Shown piece after piece: positions 1 to 64,000 of a stretch of DNA of 64,000 bases. The DNA lies in NCBI GenBank assembly GCA_031276865.1, contig JAISMF010000041.1, positions 1 to 64,000 of the forward strand, in the 5' to 3' direction. A model generated the notes under the pieces. That model was given only the letters and a program-made list of their open reading frames with translations. It was not told where the DNA came from and searched no databases. How positions within the stretch are numbered: the stretch's first letter is position 1; every line of letters starts with the position of its first letter. A program made the position numbers and the translations under genes. The DNA is from Deltaproteobacteria bacterium. GTDB taxonomy: Bacteria > Desulfobacterota > Desulfarculia > Adiutricales > Adiutricaceae.

Positions 1-76
1 CCCCCCCCCCCCCCCCCCGCCCCCCCCCCCCCCCCCCCCCCCGGCGCCCCCCCCCCGCCCCCCCCGCCCCCCCCCC
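1..76. repeat. Poly-C low-complexity contig end
   Basis: Almost pure C, with a few interspersed G and A. Read on the minus strand it is a poly-G run that directly continues the open reading frame of the neighbouring DUF3786 gene. A poly-G tail of this kind is typical of two-colour Illumina reads that lose signal. I therefore infer a sequencing or assembly artefact at a contig edge rather than genomic sequence. Confidence 0.8.
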
Positions 77-722
77 ACGCGGGCGGACGGCTTTTTTTCA
101 TGGAGACGAGGAGGGAGCTCAGGCAGTTGATCAGGGCGAAAATTCCGTCCAGACGCAGGTAGTAGTGGATGTTGGAGTCGAAATTGTAGCGGACCTCGGC
201 CGGGAACTCCTCGTCCGCCGGCTCGATGTGGCAGTAGACCTCGACGAAGGGGAGGGCCTTTAGGCGAAAGGAGAGTTTACGGTGCGGAACGGCCCCCAGA
301 GCGAGGGCGACTTTGACGAGTTCTTCGGGAGCGTCCCCGAAGGCCTCGGCCACCGGGGCCTTCATAAGTTCGTGGGGGCCCTTGAAAAAAAAAGCTCCCG
401 AAGGGAGCGCGGCCGGGCTTACCTCGTCCCCGGAAAGGCCGGGAGCGGGGCCTTTCCCGGCGTTCACGAGATAGCTGAGCATAACGATGGTTCGCTGGTA
501 ATTCGGAGGCCCGGACCCGGTTAGGGCGGCCACGGTCCTGTTTTCCGGGGTGAAAGCGTAACGTCCGCCCAGAAAGTCGAGTTCGTAGCGGGGGTGGCCT
601 TCCTCAAAGCCTAGTTCGGCTCCGGAAAGCTCGGCCACCCGGAAGGGATCGAGGGCGGCTAGATCCTCCCAGAGGGGGAGGTTGGAGTAATTTTCGTACT
701 GTTTGTTAAGATCGTCCGACAA
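77..722 (-). CDS. DUF3786 family protein, 3' end lost in poly-C
   Basis: The reading frame is open from a TTG at 722 down into the poly-C tract, about 215 codons, with no stop before the sequence degenerates. Near the C-terminus it carries an acidic 'ADEEFPAEVRYNFDS' stretch followed by a 'HYYLRL' segment. This is the pattern I associate with the end of DUF3786 proteins (DeEFP...LFD...yL). The length is already close to full for the family, so only the stop is probably missing. The function of DUF3786 is unknown. The gene lies 20 bp behind the IscA-like gene on the same strand, so the two are probably co-transcribed. The start is uncertain because no good ribosome-binding site precedes the TTG. 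A second family member lies at 32355-33026. Confidence 0.65.
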
Positions 723-742
723 GGTTGGAAGGGCCGGTTTTT

Positions 743-1075
743 TTAGTTGAAGCAGCCGTCGCAGCCCGAGCAGTCGGGAGTCGCGGGCGGGAGGAGCTTC
801 TCGCTCTCCACCACGAAGCCGGAGTCGAAGCCGTTGTTCTGGAAATCTATGGTGACTCCACCGGTTTTTTCCAGGAGGCCTTTGTTGATGACCAGGGTGA
901 GTCCCCCTTCTTTGGTGGAAAAATCAGTCTCGCCGGGAGCGTCCACGGTCAGGGAAAGCTGGCCGAGCCCTCCGCAGGAGGCGGGGGGAAGGATGACCCG
1001 CACGGACGGCGTCGCCTTTTTTTCCGTAAGAAAGCCGGTGAGTTCTTTAAGGGCCGTCGGGGTAATTTTGATCAT
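743..1075 (-). CDS. IscA/HesB-like iron-sulfur cluster protein
   Basis: A 110-residue protein of the HesB/IscA fold, a family that carries or delivers Fe-S clusters. It has the family's internal cysteine in 'PASCGGLGQLSL' and ends in a cysteine cluster 'DCSGCDGCFN', a variant of the usual C-terminal CxC pair that gives three closely spaced cysteines. The ATG at 1075 is chosen over a GTG at 1090 because GGGAG lies 8 nt upstream of it. Followed by the DUF3786 gene. No isc or suf genes are adjacent, so this is a stand-alone copy. Family assignment is firm; whether it acts as scaffold, carrier or something else cannot be told from sequence. Confidence 0.8.
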   Translation of the reverse strand: MIKITPTALKELTGFLTEKKATPSVRVILPPASCGGLGQLSLTVDAPGETDFSTKEGGLTLVINKGLLEKTGGVTIDFQNNGFDSGFVVESEKLLPPATPDCSGCDGCFN

Positions 1076-1623
1076 ATTGAAATCTCCCACGAATGACGGG
1101 CGTAAGCGCCCAAGGAGGAGCTTGTCCGGTAAGAAGGGGAACTTGAGACGAGGATGCCGGAAAAAAGAAATTTAAACGCCATAATAATGATTCTAATTTT
1201 AATAAGGCGTTAAAGCCGACTATAAGATCCGGTTCAAGGCCACTTTGGAAAGCCGGCGCCTCAACCCGGCTGAAGTATAGCACAAAGGCGCCTTTGATTG
1301 AGATTTTACGGGCCTTCCGGACCGCGGCGGCTCACAAGCCGTGAGGCCATGTCATAAACATAAGGATCAGGCGGCCGAAGGTCAAGAGCCTGGGAGCCGG
1401 AGAAGGCGAAAAACCGGCGAAAAAACCGCCCCGGTGGGGGCGGTTTTTTCAACCGGCCGGCCGTCAAATTTTGTCGGGTTGAAAGGGAGGGATTCGAGGA
1501 AGGGATGGAGAGGAAAAGAGAAGGGTAGCGGGAAATAATTCAAGCTTGAAAATAATTACAAATAATATTATATAATTAATATTAAAAAAAGATAATATAT
1601 TTATTAAATAAAAAAATATAAAA
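1076..1623. other. Intergenic, no gene; terminator inside
   Basis: No convincing coding sequence. The right part (about 1540-1623) is very AT-rich and marks the GC boundary of island 1. A strong inverted repeat lies at 1420-1449, listed separately. Confidence 0.6.
1420..1449 (-). terminator. Bidirectional rho-independent terminator
   Basis: A perfect 13-bp stem, AAAAAACCGCCCC against GGGGCGGTTTTTT, with a GGTG loop and a T-run on either strand. It lies about 175 bp downstream of the radical SAM gene at 1624-2727 and would end that transcript before the iscA-like gene. Confidence 0.75.
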
Positions 1624-2727
1624 TCAAGACCATTCGGGGGCGAATTCGAAATCAGTTTGAATAAATGATTCCTTTTTATTCCAGTTAGCAAACGATGACT
1701 GGTAACAATTTTCGCATTCGGGCGTTGTCGAAAAACTGTTAACGCTTTTTCTGTGTTCGACAAATTGTTGCGACTGCCATGCGGTTATGAAATCAGAGGC
1801 GTCATTGATATGAAAGAATTTTTTTGATGTCGACATGCACGGCCTCACAAAACCATCGGAGCCGAGAAAAAAATCGCGCCAGGCTGTATAGCATTTTTTG
1901 TGAGGCGAATCTCCGGCGGGATCCTCTTTTTGCAGGTGGGGCAGCTTAAGGGAAACGCCACTCTTTTCGCTCTTTTCCATCGCCTGGTTAAACACGTCGG
2001 AAACCCATGACGTCTCGTTGTACAATGACTCGTCAAGCATTGTATCGTCAAAAGCGGTGAAATAAACTAATTTTACTTCGTTAAGGTTAAGATCGGCCGC
2101 TAAATCAATCATTTGAGGAAATTCGTTAAGATTGGATTTCATGGCGGTGAAAACAAAGTTGATCCAGGGCCAGGAAATATTTAAGCGGGTTTTTTCAGCG
2201 GTAATTGTTTTTAGCGTTCGGGTTATTTTATTGAAATCGCTCCCTCTGCGTATTTGATTATTTGTTTCAGCTTTGGCGCCGTCAAGACTCACCGCTATTA
2301 TTTCGCAATTATTATCAAAAATATTTTTAAACAAATGGTCTAATTTTAAACCGTTTGTGCAAAAATATTTTCTTAAATCGTTTTTAGCCGCCCAAGACAA
2401 AAAATCCGTGAAATGAGGATGAACGGTTGGTTCTCCCCAGCCCATTAAAGTAACTTCTTCCACATAAGGGAGAGCGGGATCGAAAAATTTCATCCATTCA
2501 GGGTCGAAATACGTGGGTTTAAAGGAAACAGTGTTCCGAGCGCAGGCCTTGCATCTGAGATTACAGGCGTTAGTCAGCTCGAATACCAATCTTCTTGGAA
2601 AGGAGGCGGGATTATGGTTTTCAGCCAAAGCTTCCGCTTCGTTAAGGGATGAATTGGATGTTTGACGGGAGCTGAGAGGTTTCCCGAAATTTTTCAAATC
2701 AATAGTTTTGGCTCTGAGAATATCCAT
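1624..2727 (-). CDS. Radical SAM/SPASM protein
   Basis: 367 residues. The radical SAM cluster motif is 'CNLRCKAC' (CX3CX2C) at about residue 54, preceded by 'LVFELTNA'. A GGE-equivalent 'GWGEP' follows near residue 96. The C-terminal part has cysteines in 'KKCYTAW', 'VRPCMS' and 'CENCYQ', as in SPASM auxiliary-cluster domains. SPASM enzymes modify peptides or carry out dehydrogenations and epimerisations on sugars and other substrates. No precursor peptide is visible nearby. The neighbours, a C-methyltransferase and a glycosyltransferase, favour a role in surface glycan or small-molecule modification, but that is inference. Lower GC than the surrounding housekeeping genes. It lacks the N-terminal Rossmann-like domain of the four paralogues at 25-31 kb. 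Confidence 0.85.
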   Translation of the reverse strand: MDILRAKTIDLKNFGKPLSSRQTSNSSLNEAEALAENHNPASFPRRLVFELTNACNLRCKACARNTVSFKPTYFDPEWMKFFDPALPYVEEVTLMGWGEPTVHPHFTDFLSWAAKNDLRKYFCTNGLKLDHLFKNIFDNNCEIIAVSLDGAKAETNNQIRRGSDFNKITRTLKTITAEKTRLNISWPWINFVFTAMKSNLNEFPQMIDLAADLNLNEVKLVYFTAFDDTMLDESLYNETSWVSDVFNQAMEKSEKSGVSLKLPHLQKEDPAGDSPHKKCYTAWRDFFLGSDGFVRPCMSTSKKFFHINDASDFITAWQSQQFVEHRKSVNSFSTTPECENCYQSSFANWNKKESFIQTDFEFAPEWS

Positions 2728-2848
2728 GGACGCCCCGCGGTAAAGGTTTATAAATAAGGTGAAAAGTTTAAAAAAAAATCAGGAAAAGAACGTTGGAAAG
2801 TTGATCTTCAGGTGTTTTTAATACCGTACTTATAAATATCCTCTTTAT

Positions 2849-4114
2849 TTAGTCACCGGTTAAAGTTAAAACCTGCCCTTTAAAATCTATTTCAGTCAGA
2901 TACGATTTAACACTGTGCTCAATTCCGTGAAACATTAAAAGCACTCTATCATTTTTTGTAAAATTATTTAATATTTCTGTCGGATGAATTTTTTTTCCTA
3001 AAATGGTACGCCTTTGCTTGTCGGTATCTTTGTCGATAAACCCGGCGATATTTTTGATTGAGATATAATTTTGTCCGATGAGAAGCTGGAGCAGCTGCGT
3101 AACGCCCCAAATCCATAGAGGTTCATGTGACTTAGCGATATTGTCAAGTTTTTCAAGAATGGAACTGTTTTTGGACAATTCTAAGTAGCGTGAAAAACCG
3201 CTAAAATCTTCTTGAATATTTTCGGTCGCGATTTTAATGTGATTTAACGCCGGAGCGGAAGGATCATCGGATCGTGAAGTTTCAGCCGCGGGCTTCAGTC
3301 TGGCGATCGCGTATAAAACCGGCGTGTAAAACCCGTCTTTTTCAGCGGTATGAAATATTGTTTTTCCTAATTTCAATACTTCAAATCCTGAAAGAATGAG
3401 CATATTGTTCAGGGAAGATGAAGTGAAATGCTGCAGATGTTCAAGATATAAATAATAAAACGGAGGCGTCTCCGCGGGGTAAGAACCGGCGTCCGGCAAT
3501 TCTATATAAACAAGTCCACCAGGCGCCATAAACTTTTTAATTTCAGTCAGAGCGGTCGCCGGATATAACAAATGTTCAAGAACATGAGAATAAACAGCCA
3601 GAGATGGCGAAAGGTTAATCTTGGGAAGATTTTGAGCTGAACCCGCGTAAGCGGTGAGTTTTTCATTCTTGAGCAATTCTACCGTTCTCGCGGACGGTTC
3701 AATAGCGATAACATTTTTGTAACCGGATTGAATCAGCTCTTTGGTGAGACCACCGCGTCCGGCGCCTATATCGAAGATAATACCGTTTTCCGTATTGTCG
3801 TACCACTCTTTTATTCTTTGAATTATTTCTCTTTGATGAGTTATATCCGCATCGGTTTGAGAGCCAGACCCGACATGAATATTTGAGGTATTGTATTCCT
3901 TTTCGACATAAATGTAAGTGATTTGCTCTTCAGTAAGATTGTTGTCATAAAATATATGGCCGCAATCGCCACAAAAAGCGAGCGTAAAATCGCCGGGTAT
4001 GGATGAACCGTCATAAGTTTGAAATTTAATTTTATCTAAATGAAAGCCGGTGGCGTTTTTGCAGATTGGGCACGGTTGGATAAATTTTTCAATATGCGAG
4101 GTCGCCAGATTCAT
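2849..4114 (-). CDS. Class I SAM-dependent C-methyltransferase, three-domain
   Basis: 421 residues in three parts. The N-terminus has a zinc-binding motif, 'CPICKNATG' with 'CGDCGH' (residues about 15-55), as in sugar C-methyltransferases of the TylC3/NovU type. The middle is a Rossmann methyltransferase with the SAM-binding loop 'IFDIGAGRGGLT' (about 114-125) and 'YSHVLEHLLYP'. The C-terminus (about 335-421) resembles the Methyltransf_14 domain, with 'LWIWGVTQLLQLL' and 'IAGFIDKDTDKQ'. Such enzymes methylate deoxysugar nucleotides or related substrates. It lies 121 bp upstream of the radical SAM gene in transcription order, so the two may form one transcript. AT-rich, consistent with acquired surface-polysaccharide material. 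Confidence 0.85.
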   Translation of the reverse strand: MNLATSHIEKFIQPCPICKNATGFHLDKIKFQTYDGSSIPGDFTLAFCGDCGHIFYDNNLTEEQITYIYVEKEYNTSNIHVGSGSQTDADITHQREIIQRIKEWYDNTENGIIFDIGAGRGGLTKELIQSGYKNVIAIEPSARTVELLKNEKLTAYAGSAQNLPKINLSPSLAVYSHVLEHLLYPATALTEIKKFMAPGGLVYIELPDAGSYPAETPPFYYLYLEHLQHFTSSSLNNMLILSGFEVLKLGKTIFHTAEKDGFYTPVLYAIARLKPAAETSRSDDPSAPALNHIKIATENIQEDFSGFSRYLELSKNSSILEKLDNIAKSHEPLWIWGVTQLLQLLIGQNYISIKNIAGFIDKDTDKQRRTILGKKIHPTEILNNFTKNDRVLLMFHGIEHSVKSYLTEIDFKGQVLTLTGD

Positions 4115-5222
4115 AATTATTACTCGTTATGCTGAAAGCTCCGTTTCTAATCGATTTTTACTTGGTAATATAAAAATGTCAGTCAGACGAACGCCACAAG
4201 GAGAGGTAAATGTTTACAAACAGGTCACGATAAGTATTTTCCATTTTAAATATGTACAAGCTAAATATATAGCAGATATTGCGTAACATGAACGGTTCAG
4301 TATTCAGTTTTTTTTAACGGTTAATTCGCCCGGAACTAATTCGCATTTTTGCCAGCCTAATAGGTTATCCTGTTATTTAGGGGAGATATAGAGGAATGAG
4401 CGGATCAACTATTTTGTAAACGATCGGCTCGTTATGCGCGTCGCAGTTAAAATGCAAGTGAAGCGCCACACGGTTACTTATATGAACAATTCCTGATGTA
4501 TACTATCGGCTGATGATATAAACTTAAACCGTCTGTAAAAATCTCTATCCCGAATTACTCGCCCTCGCCCCTGATATTTTTGCTTGGCGAATTACGGAAC
4601 TTACCGGATTCATCGGAAAAAATAAACGATCGCTTGTTGTCAACATGCGGGTGGAATAATCTTAAGTTAGTAAATTATACTGTAAAAATTGAATAAAATC
4701 AAGATAAAAGTTCATTTGTTAACGGATTCGGTATAAGGCGGCGCGGCAGGCGGCTTATGATAGGCAACATATGTATATATAAAAAAGTAAATTATATAAA
4801 ATTAATAATTATAATATTATTTTACATAATATTAAAAGACAACGGCGGCCCGCGGGAATCGGGCGTCAGGGAAAGCCGAGAGCTTTAAACGCTTGTAAAA
4901 AACGAAACGCCGACGTTCATAAGCGCCCACCAGGGGAGATGAAACAGCTCCCATGAACACAAAAAATGACGACGGGAAAGCGTATGAATTTACTGTAGCG
5001 TTTTTAGACACAGGGCGTTCAGGCGGCGATGTTGTTTTTGCGGATGGTTTCCAATCCACCCGTCATGGTTCGGGCGTGTTTATTCCATACGGTGGATTAA
5101 AGTCCATGACGGTTGAAAAGCTGATATGTTTCAGTATCCTTTTGACATTTCCAGCGTCTGTTCGGCACGGCTATCGGTTTTTCAAGAGGATGCTTTTCTA
5201 ACGTCTTTTAGAAAAATAGGTT
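4115..5222. other. 1.1-kb AT-rich gap without recognisable gene
   Basis: Only short frames that resemble nothing. Long A/T tracts occur around 4670-4840 and there is a small higher-GC patch at 4840-5170. Just downstream of the glycosyltransferase stop lies a weak AT-only inverted repeat (TTTTCTAA/TTTAGAAAA, 5194-5215) that may act as its terminator. The segment could be decayed coding sequence between transferred genes, but I cannot identify a parent. Confidence 0.5.
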
Positions 5223-6428
5223 TTACGCTACTTTTTTTGTAAGCATGCTCAAGAAATCTTTAGACGGCTGGTGAGCCGGAGTGTGTTCCAGCTGCTGAAT
5301 AAGCGCAAGCTGCGTCTCCTTGTTCCTCCCCAAAGCGTTGTAGAGAACCGCCTTGGCGAAGTGAATAAAAGGATATCCCGGCATCAGCGCCTCGACAAAT
5401 TCCATTTCCTGAATGAGTCTTGCGACATACACGAAATCCAGGTGATGATATCTGGTTCGGTCGATTTCCTCTTTGTTTATTTCTTTTAAATCGTCTTCCC
5501 ATCCTTGTCTGAATTTGGCTAAGGAAATCAACTTCAGCGCCCTCTGGAGCTCAAAGTGAATCTGGCCCTGATAGCGGCTCAATAATGCGGAAATAGCAGG
5601 TTTAACAAGCTTGTCTTTTTCTTCCAGCGAAAGATCGGAGTGGGCTATCAGCTTGCAGTGGTTGTGTATATAGTTTATAGTCGGAAGCCTGATTCCCTGT
5701 CCGGACGGAGATGCGTTCATTTTATCGATTTTTAAATATCTATCCAATAAGCCGTGGGGTAGTTTTTCTTTCTGAGAACTATCCTTAGTTCTCTGAAGGA
5801 GTATTTCCGGCACTTGCAGAATTCTCCCTTGAAGCGCTAGATTGGCTAAGAGGAGATTGTCCCCGGCTAAATCTTCATTATATAGATACATGGTAAACAT
5901 GTATGATTTAGCGGCATTAAAAGTCCGCATGACGCCTAAGAACGGCGTTGTCCAGCCTAAATATTTTATAACGTTTAAAAAGCGCGTAGAGGGATCGGGG
6001 TCGTCGAAAGTTATTTTGTCGAAGTATATCTCATCGGTTTTTTTGTCATCGTCTAGAAACTGGCAGTAGGGGTAGGCGACCAGGGCGTCGGGGTTTTCTT
6101 CAAGGGTCTGCACGCACTTCTCGGCCATAGACGGCTTCCAAACCAAATCGGCCGCGGCGTAGGCGGTAAAAGGACTGCTGTGAGCCATGAACAGATGAGC
6201 GAAGTTAAAAATAAGCCCTAAATTTTCAGGATTTTTGGAATAAACGATTCTCGAGTCGCGGCTCGCCATGTTCTTGCAGATTTTTCCGGTGTTGTCCTCG
6301 GAGTTGTTGTCCGAGACGAGGATCCTGATATCCTCCATGGTCTGGCTCGTCAGGGACTTCAAAAGAGTGGCGATTGTTTTTTCTCCGTTGTACACCGGTA
6401 CGCAGATCGTGAGTTTGGGCTCGGCCAT
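5223..6428 (-). CDS. Family 2 glycosyltransferase
   Basis: 401 residues. The N-terminal 230 form a GT-A fold: 'LTICVPVYNGEKTIATLL' at the start, 'ILVSDNNSEDNT' (nucleotide-binding region) and 'FTAYAAADLVWKPSM'. The last stands where GT2 enzymes have the DxD-like metal-binding step; here it reads AAAD, so metal use is unclear. The C-terminal 170 residues are helical and may be a tetratricopeptide-like or substrate-recognition part, seen in '...YPFIHFAKAVLYNALGRNKETQLAL'. Probably transfers a sugar in synthesis of a surface glycan, in the cytoplasm. Same strand as the C-methyltransferase, but 1.1 kb separates them. Acceptor and donor cannot be predicted. Confidence 0.85.
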   Translation of the reverse strand: MAEPKLTICVPVYNGEKTIATLLKSLTSQTMEDIRILVSDNNSEDNTGKICKNMASRDSRIVYSKNPENLGLIFNFAHLFMAHSSPFTAYAAADLVWKPSMAEKCVQTLEENPDALVAYPYCQFLDDDKKTDEIYFDKITFDDPDPSTRFLNVIKYLGWTTPFLGVMRTFNAAKSYMFTMYLYNEDLAGDNLLLANLALQGRILQVPEILLQRTKDSSQKEKLPHGLLDRYLKIDKMNASPSGQGIRLPTINYIHNHCKLIAHSDLSLEEKDKLVKPAISALLSRYQGQIHFELQRALKLISLAKFRQGWEDDLKEINKEEIDRTRYHHLDFVYVARLIQEMEFVEALMPGYPFIHFAKAVLYNALGRNKETQLALIQQLEHTPAHQPSKDFLSMLTKKVA

Positions 6429-6619
6429 GGTGAAAACTTCCTTATGTTTGAAAAATGGCGCTCGTTTAGGGCGTTTTTCGGGGACGCCGCGGGAAACCGG
6501 AACGTAAAAAAAATAAACGGTCCTTTACTTCCGCCGGATCCGCCGTTTCCGGGAGTCGGGATCCGAGAAACAGCTTAAGCATGATCTGTGCCATTTTTTT
6601 AAAAACATAAGAATTTTTA

Positions 6620-7354
6620 TCAAGTTTTTCTTCCGAGGATGCACAAAGCGGCCAGAGCCGCGGTCTCCGATCTCAAGGTGATGGCTCCCAAAGAGACGGG
6701 CGTGAAGAAAGAATCCCGGGCGGCCTGTTTTTCTTCCGGAGTGAAGCCTCCCTCGGGGCCGACGAGGATGACCGAAGGGGAATTATTTTCCGGAGGCCGG
6801 GGAGGAGCGCCTTCGCCATCCATAATATAGAGGGCGTATTCGTCTTTTTTGGCTCCGTATTCTTCCAGGAGCTCGGATAGTCCGGCCGGAGGCCGCAAAA
6901 CCAGGGGAAAAGTTCTCCCCGACTGTTTTCCGGCCTCAACCGCGATCCTATTCCAGCGCTCCAGCTTGGAGGCGCCCACGGAGTCCCCTCGAACCCGACA
7001 GCGGGACGAGATTACGGGTATCAGTTTCGAGGCTCCCAGTTCGACGCCCTTTTCCACGGCCCACTCGAAGCGGGCGGGACGGATCAGGGAAAGGAGCAGG
7101 ACGGGGCCGTTCGCGGGGGGGGAGGCTTCGTAGGGGCCGGTGACCAGGGCCTTGAGGGACGGCGAGGCGCCTTTCAGGGCCTCCGCCACCCTGGCGGGGG
7201 CGCTTCCGTCCGGGCCCATGAGCTCTATTGGGTCTCCGGGTTTCAGTCTTAAGGAGAGGACGCCGTGCCTGGCCTCGGCGGGGTCGAGGGTCACCAGGTC
7301 GCCCTCTTTAACGATCGTTTGCGAACGTGGCAGGGCGAGCCTCGCGCTCCTCAT
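6620..7354 (-). CDS. rsmE: 16S rRNA m3U1498 methyltransferase RsmE
   Basis: 244 residues. The enzyme methylates N3 of U1498 of 16S rRNA with SAM, acting on the assembled small subunit. An N-terminal PUA-like domain is followed by a SPOUT domain. Diagnostic C-terminal motifs are 'LVGPEGGFTPEE' and 'LGAITLRSETAALAAL', which form the trefoil-knot SAM site. 'ARFEWAVEKGVELGA' is also typical. The reading frame extends 37 codons further upstream, but those overlap prmA. The ATG at 7354 is preferred because it overlaps the prmA stop as ATGA, indicating translational coupling. The prmA-rsmE order is common in bacteria. Confidence 0.95.
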   Translation of the reverse strand: MRSARLALPRSQTIVKEGDLVTLDPAEARHGVLSLRLKPGDPIELMGPDGSAPARVAEALKGASPSLKALVTGPYEASPPANGPVLLLSLIRPARFEWAVEKGVELGASKLIPVISSRCRVRGDSVGASKLERWNRIAVEAGKQSGRTFPLVLRPPAGLSELLEEYGAKKDEYALYIMDGEGAPPRPPENNSPSVILVGPEGGFTPEEKQAARDSFFTPVSLGAITLRSETAALAALCILGRKT

Positions 7355-8346
7355 TTTTCCGGCCGGGTTTCCAGGGATGGTTCCGGGGCGACGACTCTCG
7401 CGGGAGGAGGGGAGGGCGGGCTTCCGGACGGAACGTCCGGAAGCTTGAAGGAGAGGGCCGACCATTCGGCCTGGCCCAGATGCCGCAGCCAGCTCCAGCC
7501 ATCTTTTAAAAAGGCCTCCGCGAGCTCGTCCGCCTGCTCGGCTATGATTCCGGAAAGGATAAGATGGGAGCCGGGGGCGGCGGCGGCTTTAATATCGGGC
7601 GCCAGCTTGAGAAGGGGGTTTAGGGAGAGGTTCGCGAGGATGATGGAAAAACCGGGTTTGAGGCTGTTAAGCGGCTCTCCGGAGAAGCTGATGGAGCCGG
7701 TTAGCAGGTTGAGATCCCTATTGGCCAGGGCCACAGGGACGGTCTCGGGGTCGGTGTCCACGCCCTCCACCACGGCCCCGGGAAAGAGGACGGCCGCGGC
7801 CAGGGCCAGAATGCCCGAACCGGCCCCCAAATCCAGGATCCTTTCCGGCGTGAGGCCGCTTTCCGCGAGTTCGCTCAAGATTTTTAACGAGAGGAAGGTG
7901 GTGGGGTGCCGCCCCGAGCCGAAGGCCGCCCCGGGGTCGATTTTCAGGACGGGGGGAAGAGACCCTTCGGGGAGTCCGAAATACTCCCTTAGGTCGCCCT
8001 CCCAGAAGGTGGGGGAGAGGATGAGCCGTCCGGATACCATTACCGGCCTCTGCTCGGCCTTCCAGAGCTCCGCGTAATCCTCCAGCGGCAGAAGCTCCAT
8101 GGACAGGTTGAAGCTTTTTACCGGCAGATCGAAGGATTTGGCGGCCCGGGTCAGGGCCGGGGGAAGGGTGGTCATGAGGCGCATGGCCTCCTCCCGGGCG
8201 AAGGAGGCCTTGAGCACGAGGTTACCCGCGGAGTCGGGATTGTCCTCCCAGACGGCGCCGGCTCCCAGATCGAAGAGGATGTAGGAGGCCGCCTCCCGGG
8301 AGACCGGCGGGACGCTTAAAGAGACTTGAAGCCATTCCCCCGTCAT
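7351..8346 (-). CDS. prmA: Ribosomal protein L11 methyltransferase
   Basis: 331 residues. PrmA methylates lysines and the N-terminal amine of ribosomal protein L11 with SAM. The short N-terminal substrate-recognition domain is followed by a linker and a class I methyltransferase domain. Visible motifs are the PrmA signature 'DPGAAFGSGRHPTT' (about residues 137-150), the SAM loop 'ILDLGAGSGILALAAA' and 'IILANLSLNPLLKLAP', which fits the NPPY-like catalytic loop position. The C-terminus is extended by about 30 Pro/Ser-rich residues. The start ATG overlaps the stop of the upstream amidohydrolase (ATGA), and its own stop overlaps the rsmE start, so the three genes are translationally coupled. Confidence 0.95.
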   Translation of the reverse strand: MTGEWLQVSLSVPPVSREAASYILFDLGAGAVWEDNPDSAGNLVLKASFAREEAMRLMTTLPPALTRAAKSFDLPVKSFNLSMELLPLEDYAELWKAEQRPVMVSGRLILSPTFWEGDLREYFGLPEGSLPPVLKIDPGAAFGSGRHPTTFLSLKILSELAESGLTPERILDLGAGSGILALAAAVLFPGAVVEGVDTDPETVPVALANRDLNLLTGSISFSGEPLNSLKPGFSIILANLSLNPLLKLAPDIKAAAAPGSHLILSGIIAEQADELAEAFLKDGWSWLRHLGQAEWSALSFKLPDVPSGSPPSPPPARVVAPEPSLETRPEK

Positions 8347-9185
8347 CGGAGCCCTAAAAAGCTTTCCGCCGCCAGCCCCAGGATCTGCTCCGTATCTTCG
8401 GAGCTTAAGCCGGCGTCGGCGAAATAGCGGTAGTAGCGTTCGGGCTTTAGGAGGGGGTAGTCCGTTCCGAAGAGGAAACGCTCCGCTCCCAGGATCTCGG
8501 CCGCGAGAGACAGCGCCTGGGGGTGGAAGAGATAGGGCATGGCGGCAGTGTCGAAGCGGACGTGGGAAAAATTTTCCCTGACTTCTTTTTTCAAGGTGGC
8601 GAAAAAAGGAATGCCGCCTCCGAAGTGGGCTAGAATGAGTTTAGCCCCGGCGCAGCGTTTCACGAGAGCGTATATCTCCGAAATCTCGATGGGGGCCTTA
8701 CCGGGGTACTGATGGCCTATGGGCTCGTTTACGTGGATCAAAAGGGGGGCGTCCCGGTCCCGGCAGAGATCCGCGAGGGCGCCTAGGCGTTCCACTAGAT
8801 CCGGGGTGATCCCCTCGTCGTAGACGCAGAGCTCGCCCAGGCCGAAACCCCCGGCTTGGAGAAAACCCTGGGCCAGATCGTGGGCGAATGGGGCCCGGGG
8901 ATCGAAGGAGGCCAGGGGGAGGAGCCTTTCCGGATAGCGGGAGCACTCGTCCAAGAGCCAGTCGTTGTAGCGCCGGGCGTTATCCTCCTTTTGAAAGGAG
9001 AAGCCCGTCACCAGCGCCTTGTCCACCCCGCCCTCGTCCATGGCCTTCAAAACCTCGGAGGTGGACGCCAGCCTGGCCGACGGATCCGAGTAGAGGACTT
9101 TTAAGCCCGGTTCACCGTCCAGGGCCGCCCCGCGGTCCCGAATGAGTTCGGGCGAACTCAGGTGGATGTGGACGTCTATTTTCAA
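8343..9185 (-). CDS. Amidohydrolase family 2 TIM-barrel hydrolase
   Basis: 280 residues of the Amidohydro_2 type, metal-dependent hydrolases or decarboxylases. Metal-ligand motifs are in order: 'IDVHIHLS' (HxH, residues 4-7), 'LLIHVNEPIG' (about 149), 'LILAHFGGG' (about 185) and 'FLFGTDYPLL' (about 236, the late Asp). All ligands look intact, so the enzyme should be active. The substrate is unknown; relatives include aminocarboxymuconate-semialdehyde decarboxylase-like proteins. First gene of the overlapping set with prmA and rsmE. The coupling to two rRNA/ribosome-modifying genes is curious but need not be functional. Confidence 0.85.
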   Translation of the reverse strand: MKIDVHIHLSSPELIRDRGAALDGEPGLKVLYSDPSARLASTSEVLKAMDEGGVDKALVTGFSFQKEDNARRYNDWLLDECSRYPERLLPLASFDPRAPFAHDLAQGFLQAGGFGLGELCVYDEGITPDLVERLGALADLCRDRDAPLLIHVNEPIGHQYPGKAPIEISEIYALVKRCAGAKLILAHFGGGIPFFATLKKEVRENFSHVRFDTAAMPYLFHPQALSLAAEILGAERFLFGTDYPLLKPERYYRYFADAGLSSEDTEQILGLAAESFLGLR

Positions 9186-9352
9186 GAAGGGACGCTCCGA
9201 TGCCGGGGAGGGAAAATTGATTAAAAAAAGCTTAAGATTAGCTTAATAAGCCTAAATTATTAACAGAAAAGGAGCGTCAAAATCCGGATTCGGAGGCCGG
9301 GCGGGGGCGTCCCGCGCCGGAGTCGTCCGTTAACGGTCGTAATAGACTATAA

Positions 9353-9565
9353 TCACTCCACGACAAGGAGGACCGCGTCCGCCTCCACCGCGTCGCCCTC
9401 TTTCACCCGAAGGCTTTTCACCACCCCGTCCGCCGGAGCGGTGACGGGGAACTCCATTTTCATGGCCTCCATGATGACGAGCTCGTCGTCGGCCTGGACG
9501 GAGTCGCCTTCCTTGACGATGATTTTCCAGATGTTGCCGCTCATGGGAGCGAGGATATCCGCCAT
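9353..9565 (-). CDS. Solitary biotin carboxyl carrier (biotinyl) domain
   Basis: A 70-residue protein that is just a biotinyl/lipoyl-type beta-barrel. It contains 'VIMEAMKMEFPV', where the lysine of the MKM motif is the expected biotinylation site, and the mirrored half 'VVKSLRVKEGDAVEADAVLLVVE'. Biotinylated by BirA, it would shuttle carboxyl groups for a biotin-dependent carboxylase or decarboxylase. The start at 9565 has GGAGG 8 nt upstream; an ATG 9 nt earlier lacks that spacing. It is much shorter than AccB and lacks its N-terminal Pro/Ala-rich arm. No carboxylase subunits lie nearby, so its partner must be encoded elsewhere. Confidence 0.88.
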   Translation of the reverse strand: MADILAPMSGNIWKIIVKEGDSVQADDELVIMEAMKMEFPVTAPADGVVKSLRVKEGDAVEADAVLLVVE

Positions 9566-10013
9566 AAAACACACCTCCGGCCCGGGTCGCGGGCGGACCC
9601 CGCGGGCTGCGGCTTAAAGTCTTATGGCAATAAACGCTAAAAATCAGTAAAAGTCAAGCTCTAAAAGGGCTTTGACCCGCGAACCCTCCCCGCCGGAGGG
9701 CGGGATCGCCTTTTTGGGGCGGAGGGGGGCCGGAGGGGACTCGCTTCGGGGGATCCGGCGGACGCGGCCTAAAAAAGAGCTTTCGCTTAGATAAAATTTT
9801 TTCCCGGGGGCGGACGGGGGTTTGGCGGTCCGGGAAAAAACCTGTATTATCCAAGCGTGCCGGCCTTTTTCCGGGGGAGTCCGAGGAGGCGTCCCTCTAT
9901 TGAGAGTCCGTCCCCCGCCGGGCATCCCGCGGCGGGGCGGCTAAAGGGCGAGGTTGGGTTTTTTTCCGCCGGCGGACGAACGAGCCGCGATTTTTATCTC
10001 GCAAGGTTTTTTT
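9566..10013. other. Divergent intergenic region, no gene
   Basis: Separates the minus-strand biotinyl gene from the plus-strand MFS gene. It is GC-rich with poly-purine runs and several G/C-rich inverted repeats around 9670-9730. No clear promoter could be picked. The frame of the MFS gene is open back to a TTG at 9954, but that stretch looks untranslated. Confidence 0.4.
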
Positions 10014-11477
10014 GTGCCAAATAAAATAGATACGAACAGCTTTCCGGAACCGTCCCCGCGGGACGGAGGAGCGCGGGCGCCTGTCGCCGGAGCGGCCCGT
10101 CAGAGGACTTTGATCCTCGTCATGGCCGTGACCGCCAACCTTTTCGGCAACATGAATTTCACCGGCATAAACGTGGCGGCCCCCCAGATAGAGGCGGATC
10201 TGGGCCTGTCGGCGGTGGGGATTGGCTGGCTCACCCTCTCCTGCATGCTCACGATGGCGGCCGCGTCCGCTCCGGCGGCCAGGCTTTCGGATATTCTGGG
10301 AAGGCGCGGGCTCACCCTCTTCGGTCTCTACGTCTGCGCCCTGGGTTTCGTCGGAAGCGCCCTCAGCCCCACCGCGGGGCTGCTCATGCTGTCTAGGGCT
10401 GTCACCGGCGTGGGCCTCGCCACTTATTTCACCACGGTCATGACCATGGTCACGGCCGCCTATCCCAAAGAGGAGCGGGGCCGGGTTCTGGGGCTCACCA
10501 TCGGATCCGTCTACATAAGCCTGAGCCTCAGTCCGGTGTTGTCGGGGATATTTCTGGAAGCCCTGGGCTGGCGCTTTCTCTTCGTCTTCTGGGCCGCGGC
10601 CCTGATCCCCACCATCGTCTTGGTCCACCTCGTTAAAAAGGAGGCGCCCGTCACTCCGGACGAGAGGCTCGACCGTAAGGCCGCGTTTTACTGGATTCCG
10701 GGAATAGCGCTTTTCTTCGCCGGATTCTCCTCTCTGACCTCGGAGTGGAGGCTTCCGGCGCTTCTCGCCATGATTTTCGGAGCCGTGTTCGTATGCCTCT
10801 TCATCCGGCGCTCCTGGGGAGCGGCGAGCCCCCTTTTGGACTTGAAGCTTTTCACCGAGAGCCGCCGCTTCACCTTTTCAAGTCTGGCCGCCTTCATCTG
10901 CTACGTGTCGTCGTTTAGCATCACGCTGCTTTTGAGCCTCTACTTCCAGTACTCCCAGGGGTTCTCCCCGCTGAAGACGGGCTTCATCCTGGTGGCCCAG
11001 CCGCTGGTGATGGCGCTTTTGACCCCGCTTTCCGGCCGGCTCTCCGACAAACACGACCCTGGAATCATAGCCTCCGCCGGGCTCGCTTTGATGCTTGGCG
11101 GCCTGTTTATCTTCGTTTTCCGCCTGGAGCTGGACACGCCCGTGGGCGTGAACGTTTTCGCCATGTGCCTCTGCGGGGCGGGATTCGCCCTCTTTTCGGC
11201 GCCCAACTCCAACGCCATCATGAGTTCGGTGCCGCCGCTGCGGCTGGGACAGGCCTCGGGAGTGATAAGCGCGACCCGCCTCGCCGGTCAGATAACGTCC
11301 ATATCGCTTTCCACGTTGGTCTTCGCCAGCGTCGTCGGCCCCGGCGAGATAACTCCGGACAGGTACCCCTCCTTCATCAACGCCTCGAGGATTCTGTTTT
11401 CCGTGTTCATAGTCATGTCGTTTCTAGCGATTTTCTCCTCCCTCGCCCGGGGAAGGAGGCGGGAGGATGCGTCTTGA
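10014..11477 (+). CDS. MFS drug/multi-substrate exporter, EmrB/QacA (14-TM) type
   Basis: About 487 residues with 13-14 hydrophobic helices. The MFS motif A region is present as 'SDILGRRGLTLFGLY' after the second helix, and a second copy 'LSGRLSDKHDP' in the C-half. 'SRAVTGVGLATYFTTVMTMV' corresponds to the motif B area, and 'APNSNAIMSSVPPLRLGQASG' is typical of DHA2 exporters. Predicted to export toxic or amphiphilic compounds by proton antiport in the inner membrane. The GTG at 10014 is preferred, with an AAGG element 7 nt upstream. A TTG at 9954 would add 20 non-membrane residues. The next gene starts 31 bp downstream on the same strand. Substrate unknown. Confidence 0.88.
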   Translation: MPNKIDTNSFPEPSPRDGGARAPVAGAARQRTLILVMAVTANLFGNMNFTGINVAAPQIEADLGLSAVGIGWLTLSCMLTMAAASAPAARLSDILGRRGLTLFGLYVCALGFVGSALSPTAGLLMLSRAVTGVGLATYFTTVMTMVTAAYPKEERGRVLGLTIGSVYISLSLSPVLSGIFLEALGWRFLFVFWAAALIPTIVLVHLVKKEAPVTPDERLDRKAAFYWIPGIALFFAGFSSLTSEWRLPALLAMIFGAVFVCLFIRRSWGAASPLLDLKLFTESRRFTFSSLAAFICYVSSFSITLLLSLYFQYSQGFSPLKTGFILVAQPLVMALLTPLSGRLSDKHDPGIIASAGLALMLGGLFIFVFRLELDTPVGVNVFAMCLCGAGFALFSAPNSNAIMSSVPPLRLGQASGVISATRLAGQITSISLSTLVFASVVGPGEITPDRYPSFINASRILFSVFIVMSFLAIFSSLARGRRREDAS

Positions 11478-11508
11478 CGCTTACGATTCATTTGAGGCGG
11501 GAGGACCC

Positions 11509-12357
11509 ATGACGCTTAAGATTCTTTTCCTAGGAGACGTTTTTTCCCAGACGGGCCGCGATCTCGTGCGCCAGCATCTGCCCGGGATCGTCTCCAGGGA
11601 GGGAATCGACATATCCCTGGCCAACGGGGAAAACGCCTCCGGAGGCCGGGGAATCACCCGGGAGAACGCTCGGGAGCTTCTATCCCGCGGCCTGGCCGCC
11701 TTAAGCGGCGGAAACCACACCTTCCAGCAGGGGGGAAGCGAGGCCCTCTTAGACGAGGAGCCCCGGCTTTTAAGGCCTTACAACTTCCCCGAACCCTGCC
11801 CCGGCGGAGGATGGATTCTCATTAAAACGGCCGCGGGTTTCAAAGTCGCCTTCGGAAACCTCATGGGCAGGGTTTTTCTGCAAAGGACGCTGGACTGCCC
11901 CTTTAGAGCCGCCGACAGGATGCTCCATGAAATGAGCCGGGCCGGGGCGGAGGCGGTGATAATCGATTTCCACGCCGAGGCGACGGCGGAGAAGAAGGCC
12001 ATGGGCTATTACCTGGACGGCAGGGCGAGCGCCGTTCTGGGCACCCACACCCACGTGCAGACCGCCGACGCCCATATCCTTCCCGGCGGCACCGCCTACA
12101 TAACGGATCTGGGAATGTCCGGGGCCCAGGATACGGTGATCGGCATGGAGAAAGACGAGGTGATCCGATCGCTCATCGACGGGAGGCGCCATCAGTTCAA
12201 GCCGGGCTCCAGGGGAGGCTCCCTGGAGGGGGTGATTCTCGAGATAGACGGCGGGGGAAAGGCCCTGAGCATAAAAACCGTGAACCATCCGAAGGTGTTC
12301 CGGACCACCGCCTTGGAGCCGGAAAACGTCTTTCCGCCTTTTCCGGAGAAGAATTGA
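11509..12357 (+). CDS. YmdB/TIGR00282-type metallophosphoesterase
   Basis: 282 residues of the calcineurin-like family typified by Bacillus YmdB, a dinuclear-metal phosphodiesterase acting on 2',3'-cyclic or cyclic nucleotides. Motifs in order: 'ILFLGDVFSQTGRD' (GD metal ligands), 'SLANGENASGGRGIT', 'LSGGNHTF' (GNH), 'IIDFHAEATAEKKAMG' and 'VLGTHTHVQTADAHILP' (GTHTHxQ). These match the family throughout, so activity is likely. The ATG at 11509 follows a GGGAGG box by 3-4 nt; a GTG/ATG start 42 nt earlier overlaps the MFS gene. Probably co-transcribed with the MFS gene. In Bacillus the protein influences biofilm and motility decisions; the role here is unknown. Confidence 0.9.
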   Translation: MTLKILFLGDVFSQTGRDLVRQHLPGIVSREGIDISLANGENASGGRGITRENARELLSRGLAALSGGNHTFQQGGSEALLDEEPRLLRPYNFPEPCPGGGWILIKTAAGFKVAFGNLMGRVFLQRTLDCPFRAADRMLHEMSRAGAEAVIIDFHAEATAEKKAMGYYLDGRASAVLGTHTHVQTADAHILPGGTAYITDLGMSGAQDTVIGMEKDEVIRSLIDGRRHQFKPGSRGGSLEGVILEIDGGGKALSIKTVNHPKVFRTTALEPENVFPPFPEKN

Positions 12358-12414
12358 GATTTCCGAGGTTTTTCCGGCTTTTAAAAAGCTTTTCCCCAAA
12401 AGTTTTTGGAAAAG

Positions 12415-12449
12415 AAACGCCCGCCGGCGTCCCAGGCCGGCGGGCGTTT
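12415..12449. terminator. Bidirectional rho-independent terminator
   Basis: A 14-bp perfect stem, AAACGCCCGCCGGC against GCCGGCGGGCGTTT, around a 7-nt loop. It sits between the convergent ends of the YmdB-like gene (12357) and the TelA-like gene (12493) and can serve both. Confidence 0.85.
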
Positions 12450-12492
12450 AAGTTTAAATCGGGGAAAAGCGGCTGAAGGGTTTAAATAGGGA

Positions 12493-13728
12493 TTAGGACT
12501 GACGGGCCGGAGTCGAGTTTCCGGCGTTTAAGTAGGCCGATCCCTTCTCCATTTTGGAGATTTCCGTCTCCCCCTTGTCGGCGAGCTCCTTAAAAGCCGA
12601 TATGGTCTCGCGCATCTTGGGCAGGGCCTCCTGCTTGAAGCGGCTTATCTCGTTTAAGGAGGCGAGCACGTCGTCGAAGGATTTTTTCAGCAAATCGATG
12701 GAGATGGTGGACTCCACCGCGTCCTTGTGGATGGCCGTTCCCTGCTCTTTGAGCATTTTGGAGGTCTCGCTTATGAGGTTTCCGGTGGTCTCGTTTAAGG
12801 CCTTGATCTTCTGAAGGGTGATCTTCTGGTTGTAGAGGGCGCTGGCCACGGTGATGGAGGTCCGCAAAGCGGAAACCGTGACCGTCATGGCGCGGTCCAC
12901 GCCCCGCACCAGCTCGCGGTTGTTCCGCTGCACCACTTCCATGGCGATTATCCCCTGGTGGGTGACCACCAGCATCTGATTCATGTCCATGATCCTCTGC
13001 CGCAGGGGAAACAGAACCTCCTCTTCCACGAAGCGGATTTTGTCCGGGTCGGCGTTTTGGGCCTTGGCCTCCGCCAGACGCTTGGAGATGGACTCGTCAA
13101 GGGCGGAGCCGAGCTCTATCTCGCTTTTCAGCTTTTTAGAGTTGACCCTGAGTCCGGAGGACTCCAGCTCGAGGGTGGTGTTGTCGTTTTTCAGGGTGTT
13201 CTTGCCCTGCTCCAGCGATTCCAGGATGTTGGAAATCACGTTTTCGGACTTTTGATACTTGGAGAAGTAGCGGCGCACCGGGTTGAAGATCTTCGCGAAA
13301 ATCCCCTTCCGCATGAAATCAACGCCGCTCGGGTCGAGATCGGTTATCTCGTTTTGGAGGTTGACCAGGCTTTTGGAGACGACCCCGCCCTCCTCGCCCG
13401 CCTGGGCGAGCTGGCCCACGGTCACCTTGAGCATGTTGTTTTTGGACGCGGACACGTTCATGGTCTCCAGGCCGAAATTGGCGATGGGCTCGATTATCTG
13501 CCTGCGGGCGTCGGAGGACTCGAGATCGATATTCATGATGGCGTTGGTGTTCTGCTCCACCTGCTTCAGTAGAGCCGCCTTCTCTTCGGAGGGAGGGGCC
13601 TCCTGGACCACGAGTTCTTTTTCGATTTCTTTCGAGCTGGGAACGATGAGGGAAAATTCCGACGCGGCTGGGACGGCGGGAGACGCCGGAGCGTCCGTTT
13701 TCGTCAAGGGAACATCTGATTCTGCCAT
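12493..13728 (-). CDS. TelA-like toxic anion resistance family protein
   Basis: 411 residues, largely alpha-helical and coiled-coil, of the TelA family (named after tellurite resistance). A disordered Ala/Pro-rich N-terminus (about 1-45) precedes the family core, with 'GVDFMRKGIFAKIFNPVRRYFSKYQ', 'EEEVLFPLRQRIMDMNQML', 'VTHQGIIAMEVVQRNNRELVRGVDRA' and 'TVTVSALRTSITVASALYNQK'. TelA proteins are widespread, and comparative genomics links them to membrane-associated stress modules. The molecular activity is not established. AAAGGAG lies 10 nt before the ATG. Last gene of a three-gene operon, 24 bp behind the VWA gene. It might not concern metal anions at all. Confidence 0.88.
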   Translation of the reverse strand: MAESDVPLTKTDAPASPAVPAASEFSLIVPSSKEIEKELVVQEAPPSEEKAALLKQVEQNTNAIMNIDLESSDARRQIIEPIANFGLETMNVSASKNNMLKVTVGQLAQAGEEGGVVSKSLVNLQNEITDLDPSGVDFMRKGIFAKIFNPVRRYFSKYQKSENVISNILESLEQGKNTLKNDNTTLELESSGLRVNSKKLKSEIELGSALDESISKRLAEAKAQNADPDKIRFVEEEVLFPLRQRIMDMNQMLVVTHQGIIAMEVVQRNNRELVRGVDRAMTVTVSALRTSITVASALYNQKITLQKIKALNETTGNLISETSKMLKEQGTAIHKDAVESTISIDLLKKSFDDVLASLNEISRFKQEALPKMRETISAFKELADKGETEISKMEKGSAYLNAGNSTPARQS

Positions 13729-13752
13729 AAATTTATTACTCCTTTGGGGGTT

Positions 13753-15480
13753 TCACATTTCTGCGTTGAAAAAACTTTGTATCTGGTATATCACGTCGTC
13801 GGTGTCGGCGGTGACGCTCGCGGCCTCGTTTATTTTGGACACTTCCTTTAAAACATCGAGATTGGCGTTGTACCCAATGGTGTGCACGGGCACCTGCAAA
13901 CCTCCTATCATGTCCCTCACGTCGTTGAAACCGGATCCGGCCGTCGTTTCGCCGTCGGTGAGGACGAAGATCATGAACTTGGCGTTGGGATGGGCGGGTT
14001 TAACGTCGTGGAGCATTTTCTCGGCCACGACTATCGCGTCGTACATGGCGGTCCCTCCGCCGTCGGTCATGTTTTTCACCGCCCCCGTGAAGAGCGAGCG
14101 CTGGTTTAAATCGAATTTGTCTATGGGCACGGCTATCTGGACGTCGTTTGAGAACTGGACGAGTCCGATGTAGTTGGTGGCCGCGATGTATTTAGCGCCG
14201 TTTATGAGGGATTCCCTGAGAAGCCTTAGGGGGCGGCCGCTCATGCTTCCCGAGTTGTCGGCCACGAAGAGCGCCACGATCTCCCGGTTTCCCGATTTCT
14301 TCTCTTTAAAAAGCTTCTGGGCCTGGGGAAGGACCTTTCCGTCCAGATATGTGGGCTGATATTCGGTGAGGCCGTTGAAGCCCATCCGTGACGCGGCTTT
14401 CTGCGACTCGGGACTCTGGCAGAATTCCACGAACTGCTGGAGAATGGCCCTGCGGGCGGGGGAGATGTCGCCTAGGATGTAGACGGGGCTGTCGTGGCGG
14501 ACGCCGAACGGGGTGAATACGTAGTCGTCTTTGATGTCCGGCGAGTTCACGAACTGCTGGTATTCGTGGACGAAGCCGTCTAAAACGCCGGATTTAGCGG
14601 ACTCCGTGAGCTGCAGAGTCGTGTAGGCCACGAAGGGGACGTTGTTTTGGAAGGCTTCGAAGGCTTTCGCGGCTTCGGGTCCCAGAGGATCGTCCGAATT
14701 GGTGGCGTATAGGAGGGACAGTAAAAAATTAGCCCCCGTGGAGGAGGCGAAGGGATTGGTGTAGCCCATGGTGAAATCCCCGTCGGTCACGGCTTTAAAG
14801 ATGGATTCCACGCTCACCGGCCCGTATTTGGCGATAAAGGCCTCGTATTTGGTCTTGTGGATGACTATTCCGGCGACGTTTCCCGTGAGTCTGGGCGTCA
14901 CCAGTTCGATATTCCTTCCGGAGGCGGAGAGAGCGTCCCCCCAGAGGGTGTTCGAGGGGGTGAAGGCGTCGGGGACGTGTTTGCCGGAGGAAATGTAGTC
15001 CATGGCCACCCCCGAGGCGACGCCCCTCACCGATACCGACACCTGGACCCCGTCTATCACGCGGCGGAGGGAATTGAAGGCCACGGCCATGTCCACCAGC
15101 CAGCGGTTGTAGTCGGGCCCACCGGAGGAGACGGTGGCTTTTTCGGTGGAGGATACGATTTCTATCCACTCCGTGCCCTGGAGCGGCCTCACCTGGGCGT
15201 TGTAGCGGGAGATGTCGGGGAGAATGTCGGCCAGATTCTGGATTTCAAGGTCCACGTTCTCCTTTATGGGAGGAAGCTGGGTGACTTTGATGTCTTTATA
15301 CAAAGAATTCATTATGTCGACGGCCCGCTCCTCGGAGATGACGCTTTTGGTTTTTCCGAAGGTGTTTCCCCAGCTTATGAAGAAGAAGATCAGAAACATC
15401 GTGACCAGGGATAGTATGATCACGATTCCGTAGAGCTTCGGACCCTTCAGCCCTCTCTTTTTAGCGACAAGTTCCTGCAA
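13753..15480 (-). CDS. Membrane-anchored solute-binding/VWA fusion protein
   Basis: 575 residues. One N-terminal transmembrane helix ('LYGIVIILSLVTMFLIFFFISW', about 17-38) anchors a large extracytoplasmic part. Residues about 50-390 resemble a periplasmic solute-binding protein: 'GVAMDYISSGKHVPDAFTPSN' and 'TLWGDAL', with 'MGYTNPFASSTG'. A von Willebrand factor A domain follows (about 398-575) with a complete-looking MIDAS, 'VADNSGSMSG' (DxSxS), 'GGGTAMYDA' and 'VLTDGET', so it should bind a metal ion and a protein ligand. TTG start with AAGGA 9 nt upstream. Middle gene of the operon with the TelA-like protein. The expected role is recognition of a ligand or partner at the cell surface, but what it binds is unknown. 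Confidence 0.85.
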   Translation of the reverse strand: MQELVAKKRGLKGPKLYGIVIILSLVTMFLIFFFISWGNTFGKTKSVISEERAVDIMNSLYKDIKVTQLPPIKENVDLEIQNLADILPDISRYNAQVRPLQGTEWIEIVSSTEKATVSSGGPDYNRWLVDMAVAFNSLRRVIDGVQVSVSVRGVASGVAMDYISSGKHVPDAFTPSNTLWGDALSASGRNIELVTPRLTGNVAGIVIHKTKYEAFIAKYGPVSVESIFKAVTDGDFTMGYTNPFASSTGANFLLSLLYATNSDDPLGPEAAKAFEAFQNNVPFVAYTTLQLTESAKSGVLDGFVHEYQQFVNSPDIKDDYVFTPFGVRHDSPVYILGDISPARRAILQQFVEFCQSPESQKAASRMGFNGLTEYQPTYLDGKVLPQAQKLFKEKKSGNREIVALFVADNSGSMSGRPLRLLRESLINGAKYIAATNYIGLVQFSNDVQIAVPIDKFDLNQRSLFTGAVKNMTDGGGTAMYDAIVVAEKMLHDVKPAHPNAKFMIFVLTDGETTAGSGFNDVRDMIGGLQVPVHTIGYNANLDVLKEVSKINEAASVTADTDDVIYQIQSFFNAEM

Positions 15481-15539
15481 AGCTATGGTTCCTTTTAAAA
15501 TCCGGAGGAAAATTAGTTTTGAAACAAAAGACCGTGATT

Positions 15540-16283
15540 TTATTTATACCATTTGACCTCGGAGATAAGAGTGTCGATTTCCCTCACCGACTCCAGCTTC
15601 TCGATATCCTGCGGCTGCATGGTGGAAAGCTTGGACACCTCCAGTTGCAGCCTGTCGATCTTTAAAAGGATGTCGTTTCCCGTCTGAACGGCTCTCGCGA
15701 CGTAGGTTTTATACTCATCGTAGATGGCTTTCCGTTCCAGCCAAGTTTTTCTGGAAACGCTCTTGTCGCTCAGCATGTTTTCGTATTCCTCCTCGTCGAA
15801 GGAGTTCACGCGGGTGAGCACGCCTTTAAGTATCTGTTTGAAAACGTCTTCAACATTTTCGAGGGTGCCGTAAAACTTGGTGAAGCTTATCTCCGTGCGG
15901 GTGAATTTCTGAAGAAGGCTATCCTCGTATGTTTTCTTCTTTTTCTTGAACTTGTCAGCCTGATCGACAAGAGACGATAGGTCGTCCCGGAAAGTGCGTA
16001 TATTGTTGTTTATATAGAATTGAATGGCGCTAGCGAGCGACGCTAAAGAATCATGATCGTTTTTGGTCACGACCATTTTCACGGACTCGTTTTGAGACAG
16101 TATTTTAACGTTCAGATAAAAAAACAGCGCGATCGTCACGATCGTGACCAGGAAGGCGAACATCATGAGGAAGATGCTTCCTCTGTCGGTTATGCCCAGA
16201 AACAGTTTGGAGTACAGCACCACGTTTATTAGCGCCAGAGTTATGTTGATGCCGAATAATTTGAATATTTTTTTAAATGTCAT
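15540..16283 (-). CDS. Membrane coiled-coil protein of the TelA/VWA operon
   Basis: 247 residues. Two hydrophobic helices at the N-terminus ('ITLALINVVLYSKLFLGI' about 13-30 and 'IFLMMFAFLVTIVTIALFFYL' about 37-57) are followed by an about 190-residue charged helical region rich in K/E, predicted coiled coil and cytoplasmic. I do not recognise a named family. TelA genes elsewhere often lie next to membrane-anchored helical proteins (for example XpaC-like), and this may play the same structural role; that is analogy, not homology shown here. First gene of the operon, 59 bp before the VWA gene. No strong Shine-Dalgarno precedes the ATG. Confidence 0.7.
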   Translation of the reverse strand: MTFKKIFKLFGINITLALINVVLYSKLFLGITDRGSIFLMMFAFLVTIVTIALFFYLNVKILSQNESVKMVVTKNDHDSLASLASAIQFYINNNIRTFRDDLSSLVDQADKFKKKKKTYEDSLLQKFTRTEISFTKFYGTLENVEDVFKQILKGVLTRVNSFDEEEYENMLSDKSVSRKTWLERKAIYDEYKTYVARAVQTGNDILLKIDRLQLEVSKLSTMQPQDIEKLESVREIDTLISEVKWYK

Positions 16284-16678
16284 ACGCGCGTCCCAAAAGC
16301 TCGTGGGAAAAGATCCTAGCCGCGATCGTTTCCTTAAACCCGGTGTATGATAAAGAAGAATAGCTATCCGGATGACTGGAAAATTATAAATTTTCGAGAA
16401 TAAACCGCGGCTTTTTATCTATCTGTTCGTCAGCGAATGTGTATTAGTTGAATAGGAAGTTTGGCTAAAAGTCTAATTTTCGTTCCGCCGTGTTTTTCCC
16501 TCCTTTCCCCCTGGCGGGGTTATATAAAGTTTCAAGGCCGCTCGGGCCTTTGACCTGAAGTTCGATCGGTGAGCTTCGGCAAATCCATTTTATGGGCGGG
16601 CGGGGTCAAAGTCAAATTGAGGAGGGAGAAAAAAGAGAATGGGAAACGGTGAAAAAAGCCAATAACGAGACTCTCCCC
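16284..16678. other. Intergenic, no gene seen
   Basis: Holds the upstream region of the TelA/VWA operon and the downstream region of ftsY. AT-rich at 16370-16450, then mixed composition. No convincing terminator or promoter could be picked. Confidence 0.4.
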
Positions 16679-18799
16679 TCAGTCGGCCTCTTCGGGCTCC
16701 ACGCCCAGGATGGCGTTCGCGAAGTCCTCCTTGTCGAAAGGCTTGAGGTCCTCGTAACTTTCCCCGATTCCGATGAAAATGACCGGAAGTTTCAGCTCAT
16801 AACAGATGGAGACCACCACCCCCCCCTTGGAGGTTCCGTCCAGTTTGGTCACGATGATGGAGTCCACCCCCACCGCCTCGTTGAAGGTCTGCGCCTGGCG
16901 GGAGGCGTTCTGGCCTGTGTTGGCGTCCAAAATGAGAATCGTCTCGTGCGGGGCGCCGGGAACGGCTTTGCCGGCCACCTTTTTGATTTTCTTGAGCTCC
17001 TCCATGAGGTTGGCTTTCGTGTGGAGCCTTCCGGCCGTGTCTATTATCACGACGTCGGTTTTACGAGCCTTGGCCGCCGTGACGGCGTCGAAGACGACGG
17101 CCGCGGCGTCGGCTCCGGTGGACTGGCCCACGAAGTCCGTGCCGAGGCGTTCGGACCAGACGCGCAGCTGCTCCACCGCCGCCGCTCTAAAGGTGTCTCC
17201 GGCCGCCAGAAGAACCGTCTGATCCCTCTTGATGAAGGTCTGGGCGAGTTTGGCTATGGTGGTGGTCTTGCCCACGCCGTTCACGCCCACCACCAGAATC
17301 ACCCGGGGAGGGGTTTCCGGGATGAGGTCCTTCGGCGGGACGTCCAGCATTTCAACGAGAGCGTCCCTGAGGGCGATTTTCAGGGCGTCCGCGTCTTTCA
17401 GCTCCTTTCTGGCCACCTTGGTTTTCACGCGTTCGAGGAGGCTTTCGGTGGTTGGAACGCCTAGATCGCTGGTGTAGAGAATCTCCTCCAGCTCCTCTAA
17501 GACGCTCTCGTCGATGCTCCTTGTCGACGCCAGGACCTTTTCCAAGCGTCCGGCTATTTTGCCTCTCGTGGAGGAAAGCCTCTCTTTGAGCCGGGAAAAC
17601 CAGCCTTTTTTCGCCTTTTCAGGCTCTTCGGGAGCCGGCGCTTCCTCCGGGACTGGGACTGAGGGCTCTTCCGCCGGAACAGCCTCCTCTGCCGCTTCGG
17701 AATCCGGAAAACCGGTTTGGGAGGAGTCCAGAACGGGTTCGATTCCGCTTTTTTCGGGAAAAGAAGAGTCTAATACCGGTTCGACCTCGGGGTCGGGCGG
17801 CGCTTCCTCCGCTAAACCCGGTCCGGGTTCGGGCGGGGCGGGAACCGTTTCTACAAAAAGCGGTCCGCTTTCAGGCTCCGTGGGACTTGATTCCTCAAAA
17901 ACCAGTCCGGGTTCAGACGGAGCGGGAACCGTTTCTACAAAAAGCGGTTCGTTTTCAGGCTCCGCGGGACTTGATTCCTCAAAAACCGGTCCGTGTTTAG
18001 ACGGAGCGGGAACCGTTTCTACAAAAAGCGGTCCGCTTTCAGGCTCCGCAGGACTTGATTCCGCGAAAACCGGTCCGGGTTCAGGCGGGGCGGGAATTGA
18101 ATCCTCGAAAACCGGTCCTCTTTCTGGTTCTGCGGGACTTGATTCTTCGAAAACCGGTCCGGTTTGAGGCGGAGCGGGAATTGATTCCTCGAAAATCGGT
18201 CCGGGTTCAGGCGGGGCGGGAACCGTTTCTTCAAAAAGCGGTCCTGGTTCAAGCACAGCTGGACTTGATTCTTCGAAAACCGGTCCAGTTTGAGGCGGAG
18301 CGGGAGTTGATTCCTCGAAAACCGGTTCAGTTTGAGGCGGAGCGGGAATTGATTCCTCGAAAACCGATCCGGGTTCGGGCGTGGCGGGAAGCGGTTCTTC
18401 AAAAAGCGGTCCGGGTTCGGGTGGTTCAAAGATTTCTCCGCTAAAAACCGGTTCCGATAGGTTTTCCTGAGGGGATGGTTCCTCTAAAACCGCCGCTGAA
18501 GCGGGCCGCTCCGCTAAAAGCTCTTCGGCGGCGGGGCCGGTGGCCTCGAGCTCTTCGGGGACGGTCTCCTTTTCGCCGCTTTCCGGCCCGGCGCTTTGTT
18601 CGGATTTGCCGCCTTTGGACGAGAAAAGAAAGGAGAAGAACCCCTTTTTCTTGGGAGCTTCGGCGGGAGCGACGGAAGGCCCGCCTCCGGCTTCCCGCCC
18701 GGCGGCCGGGCCGCCGGCGCCGTCTTGAGCCTTCTCTTCCGGGGAGGGTTCGGGGGGAGGGGGGGTTTTAGGAGTCTTCTTGCGGAAAAAATCAAACAT
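16679..18799 (-). CDS. ftsY: Signal recognition particle receptor FtsY with expanded repeat N-terminus
   Basis: 706 residues. FtsY is the membrane-associated GTPase that docks SRP-ribosome complexes at the translocon. The conserved NG part occupies about 398-706: N-domain 'GWFSRLKERLSSTRGK', P-loop 'GVNGVGKTTTIAKLA' (505-519), 'DTFRAAAVEQL', 'IIDTAGRLHTKANLMEEL' and 'TKLDGTSKGG' (651-660). All GTPase motifs are intact. The acidic A-domain is hugely expanded: residues about 128-330 are a 14-residue tandem repeat of the type GPVFEESSPAEPEP, acidic and proline-rich. The ATG overlaps the last 8 nt of smc, so the genes are co-transcribed and probably coupled. The usual E. coli A-domain is about 200 residues, here about 400. 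Confidence 0.97.
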   Translation of the reverse strand: MFDFFRKKTPKTPPPPEPSPEEKAQDGAGGPAAGREAGGGPSVAPAEAPKKKGFFSFLFSSKGGKSEQSAGPESGEKETVPEELEATGPAAEELLAERPASAAVLEEPSPQENLSEPVFSGEIFEPPEPGPLFEEPLPATPEPGSVFEESIPAPPQTEPVFEESTPAPPQTGPVFEESSPAVLEPGPLFEETVPAPPEPGPIFEESIPAPPQTGPVFEESSPAEPERGPVFEDSIPAPPEPGPVFAESSPAEPESGPLFVETVPAPSKHGPVFEESSPAEPENEPLFVETVPAPSEPGLVFEESSPTEPESGPLFVETVPAPPEPGPGLAEEAPPDPEVEPVLDSSFPEKSGIEPVLDSSQTGFPDSEAAEEAVPAEEPSVPVPEEAPAPEEPEKAKKGWFSRLKERLSSTRGKIAGRLEKVLASTRSIDESVLEELEEILYTSDLGVPTTESLLERVKTKVARKELKDADALKIALRDALVEMLDVPPKDLIPETPPRVILVVGVNGVGKTTTIAKLAQTFIKRDQTVLLAAGDTFRAAAVEQLRVWSERLGTDFVGQSTGADAAAVVFDAVTAAKARKTDVVIIDTAGRLHTKANLMEELKKIKKVAGKAVPGAPHETILILDANTGQNASRQAQTFNEAVGVDSIIVTKLDGTSKGGVVVSICYELKLPVIFIGIGESYEDLKPFDKEDFANAILGVEPEEAD
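17810..18418 (-). repeat. 42-bp coding minisatellite in ftsY
   Basis: About 14 imperfect tandem copies of a 42-bp unit that encode 14-residue repeats alternating between P.FEES(S/T/I)PA and P.LFVETVPAP types. Some neighbouring copies are nearly identical at the DNA level, for example around 17870-18040, implying recent duplication. The copy number may vary between strains and may be miscounted in a short-read assembly. Confidence 0.9.
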
Positions 18800-21700
18800 T
18801 TCGGGTCAGCACCTGGGCCTGGGAGAGGGAAACGCTTACCAGTCTGGACACCCCCGGGGTTTCCATGGTCACGCCGTAAAGGGTGTCGCTTATCTGCATC
18901 GTGCGCTTGTTGTGCGTCACCATTATAATCTGGGAGGACTCGGAAAGCTTGCGTAAAAGTCTGTTGAAGCGGTCGATGTTGGCCTCGTCCAAGGGGGCGT
19001 CCGCCTCGTCCAGAAGGCAAAACGGGCTGGGTTTGATGAGGTAGAGGGCGAAGATGAGCGCCAGGGCGGTTAAGGCCTTCTCGCCTCCGGAAAGAAGGCT
19101 CATCACCATGATCTTTTTCCCGGGGGGATGGACGTGGATCTCCACTCCGGCCTCCAGGGGGTCGCTGTGCTCCGAAAGGGCGAGCCAGCCTTCCCCCCCC
19201 TCGAAGAGAACCGGAAAGATCTCCTGGAATTTGGCGTCCACCTCGGCGAACGTGGTGTTGAAGCGCTCCCGGCAGACCTGGTTGATGTGGTTGATGGTGT
19301 CCCTCAGGTCGCCTATGGCCTTGTCCAGATCATCGTACTGCGCCTGGTAGAACTCGTAGCGCTTTTTCAGCTCCGCCTCCTCCTCGATGGCGGCGAGATT
19401 GACCTCTCCGATGGAGCCGAGCCTGGACTTGAGCCTGGCCACGCGATCCGCGGCGTCCTTCGGGAGATCCTCCCTTACGAGCTCCCGCGGGTCCAGGAGT
19501 TCCGGAGGCGGAACGGCCGCGGGCTCCTGGCCGTCGGATTCGGATCCCTCAGGGGCGTTTTGTCCGTTTCTCACGGATTCTTCGGATTCTCCCGCGGACG
19601 CCTGTTTCTCGAGCGGAGGGGGGCCGCCTTCCGCCGGCTCCCCCGCCGGATCCGCTGTTTCAGGGGAGGGGGCGCCGGAAGCTTCAGGATTATCCTCGTT
19701 TTCCGCAAAGTCTCCGGCCGCGTCCGCGGCCGGAGACTCCTCTTCCGGTCCGGCGGCGGTTTCAGGCTCTTCCAGCGGCTCTTCCGTGGTCTCCGGCGCC
19801 TCCGGGGCGTAAGGGTCCCGGTAGACCACCCACCAGTCCTTGAGGATGTTCTCCTTGAGCTGCTCCAGGCCGAAAGATGCCTCCAAAAGATCCTTTTCCA
19901 GGGCGTTTAACTCCTCTGCGGTTCTCTCCCGGCCGCGGCGGGCCTCCCGGAACTCCTCCTCCTTCGTTTCCAAAAGTCCGCGGTTTTTCGCCCTCTCCTC
20001 CCTTAGGCCGTTGAGGCGCTCCTCGGCCTCCCTCACTTTTTCCGGAAACAGCTCCAACTCGGCCTTTAAAAGCTCCATTTTCTCCCCGATGGATTCCATT
20101 TCCAAAGCGAGCTCTTTAATCTCCTTTTCCAGCGAGACCTTCCGGGTGGAGAGGCTGCCTAGGAAGCTGTTGACGCCGGTAAGCTCGCGCCTAGCGCTTT
20201 CCAGCTTGTCTTTCACGGAACCGGCGTTAAGGGAGGCGGTGTTCTCCCTCTCCCTAAGTTCGCCCAGCGCCTCCGCCCGGCCGGAGCTTTCCTCTTTGAC
20301 GGCGTTTAAGCGGCCGCGGGACTCCTCCAAGCGTTTTTCTAGGGCCTCTCTTTGTCCGGCGCTCTCCTCTCTTTTCTTCTCCGCGGAGGCGATGTTTAGA
20401 TCCACCTGCTTTATCTCGGAGTCCAGCGAGTCGTGGCGGATGGCGAGACCCTTCTCCTCCGAGACCGCGACCAGGTGTTTCGACGAGGCCTCCGCCAGAT
20501 CGGAGTTTAAATTGCCCCTCTCCTCGATTTTAGAGTCCAGCGCCTCGGCCGCCTCCCGGCGGGCGGCCGAGGCGAGATCGGCCGCTCTTTTCAACTCTTC
20601 CAGCTTTTCCAAAGCCGATGCCAGCTCCCGGGCGGTTTTCTCCTTTTCCCTGAGGCGGGTGAGGATGCCGGCCTCCTCGGCCTCTTTTCCGCCGGAGGCG
20701 GAATTTCCGCCGGCTGTCAGCTCCGGGCTGATGTAGGCCCCGTCCCTAGTGAGAAAGACTCCCTCGGCGGGAAGTTTTTCCATATCTTCGGAGCTTTCCA
20801 GAAGCTCGTAAGATCCGAGAAGATCTCTCGTGAAGGCGTTTTTATCGCGAAAGCCGCCGGTAATGAAGCCGCAGCGCCCCAGGGAGTTTTCCCGGGCGAA
20901 TTTCAGGGCCGCCAGGGCGGCCCCTCGGTCTTTCACCGCCAGAAAGGAGAGCCTGTCCCCCAGGGCGGCCTCGGCCGCCTCCTCGTAGCCCTCCGGGATC
21001 TCGATGTTCTCGGCCACCGGTCCCAGGAGACCCGCCTTGGTCAGGGATTCCTCCTTTAAAAGCTCTCCCGCTCCCCGGGGATACCAGGCGTGGGAGGCCT
21101 GGAGGCTCTCCAGGGTTTCCAGCTTGGCTTTGAGGGCCGCGGCCTGGGATTCGGCCGGAGTGAGCTCCTTTACGAGGTTTTCCAGGGCGTTTTTTTTCTC
21201 GGCCTCCTCGGCTCTTAAGGCGGAAAGATCGTCTTCCAGGCTGGAGAGCTCCTCTTGGAGGCTTTGTTTGAAGCGGGCGCGGGAGTTAATCCTCTCCCGG
21301 GCCTCCGTGAGGGTGATTTCGGATTCGTTGCGCTCCAGTTCCAGGGCCCGGCGGCGCTCCCTTAAGTGCTCTATGAGGCTTTCGCTTCCCGCCAGGGTCT
21401 CGTTTTGTCTGGCCAGTTTGTCCCGCAGATCCTCTTCCTCCCGGGCGGCCTCGGAGAGGCGGGATTGAAGCTTGTCGAAACCTTCTTTCAGGGCGGCGTG
21501 GTCGGCCCGGGCCTTCTCCTCGAGCGCCACGGCGGCCTGGTGGTCCGCCGCGAGGGTTTCGATCAAGGCGGAAAGCCTCTCTTTGTCGCTTTCGTAGTTC
21601 TCCTTTTCCGCGTCCAGGCCGGAAAGCTCCTCCGCGGCCTTCTCTTTGCGGGAAAGAGAGCTTTTGAGGTTCTCCTCCAGGTGCTGGGCCTCGGTCTTTT

Positions 21701-22592
21701 TCCGGGCGTAGTCGCCGTCCATGGTGTGGAAGCCCGCGAGCTCCTCTTCCAGAAGCTGGGCCGCCCGGTTGTCTTCGAGCTTCAGGGTCTCGGTCTCGGC
21801 CTCTATTTCAGCGGTTCCGGCGATGGAGGCGGCCAGGAGATCCTTTTTCAGGGCCGCCTCCTCGCTCAAAGTTCTGGCTTTTTCGCATAGCTCCAGGAAG
21901 CGACCGGCCGAAACCGCCAGCTCGAGATCCCTCAATTCCGTTTTAACGGCGCGGTAGCGGGCGGCCTTGGCGGCCGCCCGCTGGACCACGGCCAGCTGTT
22001 TTTTGGACTCGCTCATGATGGCGGCCACGGTGGCGAGGTTCTGGGAGGCGGTCTCGAGCTTTCTTTCCGACTCCTTTTTTTGCTCCTTGTAGCGGGTTAT
22101 GCCCGCCGCCTCGTCCATAAGGAGCCTTCTCTCCTCGGGACGGGCGTCCACCAGGCGTCCCACCCTCTCCTGCTCGATGATGGCGTAGGACCTGGTGCCC
22201 ATGCCGGCCTCGATGAAGAACCTTAAGACGTCTTTTAAGCGGCTTTGGACCCGGTTGATGAAATAGTCGCTGTCGCCTCCCCTAAAAAGACGCCTGGTGA
22301 CGGAAATCTCCGCCGATCCCCGCTCGCTTTCGTCCCGGGAGAGGGTGAGGGTGACCTCGGCCAGGGCGGCCGGCGATTTTCCCTTGGAGCCGTTGAAAAG
22401 AATGTCCTCCATGTTGCGGGCCCTTAGAAGCCTGGGGCTCTGCTCCCCCATGACCCAGCGTATGGCGTCGATGATGTTGCTTTTGCCGCAGCCGTTGGGA
22501 CCCACCACGGCGCTTATCCCCGGGCTGAAGGGCACGGAGGAGCGCTCGGTGAAGGATTTGAAGCCGACAATGTCCAGACGTTTTAAAAACAT
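18792..22592 (-). CDS. smc: Chromosome segregation ATPase SMC
   Basis: 1266 residues. The N-terminal head has Walker A 'VVGPNGCGKSNIIDAIRW' (about 30-47) and 'MGEQSPRLLR'. Long coiled coils flank a hinge near 500-650. The C-terminal head has the ABC signature 'SLLSGGEKALTALALIFAL' (about 1160) and Walker B 'FCLLDEADAPLDEANI'. SMC with ScpAB compacts and separates chromosomes. It is longer than the usual about 1190 residues because an about 105-residue acidic Pro/Glu/Ala-rich stretch (about 926-1032, DNA about 19495-19815) is inserted in the returning coiled coil, just before 'DRVARLKSRLGSIGEVNL'. ftsY follows with an 8-nt overlap. Start ATG has no obvious Shine-Dalgarno. Confidence 0.97.
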   Translation of the reverse strand: MFLKRLDIVGFKSFTERSSVPFSPGISAVVGPNGCGKSNIIDAIRWVMGEQSPRLLRARNMEDILFNGSKGKSPAALAEVTLTLSRDESERGSAEISVTRRLFRGGDSDYFINRVQSRLKDVLRFFIEAGMGTRSYAIIEQERVGRLVDARPEERRLLMDEAAGITRYKEQKKESERKLETASQNLATVAAIMSESKKQLAVVQRAAAKAARYRAVKTELRDLELAVSAGRFLELCEKARTLSEEAALKKDLLAASIAGTAEIEAETETLKLEDNRAAQLLEEELAGFHTMDGDYARKKTEAQHLEENLKSSLSRKEKAAEELSGLDAEKENYESDKERLSALIETLAADHQAAVALEEKARADHAALKEGFDKLQSRLSEAAREEEDLRDKLARQNETLAGSESLIEHLRERRRALELERNESEITLTEARERINSRARFKQSLQEELSSLEDDLSALRAEEAEKKNALENLVKELTPAESQAAALKAKLETLESLQASHAWYPRGAGELLKEESLTKAGLLGPVAENIEIPEGYEEAAEAALGDRLSFLAVKDRGAALAALKFARENSLGRCGFITGGFRDKNAFTRDLLGSYELLESSEDMEKLPAEGVFLTRDGAYISPELTAGGNSASGGKEAEEAGILTRLREKEKTARELASALEKLEELKRAADLASAARREAAEALDSKIEERGNLNSDLAEASSKHLVAVSEEKGLAIRHDSLDSEIKQVDLNIASAEKKREESAGQREALEKRLEESRGRLNAVKEESSGRAEALGELRERENTASLNAGSVKDKLESARRELTGVNSFLGSLSTRKVSLEKEIKELALEMESIGEKMELLKAELELFPEKVREAEERLNGLREERAKNRGLLETKEEEFREARRGRERTAEELNALEKDLLEASFGLEQLKENILKDWWVVYRDPYAPEAPETTEEPLEEPETAAGPEEESPAADAAGDFAENEDNPEASGAPSPETADPAGEPAEGGPPPLEKQASAGESEESVRNGQNAPEGSESDGQEPAAVPPPELLDPRELVREDLPKDAADRVARLKSRLGSIGEVNLAAIEEEAELKKRYEFYQAQYDDLDKAIGDLRDTINHINQVCRERFNTTFAEVDAKFQEIFPVLFEGGEGWLALSEHSDPLEAGVEIHVHPPGKKIMVMSLLSGGEKALTALALIFALYLIKPSPFCLLDEADAPLDEANIDRFNRLLRKLSESSQIIMVTHNKRTMQISDTLYGVTMETPGVSRLVSVSLSQAQVLTRNV

Positions 22593-22805
22593 GTTTTTTT
22601 GCAGGATATCTTAGGGTTGTCAGGAGGGAGGAGGGCGGGAACCGTCGCGGGGAGCATTATCGCATATTGGGAGAGGGAGATAAAGAAGGGCGATATGTAG
22701 GTTAAGGCCTTATCGGTTAAATATCTAATTACTATTTTAATATGATTTTTTATTTTTAGTCGGGATAGTGTTTTTCAAGGAGGGAATGACTGCCGGGGAA
22801 AGAAA

Positions 22806-22835
22806 AAAGGGCTCACGCTTGCGTGTGAGCCCTTT
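22806..22835 (-). terminator. Terminator of tRNA-Pro
   Basis: An 11-bp stem, AAAGGGCTCAC against GTGAGCCCTTT, with an 8-nt loop, followed on the minus strand by a T-run (A6 at 22803-22808). It lies just behind the tRNA 3' CCA. Confidence 0.85.
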
Positions 22836-22840
22836 ACATA

Positions 22841-22917
22841 TGGTCGGGACGACTGGATTTGAACCAGCGGCCCCCTGAACCCCATTCAGGTGCGCTACCA
22901 GGCTGCGCCACGTCCCG
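22841..22917 (-). tRNA. tRNA-Pro (anticodon GGG)
   Basis: 77 nt including the encoded 3' CCA (22841-22843). Acceptor stem CGGGACG pairs with CGTCCCG. The D-arm contains AGCCTGGTAGCGCA. The anticodon stem CCTGA/TCAGG encloses loop ATGGGGT with anticodon GGG. The T-arm carries GGTTCAAATCC. It reads CCC and CCU proline codons. A -10-like hexamer lies about 66 nt upstream and a terminator follows directly, so it is a single-gene transcript. Confidence 0.97.
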
Positions 22918-22920
22918 ACA

Positions 22921-23640
22921 AATTTTGATTAAACTCTACGGAGAACGCTTGAAGAGGCTGGTTTACCGATCAAGCGACTGAATATTATACTAAAAGCCTC
23001 TGTAGAGCAAACAAAAAATGAAGGGAGGAGAATCGAACGCTAACGGGAGGGGAATTTATGTCGCGGGGCGACCGGGAAGATCAGGAATGAAAGCGGTTAG
23101 ATTTTAACGTGGAAATATCGCCGTTGCCAAATGCGGCGGCGGATTTAATTAGGTGGTAATGAATGATGTTTTATAATATAAAATTTTAATATTATTATTA
23201 TAGTTAATTATAGCTATATATATATAAATAAGATTATATTGTTAATATTGTTCTTGACTTCGCACATAATTTCATAAGCCAACTTTTTGCGGCGGAGACG
23301 CCCTCTCAAGCGCCCCCGGCATAGATTCCGGCGAGCGCGATTAACGCGTCGGGCTCCTTATTGAATGTTTGACATCGAATCGTATCCGAGAAAACGGGCG
23401 TGCGACGAGGGCGCCTGAATTCTACGCCGCCATTTTCGGATGAATTGAGGCCAAATCATCTTCCTTTTCTGGCCGCGCCCCCGCAAAGCGTTCGATACCA
23501 GATGGCGTCTAGAAGTATCTAAACGAACTTTGGCGAGTCCGGATTGTCGTGGATACCGAAGTTGTCGCGGCGGCCTTTTACCGAAACTTAGTATGCCATG
23601 ATCACAGCGCTGGAAAATATTTGTTCTGAAATTATTTTAA
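22921..23640. other. Gap with AT-rich core and possible transposase remnant
   Basis: Between tRNA-Pro and the FkbM gene. 23150-23260 is nearly pure A/T. In 23270-23590 the composition returns to about 50% GC. On the minus strand a broken frame there reads DNPDSPKFV, then LLDAIWYR, then an interrupted GR-FG segment, whose layout recalls the N-terminal region of IS5-type transposases. Several stops interrupt it. I regard this as a weak hint only. Confidence 0.3.
22984..22989 (-). promoter_or_regulatory. Probable -10 element for tRNA-Pro
   Basis: TATAAT on the minus strand, preceded by TAG, about 66 nt upstream of the tRNA 5' end. No clear -35 at the ideal spacing, so the assignment rests on position and the perfect hexamer. 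Confidence 0.4.
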
Positions 23641-24714
23641 TTAAATACAAAACAGAATAGTGTCGGACCAATTATAGGTAGCGTGCCTGATATACATTTT
23701 GTAATTCGGATTAATATTGTTAATTAAAAGAGGTAAATCATAGAAATCAAAATATCTATGATATATTGATATTGCTAATTTGGGTTGGAATTTTTGTAAA
23801 ACATGGACAGATCCTTTGATGGCGCTGTTTTCATGGCCTTCTATATCCATTTTTATAAAGTTTACATGTTTTATGTCTCTTTCAGTTACGAATTCATCAA
23901 TAGTAGTCGTTTTAATTTCAAGGTATTTATCGGAGATGTTATGTTTTTCATCATCTACTATCATGCTTATTTCCTCGTTGTCGCTTAATTTTGCGAATGA
24001 ACTTTGATCTGATAATCCTTTTTCTATCACTGTAATGTTTAACCTGTTATTATTTTTGATATTTTCATTTAATATATTTGCGATTTTATGATTTGGCTCA
24101 AATGCGTAAACTATTCCGCCAGGACTGACGGCTGATTCAAAATATAACGCGCTGTCACCGTAAAAAGCTCCGGCGTCTATTACTGTATCGCCTTTTTTGA
24201 CCTCGACAATACCGGGTATTTCGTATTGACTGTTGAAATAAACCTGTTTAACGGATCTTTTGATCATTTCCGCTGGACCATCAAGTAAAGGTATGGGGTA
24301 CTTCGGAACATTATTAGAATAGGAAGGACGCAGAGCGGGTTCCATTCTGGATATCCAGTAAGTTAAACGGTATTTAACAGCTTCAAAATAAATTTGTTTG
24401 CTGGTGTCATCGCTTAATAAATTTAAAACGCTGTTTAATTTATCAACGTTTTCCAGGTATTTCAGCATAAATTCGAATAGATCAGACCTGCTGTCATGGA
24501 ACTGTCGCTTGCAGTCTTTTATTATCTGTTCAGGTAAGTCATGAAAAACATTTTTGATTTCTTTGTTAAAAGAGATGTTTACATGGTAAATTTGAGTAAA
24601 AGGTATTATTTTTATCTTGCACTTACAAAGTTTAGCCATATAATTGGCTATCGGTAAGCAAAAAGTTGAAAATATAAAGTTAATAATTTTATGCAAGACA
24701 TCAACCTCACGCAT
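23641..24714 (-). CDS. FkbM family SAM-dependent methyltransferase
   Basis: 357 residues. The FkbM methyltransferase domain spans about 180-330: SAM loop 'DTVIDAGAFYGDSALYF', acidic loop 'YAFEPNHKIANIL', and 'NFIKMDIEGHENSAIKG', the FkbM hallmark. The N-terminal 170 residues are helical and unassigned. FkbM enzymes O-methylate hydroxyls on sugars, polyketides or lipids. The gene is strongly AT-rich, unlike the flanking housekeeping genes, and opens the second island that also holds the radical SAM array. The ATG at 24714 is used here; a TTG at 24696 with GAGG 7 nt upstream is an alternative start. Confidence 0.88.
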   Translation of the reverse strand: MREVDVLHKIINFIFSTFCLPIANYMAKLCKCKIKIIPFTQIYHVNISFNKEIKNVFHDLPEQIIKDCKRQFHDSRSDLFEFMLKYLENVDKLNSVLNLLSDDTSKQIYFEAVKYRLTYWISRMEPALRPSYSNNVPKYPIPLLDGPAEMIKRSVKQVYFNSQYEIPGIVEVKKGDTVIDAGAFYGDSALYFESAVSPGGIVYAFEPNHKIANILNENIKNNNRLNITVIEKGLSDQSSFAKLSDNEEISMIVDDEKHNISDKYLEIKTTTIDEFVTERDIKHVNFIKMDIEGHENSAIKGSVHVLQKFQPKLAISIYHRYFDFYDLPLLINNINPNYKMYIRHATYNWSDTILFCI

Positions 24715-25201
24715 ATAGAGTAGAAAAAATCTATTTTAAATACGGCTTGAAAAAAATGTAATATTTGATTACTCCGTTGGGTAAACATTCTAATCAATCC
24801 ATGAGTTAAGTGGTTCCGCTTCTTTATATTGTTCTAAATTTTATCCTCCTAGTTAATGTTAATCAAAAATAATTATGAAGATGTATAGGAAGTTTAACGA
24901 TAATTAACTGACAGTGATGAACGATGATGATTTGTTTGGAGATATCATTTCTCATTTATTTAAATAATTACAAAATACTACAGAGATATTGAAAGATATT
25001 GAAAGATGTTTAAAGCGGATAGAAGTTGAGATTCCTCAACTTGCCGCGGGCTGGATGTTTAGGCGGAGTCCATCGGATATCAGACGTATCCTTGCAAAAA
25101 AATCTTGATGACTCCAGTATTTCCTCAAAGTATTTATCGCGCCTGCGCTCATATATCTAAGATATGATAGTTCGTATCATGTTAATAAATGATATTGTGA
25201 G
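24715..25201. other. AT-rich intergenic stretch with small hairpins
   Basis: No coding sequence. An 8-bp perfect hairpin, AAGTTGAG-ATTC-CTCAACTT, lies at 25023-25042, and an AT-rich one, ATGATA-GTTCG-TATCAT, at about 25163-25179. Both are downstream of the radical SAM gene at 25202-26536; neither has a strong T-run. They could stabilise or end its transcript. Confidence 0.45.
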
Positions 25202-26536
25202 CTAATCGTTTTTAATATCAAAAACTTCTGCGGTCAGGATTTTACCGCAGAAATTCGCATCAGCTTTTTCACACATGGCGCAAGTTTCTGATGTCGCAAC
25301 TAACTGAACAAGCTCAGTTAGAGGTTTTTCAAGGAAATTATCAGCAACAGTTGGCATGTAGTAAACACCGCATACTCTGACGTTGAGGTTCCAGTTTATT
25401 GAAAAAGTACGGTTTTCAAAGCAACGGTTGTCGGGACTTTTCTTTATGCTTCCATCCAGGAGTTTGATAGAAAAGGGTGTCAGCAGGGTCAGCTGTTTTT
25501 TTGCCTCGGAGCTTATTTCACGCCCGAGCCTTATCTTCACGTGGTTTTCTCGCGGATATAAACTTGCTAGAACCGGCCTGAAAGTAACCCCCAGGTTTTC
25601 CGCCAGCTCCTTAACTTTTTCAAAATCTTCAGTATTATGGATGTATCTGTGGAAATAAAGTTCTATTTCAATGTCTTTTTGAAATTTATTCTTCATTTCC
25701 ACCAAATCATTAAGGTTTTTGTAGAAAAGTTCCCATTTCGCCCCGGTATGCGTAATTTCATAATTATCTTTCCAGCCGGAGCAGGAAACTCTGACAATAT
25801 CGGGAGCTGATTTGACAAATTTTTCCATGTCCACGGGCAGGCTGAGATTGGAAGAGATTATGGATAACACCATTCTTTCTTTATTGATGGCGATTATTTC
25901 ATGGATATGCTTATTTAAAAGCGGTTCACCCCAGGTATAGAGCTGTACTTCACCTAGAAATGGAATTTCCCTGAGAAGTTTGTCTATAACCAGCGTATAG
26001 GTATCCGGCTTCATAAATCCGACTGGCGGATGCTCGCGCATGTTGCCGCGGGGGCAGCCAATGCACCTGAGATTGCAGACTCCGGATATGTCAATACTGG
26101 GAAATATCGGAACTAGATCGTAGACAGAGATATAATGGATATTCTCTTTTAAACCGTACTGAGCGAACTCTTCAACAAATTCATCCTGCCAGTACCCGGA
26201 AGTCATGATGATAAAAATATCATTCGCCGCGTTTTCTCCGCCAAGTATCTCCGCCGGGTTGTACACAGGTTTTCCATGTAATATTTTACCTTTTAATCTC
26301 GGGCTGGAATCCAAATACCCCTCAATGTCTATTCCCTCTCTTTTCAGACCGGATGCGATGCCCTGTCCTACGAAGGCCGCTCCGCGCAGATATAATTTTT
26401 TAATTCCTATCAAAGAGCGGAGATCGTCCGCGGAATACTTGTTGAATGTGATTTCCTGTAGAAACGGAGGAAATATAAACTTCTCCCCGCTATCGGGCCT
26501 GCATACCGGAGTATTGATTTCTGTTGAAAAAGTCAT
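25202..26536 (-). CDS. Radical SAM/SPASM protein with N-terminal Rossmann-like domain (paralogue 1)
   Basis: 444 residues. The N-terminal domain (about 45-140) has an alpha/beta pattern: 'KKLYLRGAAFVGQGIAS', 'GYLDSSPRLKGK', 'KPVYNPAEIL' and 'DIFIIMTSGYW'. The radical SAM core starts at 'SGVCNLRCIGCPRGN' (CX3CX2C, about 154-168), followed by 'LYTWGEPLLN' (GGE position) and 'VSIISSNLSL'-like strands. The SPASM-like C-terminus has cysteines in 'NRCFEN', 'VRVCGVYY' and 'CAMCEKADANFC'. This is the most divergent of four paralogues, with an N-terminal extension of about 40 residues. Transcribed last in the array, 23 bp behind paralogue 2. Substrate unknown; no precursor peptide is visible. Confidence 0.85.
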   Translation of the reverse strand: MTFSTEINTPVCRPDSGEKFIFPPFLQEITFNKYSADDLRSLIGIKKLYLRGAAFVGQGIASGLKREGIDIEGYLDSSPRLKGKILHGKPVYNPAEILGGENAANDIFIIMTSGYWQDEFVEEFAQYGLKENIHYISVYDLVPIFPSIDISGVCNLRCIGCPRGNMREHPPVGFMKPDTYTLVIDKLLREIPFLGEVQLYTWGEPLLNKHIHEIIAINKERMVLSIISSNLSLPVDMEKFVKSAPDIVRVSCSGWKDNYEITHTGAKWELFYKNLNDLVEMKNKFQKDIEIELYFHRYIHNTEDFEKVKELAENLGVTFRPVLASLYPRENHVKIRLGREISSEAKKQLTLLTPFSIKLLDGSIKKSPDNRCFENRTFSINWNLNVRVCGVYYMPTVADNFLEKPLTELVQLVATSETCAMCEKADANFCGKILTAEVFDIKND

Positions 26537-26559
26537 TGCTTTTCCTTAAACGAGCTAAA

Positions 26560-27810
26560 TTAATTTTGAGGCAAACTCTTGCGTTTTTCAATTAATGACT
26601 CATCGCCGTAAACAAGAAAACAGCGATGTATTCCTTCACTTTGGCAATATTTACAAAAACTGCTGTTAGAACGGGCGTTCAGAATGTCTTCTATCGGGGT
26701 ATCTAAAAAATTAGTTTCGGTAAGCACCATGTCAGGATTATACCATTCCATGCAATGCATTATTTTTAAATCCCAGGTTATCCACAGGCAACGTGTGTAC
26801 GGGCATGGTAGCTCTTTATTTTCTCTCGCTATTTCCATAGCCTCGGGCACGCTTAATGTCTGGAGGGACTGAGTTTTTTTTACAGCCTCGGTTACGGGCG
26901 CTCCTTTAATGATCGCTTCAATATTATCAAGCGGGGCGATGGCGGCGTGTCGGACCCTCAACGTGAAATTCAGGCTGTCGCAAAGCTCCGCCATTTGTTT
27001 GTAATCCTCGTCTCTGTCTTTATAGATATGATAAAAGACTTCGGTATTCATTTGAGGATGAAATTGCTCGCGTAAGTCTCTTAATTTATACATATTATTG
27101 AGAAATAGATCCCATTTTCCTCCGGTATGGGTAATTTCATAACTTGCACCATAACCGGAAGTGGATACTCTAAACCAGGTTGGCTTAGCTTTTATCGTAT
27201 CGGTAAAATCTTTTTTTAAGCTCAGGTTGCTGGATATAGCAGCGTTAACGCCTTTTTTGTTGCAAATTCCAACAATTTCAGGGAGTTGGGGGTTTAAAAG
27301 TGGCTCCCCCCAGTTATAAAGGGCGACAGCTCCAGCCATAGGGTCTTCATGTACAATTTTATCAAGAACCTTGCTGAAAACGTCAGCGGTCATGAATCCT
27401 GGTTTAGCGTGACGGGTGAGGTTTCCCCTGGGGCATGAAATGCACTTAAGGTTGCATGAGCCGGAAATATCAATCTGATAGTCGAATGTTTGCAGTTCCT
27501 GGGCCGCGACAAAATCTTGTTCGTGGGAAAATCCATGTTTTCGGCAGCAATCTGATATTTCGGGCGCGTAGAAGCCTGACGTTATTACAATAAAATTGTC
27601 TTCAGGGGGTTTTGACAGTATATCATCGGGATTAAGTACAGGGCGACCGAGAACGATTTTACCTTGCAAATTAGGGCTGGAATCCAAAAAGCCTTTAACG
27701 TTCAGTCCTTCTTTTGAAAAAGAGTTCAGCATGCTGAATCCCAGTTGACGAGCTCCCCACAGATAAATATCTCGGGTTTCAGCAACTTTTACGATATCAT
27801 TAATGTTCAT
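26560..27810 (-). CDS. Radical SAM/SPASM protein with N-terminal Rossmann-like domain (paralogue 2)
   Basis: 416 residues. N-terminal domain: 'RDIYLWGARQLGFSML', 'GFLDSSPNLQGK', 'RPVLNPDDIL' and 'NFIVITSGFY'. Radical SAM motif 'SGSCNLKCISCPRGN' at about residue 117, 'ALYNWGEPLLN' at the GGE position, and 'ISTSGYGASYEITHTGGKW'-like substrate-face segment (the protein reads RVSTSGYGASYE). SPASM cysteines lie in 'LPCPYTRCLW', 'MHCMEW' and 'CKYCQSEGIHRC'. Closely related to paralogues 3 and 4, so the array grew by tandem duplication. AGGA lies 8 nt before the ATG. The next gene upstream is 170 bp away. Confidence 0.87.
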   Translation of the reverse strand: MNINDIVKVAETRDIYLWGARQLGFSMLNSFSKEGLNVKGFLDSSPNLQGKIVLGRPVLNPDDILSKPPEDNFIVITSGFYAPEISDCCRKHGFSHEQDFVAAQELQTFDYQIDISGSCNLKCISCPRGNLTRHAKPGFMTADVFSKVLDKIVHEDPMAGAVALYNWGEPLLNPQLPEIVGICNKKGVNAAISSNLSLKKDFTDTIKAKPTWFRVSTSGYGASYEITHTGGKWDLFLNNMYKLRDLREQFHPQMNTEVFYHIYKDRDEDYKQMAELCDSLNFTLRVRHAAIAPLDNIEAIIKGAPVTEAVKKTQSLQTLSVPEAMEIARENKELPCPYTRCLWITWDLKIMHCMEWYNPDMVLTETNFLDTPIEDILNARSNSSFCKYCQSEGIHRCFLVYGDESLIEKRKSLPQN

Positions 27811-27979
27811 AGTGCGGGTCCTGGTTGTATGGACGGTTAAAAACTTTAAATTTGCTAGACAGATTTAAGCCGGCGGAGCGCTGTGATTATCAATAAACAC
27901 CGTGATGATAGAACAATAAAGCGATATACAAGCCGCTTTCTAAAAAAAATAAAAGAACCTGATTAAGATGTAAAAGAGT

Positions 27980-29224
27980 TTATGTTAACTTGTTCCTTTC
28001 GTGCACTATATTGTCATCAATATACATAAGCATATAGCGATGGATAGCTCTTTCTTTGCACATTTTGCATAAATCGCAGTCTTTACGCAGTTTGATGATT
28101 TCTTCAAGAGGAGTTTCTAAATAGTCAACATTGGATAGTATATGCCCAGGATCATACCAGCATGAGCACTTCAAAATTTTTGTATTCCAGGTAATAGGGA
28201 GGCACCGAAGAAAATTACATGGAAATTCTTTAGTTTTTTTAGCCATTTCTATGGCTTCATCGCTTTTGAGGGTTTGAAGTAATATTGTTTTTCGCGCTTC
28301 CTTAGTTAATGGTTCTCCGGTAATAATTGAGTTGATATTGTCCAAAGGCATCAAAGCCGCATGGCAAACCCTGAGTGTGAAATTAAGTTCACCGCAGAGT
28401 TCAGCCATTTTTTTATAATCATCCGTCCTGTCTTTATATAGATGATAAAAAACCTCTACATCCATATCAGGGTTGTATTCTTCACGCCAGTCCCTTAAAT
28501 TGTGTAAATTTTTTAAAAATAAATCCCATTTTCCTCCGGTATGAGTAACTTCGTAGCTAGCTCCGAAGCCGGAAGTAGATACCCTGAACCAGGCCGGCCT
28601 GGCTTTTATAGTTTCAACAAAGCTTTTTCTAATATTTAAATTGCTTGAAACCGAAGCGAGAATTCCATTGTCATTGCAAATTTTTATTATTTCAGGCAGT
28701 TCGGTATTTAACAGAGGCTCTCCGAATATATAGAGACCTACAGCGCCAGTAAGCGGATCTTCTTTAATGATTTTGGAAAGCACCTTTTCAAAAGTTTCAG
28801 CTCTCATAAAACCCGCCTCAGGGTGATTTCTCATGTTCCCTCTCGGGCAGGATATGCATTTGAGATTGCAGCTACCTGATACATCAATCAAGTAGTCTAA
28901 TCTTTGCAGCTCATGGGCGGCGATAAAATCTTTTTTGTGTATAAATCCTGACTCGTTGCATGCGTTTGATATTTCGGAAACGTATAATCCGGCTGTTATA
29001 ATAATAAAACTTTGGTCAGTCGGTTTGGATAGAATGTCATTTGGGGAAAAAACAGGCTGTCCTTGAATAAATTTACCCTGAATGTCGGGGCTTGAATCTA
29101 AAAAACCCTTAACTGTCATTCCTTCTCTTGTAAACGAGTTAAGCGTGCTGAATCCAAGCCTTCTCGCTCCCCAAAGATAAATATCACGGGATTCAGCTAT
29201 TTTTTTTACCTCGCTAAGATTCAT
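27980..29224 (-). CDS. Radical SAM/SPASM protein with N-terminal Rossmann-like domain (paralogue 3)
   Basis: 414 residues. Same architecture as paralogue 2: 'RDIYLWGARRLGFSTLN', 'GFLDSSPDIQGK' and 'QPVFSPNDIL', then 'SGSCNLKCISCPRGNMRNH', 'GLYIFGEPLLN' (FGEP where the others have WGEP or LGEP) and C-terminal cysteines in 'FPCNFLRCLP', 'LKCSCWY' and 'CDLCKMCKERAIHRY'. Start is set at the ATG at 29224, matching paralogue 4. An ATG 12 nt earlier sits only 1 nt behind AAGGAG and is unlikely to be used. In both genes the AAGGAG/GAGGAG is about 13 nt from this ATG, a long spacing. A decayed copy of a 94-bp inverted-repeat element lies just upstream. Confidence 0.87.
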   Translation of the reverse strand: MNLSEVKKIAESRDIYLWGARRLGFSTLNSFTREGMTVKGFLDSSPDIQGKFIQGQPVFSPNDILSKPTDQSFIIITAGLYVSEISNACNESGFIHKKDFIAAHELQRLDYLIDVSGSCNLKCISCPRGNMRNHPEAGFMRAETFEKVLSKIIKEDPLTGAVGLYIFGEPLLNTELPEIIKICNDNGILASVSSNLNIRKSFVETIKARPAWFRVSTSGFGASYEVTHTGGKWDLFLKNLHNLRDWREEYNPDMDVEVFYHLYKDRTDDYKKMAELCGELNFTLRVCHAALMPLDNINSIITGEPLTKEARKTILLQTLKSDEAIEMAKKTKEFPCNFLRCLPITWNTKILKCSCWYDPGHILSNVDYLETPLEEIIKLRKDCDLCKMCKERAIHRYMLMYIDDNIVHERNKLT

Positions 29225-29292
29225 GATTGAAATCATTCTCCTTAAAATTCAGATACGTGTGTGAAGCTTTTTTGATTTCACTCGTTCTTGAA

Positions 29293-29385
29293 TATTACTC
29301 CGGCGGTTAAATTGTATGATAAGCCAAGTATAAAGACAGGGATGAAGACCGCAATTATTCTAACTTTTATCAGCCGTGGTAAAGT
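29293..29385 (+). mobile_element. Decayed copy of a 94-bp TIR element (MITE-like)
   Basis: The left end, ATTACTCCGGCGGTTAAAT, is identical to that of the element at 34597-34690, and the interior shares GTATAA.GACAGGG and TAACTTTTATC at matching positions. The right terminal repeat has diverged (CAGCCGTGGTAA instead of CCGCCGGAGTAAT). Same orientation and nearly the same length. It lies between paralogues 3 and 4 of the radical SAM array. Confidence 0.7.
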
Positions 29386-29576
29386 TATAAATGAGTGCGG
29401 ACTGTGACAGCTCTTTTAATGGTAGATGCGGAGTATTTAAGTAATTATGACGTATATAAACACCCACTTCGAAAACGTTTGACGTATTGTATTTGGGATT
29501 AACGCCCGAACAGATTGCGCGGCTCAGTGTATCCAATCCAGCGCTAGGTTAAGTAAATGATAAGAACGTAAAGTTG
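29386..29576. other. Intergenic remainder between SPASM paralogues
   Basis: No coding sequence or small peptide gene with a ribosome-binding site could be seen on either strand. Confidence 0.4.
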
Positions 29577-30827
29577 TTAATTTTTGTATAAACTATCCTT
29601 TTTACGCACTAACGACTCGTCAAGATAGGCATTAAAATAGCGATGTAATCCATTTTTCCTACACAATTTGCATAATTCACAGCTATTTCTCAATCTGACA
29701 ATTTTTTCCAGCGGAATATCCAAAAAATCCTCATCGCTTATTCTGAGTTTCGGATCGTACCAACAAGAGCATGCCATGACTTTAGAATCCCATGTTATCG
29801 CCAATGAGCTGAGTACGGTGCAAGGCAAATTTTGAGTTTTTTTAGCTATCGACATTGCTTCCGTTACGCTCAAAATTTGTAGTTCCATCGTTTTTATGGC
29901 TTCTTCTGTTAGAGTTTCTCCTTCTAGAAAAGAATTGATATTGTCTAGAGCTAAAAGAGCCGCATGGCATACACGTAATGAAAAATTTAATTCTTTGCAC
30001 AATTTAGCCATTTTTTGGTAATCTTCAGTTCTATCTTTATAAAGGTGGTAAAATACCTCCACTTGCATCTCAGGATTGTATTTTTCACGCCAATAATTAA
30101 GTTTATACATATTATCTAAAAATAAATTCCAATTACCTCCACGGTGAGTTATCTCATAACTTGATCCGTACCCTGACGCTGAAATTCTGAATAAGGCTGG
30201 CTTGGCTTTGATTGTGTCGACAAAGCTTTTTTTTATGTTTATATTGCTTGATAGTGTGGCGAGCACTCCTTTGCTGTTACAAATTTCTACAATTTCAGGA
30301 AATTCAGGATTCAATAATGGTTCTCCAAGATTATAGAGGGCTATCGCTCCGGTTAGAGGATCTTCTCTAACGATTTTGGTTAATACTTTTTCAAAATGAC
30401 TAGCGCTCATGAATCCAGGTTTCGGGTGAATCCGCCTGTTGCCCCTAGGGCATGATAGGCATTTTAGATTGCAAACTCCTGAAACGTCTACAATATAATC
30501 ATATGTCTGAAGCTCTAATGCGGCTATATAGTCTTTGTTATGCGAAAGTCCCGATTCGTCGCAGACGTTGGATATTTCATTAACATGCAGTTCAGAAGTG
30601 ATGACGATAAAATTGTCCGCCGGCGGCTTCGCTAATATCTCGTTCGGAGGGAAAACAGGCTGGCCCCGTACAACTGTTCCCTGGATGTCGGGGCTGGAGT
30701 CTAGAAAACCCTTGACTAGAACCCCTTCTTTGGCTAATGAATTCAGAGTGCTGAACCCGACTCTCCTGGCCCCCCACAGGTAAATATCGCGGGATTCGGA
30801 TATTTTTTTCACTTCTTCAAGATTCAT
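29577..30827 (-). CDS. Radical SAM/SPASM protein with N-terminal Rossmann-like domain (paralogue 4)
   Basis: 416 residues from the ATG at 30827. The frame is open for 28 further codons, but paralogues 2 and 3 start at the equivalent of 30827, and GAGGAG lies 13 nt upstream. Architecture as in its neighbours: 'RDIYLWGARRVGFSTLN', 'GFLDSSPDIQG', 'QPVFPPNEIL', then 'SGVCNLKCLSCPRGNRRIH', 'ALYNLGEPLLN', and SPASM cysteines in 'LPCTVLSSL', 'MACSCWY' and 'CELCKLCRKNGLHRY'. First in transcription order. AT-rich. The conserved TSGYGSSYEITH-type segment after the core is shared by all four and may face the substrate. Confidence 0.87.
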   Translation of the reverse strand: MNLEEVKKISESRDIYLWGARRVGFSTLNSLAKEGVLVKGFLDSSPDIQGTVVRGQPVFPPNEILAKPPADNFIVITSELHVNEISNVCDESGLSHNKDYIAALELQTYDYIVDVSGVCNLKCLSCPRGNRRIHPKPGFMSASHFEKVLTKIVREDPLTGAIALYNLGEPLLNPEFPEIVEICNSKGVLATLSSNINIKKSFVDTIKAKPALFRISASGYGSSYEITHRGGNWNLFLDNMYKLNYWREKYNPEMQVEVFYHLYKDRTEDYQKMAKLCKELNFSLRVCHAALLALDNINSFLEGETLTEEAIKTMELQILSVTEAMSIAKKTQNLPCTVLSSLAITWDSKVMACSCWYDPKLRISDEDFLDIPLEKIVRLRNSCELCKLCRKNGLHRYFNAYLDESLVRKKDSLYKN

Positions 30828-31227
30828 GGCAGTATCAAATCTCCTCACAGCCGGTCCGCTTATGTTTTGAAAAGCGGACTCTCGAAAAGACGAGCCGTAT
30901 TTCCCGAGCAAATTTTAGCAAAAGCTGTGCCATAAAAGTTAAAGTATTTTAGTAACATCTATATGATGTATTTTAGTATAATATTTTGCCTATATATGGT
31001 GGAGTATTTACTCTGTATTTCCCGAAATGTCACCGCTCCGGAGGCGCGGAGACAACCGGGCGGCGGTTGAAAAAGTGAATTCGGGATTTCAATCAGCGCC
31101 CGTCTTTCACGATTCGGCGTTTTTTTAAGGTCGGTCTGAACTTGCGGTATAATTTCGTCCGCGGAAAAACCGCGCCTGGAGCTACGCCCAGAAGGGAGCT
31201 TCGGGGGAAAAAAATTCCCACCCGCCT
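30828..31227. other. Intergenic boundary of island 2, no gene
   Basis: AT-rich near 30950-31010, then GC-rich from about 31020. This is the sharp compositional edge between the radical SAM array and tyrA. No gene or clear terminator. Confidence 0.45.
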
Positions 31228-32133
31228 CTACTTAAGCCTGTAGCTCTTTTTTTCCTTCTCCGGGAGCTTTCGGCGGTAGGAGGCGATGGAGTCGAGCAAC
31301 TCGAAGAGCTCGGGGCGCTTTCTTCCGGAGACCAGGGTTTTCATCTCCGTAAGGACGTCTATCAAGGCCCCCAGATCCCGGGTCAGGTTTTCGGCGTTGT
31401 CCATGACCACGGCCACCCATTTTTCCGGAGGCGAGGCCCCCACCCGGGTGCTGTCCCTAAAGCCGGTTCCGGCGTAGGGTAGCGCCGGAAACCCCTCCAG
31501 GCGCTGGACCGTTCCGGCCAGGGCGGCGGCCGAGAGATAGGGAAGGTGGCTCACCACCGAGTATACTCTGTCGTGCTCGGCGGGGGAGAGGCGACGAATG
31601 TCGCATTCCAGGAGCTCGTGGAGGGCCTTGAGGCGGCCGAAGAGCTCCTTTTGGGGGCGTCCGAAGCGCTCGTCCGGGGTGAGGATGAAAAGGCAGCCCC
31701 GGATCAGATCCCCGGAGGAGTTGGAAAAGCCCGCCACCTCTTTTCCGGCGATGGGGTGCCCCCCGCAGTAGTTGAGGCCGGCTTCGAGGGCGGCCAAGTT
31801 GGTGGCGGATTTCGTGCTCCCCGAGTCGGTCACGGCGGGGCCGTACTTCCGGCGGCCCATTTCCCGGATCATCTCTATGTTGCGGTGCACCGGCATGCAG
31901 AGGTACGCCAAATCCAGATCGAATCCGAGAAACTCCTCCAAATCCCCGGTGGCTTTTTTAAAGCGGCGGATTCTTCCGGCCTCCTCCAAGGTGTTCGGGT
32001 CGGAATCGTAGACGCTTATTTCGAGGCCGGCCAAAGGGGAGAAGGCCTTGGCCAGGGATCCTCCGATGAGCCCCAGGCCGGCTATGCCCAGGCGGCGGAA
32101 GGGAAGCCTCGGGGGCAGTTTGAATTTGGGCAT
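31228..32133 (-). CDS. tyrA: Prephenate dehydrogenase family protein
   Basis: 301 residues. TyrA oxidatively decarboxylates prephenate to 4-hydroxyphenylpyruvate for tyrosine synthesis. N-terminal NAD(P) site 'LGIAGLGLIGGSLAKAF' (GxGxxG, about 15-31), 'YDSDPN' after the second strand, 'VTDSGSTKS', 'GGHPIAGKEVAGF' with the catalytic His region, and 'SVVSHLPYLSAAALAG' in the helical dimerisation domain. No chorismate mutase or ACT domain is fused, and no other aromatic amino acid genes adjoin. Family membership is clear. Arogenate versus prephenate preference and NAD versus NADP cannot be decided by eye. Confidence 0.9.
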   Translation of the reverse strand: MPKFKLPPRLPFRRLGIAGLGLIGGSLAKAFSPLAGLEISVYDSDPNTLEEAGRIRRFKKATGDLEEFLGFDLDLAYLCMPVHRNIEMIREMGRRKYGPAVTDSGSTKSATNLAALEAGLNYCGGHPIAGKEVAGFSNSSGDLIRGCLFILTPDERFGRPQKELFGRLKALHELLECDIRRLSPAEHDRVYSVVSHLPYLSAAALAGTVQRLEGFPALPYAGTGFRDSTRVGASPPEKWVAVVMDNAENLTRDLGALIDVLTEMKTLVSGRKRPELFELLDSIASYRRKLPEKEKKSYRLK

Positions 32134-32354
32134 GACGCTTTTTTCATGAGGCGGCCGGCCAAAGGCCGGGGAGGGTCGCCGCGGGGGTGAAAAAGGGGTG
32201 GGGGGCCTAATTTAACGGGAGTCTTGAAAAACATCCCCGGATCTGGGGTATTATAGCAGAGCCGAAGGACATCGTGGCTCCGGGGGGCTTGAAGCCGGCT
32301 TGAAGGCTGAAAACCCGCCTGGAAGCGATCCGCCGGAAAACGAAAGGGGCGCCT

Positions 32355-33026
32355 ATGAGCAAAGCCAAGACCAACCAGGCGAGAATCGCCTATTCCAAAA
32401 CGCAGCTGGAGCAGCTGGCCAAAGCGGACATAGCCCTCCAGGCCAAGGCCATGGGCTTGCGGCTGGACCAGGCCGGAACCGCGGCGGAAGTCCGTTTTCT
32501 GGGGCGGAATTATCTGGTGGACCGGAACGGCGTCCACCCCACCGACGGGAAGTTCGTGACGGTGGACACCGTAAGCGTCCTCGCCCACTACCTCTGCTCC
32601 CAGGGAAGGGGGGAGCTCTCGGCCGATTACCTCCCCATCGGGCGGCTCACGGGCATCGCCTCCGGGGCATCGTCCGGAGGCGGTCCCAGCGATCAGCTGT
32701 CCAAACCCCTGGCCGACAAGTTCGGATCCGACTACGAGGCCTTTAAAAAGGCTGCCCTGGCCTCGGGACTGCGGCACGCGGGGCTCAGCCAGGCCGGAGC
32801 CCAGAGCTTTCTTCTGGAGGATCTGCCCAAAGTGCCGGTGAAGGTGGAGTTTTTCGAGGCCGACGAGGAGTTCGAAAGCGAGATAAAGTTCCTGTTCAAC
32901 GCCTCGGCCAACCGCTTCGTGAGCTACGAGTGCCTGGAGCTCCTCACCATGTGCGTGGTGGTGGACATGCTTTTGCGAGCCGGGCTCATAAGCGATCCCG
33001 AGGACTGCGAGGCCTCCTTTATATAG
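32355..33026 (+). CDS. DUF3786 family protein
   Basis: 223 residues. The C-terminal half has the DUF3786 pattern: 'KVPVKVEFFEADEEFESEIKFLFNASANRF' aligns with the acidic DEEF block and the FD/FN that follows. The mid part, 'VDTVSVLAHYLCSQGRGELSADYLPIG', matches the segment 'RTIVMLSYLVNAGKGPAPGLSG' in the other copy at 77-722. Function unknown; the family is common in anaerobes. No signal peptide or transmembrane helix. AAAGGGG lies 5 nt before the ATG. Single gene between tyrA (divergent) and maf (convergent), with its own terminator. Confidence 0.75.
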   Translation: MSKAKTNQARIAYSKTQLEQLAKADIALQAKAMGLRLDQAGTAAEVRFLGRNYLVDRNGVHPTDGKFVTVDTVSVLAHYLCSQGRGELSADYLPIGRLTGIASGASSGGGPSDQLSKPLADKFGSDYEAFKKAALASGLRHAGLSQAGAQSFLLEDLPKVPVKVEFFEADEEFESEIKFLFNASANRFVSYECLELLTMCVVVDMLLRAGLISDPEDCEASFI

Positions 33027-33045
33027 AGAGCCTTCTTAAAATAGC

Positions 33046-33080
33046 GGGCCTCCTTTCCGGGTGGAAAGGAGGCCCTCTTT
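33046..33080 (+). terminator. Terminator of the DUF3786 gene
   Basis: A 13-bp perfect stem, GGGCCTCCTTTCC against GGAAAGGAGGCCC, with loop GGGT and then TCTTT, 20 bp after the stop at 33026. Confidence 0.85.
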
Positions 33081-33139
33081 AGGAGGGAGGGACGCCCGTT
33101 TAAAAGATCAGGAGGATCGGGGGCTTCTTTTCCCGCGGT

Positions 33140-33721
33140 TTAAAGCTCGCCCGCGACTTCATAGACGAGGGAAAGAGTCTCTTTTACGGGAAGACCTATG
33201 ATGTTGGAGTAGGAGCCCTCCACCCTGTCCACCAGGAGGGGGCCGAAGGCCCCCTGGACGGCGTAGCCGCCGGCCTTGTCCAGGCCTTCCCCGCAAGCTA
33301 GCCATAGCTCCTTTTCCGCCTCCGTGAGGGAGCGGAAGCTCACCCGGGTCTTAACCAGGCCGCTTTTTTTCGTTTTCAGGCTCACGACCGCGAAGCCCGT
33401 CAAAACCGAGTGCCAGGCCCCCGAAAGGAGGTCGAGCATCTTTCGGGCCTCGAGCGGGTCTTTTGGCTTTCCCAGGATTTTCCCGTCGTCCGTGAGCACT
33501 ATGGTGTCGGCCCCCAGGACCAGGGCCCGGGGGTTTTCCAAAGATACCCGGGAGAGGATTATTTCCGCCTTGGCCGCGGCCAGTCTCAGGACGTGGTCTC
33601 GGGGCGGCTCCCCCGGAAGCCTGGTTTCGTCCGCGTCCGCGGAGAGGCTCGTAAAGACCAGGCCCAGGGCTTTTAGGAGTTCGATCCGCCTAGGCGAGGC
33701 CGAGGCCAGGTAGAGGTCCAT
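33140..33721 (-). CDS. maf: Maf-type nucleotide pyrophosphatase
   Basis: 193 residues. Maf proteins hydrolyse dTTP, UTP or modified NTPs to monophosphates and are linked to septum regulation. 'LYLASASPRRIELLKALGL' at the N-terminus (SxSPRR), 'PRALVLGADTIVLTDDGKILGKP' and 'DLLSGAWHSVLTGFAV', then 'DKAGGYAVQGAFGPLLVDRVEGSYSNIIGLP' are all family hallmarks. The frame runs upstream through the end of tatD, but homology starts at MDLYLAS, so the ATG at 33721 is used. 34 bp behind tatD, likely one transcript. Confidence 0.94.
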   Translation of the reverse strand: MDLYLASASPRRIELLKALGLVFTSLSADADETRLPGEPPRDHVLRLAAAKAEIILSRVSLENPRALVLGADTIVLTDDGKILGKPKDPLEARKMLDLLSGAWHSVLTGFAVVSLKTKKSGLVKTRVSFRSLTEAEKELWLACGEGLDKAGGYAVQGAFGPLLVDRVEGSYSNIIGLPVKETLSLVYEVAGEL

Positions 33722-33755
33722 AAAGTTTTCGATTCTCCGCCGGAAGGTCGACGCG

Positions 33756-34529
33756 TCAGGCGTCCAGCCCGAAAAAGCGGGAGGCGTTTTCAAAGGTGAT
33801 TTCCGCCGCCTCCCGCGGTTCAATTTCCCAGATTCCGGCGATCGCCTCCAGGTGGCGGACGAGGTAGCTGGGCTCGTTGCGCTTCCCCCGGAAGGGAACC
33901 GGGGCCAGATAGGGGGCGTCGGTTTCAATCAAAACCCTGTCCCGGGGGACGTGTTTCAGGGCTTTTTTGAGCTCTCCGGCGTTTTTGTAGGTCACCACCC
34001 CCGGAACGGAGAGGAAGGCCCCCAGATCCAGGTATTTTCCGGCCTCCTCCGATGTTCCCGTGAAGCAGTGGATGAGGATTCCTTTCAGGGCGCTCCGGCG
34101 GGCCGCGAGGATTTTAAAGGTTTCCAAAAAGGCCTCCCGGGTGTGGATGATGACGGGTTTCAGGGTCTCCTCCGCTATCTCCAAGAGCTCGTTAAAAACC
34201 CTCTCCTGAACCTCTTTCGGGGAGCGGAGGCGGTAAAAATCAAGCCCGATTTCGCCTACGGCCAGGATCTCTTTTTTTTCGGCGAGCGCCTTCAACTCGT
34301 CTAAATCAGACGGCGAGAAATCCACGGCGTCGTGGGGATGGAAGCCCGCGGAAGCGTAAAAGCCGGGGTTTTCCAAGGCTAGCGTGATGGCGGACCGGCT
34401 GCTTGAAACGTCAATCCCGATGTTCACTAGACGCTTAACTCCGGCGTCCCGGGCGCGTCTTACGACTTCGTCAAGATCCTCTTTGAAATCCTCCAGATAA
34501 AGGTGGCAGTGGCTGTCGAAGATTTTCAT
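33756..34529 (-). CDS. tatD: TatD family metal-dependent DNase
   Basis: 257 residues. TatD proteins are TIM-barrel 3'-5' exonucleases/deoxyribonucleases. Metal ligands: 'IFDSHCHLYLEDF' (HxH), 'AVGEIGLDFYR' (Glu), 'PVIIHTREA' (His), 'LIHCFTGTSEEA' (His) and 'LIETDAPYLAPVP' (Asp). All present. Upstream of maf; TatD often clusters with metG and other DNA or tRNA genes, not the case here. Confidence 0.94.
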   Translation of the reverse strand: MKIFDSHCHLYLEDFKEDLDEVVRRARDAGVKRLVNIGIDVSSSRSAITLALENPGFYASAGFHPHDAVDFSPSDLDELKALAEKKEILAVGEIGLDFYRLRSPKEVQERVFNELLEIAEETLKPVIIHTREAFLETFKILAARRSALKGILIHCFTGTSEEAGKYLDLGAFLSVPGVVTYKNAGELKKALKHVPRDRVLIETDAPYLAPVPFRGKRNEPSYLVRHLEAIAGIWEIEPREAAEITFENASRFFGLDA

Positions 34530-34857
34530 GGCCTCTTTTTCCGCCGAAAAGGCTTCCGGGGGGCGTCCCTGGGCTGAAAGGAAGGGTGGTCTTTTTTTAT
34601 TACTCCGGCGGTTAAATAATGGAAACAGTCCCGTATAAGGACAGGGTTTCTGACCAACGTTATTATAACTTTTATCCGCCGGAGTAATAATTCTTGTGAA
34701 ACGGATCGGGTTGAAACGAAACTCTTGAAAAAGGACCTAAGTTGAAAAGCCCCCTGAAAAGGAGCGTTTTTAAAAGAGACGCGTGAAACCGTGAAACCGG
34801 ACCGCTTTGACAAAAAAGCTCTAAACGGCCGCTTTAAAAAAACGCGTATTTTATAAG
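34530..34857. other. Intergenic, holds the TIR element
   Basis: Besides the 94-bp element, it has poly-purine stretches and a repeated GTGAAACCG at 34783-34800. No gene seen. Confidence 0.45.
34597..34690 (+). mobile_element. 94-bp element with perfect 15-bp TIRs (MITE-like)
   Basis: Begins TTATTACTCCGGCGG and ends with its exact inverse complement CCGCCGGAGTAATAA. The interior is AT-rich and non-coding. A second, decayed copy lies at 29293-29385. The terminal repeats would let the transcript fold into a long hairpin. It sits upstream of tatD. It is too short to encode a transposase, so it would be a non-autonomous element or a structured intergenic repeat. Confidence 0.8.
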
Positions 34858-34918
34858 GAGTTAAAAGTTAAAAGTTAAGACTAAAAGCTAAAGATAAAAC
34901 TAAAAGCTAAAAGCGGAA
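34858..34918 (-). repeat. 7-bp tandem repeat after tmk stop
   Basis: On the minus strand about eight to nine copies of CTTTTAG/CTTTTAA-type heptamers (some reduced to 6 bp), starting about 15 bp behind the tmk stop. Each unit carries a TAG or TAA. Part of the pattern of tandem repeats placed at gene 3' ends. Confidence 0.7.
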
Positions 34919-34933
34919 GGTCTCAGGAAAAGA

Positions 34934-35641
34934 TCAAAGGGCGCTTTCCTTAAGCAAGTTCACGATCTTAAGTATTCCTTCCGCCAGGGTTTCCGGCGGG
35001 AGCAGGGCGTCCATGCGGATAAGAGCGGGGTAATCCAAATTTTTCAAAACGGCCGCGACTTTGTTTAAATAGCCCTCCTCTTCGAAGAGCTCGGCGGAGG
35101 GACGGCTCCGTCTTATCCTCTTGAGGGCCTCGGCCGCGTCCAATTCCAAAAGTATCACCAGATCCGGCGGGGGGAACGGGGAGTTGTCCTCCATAACGGC
35201 GGAAAGGGAGAGCCCCAGGGCGCCCTGATAGGCCAAATTGCTCACGATGTAGCGGTCGAGAATCACCGTTTTTCCCCGTTTCAGGGCGGGGAGGATGTTG
35301 AAGCGCAGATCGTGGGCCCGGTCGGCTAAAAAAAGCCGATGCTCGGAAAGGGGGCTGAGCCGACCCTTTCCGGCGCTCTCCCGGATTTTTTTTCCGTAGG
35401 GTCCGGAGGAGGGCTCTTTGAAAAGCGCGGCCTCGTCTGCCAGAGCCTCGGCCAAAAGCCTGGCCTGGGTGCTTTTGCCGCTTCCGTCCAGACCTTCGAA
35501 GCAGATGAGGAGCCCCTCCGTTCCGTCAACCTCCTGGGATCTCGCCCGCTCGGGCATCCTCCCCGCGGGCCGTCTCCGAAAGGGGCGAAAATTTGTTCCG
35601 GAGGCTGGATCCCCCAAAGAGGGGGAATTATTCGGGGCCAT
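34934..35641 (-). CDS. tmk: Thymidylate kinase
   Basis: 235 residues from the ATG at 35641. Tmk phosphorylates dTMP to dTDP. P-loop 'ICFEGLDGSGKSTQARLL' and the dTMP-binding 'ILDRYIVSNLAYQGALGL' (DRY..S.AYQG) are intact, with 'LVILLELDAAEALKRI' after. About 48 residues precede the P-loop, so translation may begin later, for example at the ATG at 35557, although GGGGAGG there is too close. The frame is open to a GTG at 35797 that overlaps the stop of the upstream gene, but a terminator lies between, so 35641 is the better choice. It is followed by heptamer repeats. Confidence 0.9.
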   Translation of the reverse strand: MAPNNSPSLGDPASGTNFRPFRRRPAGRMPERARSQEVDGTEGLLICFEGLDGSGKSTQARLLAEALADEAALFKEPSSGPYGKKIRESAGKGRLSPLSEHRLFLADRAHDLRFNILPALKRGKTVILDRYIVSNLAYQGALGLSLSAVMEDNSPFPPPDLVILLELDAAEALKRIRRSRPSAELFEEEGYLNKVAAVLKNLDYPALIRMDALLPPETLAEGILKIVNLLKESAL

Positions 35642-35721
35642 TCCCCGGGCGCCCTCCTCGCTCCTTTCGGAGATCCTTTTGGGGTTCCGCCGGAAGGGCG
35701 GCGACGGGCCCTCTAAAAAGA

Positions 35722-35763
35722 AAGGAGAAAAAAGCCCGAAGGGTCGGGGCGTTTTTTCTCCTT
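35722..35763 (-). terminator. Terminator of the exported hypothetical gene
   Basis: A 12-bp outer stem, AAGGAGAAAAAA against TTTTTTCTCCTT, plus a GCCC/GGGGC inner stem, with a T-run on the minus strand. 30 bp behind the stop of the gene at 35794. It separates that gene from tmk. Confidence 0.8.
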
Positions 35764-35793
35764 CGGGATGGATTTTTCCCGGGCTTCCAGGTT

Positions 35794-36450
35794 TCACTGG
35801 GAAACCAGGTTGAAGGGCTTCTGCACGGTCACCGACTTGGTGGGGTCGAGATTGTCGGTCATGGTGATCTGGAGAATGTAGGAGCCCGCCGGAAACTGGC
35901 TCATGTTGATGGTCATGGTCTGCATCTTCTCGGTGATGAAGGTCCGGTAGCCGGTGTGCTCGTAGGGGCCGATGTTGTTTCCGCCCCCGATGGTTTTACC
36001 GCTCTGATCCAGGATCTCGAAGGACCAGCTAAGAGAGTTGGTGTAGGTGCCGTCCGGTCCCAGGCGCTGGGTGTAGCCTATGGGCTCGCAGTAGAAGATG
36101 AGGAGTTCGGAGGAGGTGAAGTTTTCCCCCGTCTTGGGTTTGTAGGTGCCGAAATATTCCGGCTCCTCCAAAACGAAGACCGCGTTCCTGATCCCCAAGG
36201 GGCTGAAGTTCCAGATGGCCTGCTGGGCCTGAAAGATGGCCTCCAGGGCGGTTAGATTGTCCCCCAGCGCGTGGGCATCCTGGGCCTTCCGCAGGGACTG
36301 CATGGCGTCCGGGCCCTGGGCCGGGGAGCCTTGAGCGGAGGCCTGGGGCGCCGGAGGCGCGGCCTGGGGCTGGCCCTGAGCGTTAAGGAGGCAGGGAAGC
36401 AAGCCTAAAATGAGGAAGGCGCCGAAAAGGGAGGGAAGAAGTTTCTTCAT
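35794..36450 (-). CDS. Exported hypothetical protein
   Basis: 218 residues. A clear Sec signal peptide, 'KKLLPSLFGAFLILGLLPC', ends near 'LLNAQGQ' (cleavage about residue 24; the Cys at 20 is not in a good lipobox). A Gln/Ala/Pro-rich linker (25-50) and a helical segment 'MQSLRKAQDAHALGDNLTALEAIFQAQQAIW' follow. The C-terminal 120 residues look beta-rich: 'LLIFYCEPIGYTQ', 'LSWSFEILDQSGKTIGG' and 'PAGSYILQITMTDNLDPTKSV', a pattern typical of Ig-like or copper-resistance-like beta sandwiches. No named family recognised. 68 bp behind the exported carbonic anhydrase on the same strand, so both may act in the periplasm and share a transcript. Confidence 0.75.
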   Translation of the reverse strand: MKKLLPSLFGAFLILGLLPCLLNAQGQPQAAPPAPQASAQGSPAQGPDAMQSLRKAQDAHALGDNLTALEAIFQAQQAIWNFSPLGIRNAVFVLEEPEYFGTYKPKTGENFTSSELLIFYCEPIGYTQRLGPDGTYTNSLSWSFEILDQSGKTIGGGNNIGPYEHTGYRTFITEKMQTMTINMSQFPAGSYILQITMTDNLDPTKSVTVQKPFNLVSQ

Positions 36451-36518
36451 GGGCGGGCCTGATTGTTTTGGAGGGTCGGGACTAAGAGTTTGGGTTTCAG
36501 TCTTCGAGGATAAAGGCG

Positions 36519-37235
36519 TCAGTCGTCGAAACTGACGGCGCCGGTGGAGATGTCGTAGACTCCGCTCGCTAATTTCAGCCGGCCTTCCTTCACGGCATTG
36601 GCCAGGACGGGGCTGAGCGTGGTCAGGCGGTCGCGGAAATAGACGGAGGATGTGGCCACGGCGGCCGCCACCCTCTTTTCCGGCGGGAGCTTCTCCACCA
36701 GTTTGCTCACCGGGTCGAGATGCTTTAAAAGGGAGTTTATGTTGTCGGATTCATTGGCCCCCATGACGGCGGCGGTGATGGCTCCGCACTGGGTGTGGTG
36801 CAGCACCATGGCGAGGGGCGTGCCCAGGTGCTCCACAGCATACTCAATGGACCCAAGCTCGTCAACCCCGGGCACGGCTCCGGCCACCCTTATGGAGAAG
36901 ATGTCGCCGAAGCCAAGATCGAAGATCCTCTCCACCGGGGCCCGGGAATCCGAGCAGGAGAGAATGGCCGCCAAGGGAAACTGCCCCTCCTGGGCGAGCC
37001 TCGTTTTCGTGGTTTGGTCGCTGTTGGGGTGTATGGGCGTTCCCTTCACCACCCTTTCGTTTCCGTCCTTGAGAGCCTGCAGGGCCGTTTCCGCCGTCCA
37101 GGGGTTTTTCGCGTCGGCGTGGTGACTATCTTCCGCCAGGGCGGAGGAGCATAGCGCGGGAGCGAAAAGAACGAGGCCGAAGGCGAGGATGATGGCGAGG
37201 GAGAGGTTCTCTATAAAAGAAAGATATATTGTCAT
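36519..37235 (-). CDS. Exported beta-class carbonic anhydrase
   Basis: 238 residues. N-terminal signal peptide, 'LAIILAFGLVLFAPALCSSALAEDS', then a beta-carbonic anhydrase domain. The zinc ligands are in 'ILSCSDSRAPVERIF' (CxDSR) and 'MVLHHTQCGA' (HxxC), with 'FSIRVAGAVPG' between. It interconverts CO2 and bicarbonate; the signal peptide places it in the periplasm, where most beta-class enzymes of bacteria are not found. The ATG at 37235 is chosen because the signal peptide follows it; upstream codons show no signal. Upstream of the exported hypothetical gene. Confidence 0.92.
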   Translation of the reverse strand: MTIYLSFIENLSLAIILAFGLVLFAPALCSSALAEDSHHADAKNPWTAETALQALKDGNERVVKGTPIHPNSDQTTKTRLAQEGQFPLAAILSCSDSRAPVERIFDLGFGDIFSIRVAGAVPGVDELGSIEYAVEHLGTPLAMVLHHTQCGAITAAVMGANESDNINSLLKHLDPVSKLVEKLPPEKRVAAAVATSSVYFRDRLTTLSPVLANAVKEGRLKLASGVYDISTGAVSFDD

Positions 37236-37752
37236 AATGAATCCAGTTTTTTTTTGGCGGGGACCACGATGGACGCGGTCCCTGGCGGTTAATAAGGATA
37301 ACTTGCCGGTTTGGCCGGTTATTGATTCCAAAGCCTCCGTGGAATCGGGAACTCCCCGGAAAAAGCGGCGTTTGAGGATTTCGGGATATCCGGCGCCTTT
37401 AAAAGTATATCGGAAAGCCGAAAGACAATAAAGACAATCCAGAACCGTTTTAAGCGGGCCCCCTTTCGGGGATTTCCGCCGGAGGCGGGTTTCTCCGGCT
37501 TGGGAGGGAAGGCTTTTTTCAAAGACGGCGGATTGTTTTTTTAGCGGGAGTTTAGAGGAGACGGAAGCCCGCGGCGAAAAAGGGGGAAAGGGCGGGCGGA
37601 AGGGCGGGCGGATCGCGGCGGAGGGAACATCGGGGGGGAGGGTTGAGGGATCCGGAAAGGAAAATTCGGTTTCGGGGAAGGGATTAATCGAACAAACGGA
37701 CGAAAGGAGACGGAAGGCGGCTGAAGGCGACGAGGGGGATGAAAGGGGGATT
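37236..37752. other. Intergenic, no gene seen
   Basis: Between recN (ends 37753) and the carbonic anhydrase start. Purine-rich at 37540-37740, with many GGCGG/GGGGA runs on the plus strand. No clear terminator or promoter. Confidence 0.4.
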
Positions 37753-39420
37753 TCAGGCGCTTAAAAGTCTTTTGGAGAGGGCGATGGCCTGGGGGGAGGG
37801 CGTGGCGCCGTCCAGCATGCGGGCCAGTTCGTCCAGCCTCTCCTTTTCGGAGAGTCTGGAGATGGAGGTCAAGGTCCTTCCGCCGCCGGGGTTCTTTTCG
37901 GCCACGAAATGACAGCCCCTGATGGCCGCCATCAGGGGCTGATGGGTTATCACGAAGACCTGCTGCCTTTGGGAAAGCTCGGCCATCTTGGCGGCCACGG
38001 CCTCGGCCGTGGCCCCGGAGAGGCCGGAGTCTATCTCGTCGAAGACCAGGCTCTGATCCGAGCGGGGCTCCTGGGCCGTCTTCAAGGCCAGCATCACCCG
38101 GGAGAGCTCGCCTCCGGAGGCTATGCGGGAGAGGGGCTTCAATCCCTCCCCCGGGTTGGGGCAGAAGAGGAAGCTCACATTGTCCCCCCCCTTGGGGCCG
38201 GAGCGGGAGCCAAGCTCCTCCGGGGGGAGGAGGGTCGCTTCCACCTTTAGCTCCACCTTGGGGAAGCCCAGGACCATGAGGGTGGCGGTGAGCTGGGAGG
38301 AGAGCCTTTCCGCGGCCTCCTCCCTTTTGGCGTGCAAGGTCGTGGCCGCCTCGGAGACGTCTTTTTCCAGGCTTTTAAGCTTCTTTTCCAGGGTAACGCG
38401 CTCAAGTCCCATGGTCTCCAGGCCGGAGAGGGCGTCTTCCAGGCTTTTTTTGCGGAGGAGGACGTCTTCCAAGGTGGGGCCGTATTTTCTTTTCAGCCTG
38501 GATAAAAGGGAGAGCCTCTCGTCCGCCTCCTCGGTGTCGGCGCGATCCGTGCCGAGCGAACGGTGGAGGTTTTTCAGCTCCCTTCCCAAAGAGGATATCT
38601 CCTCGGCCGCCCCCAGGGCCCTCTCGAAGGGCTCCTTAAGGGAATCGTCCAACTCCCTCAATTTGTCCAGATTGATTTTCAGCCTGTCGGCTCCGGAAAG
38701 GAGCCCCCCCTCCTGGTAGATGAGGTTGAGGGAGTCGGTTAAGGCCGCGGACAGCCTCTGGGCGGATTTGGCCCGGTTTTTCCTCTCCATCAGGAGATCA
38801 TCCTCCCCCTCCTTGGGGGCCACCTTGTTTATCTCCCTGAGCTGGAACTCGAAGAAGTCCTTTTTTTCCTCCCCGTCCCTGATGGCCTCCAGCACCCCTT
38901 GGAGCTCCTTTTCCGCCCGCTCCCTCAGGCGGTGGGCCTCGGACATCTTCAAGAGATACTCCTTGTGGTTTCCGAAGGCGTCCAGAAAATCCAGCTGCCT
39001 GGAGCTGTTTAAAAGGGTCTGCTGATCGTGCTGGGAGGATATGGCTAAAAGCTCCTCCCCCCACTGGGACAGCTGGGAGAGGGTGCTGAGGGAGCCGTTC
39101 ACCCAGGCCCGGGAGCGGCCGTTGGGGAGGACCACCCTTTTGAGGATGAGCTCCTCCGCCGGGGCGAGCCCCTGGGACTCGAAGAGCTCTTGGAAGTTTT
39201 CGGGCTTCTCCAAGGTGAAGAGGGCCTCCACCGAAAGCTCCCCGGCGCCGGAGCGCAGCATGTCGCCCGAGGCCCGGGCTCCCCGCAACAGCCCCAGGGC
39301 GCCAGCCAGGATGCTTTTACCGGCTCCGGTCTCCCCGGTGAGGATGTTGGCCCCCGGGCCGAAGCTTAGCCGGAGGCTTTCGATCAAGGCCAGATTTTTA
39401 ACCTGAAGTTCGCACAGCAT
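37753..39420 (-). CDS. recN: DNA repair protein RecN
   Basis: 555 residues. An SMC-like ATPase that acts in double-strand-break repair. Head motifs: Walker A 'ILTGETGAGKSILAGAL' (about 25-41), the RecN region 'ISSQHDQQTLLN' (about 128), coiled coils around a short middle (about 160-360), signature 'RIASGGELSRVMLALK' and Walker B 'SLVFDEIDSGLSGATAEAV', then 'FVITHQPLMAA' and 'LTSISRLSEKERLDELARML'. Full length for the family. It stands alone and is the first convincing gene after the large repeat region. Confidence 0.96.
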   Translation of the reverse strand: MLCELQVKNLALIESLRLSFGPGANILTGETGAGKSILAGALGLLRGARASGDMLRSGAGELSVEALFTLEKPENFQELFESQGLAPAEELILKRVVLPNGRSRAWVNGSLSTLSQLSQWGEELLAISSQHDQQTLLNSSRQLDFLDAFGNHKEYLLKMSEAHRLRERAEKELQGVLEAIRDGEEKKDFFEFQLREINKVAPKEGEDDLLMERKNRAKSAQRLSAALTDSLNLIYQEGGLLSGADRLKINLDKLRELDDSLKEPFERALGAAEEISSLGRELKNLHRSLGTDRADTEEADERLSLLSRLKRKYGPTLEDVLLRKKSLEDALSGLETMGLERVTLEKKLKSLEKDVSEAATTLHAKREEAAERLSSQLTATLMVLGFPKVELKVEATLLPPEELGSRSGPKGGDNVSFLFCPNPGEGLKPLSRIASGGELSRVMLALKTAQEPRSDQSLVFDEIDSGLSGATAEAVAAKMAELSQRQQVFVITHQPLMAAIRGCHFVAEKNPGGGRTLTSISRLSEKERLDELARMLDGATPSPQAIALSKRLLSA

Positions 39421-39666
39421 CCCTGTTCTCCGGAAAGAATTTTAGAGCTTGGAGGCCTCTACTATGCCACAATTAGTGGAGGAAAAAAAGATGGCGGACG
39501 ACAAGCGGGCGGAGCGGTCTTCGGCCCGGCCGAGAGCGGCGGCGCGCCGCGGGCCGCGCTTCCAGGTTTCCATTGGTCCTAGGCGGCGGGGATGGAGGGC
39601 GGAGAAGTTGAGCCGGCCCTCCACTCAAGTTTTGGAGAGTTTTTTTACGAAGAAAGAATTATAGGT
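39421..39666. other. Upstream region of recN
   Basis: GC-rich 39500-39620 then a purine-rich transition into the 16-bp array. No gene or certain promoter. Confidence 0.35.
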
Positions 39667-39996
39667 GGAGAGAGAATTAAACGGAGAGAGAATTAAACGG
39701 AGAGAGAATTAAACGGAGAGAGAATTAAACGGAGAGAGAATTAAACGGAGATAATTAAACGGAGAGAATTTAACGGAGAGAATTAAACGGAGAGAGAATT
39801 AAACGGAGAGATAATTAAACGGAGAGATAATTAAACGGAGAGATAATTAAACGGAGAGATAATTAAACGGAGAGATAATTAAACGGAGAGATAATTAAAC
39901 GGAGAGAGAATTAAACGGAGAGATAATTAAACGGAGAGATAATTAAACGGAGAGATAATTAAACGGAGAGATAATTAAACGGAGAGATTATTTACG
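39667..39996. repeat. 16-bp tandem array, about 21 units
   Basis: Head-to-tail units GGAGAGAGAATTAAAC or GGAGAGATAATTAAAC without spacers. Three of the units (6-8) are 14 bp. The last unit is degenerate, and decayed copies continue to about 40075. The G and T variants at position 8 are grouped: units 1-5 and 9 are G-type, 10-15 and 17-20 T-type, 16 G-type. This indicates duplication in blocks. It lies between gspE and recN, on the 3' side of gspE. Confidence 0.95.
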
Positions 39997-40206
39997 AAGA
40001 AAGAATATGGTTGGAGATAAAATTTTGACGGAGAGTTAATTGATTGAGAGAAAATATTGACGGAGAGAGATTATTAGCTGAGAGGAATTGCCAACGGATG
40101 GGGAATGTTTTTTAAGGAGCGGTAGTTGCGGGCGGGAGTTGTTAAAACGGAAAGCGCCGTTCGCCGCGGAGGAAGGGCGGTAAAAGAATCGCGAGAGAAA
40201 TTAAAA

Positions 40207-40319
40207 GGGAACGGAACTGGAACTGAATTGAGCGGAAAGGGAACGGAATTGGAACTTAATTGAGCGGAAAGGGAACGGAACTGGAACTTAATTGAGCGGG
40301 AAGGGAACGGAACGGGACG
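40207..40319. repeat. 32-bp tandem repeat directly behind gspE
   Basis: Three full 32-bp units starting at 40207, 40239 and 40271, and a partial fourth that ends 5 bp before the gspE stop codon (40325-40327). In the gspE sense each unit contains CAATTAAGTTCC or CAATTCAGTTCC followed by CCGTTCCC. The sequence around the stop, GATTGAAACC then CCGTTCC, resembles a diverged unit. Confidence 0.9.
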
Positions 40320-40324
40320 TGGTT

Positions 40325-42142
40325 TCAATCGGCCGAGGTCACCCTCAGGACCTCCTGGATGGTGGTGATGCCGGCCAGCATCAAATCCAGGGCGTTTTCC
40401 CGAAGGGTTATCATGCCCTCGTTTCTGGCCATGGTCTTCACGGTCAAGGCGTTCTGGTTTCCGTGCAGGATGGACTCCTTCATGGCGTCTGAAAATGGCA
40501 TCACCTCGACTGTGGCCACCCGGCCCAAATAGCCGGTGTCGCGGCAGGCCTCGCAGCCCCGGCCGTGCTTCAAGGTGAGATCGCCGTGGGTGATGAAGCC
40601 CAGATCCAGGGCCGTTTTGGCCGTGAGCACGAACTCGTCCACGCAGTTGGGGCAGATGCGCCGGACCAGGCGCTGGGCCATGATGCCCACCACCGTGGAG
40701 GAGACCAGGAAGGGTTCCAGTCCCAACTCCACGAGGCGCACCACGGCCGAGGGGGCGTCGTTGGTGTGGAGGGTGGACAAGACGAGGTGACCCGTGAGGG
40801 CGGCCTGCACGGCGTTTTCGGCCGTCTCCTTGTCCCGCATCTCGCCCACCATGATGATGTCCGGATCCTGGCGCAGGATGGTGCGGATGATGCTCCCGAA
40901 GGTGATGCCCACTTTGGGCTGCACGGCTATCTGGTTGAACTCCTCGTGGACCATCTCTATGGGGTCCTCGATGGTGGTCACGTTCACTTCCGGGGTGGCG
41001 AGCTGGCGCAGGGTGGAGTAGAGGGTGGTGGTCTTGCCGCTTCCCGTGGGTCCGGTCACGAGGATGATTCCGTGGGGCTGGGCGGTGAAGTCCTGCCACT
41101 TCTTGTAATCCTCGGCGTTGTGGAACATGGTCTTCAGATCCAGAAACAGGGCCTCTGGATCCAGGATGCGCATGACCACCTTCTCCCCGAAGGCCACGGG
41201 CACGGTGGAGACGCGGACCTCGGCTTCGGCCTTTTTATGGGCGATCTTGATGCGGCCGTCCTGGGGCCTCCTCCTCTCGGCGATGTCCAGCCGCGAGATG
41301 GTCTTGATGCGGGAGACTATGGCCGGATGGATCACTATGGGAAGGCGGTACATGTCGTGGAGGACGCCGTCGAAGCGCATGCGCACCAAAAGGAACTCCC
41401 TTTTAGGCTCCAGGTGTATGTCCGAAACCCTCCCCTCGAAGGCCTCGGCGAAGAGGAGGTCGATGAGGTTTTTTATGTGCTGATCGTCGTCCTTGATTTC
41501 CGAGGCGCTTTTGAGCTTTACGTACTGCTCCAGATTGGAGACGTCCACCCCCAGGCGGCTTCCGCCGGAGAACTGGCCGGTCGCGCCTTTAACGGACGAT
41601 CCGAAGGCGTAGATGTCGGAGAGGATCTTTTTAAGGTTGGATTGGCTGACGATGACGGGGACGATGGGGTGTCCCGAGACCCGGCGCACGTCGTCTAAGA
41701 CGTTTTGCGCGAAGGGGTGCCGCACCCCCACCTGGAGGTTGGAGCCCTCGAAACCCAAGGGCAGGATCAGGTGCCTGGAGGCGAAGGACTGGGGAAGCAG
41801 GTTGGTGATGAACTCGATGTTCAGTTCCCGCTGCTCCACCCGGCGATACGGGAGTCCGCTGGACTTGGCCATGAGGTGGGCCAGGACCTCGTCGTCGATG
41901 AAGCGCCCGTCCACCGCCCCCACCAGGGGGATCTTCCGGCTGATGATGAAGTCCAGGGGATCGGTTATGAGGAGGGCGTCCGCGCCGATGTTTTTCTGGC
42001 GGGTCCTCCTGGACGCGGCTTCGATCGATCTCTGGTAGTCGTCGGTGATGGCGTCGGATTGCTTTTGGCCGATGAAACCCACCGAGAGAAGCAGGTTCAG
42101 AAGGTATTCCAGGGTGAATTTTCCGCCGGGGCTCTGGGACAT
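40325..42142 (-). CDS. GspE/PilB-type secretion or pilus ATPase
   Basis: 605 residues. Hexameric ATPase that powers type II secretion or type IV pilus assembly from the cytoplasmic face. The N-terminal GspE_N-like domain with 'AVDGRFIDDEVLAHLMAKSSGLPYR' (about 95-120) is followed by the ATPase. Its motifs are Walker A 'LVTGPTGSGKTTTLYSTL', Asp box 'VTTIEDPIEM', Walker B 'IIMVGEMRDKETAENA' and His box 'LVLSTLHTNDAPSA'. A tetracysteine zinc motif follows in 'RRICPNC' and 'GCEACRDTGYLGR'. The frame is open 69 codons upstream, but the ATG at 42142 has AAGGA about 11 nt ahead. No other secretion genes adjoin. Tandem repeats start directly behind the stop. Confidence 0.92.
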   Translation of the reverse strand: MSQSPGGKFTLEYLLNLLLSVGFIGQKQSDAITDDYQRSIEAASRRTRQKNIGADALLITDPLDFIISRKIPLVGAVDGRFIDDEVLAHLMAKSSGLPYRRVEQRELNIEFITNLLPQSFASRHLILPLGFEGSNLQVGVRHPFAQNVLDDVRRVSGHPIVPVIVSQSNLKKILSDIYAFGSSVKGATGQFSGGSRLGVDVSNLEQYVKLKSASEIKDDDQHIKNLIDLLFAEAFEGRVSDIHLEPKREFLLVRMRFDGVLHDMYRLPIVIHPAIVSRIKTISRLDIAERRRPQDGRIKIAHKKAEAEVRVSTVPVAFGEKVVMRILDPEALFLDLKTMFHNAEDYKKWQDFTAQPHGIILVTGPTGSGKTTTLYSTLRQLATPEVNVTTIEDPIEMVHEEFNQIAVQPKVGITFGSIIRTILRQDPDIIMVGEMRDKETAENAVQAALTGHLVLSTLHTNDAPSAVVRLVELGLEPFLVSSTVVGIMAQRLVRRICPNCVDEFVLTAKTALDLGFITHGDLTLKHGRGCEACRDTGYLGRVATVEVMPFSDAMKESILHGNQNALTVKTMARNEGMITLRENALDLMLAGITTIQEVLRVTSAD

Positions 42143-42953
42143 TTGTTTTCTTTTTCCTTCCGCTCGTTTGTTCGCCGGAGGCCGGCGCCGTGAAAATTCC
42201 CCCCGCCCGGGGGAAAATTTCCCCGGGGCCTTTCCGCCCCTCCGCCGTAAGGCGGAGGGGCCATGAAAAGCCGCGTCCGGCGCGGTTCCTTTTAATTTTA
42301 CCTCATTAAGGGGGAAATTTCCCGCCGTTTCCCCCCGCGTTTTCTCCAATCAAAATTAAGGCGGCTGCCGCCTCGCCGGCGGAAGTCGAGGCGCCAAGCT
42401 TGCCGCCGCGGGACGGAGAGGAGGTTTTTTTCATCGTCCGTCTTAAAAGATCCGGCGCGGGGCGGGTGCAATCGGTTTTTTCACGGCCTTTTCCCGAGGG
42501 CCCCCATATCGAGGCGCCCTTCCAGGTTCCTCTAAAAGCGATCGTTTCGAGCCGCTTTGATTTAGGATGGTCCGGATTAAGCCTTAAAAAGATCGCCTGG
42601 ATCCCTCGGGGCGGACGCGTCCGGATCCCTCTTGACCGGACGCGTTCCTACTCCTCCCTCGATCGTCCGGAAGGCGTTTGGGGGGGGCTTATCGGCCCCT
42701 TTAAATCAAGGGCGCCGGAAATTCCGGCGCGTTTTTGGGGTTTTTGGCGGCCGCAATCAGCTCCGCCGCGGTTTTAGGTCGCCCGCGGGGGGGGGGCGCG
42801 GTATAATGGGGTTACGGCCGCCTCGGGGGGGCGCGTTTTTTAGGCTTTCTCCCCGGGGGGCCGCGGGTTTCGCTGTTTTCGTTTTCGGCCCCGCGGCCGG
42901 AAGCGGAAAAGCGGACCGCCAACCGTCCTTCGGCGACAAAGGAAATCAATGAA
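42143..42953. other. 0.8-kb GC-rich gap with hairpins, no convincing gene
   Basis: A plus-strand frame at 42400-42777 (125 codons) has no recognisable domain and an Arg/Pro-biased composition, so I do not call it. Two strong hairpins: 42237-42260 (CCCCTCCGCC-GTAA-GGCGGAGGGG) and 42712-42730 (GCGCCG.../CGGCGC), the latter followed by GTTTTTGG on the plus strand as in a terminator, although no plus-strand gene precedes it. Confidence 0.5.
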
Positions 42954-43817
42954 ATGCTGGATGTAATGGACGAGGCCATCCTCACCGCCTGGAACTCCGC
43001 CCGCTCGGGGTCCGCGGCGCTCTTGGACGGTCTCGAGAAACGGCTTTCCCGGCGCGGCCGCCGCCCTCCGGACGAGGCTTCCGAGGCCCGGAAGCGCTCC
43101 GAGGCGGCCGTCCGCGCGCTCATAGGCGAGGCCTTCCCCGATCACAGGATACTTTCCGCCTCCGAGAAGGCCGAAAGCCCGGGGTTGGAGGAGAACGTCC
43201 CCGTCTGGTTGGTGAACGCCCTGGACGGGGTCCACGATTACAAACGCGGGAGCCCCTTTTTCTCCGTGACCGTGGGTTTCGCCGTCCACGACGGCAAGGC
43301 CCTGAAACCCTTGATAGGCGTGGTCATGGCTCCGGCCCTCATGGAGATGTTCTGGGCCTCCCTGGGGGGGGGAGCCCACTACTGCCGGCAGATTCCCGGC
43401 ATAGGCCTGGTGGAGGGGCCGATTGGCGTCTCCCGGGTGGCGCGGGCCTCCCGGGCCGTGGTGAAGACTGAAATCAACCCCAACCTGGTCCGCGAGACGG
43501 ACGAGCTCGACAGGCAGACGCGGCTCCAAAGGGAGGTCCTGTCTTTTTCCCGGGAGTCCTCGAGCGCCCTCAACATGGCCTACGTGGCCAGCGGGAGGGC
43601 CGAGTGCTTCTACTCCTCCGCCCTGAACCCCGTGACCGCGCTGCCGGCGGGTCTCATCGTGACCGAGGCCGGCGGACGGGTGGGGGATTATCTGGGCCGG
43701 CCCTATCTCTTCAACGGCGGCTGGGAGATGCTCGCCGCCAACGAAACGCTCCACGGCCGGTTCGTGGAGCTCTTGAACGGATTGTCCAAGGTGCCCGGAA
43801 AAGTCGCCCTCTGCTAG
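42954..43817 (+). CDS. Inositol monophosphatase-like protein with altered metal site
   Basis: 287 residues of the IMPase/FBPase-like fold: 'AFPDHRILSASEKAES', 'VWLVNALDGVHDYKRGSPFFSVTVGF' and 'ALPAGLIVTEAGGRVGD'. In active enzymes the second block reads WxxDPLDGT and the third WDxAAGxLIVxEAGG. Here DPLDGT is NALDGV (first Asp to Asn88, second Asp91 kept). By my alignment the WD pair is replaced, with Thr228 at the Asp position. Glu71 may retain the first ligand. So two of the usual metal-binding Asp are missing and hydrolysis is doubtful. It may be a non-catalytic or re-purposed homologue. AAGGA lies 10 nt before the ATG. Single gene with two terminators behind. Confidence 0.8.
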   Translation: MLDVMDEAILTAWNSARSGSAALLDGLEKRLSRRGRRPPDEASEARKRSEAAVRALIGEAFPDHRILSASEKAESPGLEENVPVWLVNALDGVHDYKRGSPFFSVTVGFAVHDGKALKPLIGVVMAPALMEMFWASLGGGAHYCRQIPGIGLVEGPIGVSRVARASRAVVKTEINPNLVRETDELDRQTRLQREVLSFSRESSSALNMAYVASGRAECFYSSALNPVTALPAGLIVTEAGGRVGDYLGRPYLFNGGWEMLAANETLHGRFVELLNGLSKVPGKVALC

Positions 43818-43821
43818 AAGG

Positions 43822-43850
43822 AGGGGCCGCCCGCTTGGCGGGCGGCCCCT
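43822..43850 (+). terminator. Terminator 1 of the IMPase-like gene
   Basis: A 13-bp perfect stem, AGGGGCCGCCCGC against GCGGGCGGCCCCT, with loop TTG, then CTATTTTC, 4 bp behind the stop. Confidence 0.85.
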
Positions 43851-43870
43851 CTATTTTCGGGTGGAAACGG

Positions 43871-43897
43871 AAAAAGCCGGAATTTTCCGGCTTTTTT
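43871..43897. terminator. Bidirectional terminator between IMPase-like gene and cheW
   Basis: AAAAAGCCGG against CCGGCTTTTTT with an AATTTT loop. Symmetrical, so it can serve the plus-strand gene as a second terminator and the convergent cheW gene. Confidence 0.8.
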
Positions 43898-44038
43898 CTT
43901 TTCCCGCCGCCGTTCTTTCCGGCGGGAGGGTTCTTTGACAAAGGCGGGGTCGCGGCCGATTTTTCGAAACGGAGCCCGCGAAATGGAGCCCGAACGAGGG
44001 GATGACGGCTCCGGGGAAGGGAAAAGCGCGGCCGGGCC

Positions 44039-44563
44039 CTAGAAGCCCAGGCTGAGTCCGGCCAGCTCCTCTCCCACCAGGATGCGGTCGATGTCCAAGA
44101 GGATCTTCACGCCCTTTCCGATTTTGGCCATGCCCAGGATGTACTCGGTGTTGAGGCGGGAGCCGAAGGCGGGGGCCGCCTCGATCTCGTCGGCCTTGAT
44201 GTTCACCACCTCGGAAACGTAGTCCACCACTATCCCTATGTGGATGAACTTACCGTCGCCGGCGGCCACGTCCACCACGATGATGCTGGTCTTCTCGGTG
44301 TACTCGGTTTCGGACATGTTGAACTTGAGGCGCAGATCGACCACCGGTATGACCTTCCCGCGCAAATTGATCACGCCTTTCACGTAGCCGGGCGTCTGGG
44401 GAACCGTGCGGATGGGCATCATCCCTATGATTTCCCTCACCTTGAGAATGCCTATGCCGTATTCCTCCGACGCCAGGGAGAAGGTGAGAAACTTCCCCTC
44501 CTGACCGGCCGCCCTGCCCTTGTTTATTTCCGGCTGGGTTTTTGACGAATTGGCGCTGCTCAT
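44039..44563 (-). CDS. cheW: Chemotaxis coupling protein CheW
   Basis: 174 residues. CheW couples chemoreceptors to the histidine kinase CheA. A disordered N-terminus (1-22) is followed by the CheW SH3-like double barrel: 'FLTFSLASEEYGIGILKVREII', 'IRTVPQTPGYVKGVINLRGKVIPVVDLRLKF' (the receptor and CheA binding region), 'HIGIVVDYVSEVVNI' and 'YILGMAKIGKGVKILLDIDRIL'. Complete. AGAGGA lies 10 nt ahead of the ATG. No cheA, receptor or flagellar gene in the window; an isolated adaptor. Confidence 0.94.
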   Translation of the reverse strand: MSSANSSKTQPEINKGRAAGQEGKFLTFSLASEEYGIGILKVREIIGMMPIRTVPQTPGYVKGVINLRGKVIPVVDLRLKFNMSETEYTEKTSIIVVDVAAGDGKFIHIGIVVDYVSEVVNIKADEIEAAPAFGSRLNTEYILGMAKIGKGVKILLDIDRILVGEELAGLSLGF

Positions 44564-45283
44564 AGTACTTGATTCCTCTCGACTGGCGTTTGGGGTGGCG
44601 CGGGCTTTATCCCGAGTTCCGCGGAAGAGGGCGCGGGGCGGCCCGGGGAATCCTCTTCCCGGACGGGACGCGTTCGGACGGATGTGAAAATATTACCAGA
44701 TAACGGGAAAAATAGCAAAAATCGACCCCTCTTTCCCCATAGGGAGGGGATTTTCCGGAACCTCCCTTGACTTGGTTTTTCCGCTCCGCGACAAAGAGTG
44801 GAAGGGCTTTTTAAGGGCCCTAAATGTGGGCGAGCTTTCAGCCCTCCGGAAAAGAGCCGTAAAAGCGTCCTTTTGATAATTTCCCCCGCGCGGGTGGGGA
44901 AGCGCCCGGGAGCCTTGGGAAAAGGATCCGCTTGTAACTATAACTAAGTAATATTATAACTAATAAGCATGATAATAAATAGTTATTAGCTATAAAAATG
45001 CGTAATATTTTAAAAGCGCGATATTTTGAAAGCGCGGGGGCCGGACTCCGGGGAAGGGTTCTCCTCCGTTTCGCCGGGATCCGCGAAAGACCCCCTTCGC
45101 CCCCCGGATTTCTTCGGGACGGATCCCTTTCCGGAAACTTAGCCGCACTTCCCCGAATCGGGCGGGATCCGGACGCTTCCCTAGCTCGGGCGGGGGCGGA
45201 AAACTCTTCCCGGCCCGCGGGCGGAAGGATTTTAAAAAGGCGGGAGGGGGAAAGCCGCCGGGGGCTTAAACAGGCTTGAAACG
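44564..45283. other. Intergenic, no gene; AT-rich patch
   Basis: GC-rich except 44935-45010, which is nearly pure A/T and holds an inverted repeat CTAATAA / TTATTAG (about 44959-44990). No gene or RNA recognised. Confidence 0.4.
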
Positions 45284-45312
45284 AAACGGGCGGGGTTGCA
45301 CCCCGCCCGTTT
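45284..45312 (-). terminator. Terminator of the peroxiredoxin gene
   Basis: A 12-bp perfect stem, AAACGGGCGGGG against CCCCGCCCGTTT, with loop TTGCA, about 48 bp behind the stop on the minus strand. Confidence 0.75.
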
Positions 45313-45359
45313 CGCCGAAAGCATCGGGAAAGGCCCCGGTGCCGGAAAAAAGACTCCCT

Positions 45360-45908
45360 CTAAAGGGTGGGTCCGTCCACCTGGCGGTTGCAGGCGCAAA
45401 GCGCCCCCGTCTGGAGGGCGTCCAGGACCCTCAAGGCCTCCTCCGGGTTGCGGCCCACGTTCAAGGGGTTCACCGTCACGTGGCGGACGACGTTGTCCGG
45501 ATCCACGATGAAGGTGGCCCGCAGCGGCACTCCGGCCTCCTTGTCCCGGATCCCCAGCTGATCGATCAAGGTGCCGGCGGGATCGGAAAAGGAGTAGTGG
45601 TTGAGCTTGGTGAGATCCTTGTGATCCCGGCGCCAGGCCAGTTTGACGTATTCGTTGTCGGCGTTGCCGCCCAGGAGGATGGCGTTCCGCTGCTCGAATT
45701 CTTTGACGAGCCGGCTGTAGCCCACTATCTCCGTGGGGCAGACGAAGGTGAAGTCCTTCGGGTAGAAGTAGATGATCTTCCATTTTCCCGGAAAGGAGGT
45801 TTCGGTGAAGGGGATGAAGGCGGATTTGCCGTCCTCGGTGTCTAAATTGAATCCCGGCAGAACCGCGGTCGCGGAAAAGCTGTCGAGCTTGTCTCCTACT
45901 GTTTTCAT
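45360..45908 (-). CDS. AhpC/TSA-type peroxiredoxin
   Basis: 182 residues. Reduces hydrogen peroxide and organic hydroperoxides. The peroxidatic cysteine is Cys57 in 'DFTFVCPTEI'. The C-terminus carries Cys171 and Cys173 in 'GALCACNRQ', the position of the resolving cysteine in typical 2-Cys AhpC (usually a single Cys there). 'PLRATFIVDPDNVVRHVTVN' is the conserved core. AAGGAG stands 5 nt before the ATG. No ahpF or thioredoxin partner adjoins. Fits oxygen defence in an anaerobe, in the cytoplasm. Confidence 0.93.
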   Translation of the reverse strand: MKTVGDKLDSFSATAVLPGFNLDTEDGKSAFIPFTETSFPGKWKIIYFYPKDFTFVCPTEIVGYSRLVKEFEQRNAILLGGNADNEYVKLAWRRDHKDLTKLNHYSFSDPAGTLIDQLGIRDKEAGVPLRATFIVDPDNVVRHVTVNPLNVGRNPEEALRVLDALQTGALCACNRQVDGPTL

Positions 45909-46162
45909 ATTCGCTCCTTAGATGTTGAACCGTCCCCGAAACGGGGAGCTTTGGGGTTCCTTCGTAGACAGCCTCCCTGCCGGGGGATTTCCCAAGAAGG
46001 AAAGTCGGGCCCTCCGGCCGGCGGAAGAAAGCGCCAATTTTGGGGGGAAAAGTCCGTGGGAGGGTCTTTCCGGAAAAGAGGCTGATTTTTTTTCCGCGAA
46101 GAGAAGAATAAGGGAAAACGCGGCTCGTGTCAAAGATCGCCAGGGGGGCCGGGGTGAAAAGA
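45909..46162. other. Region upstream of the peroxiredoxin gene
   Basis: No gene recognised; composition is GC-rich, then passes into the repeat array behind ubiE/menG. Confidence 0.35.
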
Positions 46163-46382
46163 GCGTTTTTTTTACATAGTCATCCGGAGGGCGTTTTTTT
46201 CACATAACCCGGAAAGCGTTTTTTTACCTAGTCATCCGGAGGGCGTTTTTTTACATAGTCGAAGGGCGTTTTTTTTTAAATAGTCATCCGGAGGGCGGTT
46301 TTTTTTCAAATAGTCGTTCGGGCGGGGGTTTTCAAACAGTCGTCCGGGCGGGTTTTTTTTTAACGGTCATTCGGGCAGGGGT
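46163..46382 (-). repeat. Tandem repeat that starts inside the ubiE/menG stop region
   Basis: About seven to eight units of 23-33 bp. In the ubiE sense each reads A-run, then CGCCCTCCGGATGACTA or a variant. The first unit is the end of the gene itself: CCCCTGCCCGAATGACCG contains the last codons and the TGA stop. Most units retain the GATGACTA core, and so a TGA. The array appears to have grown by duplication of the gene's own 3' end. Confidence 0.85.
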
Positions 46383-47116
46383 TTCTGGCCCCAGACCAGC
46401 ATGGCCGAGCCGAAGGTGTAGGTCCGGTACTCCACTCCCTTGAAGCCCGCGGCTTTGAGCTCGTCCGCGATGACGGCCGGATGGGGGAAGGCCATGATGG
46501 AGCGGCTCAGGTAGGCGTAGGCCTTCTTTTGGCTTTTAAAAAGCCGCCTGGCGAGCCAGGGGGTGACTATCTCCAGGTGGAGGCGGTGGAGGGGGGCGAC
46601 CAGGCTTCGGGGGTCGAAGAAGAGCTCGAGAACCAGAAAGCGGCCTCCGGGCTTCAGGACCCGAAAGGCCTCCCGGTAGAGGGAATCCCTTTCGGCGATG
46701 TTGCGCAGCCCGAAGGAGATGGAGACGGAGTCGAAGAGCTCGGATTCGAAGGGGGGCTCGCGGACGTCGCCCAAGATCAGATCCGCCTCGCCTTCGAGCC
46801 CGCGCTTTTTCAGCTTCTTGCCGGCGATATCCAGCATGGTCTCCGAAAAATCCAAACCGGTGAGTTCGGCGTGGGGCCAGAATTCCCGGGAGGCCAAAAG
46901 CTGATCGCCCGAGCCGGTGGCGAGATCCAGGAAGCTTCCCGGGTAGTCGCGCGCGACCAGGCGCCGGGCCAGGGCCCGGCGCCAGAAGACGTCCCGGCCG
47001 AGGCTGAGGAGGCGGTTTAATAGGTCGTAGCGGGCCGAGACGTGGTTGAACATCTCTTTGAGGACCGGGGGGGCGGCCGGGCCGGGGCGGTCGGGGGCGG
47101 AGTCTTCGCTTTTCAC
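46367..47116 (-). CDS. ubiE: Demethylmenaquinone/2-polyprenyl-benzoquinol methyltransferase
   Basis: 249 residues. UbiE/MenG adds the C-methyl group in menaquinone (or ubiquinone) synthesis. N-terminal 'MFNHVSARYDLLNRLLSLGRDVFWRR' is the family signature (FdxvaxxYDxxNxxxSxGxdxxWr). SAM loop 'FLDLATGSGDQ', then 'FDSVSISFGLRNI' and 'VLKPGGRFLVLELF' match UbiE signature 2. In an anaerobe the MenG role (menaquinone) is the likelier, an inference. Starts with GTG, no strong Shine-Dalgarno. Unusually, the stop codon lies within the first unit of a tandem repeat. Confidence 0.93.
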   Translation of the reverse strand: MKSEDSAPDRPGPAAPPVLKEMFNHVSARYDLLNRLLSLGRDVFWRRALARRLVARDYPGSFLDLATGSGDQLLASREFWPHAELTGLDFSETMLDIAGKKLKKRGLEGEADLILGDVREPPFESELFDSVSISFGLRNIAERDSLYREAFRVLKPGGRFLVLELFFDPRSLVAPLHRLHLEIVTPWLARRLFKSQKKAYAYLSRSIMAFPHPAVIADELKAAGFKGVEYRTYTFGSAMLVWGQKPLPE

Positions 47117-47219
47117 GGGCAGGTAACCGCGGCTAAAGATGATGCGCGGATCGAAGAGATCCGGGCGGCCTTTCCCCGCCGCGGGGGGAGGCTTTAAAGC
47201 CCCTGGAGCCCGTAAGTTT

Positions 47220-47858
47220 TCAGACGGGATCCTTTTCCAGAAACTCCCTCACCTCGGTTAAATCCTTCATGACCCAGGTGGCGCCGGCCTTGAAGAGCTC
47301 GTCCGGCGACAACCCGCCCTGGGCGAGTCCCACCGCCCGGACGCCCGCGGCCCTGGCCGCGGCCATGTCGGAGCGGGAGTCCCCCGTGAAGACGGCCGAG
47401 GAGGGGGAGACGTTGAGGTGTTTTAAGACTTCCTGGATGATGTCCGGCTCGGGCTTGGCCCGCACCGTTCCACCGGGCCCCACCACGGTGTCGAAGTAGG
47501 GGGCCACGCCGAAGGAGGCTATGTCCAGCCAGGGGTTCTCCCGGTTGGTCGCGACCCCCAACAGGAACTGCCGGGATTTGGCGTAGTCCAAAAGCTCCAG
47601 GGCGTCGGGGTAGCACTCGGTCTCCTCGTTCACGCCGGGGAGGATGTCCGTGAGGAAATAGGGATACCACTCTTTGTCCAGACGGCCGAAGACGGTCTCC
47701 CAGAAGGCCTCGGTTGTGAGGCTGATGTTTTTTAGGACCACGTCCTCTTTGACCTCCGGCAGCCCGAAATGGGCGGCCAGCTTGTTCACGCCGCGGACGC
47801 AGGGCGAAAGGGAGTCCAGGAGGGTTAAATCGAGGTCGAATATCAAAGTCGTGAGCAT
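47220..47858 (-). CDS. HAD superfamily phosphatase, phosphoglycolate phosphatase-like
   Basis: 212 residues. Motif I 'IFDLDLTLLDS' (DxDxT with both catalytic Asp, 8-10). The cap domain is alpha-helical. Motif II 'GVATNRENP' (Thr), motif III Lys in 'GTVRAKPEPDII', and motif IV 'AVFTGDSRSDMAAARAAGV' (GDSxxD). All catalytic positions are present, so it is an active subclass I phosphatase. Substrate unknown: phosphoglycolate, sugar phosphates or nucleotides. It lies about 100 bp upstream of ubiE/menG on the same strand, so co-transcription is possible. Confidence 0.88.
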   Translation of the reverse strand: MLTTLIFDLDLTLLDSLSPCVRGVNKLAAHFGLPEVKEDVVLKNISLTTEAFWETVFGRLDKEWYPYFLTDILPGVNEETECYPDALELLDYAKSRQFLLGVATNRENPWLDIASFGVAPYFDTVVGPGGTVRAKPEPDIIQEVLKHLNVSPSSAVFTGDSRSDMAAARAAGVRAVGLAQGGLSPDELFKAGATWVMKDLTEVREFLEKDPV

Positions 47859-47940
47859 TTCAGAGTCGGCCGCCCGGAATAAGGTTCCAGGCGAGGGTTG
47901 AGGGATCCGCCGGACCAGGGGGGGGGACCGGGGGAAAAAA

Positions 47941-48025
47941 GGAGCCGGGTGGTGGGTTTCGTCGCCCGGCGCGTTCTATTGTAGGAGCCGGGAGGCGGGT
48001 TTTGTCGCCCGGCGCGTTCAATATA
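47941..48025. repeat. Two tandem copies of a 42-43-bp hairpin unit
   Basis: Units at 47941-47983 and 47984-48025 share GGAGCCGGG, then GTCGCCCGGCGCGTTC. Each can fold with GCCGGG against CCCGGC. Only about four central substitutions separate them. Upstream of the HAD gene; function unknown. Confidence 0.75.
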
Positions 48026-48532
48026 CAAGACTGGCGGCCTGATTTCAATGTTTCGGCTCATAACGGCGTTTAAAGCGGGGAGGTCGGCCGCGGGGACGCT
48101 AAAACCGCGGCGGGTCGGAATCGGAGGCGAGGCGTATTTTGAAAAATTTTATATAAATATGTTTAATATTTTATATTGACAATAAATATTTTTAATTGGG
48201 TGGAAAATTGAGTTACAGGTGCGCCGGGCCCGCGGTTCGGCGGAAAGCGAGGCGGGGGGGGAGGCTCGCGCGAAGCGGGAGGGCGGAAAGAGGTGGCGTT
48301 GAGGAAGGATGTACGGTGGTGGCGGAAAAGAAGGGGGGTGGGGAGAGGCGCCATTCCCGATAGGTCGGCGGGCGGAATCGGAGGGAAGGGGGGCTTTTCG
48401 GGACCGGCGGGGTTTTCCAAAAACATCTTCCCTCCGGGGTGTTTTCGGTGTTAGAAAAGGAGAACCAAAGCGCGCGGGGCGGGGCCGCCGGCCCCGCCCC
48501 CTTTCAAGCGGGTTTGAATAAGAGGGTCGACC
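48026..48532. other. Intergenic between divergent HAD and sirtuin genes
   Basis: AT-rich at 48135-48200, otherwise G-rich. A G/C palindrome, CGGGGCCGCCGGCCCCG, lies at about 48480-48498, 35 bp before the sirtuin start. No gene seen. Confidence 0.4.
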
Positions 48533-49231
48533 ATGATCTTCGTTTTAACGGGCGCCGGCGTCAGCCGGGAAAGCGGCATCCCCACCTTCCGCGACTCCGG
48601 CGGGCTGTGGGAAAAACACCGCGTCGAGGACGTCGCCACCCCCCAGGGCTTTAAAAAAAATCCCGCCCTGGTCCAGAATTTCTACAACCTGCGCCGCCGG
48701 GAGCTTCTATCCGGAGCGATTCGGCCCAATCCCGCCCACATGGCCCTGGCCCGGCTCGAAAGAGAGGCCGGAGAAGAGGTCCGGATAGTCACGCAGAACG
48801 TGGACGACCTCCACGAGAGGGCCGGCTCTAAAAACGTCCTCCACATGCACGGGGAATTGTTGAAGGTCCGCTGTCGGGACTGCGGGAAGGTCTTTTCCCG
48901 GAGGGAGGATCTCTCCGCGGAAGTCTTTTGCCCTTCTTGTGGAAAAAAAGGCGCGCTCCGGCCCCACGTGGTCTGGTTCGGGGAGACTCCCCTTCACATG
49001 GACGAGATAGCCGCCCTCCTCCGGAGGGCGGACGTCTTCATCGCCGTCGGCACCTCGGGGACGGTGTATCCGGCGGCGGGTTTCGTGAGCTCCACGTCCG
49101 CCAGGCGCAAAATCGAGGTGAACATGGAGCCCTCCGCCGTATCCTCTTTTTTCACCGAGAACCTTTTGGGAAAGGCGGGCGAGATGATCCCTCGTCTGGT
49201 GGAGGAGCTTATCGGAAAAAAGGCTCTTTGA
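48533..49231 (+). CDS. Sir2 family NAD-dependent deacylase, class III type
   Basis: 232 residues. Removes acyl groups from lysines with NAD. 'FVLTGAGVSRESGIPTFRDSGGLW' (NAD site, GAGxSxxSGIPxFR), 'IVTQNVDDLHERAG', 'LHMHGEL' with the catalytic His, a zinc site 'CRDCGKVF'/'CPSCGKKG', and 'VVWFGETPL'. 'NFYNLRRREL' has the Tyr51-xx-Arg54 pair that marks class III sirtuins (SIRT5/CobB type), which prefer negatively charged acyl groups such as succinyl. So desuccinylase activity is expected besides deacetylation, from family knowledge. The start is directly at the Rossmann strand, shorter than E. coli CobB. Confidence 0.93.
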   Translation: MIFVLTGAGVSRESGIPTFRDSGGLWEKHRVEDVATPQGFKKNPALVQNFYNLRRRELLSGAIRPNPAHMALARLEREAGEEVRIVTQNVDDLHERAGSKNVLHMHGELLKVRCRDCGKVFSRREDLSAEVFCPSCGKKGALRPHVVWFGETPLHMDEIAALLRRADVFIAVGTSGTVYPAAGFVSSTSARRKIEVNMEPSAVSSFFTENLLGKAGEMIPRLVEELIGKKAL

Positions 49232-49767
49232 AACGGCCGGCTCCGCGTTCTTTTCCTTTAAACCTCTAAACGGGAAGGAAAAACGATTCCGTTTCTTTTT
49301 TAAAGCGCCCTTGTTTTTCTTCGCCTGGTTTCGACGGCCTCATCCGCCGTGAAAGCTGATTTTTTTAGACGAAAAACGGTTTTCCCTGAAATTTCGCCGG
49401 GGCCGAACATCCCTCCGGATGCCGATGGCGGGGCGTATTTTTTCTAAAAGAGGCCGGTAGCTAAAAGGGCGCTCCCTGGGAACAAGTCCGGTGTTTTCGA
49501 ATTCAAAGCGAGGGGTTTCGTTTCCGGATCGTTTAAGGGGATTTTACGCCTTAGTCATCTCCCGTAAGGGTTTACGACGTGTTTCTCGCGCGTTCGAACA
49601 AAGGAAGTTTAATTTTCCGGCTGCGGGGAGGGGAGGTCTTTTCCCATCCATCGGGCGCGCGGAAGCGGGCTGAAGAAACCGCCTCCGTGAGAAAACTAAA
49701 AAACAATTCGGAAAAATTTTTGAAATCGTGAAAAAAACCGCGGAAAGCGGATAAAACGGAAAAAGCG
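49232..49767. other. Intergenic, no gene seen
   Basis: Runs of A and mixed composition; a plus-strand frame at 49491-49673 has no recognisable content. Confidence 0.4.
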
Positions 49768-49806
49768 AAAAAAAACCGGGAGCGGGAAAAAAGATTCCGC
49801 CCCCGG
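49768..49806 (-). terminator. Terminator of the ABC-F gene
   Basis: On the minus strand, an imperfect CCGGGGGCGG / CCCGCTCCCGG stem with an A/T loop, followed by T8 (A-run at 49768-49775). About 70 bp behind the stop at 49874. Confidence 0.65.
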
Positions 49807-49873
49807 AAATTTAAAATTCATGAAATCGAAAATCGAAAACGTCCGCGAGAGTTTTTAAAAGCGTGAAAGAGGG

Positions 49874-51886
49874 CTAACATCTTTCCAAGTTGTCCAATAA
49901 GGTCACGTACATCACTTCCAGCTCCTTTTCCTCCCGCTTGAGCTCCTTTTTCTCCAGGGCGAGATTTTTGGCCTTTTCCCGATCCCGATAGGTTTCGGGA
50001 AGAGATAGGAGGTTTTCCAGCTCCTTTTGGCGCGCCGCCAGCCTTTCCATGGCCTCCTCGGCGAGGCTTATCTGTTTTAAGACGTATTTCTTCTCTTTCG
50101 TCATCTCCATTTTCTCTCCATCCTTCTTTCTTCCGGCTTTGCCGCCGGATTTCTTCTCCGTTTTCTTATCGGCCTTCCGCTCGGTTTTATTAACGGCCTC
50201 CACGGGAGGGGACGCCTCCCGGGCCATCCCCTTCTCCATGATCTCCTCCTCTTTTCGCTCCTTTTTAAGCCAGATCTCGTGGTAGTCGTCGTAGTCCCCG
50301 GGGTAGACCGTGAGGCCGCCGTTTTCCAGGATTCCTATCCTCTCGGAGAGCTTGTTGATGAAATGCCGGTCGTGGCTGATTAGGATCATGGTGCCCTGAT
50401 AGTCCGCCAGGGCGTCCTCCAGCATCTGGCGGCCGGCGATGTCCAAATGGTTGGTGGGCTCGTCTAAAAGAAGAAGGTTGGGAGCCCCCATCATGATCTT
50501 GGCCAAAACCAAACGGGTCTTCTCCCCGCCGGAGAGGACTTTCACCTTTTTGAAGACGTCGTCTCCGGAAAAGAGGAAGGAGCCTAAAACGGAGCGCTGG
50601 TTTCCGGGAGTGAGGGTTCCGGCGGAAAGGGAGAACTCCTCAATCACCGTCAAGTCGGCGTTAAGGGAGTCCATCTGGAACTGGGAGAAGTAGCCGTAGT
50701 CCACGCTCGCGCCCAGACGGACGGATCCCCCGTCGCAGTCGATTATTCCGGCCGCGATCTTTATCAGGGTGGATTTCCCCCGGCCGTTGGGGCCCACCAG
50801 GGCCAGACGTTCGCCCCGGCGGAGGATCAAATTTAGATCGCCGAAGACCTCCAGGTCCCCGTAGGATTTTTGGACGTTCCGCATCTCTAAAACCATGTCC
50901 GGCCCGCGGCGGCCCAAGGGAAGCTGGAGTTTGAACTTGACATGGTCGTCGGTTTCGGGCCTGGCCAGGCGCTCCAGGTTGTCCAAAACCTTTATGCGGC
51001 TCTGGGCCCTTTTCGCGGTGGAGGCCCGGACCCGGTTCTTGTCGATGAACTGCTGGAGCTGTTTTATGCGTTCCTGCTGGTTTTCGAAGGCCTGGGTCTC
51101 GGTCGCGAGGCGCAGGGCCTTCTGCTCCACGTAGCTCTCGTAGTCTCCCTGGTAGGTGTCGGCTCGGCCCTGGCGCAGCTCGATTATCTTCTGGCTGATG
51201 TTGTTCAGGAAGACACGGTCGTGGGAGACCAGGATCAAAGCGGAGGAGATGCCTTTAAGGTAGCCCTCCAGATAGATGAGGCTGTCCAGGTCCAAATGGT
51301 TGGTGGGCTCGTCTAAGATCAGGAGATCGGGCTTGGCCAAAAGGAGCCGCGCCAGGACCGCCCGCATGATCCAGCCTCCGGAGAACTCCCGCAGGTCCCT
51401 TCCCTGGTCGGTTTCCAAAAAACCCAAACCGCTTAAGATCTTTTTCGCCGAAGCCTCCTTTTCCCAGCCCCCCAGGCGCTCGAAGTCGTGGAAGAGCTTT
51501 CCCTGCCTTTCCGCGAGCTCCATGATCTCCTCGTCTTTAAGGGAGCCGTCTCCGGAGTTTTCCAGTTTCTTTTCAATCTCCTTTAACTGGGACTCCACCC
51601 GGCGGTATTCCGGATCGGTGTCTAAGACCATGTCCAGAAGGGTGACGCCGCCCCGGGTGAGGATCTCCTGGGGCAGGTAGCCCACGGTGAGGCCCTTGGC
51701 CTTCACCACCCGGCCCTTGTCCGGCTGCTCTTCTCCCAAAATGAGCCTTATCAGGGTGGTTTTTCCCGAGCCGTTGCGGCCCACCAACCCGATGCGCTCC
51801 TGGGGCTCCACCGAGAGGGTGACTCCGCTTAAGATATCCTGGCGGCCGAAAAACTTGTAGACGTCGGAAAAGGTGACTAAAGACAC
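49874..51886 (-). CDS. ABC-F family ATPase (Uup/YheS-like)
   Basis: 670 residues. Two ABC domains without transmembrane segments. ABC1 has 'IGLVGRNGSGKTTLIRLI', signature 'REFSGGWIMRAVLARLLL' and 'LLILDEPTNHLDL'. A linker follows ('YEQKALRLATETQAFENQQERIKQLQQFI'-type P-site tip region, protein text SYVEQKALRL). ABC2 has 'LALVGPNGRGKSTLIKI', 'VLSGGEKTRLVLAKIM' and 'LLLLDEPTNHLDI'. A lysine-rich linker and a C-terminal coiled coil (about 600-670) resemble Uup. ABC-F proteins act on ribosomes to relieve stalling or give antibiotic resistance. GTG start with AAGGA 6 nt upstream. Which subfamily is not decidable by eye. Confidence 0.92.
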   Translation of the reverse strand: MSLVTFSDVYKFFGRQDILSGVTLSVEPQERIGLVGRNGSGKTTLIRLILGEEQPDKGRVVKAKGLTVGYLPQEILTRGGVTLLDMVLDTDPEYRRVESQLKEIEKKLENSGDGSLKDEEIMELAERQGKLFHDFERLGGWEKEASAKKILSGLGFLETDQGRDLREFSGGWIMRAVLARLLLAKPDLLILDEPTNHLDLDSLIYLEGYLKGISSALILVSHDRVFLNNISQKIIELRQGRADTYQGDYESYVEQKALRLATETQAFENQQERIKQLQQFIDKNRVRASTAKRAQSRIKVLDNLERLARPETDDHVKFKLQLPLGRRGPDMVLEMRNVQKSYGDLEVFGDLNLILRRGERLALVGPNGRGKSTLIKIAAGIIDCDGGSVRLGASVDYGYFSQFQMDSLNADLTVIEEFSLSAGTLTPGNQRSVLGSFLFSGDDVFKKVKVLSGGEKTRLVLAKIMMGAPNLLLLDEPTNHLDIAGRQMLEDALADYQGTMILISHDRHFINKLSERIGILENGGLTVYPGDYDDYHEIWLKKERKEEEIMEKGMAREASPPVEAVNKTERKADKKTEKKSGGKAGRKKDGEKMEMTKEKKYVLKQISLAEEAMERLAARQKELENLLSLPETYRDREKAKNLALEKKELKREEKELEVMYVTLLDNLERC

Positions 51887-52274
51887 GACGGATCCTTGAA
51901 CGGGAAATAAGCGCCTTCCAACCCGCCTCCCGCCGGAGCGGAGGCGGCCTTTGGTCGGGCGAATTCGGAAGACGGAGCCAGGAGCGGGCGCCGCGGAGGA
52001 GTCTGGACTATAGTCAAAATAACGAGGGGAGTCAAGGAGCGGGGGAGCGGGCCGGGAGCGGGGAGGGGAGGGAGTCGTCCGGGACGGCTCCTCGATAGGG
52101 ATCCAGGCGTTGGCGGGTAAAAACGCGGAGAGCCCCGTTTCAGGCGGCCGGAACTGAAAAAGGCCTTCCCGGGGAAGGCCTTCGCCGCCGGCTCCGCCCC
52201 GCGGGGGGGATCTTTTTCAGCCCCTCCGGGCGGCTTTTAGGGGAGGCCCGCGGCGGGGCCTTCCCGGCGATTCC
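51887..52274. other. Intergenic between the ABC-F and nrdG genes
   Basis: G/C-rich, no gene. Contains the terminator at 52155-52182 and ends in the 26-bp tandem array. Confidence 0.4.
52155..52182 (-). terminator. Terminator downstream of nrdDG and its repeat array
   Basis: AAGGCCTTCCC against GGGAAGGCCTT with a 1-4-nt loop, followed by a T-run on the minus strand. It lies about 320 bp behind the nrdG stop, beyond the tandem repeats, so the repeats should be transcribed. Confidence 0.65.
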
Positions 52275-52507
52275 GCGTCGTCTCATCTCATTTCATCCCA
52301 TTGTCGTCCCGCCCCGTCTCATCGTCGTCTCGTCTAATTGTCGTTTCATTCCGTCTCGTCAGATTGTCGTCCCATCCCGTCTCGTCTAATTGTCGTCCCA
52401 TCCCGTCTCGTCTAATTGTCGTCCCATCCCGTCTCGTCTAATTGTCGTTTCATTCCGTCTCGTCACTTTGGCGTTTCATCGTCATCTCGTCTAATTGTCG
52501 TCTCATC
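52275..52507 (-). repeat. 26-bp tandem array abutting the nrdG stop
   Basis: At least seven recognisable units between 52335 and 52507, plus degenerate ones to about 52275. Units at 52361, 52387 and 52413 are almost identical. In the nrdG sense the unit contains GACGAGACGGGATGG then GACGACAATTA. The stop codon of nrdG (TGA at 52503-52505) sits in the first unit, in AGATGAGACGACAATTAG. TAG occurs in most units. Confidence 0.92.
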
Positions 52508-53192
52508 TTATATGGCAGGGGAGAAAGCGGGCGGCCAGATCCCGGAAACGCTGGAGGTCAGCGTCATTCGGCTGAACGGGGTGGCGGGCCATGAAGGCGG
52601 GGTTGAAGACGGGCTTTTTGAGGTTCAGCTTCTGGAGGTAGAGGGGCGCCTTTCCGCGGGCGGCCTTGGAGATGGCCAGGATGGCGGAGTCGTCCACGAA
52701 GGGTAGGGCGGCGGTGGTCCTGAACTCGTGGGGGAGGCCGCTCTTTTTAAGGACGGCTATGGATTCTTCGACGCCTCCGCTTTCGGAAGCCGGGGCCAGG
52801 GCCTCCGGGTAGTTTTGGGGGTCGCTTTTCAAATCCATTGCCACGTAGTCCACGAGGCTTTTTTCCAAAAGGGAGGCCAGAACGCCGGGTCGGGAGCCGT
52901 TGGTGTCCAGTTTGACGCGGAAGCCCAGTTCCTTCACCATTTTAATAAAGGAGGCCAGATCCTCCAGGATGGTGGGCTCCCCCCCCGAGATCACCACGCC
53001 GTCCAAAAGGGAGGCGCGGGACTTTAAAAAAGCCACGACCCCGGCCTCGTCCAAGAGCTCCCCGAAGGGGCGGACGAGGCCGGGGTTGTGGCAGTAAGGG
53101 CAGCGGAAGTTGCAGCTCTGGGAGAAGACGACGGCGCTCACGCGTCCCGGATAGTCGAGGGTCGATAATTTGACCAGTCCCCCCACTCTCAT
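52503..53192 (-). CDS. nrdG: Anaerobic ribonucleotide reductase activating protein
   Basis: 229 residues. The radical SAM activase that generates the glycyl radical on NrdD. 'FSQSCNFRCPYCHNPGLV' (CX3CX2C) near residue 28, 'VVISGGEPTI' (GGE) and 'VKLDTNGSRPG' are typical, as is 'DYVAMDLKSD'. It starts 31 bp behind nrdD, so one operon. It belongs to the longer NrdG type found in anaerobes (about 230 residues, against about 155 in E. coli). The C-terminal codons are followed at once by the 26-bp repeat array. Confidence 0.95.
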   Translation of the reverse strand: MRVGGLVKLSTLDYPGRVSAVVFSQSCNFRCPYCHNPGLVRPFGELLDEAGVVAFLKSRASLLDGVVISGGEPTILEDLASFIKMVKELGFRVKLDTNGSRPGVLASLLEKSLVDYVAMDLKSDPQNYPEALAPASESGGVEESIAVLKKSGLPHEFRTTAALPFVDDSAILAISKAARGKAPLYLQKLNLKKPVFNPAFMARHPVQPNDADLQRFRDLAARFLPCHIR

Positions 53193-53223
53193 CGTTTCCG
53201 CCCCGGGCCCGGGGAATTCCGTA

Positions 53224-55374
53224 TTAGCGGTATCCCTCTTCGTCTAGATCCTCCTCGAGGCGGGAGAGATCGGTGTTCTCGTAGGTTTTCCGGAGGGCGA
53301 ACTCCTGGCGTTTGCCCTCGTTCCAACGGGAGACGGGCCTCAGGTAGCCCACCACCCGGGAGTAGACGTCGCTGCGGACGCCGCAGATCGGGCACTCCTC
53401 CTGCTCGCCTTGGAGGTAGCCGTGGTTGGGGCAGACGGAGAAGGTGGGGGTGAGGGTGAAGTAGGGGAGGTGGAAGTTCGTGGCGATCTTTTTCACCAAA
53501 GAGCGGACCACCGCCGGATCCCTCACCTCTTCGCCTAAAAAGCCGTGGATGACGGTGCCGCCGGTGTAGGCCCGCTGCAGATCGTCTTGCAAAGTCAAGG
53601 TTTCAAACAGGTCGTCCGTGTGGTTCACCGGCAGGTGGGTGGAGTTGGTGTAGAAGGGGATGAACTCGTCTTCCTTTCCCTGGAAATCCTCCGCGCGGCC
53701 GTTTGCGAAAATCATGCCGGGAAGCGAGCGGTCGAGCCTAGCCAGCCGGTAGGAGCAGCCCTCGGCGGGGGTGGCCTCCAGGTTGTAGAAGTCCCCGGTC
53801 TCCTCTTGGAACGCCTTCAGCCTGTCGCGGGTGTGCTCCAAGACCATCAAGGCGAACTCACGGCCCTTCGGGGAGGCCAAATTCTCGCCTAAGAGGTTCA
53901 AGGCGGCCTCGTTTCCGCCCACCACCCCGATGGTGGAGAAGTGGTTGCCCCAATACGAGCCGGCGCAGGCCTTGACGCTCCTTAAATAGAAGCGGGTGTA
54001 GGGGTAGAGGCCCGTGTCGGTGAAGCGCTCCAGCTCCTTTCTTTTAATGACCAAGCTGTCCTTCGCGATCCTTAAGAGCCTGTCCAGGCGCTCCATGAAG
54101 TCGTCCACGGAGTCGGCGTGGTAGCCCAGGCGGGGGAGGTTGATGGTGACCACGCCCACGGAGCCGGTCAAGGGGTTGGCGCCGAAGAGCCCCCCGCCCC
54201 TTTTCCGGAGCATCCGGTTGTCCAGGCGCAAACGGCAGCACATGGAGCGGGCGTCGTCTGGGCTCATGTCGGAGTTCACGAAGTTGGAGAAGTAGGGAAT
54301 CCCGTAGTGGCCGGTCATCTTCCAGAGGGGCTCGTGGTCGGGATTGTCCCAGTCGAAGTCCTGGTCGATGTTGTAGGTGGGGATGGGGAAGGTGAAGACC
54401 CGTCCCTTGGCGTCGCCCTCCATCATCACCTCGGCGAAGGCCCTATTGAGGAGGTCCATCTCCTCTTGGTAGTCGCCGTAGACGCTGTTTCGCGCCTCGC
54501 CTCCGATCAGCACCGGGAGGTCCCGGTAGGCCTTGGGCGCCTTCAGATCCATGGTGACGTTGGTGAAGGGGGTCTGGAAGCCCACCCGGGTGGGGATGTT
54601 GATGTTGAACATGAACTCCTGGAAGGCCTGCTTCACTTCCCGGTAGCCCAGGTTGTCGGCCCTGATGAAGGGGGCCAGGAGGGTGTCGAAGCTGGAAACC
54701 GCCTGGGCGCCGGCGGCCTCGCCTTGGAGGGTGTAGAAGAAGTTCACGAGCTGCCCCAAGGCGGAGCGCAGGTGCCGAGGCGGAGCCGACTCCACGTTTC
54801 CGGCGATGCCCTTGAAGCCTTCTTTCAGGAGATCGTGGAGGTCCCAGCCCACGCAGTAAACGGAGAGCAGGTTCAGATCGTGGATGTGGATGTCGCCTTT
54901 GAGGTGCGCCTCCCGGATCTCCTCCGAGTAGATGTCGTGGAGCCAGTATTTGGAGGTCACGCCCGAGGCGATGAAGTTGTTGAGTCCCTGGAGGGAGTAG
55001 CCCATGTTGCTGTTCTCGTTCACCATCCAGTCCGTGTTGCGCAAATAGGAGTCCATGAAGACCCCGGAGCCGGCCCGCGCCAGGACCCGGTTGTGGGCCC
55101 GCTGGGCGCGGTAGAGGATGTAGGCCTTGGCGGTCTGGAAGTAGCCCGACTCGCTCAAGGTCCGCTCCACCTGATCCTGGGTCTTCTCCACGTCCAGAAT
55201 CTCGGGGCCCTCCAGCTTTTCCAATTTCGAAAGGGTCTTGAGGGTGAGGAGCCTGGCCTCCTCCTCTCCGAATTCGGCGGTGGCCCGCCCCGCCTTGAGG
55301 ATGGCGGCGGTGATCTTTCTGGGCTGGAAGGGGACGATCTGTCCGTCTCTTTTCTTGATTTCGAAGTGCAGCAT
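53224..55374 (-). CDS. nrdD: Anaerobic (class III) ribonucleoside-triphosphate reductase
   Basis: 716 residues. Reduces NTPs to dNTPs with a glycyl radical; oxygen-sensitive. An N-terminal ATP-cone ('EIKKRDGQIVPFQPRKITAAI') precedes the reductase barrel. 'SMCCRLRLDN' supplies a cysteine pair near the middle. The C-terminus has a zinc site, 'VCPNHGY' and 'EECPICGVRSDV', and the glycyl radical loop 'YSRVVGYLRPVSRWNEGK' (Gly about 675). TAGGAG lies 10 nt ahead of the ATG at 55374; an ATG ten codons earlier lacks that. Upstream of nrdG. No nrdR or aerobic enzyme seen here. Confidence 0.97.
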   Translation of the reverse strand: MLHFEIKKRDGQIVPFQPRKITAAILKAGRATAEFGEEEARLLTLKTLSKLEKLEGPEILDVEKTQDQVERTLSESGYFQTAKAYILYRAQRAHNRVLARAGSGVFMDSYLRNTDWMVNENSNMGYSLQGLNNFIASGVTSKYWLHDIYSEEIREAHLKGDIHIHDLNLLSVYCVGWDLHDLLKEGFKGIAGNVESAPPRHLRSALGQLVNFFYTLQGEAAGAQAVSSFDTLLAPFIRADNLGYREVKQAFQEFMFNINIPTRVGFQTPFTNVTMDLKAPKAYRDLPVLIGGEARNSVYGDYQEEMDLLNRAFAEVMMEGDAKGRVFTFPIPTYNIDQDFDWDNPDHEPLWKMTGHYGIPYFSNFVNSDMSPDDARSMCCRLRLDNRMLRKRGGGLFGANPLTGSVGVVTINLPRLGYHADSVDDFMERLDRLLRIAKDSLVIKRKELERFTDTGLYPYTRFYLRSVKACAGSYWGNHFSTIGVVGGNEAALNLLGENLASPKGREFALMVLEHTRDRLKAFQEETGDFYNLEATPAEGCSYRLARLDRSLPGMIFANGRAEDFQGKEDEFIPFYTNSTHLPVNHTDDLFETLTLQDDLQRAYTGGTVIHGFLGEEVRDPAVVRSLVKKIATNFHLPYFTLTPTFSVCPNHGYLQGEQEECPICGVRSDVYSRVVGYLRPVSRWNEGKRQEFALRKTYENTDLSRLEEDLDEEGYR

Positions 55375-55433
55375 GGCGGCCGGGCTCCTAAAATTAACAT
55401 CCAATGGTTGTTAATTAAGTGGAATTTGAAACA

Positions 55434-55439
55434 ATTATA
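55434..55439 (-). promoter_or_regulatory. Possible -10 element for nrdDG
   Basis: A perfect TATAAT on the minus strand in an AT-rich patch about 60 nt upstream of the nrdD start. No good -35 hexamer at 16-18 nt, so tentative. Confidence 0.3.
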
Positions 55440-56842
55440 CAAAGTAAAGATAAAAATGCCTAAGGCAATCCGGAAAAATCCGGATCCCCTGGGACGCCGC
55501 TCGCGGATAAAAACCTGATTTTCCCGTTCACCGGGAGGGGAAGGCTTCCCTCCCCGGGAAGGGCGCCGTGAGGAGAAACGCCTCCCCGCGGCGTTCGGAA
55601 ATTCGTCTTTCCGAAGCTCTGAAACCAGGAAACGTGTTTTAAGGGGATTTTCGTCAGCCCGTGAGGATGATCCGCCCTGGCGGCGCTTATTTTTCCGGCC
55701 CGAAGGAAAAATTGGGGCTGATGGGCCGGAAGGGAGGAACCTGGGTTCCCGGTAGCGCTCCCCATCGTAAAAGGCGGCGGCGCGAAACGGTGAAATTCAA
55801 TTGACCTTTTTTAACGCGGGAGGAGGGCGGGTGTCAAGAGTCACGGGGAGGCTTGGAGAGGTTTTTTCGGAAAAAATTTTTTTATCACGACCGGCGAAGC
55901 GCCCGCTCGTCCTTGTAAGGCACGGAAATAATAATATAGACAGAAAATATACGGCGTTTTAAAGGCAATATTATTTTTTTCACGAAAAGGAAAGAGATTT
56001 TTTTAGTTTATTTTATTTTTTCCCGTTATTGTTGAAAGATGACAAGGCGCGGGGGAAAAAAATTAATGATTTAGCGCTTTTGAGAGAGATGGAAAACAAA
56101 TTAAAAATTTTAAAAATTTTTTTCGGGTATTGAAAAAAATTTTTCTCCGTGATTTTTTCTTCGCCATGGTCTGTCCGGATGGGTCAGTCCGGATGGCTAG
56201 CCCTGGCGCGGGAAAGTCGCCTTCATGGCGTTTTTTGGGGCGGATCCCGGGAAGCCGCGGGAAAAAACTTTTTTTTCCCGGCGCCTCCGGACGCGGCCGG
56301 AAAACCGTTTTGTCTAGCGCCACTAGATGTGGGTCGTTTACCGGGCGGAAGGGATTCTTCGGGAGCGGCCGCGGATTTTGAATTTTCGGCTATCATACAA
56401 CGGGGACGGGCGTTTATCGGCTTTTTCTATTAAACGAATTATTTCTTTAAAAGAACATGTTAAATATGAAAAACGATTTAAGCGGAAAAAAGGGGGGAAA
56501 ACGGGGGCCACTAGATTTCCGGCGTCTTTTTTTCCCGCGAAAACGCGCGTTTAGGGAAAAAACGTTTTAAGCCCGCGCCTTCCTGCCGCGCCCTGGGCCC
56601 GCGTGAGGGGTGTTTTCTATTCGTCAAAAAATTTTCGGCCGCTTTTAAAGAGCGCCTCCTGGAAACGATTTTTCTTTATTTTCGTTTTTCGGCGCTTTTT
56701 CCGCTCTCCTTTAATCGTCCGAAGCGCCGGAAGTTGAAAATCATCCGCCCCTTTCCATGAAGCGGCCCTTTCCATGAAGCGTTTCCCTGGAAGCGCCCGG
56801 CGGGAGATCTTTACGAATTTCAGGGTGATAAGAAAAATCGTA

Positions 56843-57016
56843 AACCGGAAAGCCGGAAAGCCGGAAAACTGTAAAGGGAAAACGGAAAGCCGCGAAGCCG
56901 GAAAGCCGGAAAGGCGCGAAGCGGGAAAACCGGAAAGGCGCGAAAGCGGAAAAGCGCCAAAATGGAAATCCGCGAAATCTAGGAAAAGCGGCAAAGCGGA
57001 AAAACGGAAAAGCGCC
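56843..57016. repeat. Degenerate short tandem repeat (CCGGAAAG type)
   Basis: About twenty copies of 8-9-bp units such as CCGGAAAG and GCGCGAAG. They keep a plus-strand frame open (56774-57286) as a Lys/Arg-rich low-complexity string. I regard that frame as a by-product of the repeat. Confidence 0.75.
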
Positions 57017-57243
57017 GGCTTCTCAGCTGATTTTTTTATATTTCAAATCCGCCCTGGGCGCGCCGGAGAAAAAAATTCGGTGAAAATTTTTTCTTTCTCC
57101 GCGGTTTTTTATGTTTTTTCGTTCGAAGGCGCGGGAAGGTGGTTTTTTTTCGTAAAAAAGAGGGAAAAGTTACGAAAATGTAAAAAATTAAAAAGCGGAG
57201 GAACGGGAAAAAGAGGAAATAAAATCGGGGAAGTGAAAAAAAA

Positions 57244-57281
57244 CGGAGCCTCCCTCCGGATGAAACCGGAAGGAGGCTCCG
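57244..57281 (-). terminator. Orphan rho-independent terminator
   Basis: Stem CGGAGCCTCC.TCCGG against CCGGA.GGAGGCTCCG, loop ATGAAA. On the minus strand it is followed by a T8 run (A-run at about 57236-57243). Well formed, but no recognised gene precedes it on the minus strand. It may end a small RNA or an unrecognised short gene located at 57283-57600. Confidence 0.7.
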
Positions 57282-57892
57282 CTTAGGAGGTAGTCTTCAA
57301 ATTCTTGGTGAATTCAAAGAATGGCCGCTGCCAATCCATCGCCGGGAAAACGAAACGTCCGGTCTTCGGCCCCCAAGGCGGGGGATGGCCCCGGGGTCCG
57401 CGTTTTTCCGCTATTCCCCGAAAGCCGGCCGGCCGCCCCGTCCCCGAAGCCTTGATCTCCGCCCGCACGGAGAATAAGGCCCCTGGTCCTCGGCGACGAG
57501 GAGAAACGGTTCTCCCGGAAAAAACCTCCGGGATGAAGCCTCGGGTGGCGGTTCGTCCGCCCGAACCGCCGTCCCCGGGTTCCGGTTCTCCCTGGGAATA
57601 AGTCTAGCAAAATTTATTCCAGATTCTTACTTTTTCCGTCAAAACATGATTTTTTTTTCGGACGGGGCCTGAAAACGGGAAAAGCGGCTTTCTTAAGCTT
57701 TTCCGGCCGCCGCCCCCGCCCCCGGACCCGCCCCCCGCCCCCGGACCCGCCATCGGCGGGCCCGAGGGCTTTCGGCGGGGCGGGGGAGTTTTTTTTGTTT
57801 ATTTAAAGTAAATATTTATCATCCAATTATATAATAAACATCTTTCATGAAATGAAATTTGTTAAATTAAACTCGAAAGTCAAACCTTCGTT

Positions 57893-57921
57893 TTGTCCTT
57901 TGTAAAAAATCATGATAAAAT
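57893..57921 (+). promoter_or_regulatory. Sigma-70-type promoter for the signalling cluster
   Basis: TTGTCC (57893-57898), a 17-nt spacer, then TAAAAT (57916-57921), within an AT-rich zone. It lies about 110 nt upstream of the activator gene at 58030. Four of six and five of six consensus matches at ideal spacing. Confidence 0.5.
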
Positions 57922-58029
57922 AAAAGAAAACGGAAGCCCGCCGCCCGGATTTTTTTCCTTTCCGCCGTTCTTTCGGTTTCACCGGGAAAAGGGGAAAATT
58001 CGGCGCGTCTTCCGCCGGGAACGGGTTTT

Positions 58030-59355
58030 ATGGGAAAAGAGAGCGATAACGTGGGTAAAGAGGATGTCTTGGAGGTCCTGACCGCGCTCTGCGAGGATCT
58101 GGCCTGGGACAGGCCGGCCGACGAGGAGCGTCTCTTCCAGCTCACCCGGGAGGGCGGAGCGGGGCCGGAGTACGCGCGTCTAGCCGAGGCCTTCGGGATG
58201 ATGCTGGTGAAGCTGAAAACCCGGGAGCTGGAGCGGGACAATCTCGTAGTCGAGCTCAAAACCAGGTTAGACGAGCTGGAGGAGGCCCGGGAGGCCCTCT
58301 CCAGGCGCAACGTCTTTCTCCAGAAATCGGTCACCGAGACCTGGAACCGGCCTCTCTTGGGTAAATCCGAAATAATAGTGAAGCTGATAAAGACCGCCCT
58401 GGAAATGGCCAAGAGGCCCATAAACACCATGATCCTGGGCCCCACCGGCTCGGGAAAGGAGGTCTTGGCCAAGATGATCTTCTTCAACTCGCCTAGGAGC
58501 GAAAAGGAGTTCGTGGCCGTCAACTGTTCCGCCATTCCGGCCACCCTCTTCGAATCCGAGATGTTCGGAATCGAAAAGGGCGTGGCCACGGGCGTGAGCC
58601 AGCGGAAGGGCCTAATCGAGGAGTCCAACGGCGGCACCCTTTTTTTAGACGAGGTGGGGGACATGACCCTGGAGAACCAGGCCAAGCTCCTAAGAGTCTT
58701 GGAGGAGCGCGAGGTCATGCGGGTGGGGGGCCATAAACCCGTGCCCGTGGATCTGCACGTCATCTCCGCCACCAACGCCGACATCTGGGAGTCGGTGAAA
58801 GAAAAACGTTTCCGGGAGGATCTCTATTTCCGATTGAACATTCTGGAGCTCGTCTTGCCCCCGCTTTCCGCGCGACGCGGGGACATCTTGCTTCTGGCTC
58901 GGCATTTCCTGAAAAAACACGCCGGCCGGCTGGGCCGGGAGGATATGGAGCTGTCCCCGGAGGCCGAGAACTTCCTGGAGAACTACTCCTGGCCGGGAAA
59001 CGTGCGGGAGCTCACAAACGAGATGGAGAGGGCGGCCTCGCTTTCCGAGGGTCAGGTGGTGCGCCTGGAGGATCTCTCGGAGCGGGTCCGCAGCGGCCGG
59101 GAAGAAGAGAGGAGGAAGTCTCTCGCGCCTTCCTCCGGACCCTCGGCGGAGCCTTCCGCCGGCGCCGCCCACCCCAAAGAGCCGCGGGAGTACGGCAGCC
59201 TCAAACGCAACGCGGATCACGTGATCATGGAAACCCTCAAACGCTGCGACGGAAACAAGACTCGGGCCGCGAAAGAGCTGGGCATGACCCGGGAGGGTTT
59301 GCGGAAGCGCCTTAAAAAACTGGAAGAGTCCGCCTCCGACGGGACCTCGGGTTAG
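58030..59355 (+). CDS. Sigma-54-type AAA+ transcription activator
   Basis: 441 residues. A short helical/coiled N-terminal region (1-110) without a response-regulator receiver is followed by the AAA+ domain: Walker A 'ILGPTGSGKEVLAKMIFF', 'FVAVNCSAIPATLFESEMFG', Walker B 'GGTLFLDEVGDM' and arginine-finger region 'RFREDLYFRLNILELVLPPL'. A C-terminal Fis-type helix-turn-helix 'NKTRAAKELGMTREGLRKRLKKL' follows an Ala/Ser/Pro linker. The loop that normally reads GAFTGA, and contacts sigma-54, is GVATGV here ('EKGVATGVSQRKG'). First gene of the signalling cluster, 78 bp before the PP2C gene. No histidine kinase adjoins. Confidence 0.9.
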   Translation: MGKESDNVGKEDVLEVLTALCEDLAWDRPADEERLFQLTREGGAGPEYARLAEAFGMMLVKLKTRELERDNLVVELKTRLDELEEAREALSRRNVFLQKSVTETWNRPLLGKSEIIVKLIKTALEMAKRPINTMILGPTGSGKEVLAKMIFFNSPRSEKEFVAVNCSAIPATLFESEMFGIEKGVATGVSQRKGLIEESNGGTLFLDEVGDMTLENQAKLLRVLEEREVMRVGGHKPVPVDLHVISATNADIWESVKEKRFREDLYFRLNILELVLPPLSARRGDILLLARHFLKKHAGRLGREDMELSPEAENFLENYSWPGNVRELTNEMERAASLSEGQVVRLEDLSERVRSGREEERRKSLAPSSGPSAEPSAGAAHPKEPREYGSLKRNADHVIMETLKRCDGNKTRAAKELGMTREGLRKRLKKLEESASDGTSG

Positions 59356-59433
59356 GAAAATGTCTTTCCGGACAAGCGGCCTTCGCCGCCCCGGGATCCA
59401 ACGCCGCCCGACCGGAGCGGCCGTGGGAGTCCC

Positions 59434-61050
59434 ATGAATTTTCGGGTCGCGATCGTCCTATTTTCCGCCCTGGGGGCGTCCCTCGCGGTGTTCCTTTTGA
59501 ACCGGGCGGACCGGGCGGAGCTCTACCTGGAGGATCGGGAGGCGGAAAGGGAGAATCTGCGCGTCCTCGTAACCATGGTCGTGGGCGAGCTGGATATCCT
59601 AAGCGAAATTAAAACCGCCTTTTCCGGGGACTCCCCTCCGGCGGAATCTCCTCCGGCGGAATCCCCCTTCGCGGCCGAATCTTCCGCGCCGGCGGAAACC
59701 TCCCCGAACGACTCCCCCGCGCGGGCGGGGGCGGGAATTTTGGAGGCCTTGCGGGATTCATTAAATAGGAGATTTCCAAAGGGGGAATCGGCCGGAGTCC
59801 TGATCCTCGGAGCGGACGGAAGGGTCCTCCTACACGCGGGCCCGAAGCTCGATGAAACGCTTCCGGAGCTTTTATCCGCCCTGGGCGTTTGGGAAAAGGT
59901 CCGGGGGTCGGGTTCTTTCGAGGGGGAGCTGAAAAATCCGGATGGCGATGGCGGATACGTCTTTCGGGCGGAGCTTTTCCGCCCTTTGGGTTGGTTCGTC
60001 TGCGCCGCCCTCAAGCTGAAGGATCTGGGAGCTCCCCTGCGCTCGGCCCGTCAGCGGATGGACAAGTCCGCCCTTTTGGCGGCCCTCGTCTCGGCCTTCC
60101 TGATATTTTTCTTCGGCGGATCCGGACTTTCGTCCCGTTCTTCCGGATCTCCGGCCGCCCGCTTCCGGGACGACCCGGTGGCGGACAAGCTCTGGTTTAT
60201 GAAAAGGACGGGCCTCGCGCGCCTGAAAATGGCCAGGGCCCGCCGGGAGGCGAAGCGCGCGGCGGGCGGGACGGAAGAGGAGATGAAGTCAGCCGGAAAC
60301 ATCCAGCGGGCCCTTCTTCCCAAGCTTCCGCCCCCCTCCCCGGCGGATCCCTTCGAGGTCTACGGGCTGGTGGAACCGGCGGGCGAGGTGGGGGGCGACT
60401 TCTACTACTTTTTCAGCATCCGCCTGGGCGTCCAGGTCCTGATTTTGGGAGACGTCGCCGACAAGGGAGTTCCCGCGGCCTTGTACGCGGCCGCGGCGGG
60501 ATATTTTTTAAAGAGCTCGTTTTTCGAGCGGAAAAACGCGGCCGAGGCCTTGGAGGATCTCGACCTGCGGCTGATGGAGAACAACCCGGAATCCGTGTTC
60601 ATGACGGTCTTCGCCGCGACCGTGGACCTTGGGACGGGCGTTTTGGAATACGCCAGCGCCGGGCATCCCCGGCCTCTCGTTTTAAACAAGAACGGAGCGG
60701 CGGAACTGGGCGATTCCGGAGCCGATCCCCCGGCGGGCGTGGGGCGGGGCCTTAAGCGCTCCCTCCGGAGGGCGGCCTTGGAGGAAGGTGACCTTATTTT
60801 GCTCTACTCCGACGGGGCGAGCGAGGCCGGAAACCCGGAAGGGGGTTTTTTCGGCCGGAAGAATTTAATCCGCCTGGCGGACGAATTGATGAAGTCCGGA
60901 AGCGATTTCGGACCCAGGGAGATAGTGGAGGGGATTTTCCGCGCCTTAAAGGAGTTCGGAGGGGGAGGCGGGTTTAGGGACGACGTGGCCCTTCTCGCCT
61001 TCCGCGTGAACCGGATGGAGCGGGAGAGGGAGGGAAAGGAGGACTTATGA
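59434..61050 (+). CDS. Membrane-bound PP2C (SpoIIE/RsbU-type) phosphatase
   Basis: 538 residues. A first transmembrane helix (3-21), an about 180-residue extracytoplasmic sensor region (with an SPPAE/SPFAAE-like short repeat at 68-95) and a second helix at about 210-225 ('ALLAALVSAFLIFFF') precede a PP2C-type catalytic domain (about 280-535). Motifs there: 'SAGNIQRALLPKLPP', 'AGEVGGDFYYFF' (metal Asp), 'LILGDVADKGVPAALYAAA' (metal Asp), 'EYASAGHPRPL', 'ILLYSDGASEAGN' and 'RDDVALLAF'. All metal-binding residues look present. Such phosphatases dephosphorylate STAS anti-anti-sigma proteins. GGGAG lies 4 nt ahead of the ATG. Its end overlaps the next gene by ATGA. Confidence 0.92.
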   Translation: MNFRVAIVLFSALGASLAVFLLNRADRAELYLEDREAERENLRVLVTMVVGELDILSEIKTAFSGDSPPAESPPAESPFAAESSAPAETSPNDSPARAGAGILEALRDSLNRRFPKGESAGVLILGADGRVLLHAGPKLDETLPELLSALGVWEKVRGSGSFEGELKNPDGDGGYVFRAELFRPLGWFVCAALKLKDLGAPLRSARQRMDKSALLAALVSAFLIFFFGGSGLSSRSSGSPAARFRDDPVADKLWFMKRTGLARLKMARARREAKRAAGGTEEEMKSAGNIQRALLPKLPPPSPADPFEVYGLVEPAGEVGGDFYYFFSIRLGVQVLILGDVADKGVPAALYAAAAGYFLKSSFFERKNAAEALEDLDLRLMENNPESVFMTVFAATVDLGTGVLEYASAGHPRPLVLNKNGAAELGDSGADPPAGVGRGLKRSLRRAALEEGDLILLYSDGASEAGNPEGGFFGRKNLIRLADELMKSGSDFGPREIVEGIFRALKEFGGGGGFRDDVALLAFRVNRMEREREGKEDL

Positions 61051-61508
61051 CGGTCACGCGGAGGGACGACTACGAGTCGCTCGAGAGATCTTTAAGGTTT
61101 ATGGCGGCGTTGAAGGATCTGCCCAAGTGCGCCGAGTTTCTCCTGGAGAACCTCCCCGCCCCTTTCAAGAAGCTCAAACGGAAAATCGAGCTGGGCCTGG
61201 AGGAGCAGCTGGTGAACATCCTCCGCCACGCCTACTCCTTTCGGGGCGGACCGGTGCGGATTTCCAGAGGGATAGTCTATTTCGACTCCAAACCGGCCTT
61301 AAGAGTCTCCATCCAGGACTGGGGGAGGCCCTTCAACCCTTTCACGGACGCCGGGAAACCGGATCTGAAATCCCCCGCCCAGGAAAGAAGGGAGGGCGGA
61401 CTGGGGATTCATCTGGTCCGGAGCTTTTCCAGCCACTGCCTCTACTCCCGCGCCCTCGGCTCCAATTTGTCGGAGTTTCTCTTCTTCCCGGAGGATTCCA
61501 AGACTTAG
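61047..61508 (+). CDS. Anti-sigma regulatory kinase, RsbW/SpoIIAB-like
   Basis: 153 residues with a GHKL (HATPase_c_2) fold: N-box 'GLEEQLVNILRHAYSF' (about 49-64), G1-like 'VSIQDWGRPFNPF' and G2-like 'RREGGLGIHLVRSFSSH'. Such proteins phosphorylate a STAS partner and bind a sigma factor or other target. GGAGG lies 4-5 nt before the ATG, inside the end of the phosphatase gene, and the ATGA overlap implies coupled translation. No sigma factor is encoded nearby, so the output target is unknown. Confidence 0.9.
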   Translation: MTVTRRDDYESLERSLRFMAALKDLPKCAEFLLENLPAPFKKLKRKIELGLEEQLVNILRHAYSFRGGPVRISRGIVYFDSKPALRVSIQDWGRPFNPFTDAGKPDLKSPAQERREGGLGIHLVRSFSSHCLYSRALGSNLSEFLFFPEDSKT

Positions 61509-61782
61509 GCGGGTCGGGCGGGGAGTCGGAAATGATGGGGAAGGATGGGGAGCGGGATCGGGAAGATGGGAAAGGGTTCGGCTACGACCGCTTGGGTGGT
61601 TGGGGAAGGATTAAGAGGGGATGAGGACTGGGATCCTTTCGGGTTCGCCGGGGGCTTCCCCGGAAGCGCGAACGAGACCCTGCGAACGAGACCCTTGGAA
61701 GCGTTCGGGCCGCCGGCTTCCGCGCGCGCCTCGACGGATCTGATTTTTTTTTCGGCCGAGGCGGGGTTTGGCTGCAGATATC

Positions 61783-62112
61783 TTAGTTTTTCAGCGCCGT
61801 CTCCCGGTCGGAAAAGACCTTGAGGATGGAATTGAAACCCGCCACCTCGAAAATTTCGGCCACCAGGGGGCTTAAAGAGTGGAAGGCCAGGGGGATTTTC
61901 AAGGCGTCCGCCTTTTTAACGAGGTTGAGAAAAGCCCTGAGCCCCGCCGAGCTCACGTACTCGAGCTCTGAGAGATCCAGAAGCAGTTTTTCCGGTTTGC
62001 TTTTTAAAACCTTCTCCGCCTCGCGGCTGAAGCCGTCGGCTTCCAGGGCGTCCAGCCTTCCCTCAGGGGAAAGCTGGGTGATCTTGTTTTTCTCCGTCAC
62101 TTTGAAACGCAT
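61783..62112 (-). CDS. STAS-domain anti-anti-sigma factor
   Basis: 109 residues from the ATG at 62112 (AAGG 6-7 nt ahead). A single STAS domain: 'LSPEGRLDALEADGF' (first strand), 'LLLDLSELEYVSSAGLRAFLNLVKKA', where the serines of YVSSAG are the expected phosphorylation site, and 'IFEVAGFNSILKVF'. It fits as the substrate of the kinase and phosphatase encoded just upstream, though it lies on the opposite strand and converges with them. The open frame extends 58 codons upstream without homology. A strong hairpin lies in its 5' region. Confidence 0.9.
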   Translation of the reverse strand: MRFKVTEKNKITQLSPEGRLDALEADGFSREAEKVLKSKPEKLLLDLSELEYVSSAGLRAFLNLVKKADALKIPLAFHSLSPLVAEIFEVAGFNSILKVFSDRETALKN

Positions 62113-62489
62113 CGGGCGCCTTATAATTTGTTTTTTCCGCTCGGGCGGCCTCAGGCCGCCCGAGGTCGTTAAACGGCCGGGAAAAGAACCTATCCGTGAT
62201 AAAAGTGAAAACGATACGGACCGTGAGCGAGGATGACGTGAATTTTGGTCGCGGTTGCTTTTATGTTCGCTCCGGAGTGATTTCAATTATGAACGGGGAC
62301 GATTCACGCTTCACCAGTCCCATCGCGAGTTTCACGGTTATTAAAAAGATAGGCGCTAAGTATCCGAGAGTATTGACGCAGCCGCCTAAAATCTGGCAAA
62401 AAAAAATGATTGGAGATAGCATGCATTATATAGGGTAAAATAAAGTATACTACACATTATATAGCGTGTTGTTTCAAAGACTTAAACAG
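62113..62489. other. Upstream region of STAS gene, no gene
   Basis: Contains a 12-bp hairpin at 62140-62164 (CTCGGGCGGCCT / AGGCCGCCCGAG) 28 nt before the STAS start. On the minus strand it is followed by A-rich sequence, so it is not a standard terminator. AT-rich beyond 62170 as the transposase remnant is approached. Confidence 0.45.
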
Positions 62490-63268
62490 CGGAGACTTTT
62501 TTTGCACTCGCATCAATATTGGCTCGCCGCGCCTCGCGGGACGCCGGGAAGCCGTCTTTTCAACAAGGATATCGCCTTGCGGACATTGGGGTGGGGACTT
62601 TTTATCCACGTTCATTTAACGGACGTGATGAACATACCCCGAGTCGGCTACCCGGGAGCGGCCAACCCAGCCGTCAGCGACTACCTAGCTTCCCTCAAGC
62701 GCGCTTTCCTGAATAAATCCCGGGAGGTTCCCGCTGGAAGACGATTACATCCGTCTCATTCCGACTCCGCCTATGACTGTTCCAAAACGTTCGACAGCCA
62801 GAACGCCCGGGGCTTTTTGGCCACCACGGCCAGGATGGCTCTCCGATAAGCCTCCAATATAGGCTTAGCCAACCTCAACAGCGCCGGACAAAGGTTCTCT
62901 TCCTTGACGCGCCATGCCCTCGCGCGGTTTGTGGAGCGCGTTCCAAGCCGCCGCGCGGCTTAACCCCAAGGTTCGGCGAAGATCCAAGGCGTTAGCTCCG
63001 AATTTCTGGGAGACGATGAATCACATCGCTCTAAACCAGATATCCAATGGCGAATGGATATCCTGGAATAAGATTCCGGCCAAGAGGCGGAATTTTGCGC
63101 GGCGGCTGGAGCGCGCGAAGGCTGATCCGCGCCGCCAAACCTCGCCTCCCTGGCGGTTCGGGCGCCGGAACCCTCAGGCCGCCGAATTTTCATCAGGTGC
63201 TCGACGCGGGCGGCCTCGGAGTGGAACCGTTTTTCGAATTCTAATTGTGACGCTGAGTAGTCTACCAT
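62490..63268 (-). pseudogene. Decayed IS1595-family (ISXO2-like) transposase
   Basis: Reading on the minus strand from an ATG at 63268: 'SQLEFEKRFHSEAARVEHLMKIRRPEG' is the typical N-terminus of IS1595 transposases (FxxxEAxxxYLxxLRWPxG). Further segments in shifted frames: 'GILFQDIHSPLDIWFRAM', 'FIVSQKFGANALDLRRTLGL', 'WNALHKPREGMARQGREPLSG', 'VEVG*AYIGG' (normally VEVDETYIGG), 'TDGWVGRS' is split as DGW.G, and a late 'SLLKRRLPGVPRG' (normally LLKRWLLGTHQG). At least four in-frame stops and several frameshifts; the first catalytic Asp-Glu pair is lost. Inactive. Confidence 0.85.
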
Positions 63269-63487
63269 AAATAAGATTCTACTATGCTTGAGAGTTCCTG
63301 TCAACGAAAATGAACCCCAAAAGTTCTCGTGATCGCTATGGCCATTTATGATAAATTTATATTTATTGCTTTAACATAATGATATTTTCAGTTTGTGACC
63401 GTTAAGGCTTCCAAAAGACGAATTTTCATGATGCAAATAACAAATTTTTATGAGATACTTTAATGATGCATAGTAGGAAACTCGAAT

Positions 63488-64000
63488 ATGACCAAAAAAT
63501 CGCTTCAAAAACCTAAAGAATCGCCGTCCTATTTATTCATCAGTAGCATGATGTTAGATGGATATGATTTTGTTTACCGCTCCGTTCCTCCCACTAGTTA
63601 CACACAATATATTAGTGGCCGAACTGCTTTGAATTTGGAATCGCCTTCCACGGATACCATTGGAAGCACTGATCCTATGGAATACTTTTTTTGTTTTCCT
63701 GATAAAGACGTACCTTTGACATTATGGGGGAATGTTTCTGAAAAATTTCGAAATACCTTGCATATTTACGAACAGTGGGGCATTCATGACGATTATGCCA
63801 ATATATTGTGGAAGACGGGTTTTGACCACAATTTTAAAAAAGTCTACGTAGCCGATCATTACCGTGCCATATGTGATATAATTTATGCGCAAATTTTGTC
63901 AGCAGAGCCTTTTATGTTAGATATTCATGATAACGATGATACATTTTTTACAACTAATTGGATTGTAGCTGAAAATATTGTTGAAATTGATAAATGTTTT
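63488..64000 (+). CDS. Unknown protein, 3' end beyond the window
   Basis: 171 codons without a stop from the ATG at 63488, with AGGA about 9 nt upstream. Reads 'SYLFISSMMLDGYDFVYRSV', 'MEYFFCFPDKDVPLTLWG', 'LHIYEQWGIHDDYANILWKTGFD' and 'FMLDIHDNDDTFFTTNWIVAENIVEI'. No signal peptide or transmembrane helix, and rich in aromatic and acidic residues. I do not recognise a family. The AT-rich codon use differs from the neighbouring genes, and it lies just beyond a transposase remnant, so acquisition by transfer is likely. An immunity or toxin-related role is possible, but nothing shown here supports it directly. Confidence 0.65.
   Translation, partial: MTKKSLQKPKESPSYLFISSMMLDGYDFVYRSVPPTSYTQYISGRTALNLESPSTDTIGSTDPMEYFFCFPDKDVPLTLWGNVSEKFRNTLHIYEQWGIHDDYANILWKTGFDHNFKKVYVADHYRAICDIIYAQILSAEPFMLDIHDNDDTFFTTNWIVAENIVEIDKCF

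Follow-up and report, generated by a model that had tools for sequence, protein, structure and literature searches.

Ordered arrays of radical SAM/twitch proteins with an N-terminal Rossmann-like module: a family probably involved in bacterial surface-glycan biosynthesis

Introduction

Radical SAM work on sugars mostly rests on enzymes of antibiotic pathways, namely, BtrN, DesII, BlsE, and NeoN. DesII and BlsE act on nucleotide-linked sugars (a TDP-sugar and cytosylglucuronate, respectively), and both are encoded by single secondary-metabolism genes. BtrN, a 2-deoxy-scyllo-inosamine dehydrogenase of ~250 residues (PDB 4M7S and 4M7T), has a free antibiotic aminocyclitol as its substrate. BtrN oxidizes this aminocyclitol, and four C-terminal cysteines of its twitch domain bind one auxiliary cluster (PMC9012708).

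Two further kinds of system are relevant here. The N-termini of NeuD, PglD, VioB, and PerB and the C-termini of TcaB9/KijD1-type C3-methyltransferases share a domain of common fold and length with a GFxD....G.PV motif, which is fused to acyltransferases or SAM methyltransferases. Flagellin glycosylation islands, in turn, place nucleotide-sugar genes, methyltransferases, and a glycosyltransferase beside flagellin. The flagellin-glycosylation papers that we found contain no mention of radical SAM proteins, and in the literature that we searched, no paper describes radical SAM arrays at loci for flagellin or O-antigen.

Here, we describe a protein family and compare it with these systems. Its members resemble BtrN in their radical SAM core, in a four-cysteine twitch end, and in a sugar-like substrate, which is predicted; they differ from BtrN in carrying a Rossmann-like module and in being encoded in arrays. 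DesII and BlsE are among their fold matches, but the TM is low (~0.4) and the accessory domains are different. The module shares the fold, length, and motif of the NeuD and C3-methyltransferase domains, but it is fused to a radical SAM protein and its glycine motif is degenerate. Three of the loci (in genomes G201 and G224 and on contig C100 of the genome under study, G000) resemble flagellin glycosylation islands in the genes that lie next to flagellin, and here radical SAM arrays are a core part of the system. Twitch radical SAM sugar enzymes are a known kind; what is unusual in this family is the module fusion, the ordered arrays, and the glycan context.

Results

The window, i.e., the entire stretch of 64,000 nucleotides that was analyzed, had been the subject of a preliminary description made from the sequence alone, which reported four consecutive paralogues at positions 25202 to 30827. 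Four tandem minus-strand open reading frames were found at these coordinates, encoding proteins A (29577..30827), B (27980..29236), C (26560..27810), and D (25202..26536). Protein A starts with ATG, with a TTG at 30911 upstream as a possible alternative. Pairwise identity is 59 to 64% among A, B, and C and 34 to 37% between D and B, as expected from the earlier division into three close relatives and one divergent one. An FkbM-family methyltransferase gene (23641..24714, minus strand; PF05050, E value of 2.5e-21; TIGR01444 above cut-off) lies in the same AT-rich island, whose GC content is 0.36 to 0.43 versus roughly 0.54 to 0.62 for most of the remaining window. The island is adjoined by a tRNA-Pro(ggg) gene (22841..22917, minus strand) and, on the opposite flank, by a prephenate-dehydrogenase-like gene (31228-32133). 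It was considered as a tRNA-targeted integrative element and rejected as such: no integrase was seen, and tRNA-Pro has the island on its 5' side. In the G219 and G298 stretches compared as possible empty sites, tyrA was not beside smc, and promoter and terminator scans gave chance-level results only. Elsewhere in the window, a second AT-rich glycan island (1624-6428, minus strand) encodes a radical SAM/SPASM protein (1624-2727), a C-methyltransferase (2849-4114), and a family 2 glycosyltransferase (5223-6428), and 16679-18799 encodes an FtsY-like protein whose long N-terminal extension is repetitive (PAPPEPGPVFEES-type repeats).

All four array proteins match Radical_SAM (PF04055), although the gathering score is exceeded by D only. 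Across 24 homologues, the three cysteines of the CxxxCxxC motif for the SAM cluster (C123, C127, and C130) and four C-terminal cysteines (C340, C357, C390, and C393) are invariant, and no other C-terminal cysteine is, so that all seven can be assigned to two clusters; protein A retains the CNLKCLSCPRGN core and the four twitch cysteines. SPASM (PF13186) gave no Pfam match in A to D, a full SPASM domain requires at least seven C-terminal cysteines, and the glycine preceding X4C in the C-terminal region is replaced in the array proteins. By sequence, the C-terminus is of the twitch type, with one predicted auxiliary cluster, rather than a full SPASM domain. The layout proposed in the preliminary description thus held for the Rossmann-like stretch of ~110 residues and for the CxxxCxxC radical SAM core, while its SPASM-like end is replaced by a four-cysteine twitch. 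The TSGYGxSYEITH segment, which had been singled out for a check of conservation, contains an S-x-S-G....Y..TH pattern whose positions (S220, S222, G223, Y228, T231, and H232) are identical in all 24 aligned homologues.

By sequence, the radical SAM core is matched best in the PDB by BtrN (E value of 3.5e-5). The full-length structure model of protein B (pLDDT of 74, pTM of 0.79) matched SuiB and SkfB at the top, together with BlsE, viperin, DesII, and EpeE, all at low TM; judged from this model, whole-protein Foldseek cannot tell peptide enzymes from sugar enzymes. No family-level profile of Pfam or NCBIfam reaches its cut-off with A to D. TIGR04317 is the best NCBIfam match for all four, and membership in it was rejected at 44 to 63 bits versus a cut-off of 380; NF033640 ("twitch domain-containing radical SAM protein") scores 23 to 34 bits versus a cut-off of 170. 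Similarity to both families is of the generic radical SAM/twitch kind, with scores that exclude membership, and the array family is named by none of the curated profiles searched.

The N-terminal Rossmann-like domain of B is encoded at 28898..29236 (minus strand), and its model has a pLDDT of 90; the alignment places equivalent domains at 30501-30827 in A, 27484-27810 in C, and 26102-26449 in D, all on the minus strand. A profile check of this stretch, as had been recommended, yielded no Pfam assignment in A to D and weak NCBIfam matches to the N-terminus of TIGR03570 (NeuD), with E values from 7e-5 (protein C, the best) to 0.08, below the whole-protein cut-off. When the module was modeled alone, its nearest folds were the Rex NAD-binding domain, VioB, WeeI, PglB, PerB, and the C3-methyltransferase KijD1. 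The matched VioB structure is a complex with a TDP-amino sugar; the best match is Rex, which binds NAD and fits as well as the sugar-nucleotide domains do. Structure prediction had been proposed as a check for a ligand-binding Rossmann fold; the modeled fold is Rossmann-like, but its GxGxxG motif is degenerate, with the second glycine replaced in most copies. A module profile built from 24 proteins matched C-methyltransferases of the same clusters at their C-termini (E values of 6e-9 to 1e-3), in line with the likeness first noted, and also matched an FkbM protein and other radical SAM proteins there at their N-termini. In the window, the C-methyltransferase at 2849..4114 (minus strand; PF13489) carries the module at its C-terminus (E value of 1.4e-4, residues 336 to 398 of the open frame). 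By these matches in C-methyltransferases, an FkbM protein, and other radical SAM proteins, the module is one common to glycan-tailoring enzymes, and by its sequence and modeled fold, it appears to be a sugar-nucleotide domain of the NeuD/PglD/VioB type.

To follow the advice of surveying genomes for this fusion and its neighbors, we searched the phylum and found the array family in 4 of 395 genomes, including G000; targeted searches added G298, G299, and G339. Homologous tandem arrays, lying within sugar-building clusters, are present in G278, G339, G201, and G224. The G298 coordinates match CP026658, a 65-kb plasmid with six copies; it belongs to Deltaproteobacteria bacterium Smac51, which comes from the hindgut of a cockroach and is of the same family as G000. 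This plasmid is rich in glycan genes, among them those for a perosamine synthetase and an RMNT_CmcI protein, and its six radical SAM array proteins are annotated as hypothetical. In a search of plasmids, relatives occurred solely on those of Smac51 and Methylocystis; none was found in viral contigs or phages, and a genome-contig scan with a single query sequence gave one weak match.

In the tree, clade I comprises the first gene of each array, clade II includes D, and clade III is made up of the last genes; the G278 array has an extra member between clades I and II. The genes follow the order I-II-III in G278, G201, and G224; G339, whose second gene is only partly read, fits this order. The window array consists of three clade I genes (A and B, which are sisters, and C) and one of clade II, with no clade III gene. 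D groups with G298_4, although long branches leave the placement of D and of some G298 copies uncertain. dN/dS is 0.06 to 0.23 for orthologous pairs in which dS is unsaturated. The idea that the array diversifies a glycan fared unevenly: different families have kept a set of orthologous enzymes in order, and only the triplication of clade I in the window looks like local diversification.

The arrays of four genomes come after CDP-deoxysugar genes and before one conserved glycosyltransferase. rfbF, rfbG, rmlC, and SDR genes directly adjoin the array in G201 and G224; the neighbors in G278 are rfbF, rmlC, an SDR gene, and an RfbG-like SDR gene below the TIGR02622 threshold used, and rmlC and an SDR gene were seen on the short contig of G339. 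The glycosyltransferase follows the array in G278, G339, G201, and G224 and is also present on the G298 plasmid, where no CDP cassette lies near the arrays. A distant Methylocystis plasmid homologue, which aligns over the radical SAM core only, lies ~10 kb from an rfbF-rfbG-MTase-rfbC-SDR cluster. rfbF is present in all array genomes, but its presence in the array-free G322 means that it is not diagnostic alone. The glycosyltransferase was detected in 11 of 390 genomes (4/4 with arrays versus 7/386 others; Fisher P value, 3.5e-7); since array neighbors had gone into the glycosyltransferase profile, this co-occurrence is circular in part, and we use it as support only. A tandem triple of another sort, made up of ~340-residue radical SAM/SPASM proteins that lack the module, is found in G398 (locus L067, 13960-17043); it lies in an rfbF-rfbG-rmlC-SDR-FkbM-B12-rSAM-type cassette with a glycosyltransferase of the same kind after it.

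In the window, A to D are adjoined by no nucleotide-sugar gene, only by the FkbM methyltransferase gene. In G000, which is 85% complete, rfbF was found, with no rfbG match at the threshold used. Its CDP-sugar and glycosyltransferase genes lie outside the window, and were thus invisible to the preliminary description: on contig C100, two flagellin genes flank rmlC, rfbF, and the gene for the array-type glycosyltransferase, so that flagellin adjoins the sugar locus and not the array. One very long flagellin (1,111 amino acids; locus L055, 6733-10068) is encoded on this contig near rfbF, rmlC, and the glycosyltransferase. The G201 and G224 arrays adjoin flagellin and other flagellar genes, and the stretches of G278 and G298 showed no flagellin gene.

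Discussion

Collectively, the observations of the preliminary description were confirmed, and its view that the enzymes act on sugars and not on peptides is largely supported by the nucleotide-sugar and glycosyltransferase contexts of the arrays, by the sequence and fold matches of the module, and by the lack of room for a precursor gene. The explanation that we favor, and consider probable as a whole, is that A to D belong to a radical SAM/twitch enzyme family that takes part in building surface glycans. In our judgment, it is very likely that the substrates are sugars and likely that these are CDP-linked 6-deoxyhexoses or the glycan made from them, while flagellin is the leading candidate for the acceptor, with a little less than an even chance.

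For the module ligand, the substrate, the chemistry, and the acceptor, we infer the following scheme. The N-terminal module would hold a nucleotide-linked sugar, or else the same partner that NeuD/PglD/VioB acyltransferases and sugar C-methyltransferases use. In the radical SAM barrel, a 5'-deoxyadenosyl radical would abstract hydrogen from a hydroxyl-bearing carbon of the sugar, and the four-cysteine twitch cluster would accept the electron to yield a keto sugar, as in BtrN. The substrate is probably a CDP-6-deoxyhexose supplied by RfbF, RfbG, RmlC, and SDR enzymes, or else the glycan that the array-adjoining glycosyltransferase makes from it, and each array position (clades I, II, and III) may target a different carbon or sugar residue. 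We propose the BtrN-like oxidation tentatively. A possible but less favored outcome within the same glycan role is epimerization, in which hydrogen would be returned to the other face of the carbon with Cys281 or another residue as the donor, as in NeoN or EpeE. Cys281 is a candidate donor, being present in 21 of 24 homologues and in every member of clades I and III, and the full-length model has EpeE among its fold matches; however, Cys281 is missing from D, from its nearest relative G298_4, and from G298_3, and BtrN, which the core matches by sequence, is an oxidase.

It is unlikely that the window array is a decaying or nonfunctional transplant. Such a reading would draw on its lack of clade III, on the location of the sugar cassette on another contig, on the departure of A and B from the RCLW...CMEW clade signature (C has RCLWITWDLK...CMEW, as seen in orthologues of other genomes), and on a spacing of 341 and 169 bp between genes that are tightly packed in arrays elsewhere. 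Against it, all four frames are intact with every cluster cysteine retained, and dN/dS is 0.12 for B and C, the sole window pair with unsaturated dS.

More improbable is that the proteins are RiPP maturases acting on a ribosomal peptide whose gene is close by or elsewhere, even though numerous radical SAM/SPASM proteins mature peptides and SuiB and SkfB head the fold matches of the full-length model. The radical SAM genes overlap or almost touch in G278, G201, and G224, which leaves no space for a precursor gene between them. A search for small open reading frames in the window intervals and across loci returned only shadow frames inside the radical SAM and other large genes, so that the absence of a precursor, first noted in the window, extends to the other loci, and no adjacent conserved precursor peptide was found. 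The array neighbors are sugar enzymes, and the best profiles score far below their cut-offs, with no RiPP maturase profile near its own. Least probable is a role as maturases of an oxidoreductase or metalloenzyme, as the name of the top NCBIfam match (TIGR04317, tungsten cofactor oxidoreductase radical SAM maturase) would have it, since that match falls far short of its cut-off and lies mostly over the generic radical SAM core, other glycan-cluster radical SAM proteins score better against it, and no tungsten oxidoreductase gene was seen among the array neighbors.

The surface-glycan reading can be extended, with considerable doubt, to a modular assembly line. Ordered arrays of paralogous twitch enzymes, each enzyme with a sugar-nucleotide-type module that the methyltransferases of the cluster also have, would alter one position after another on a CDP-deoxysugar or on the glycan of flagellin, and would spread from one bacterium to the next by plasmid. 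The module-free triple of G398, in a cassette of the same kind, would then hint at a general design. Should the arrays indeed work on sugars of the surface or the flagellum, bacteria would regularly use radical chemistry to diversify their surface glycans, by a defined set of enzymes with a candidate partner glycosyltransferase and, in the CDP-6-deoxyhexoses, a class of substrates that can be tested.
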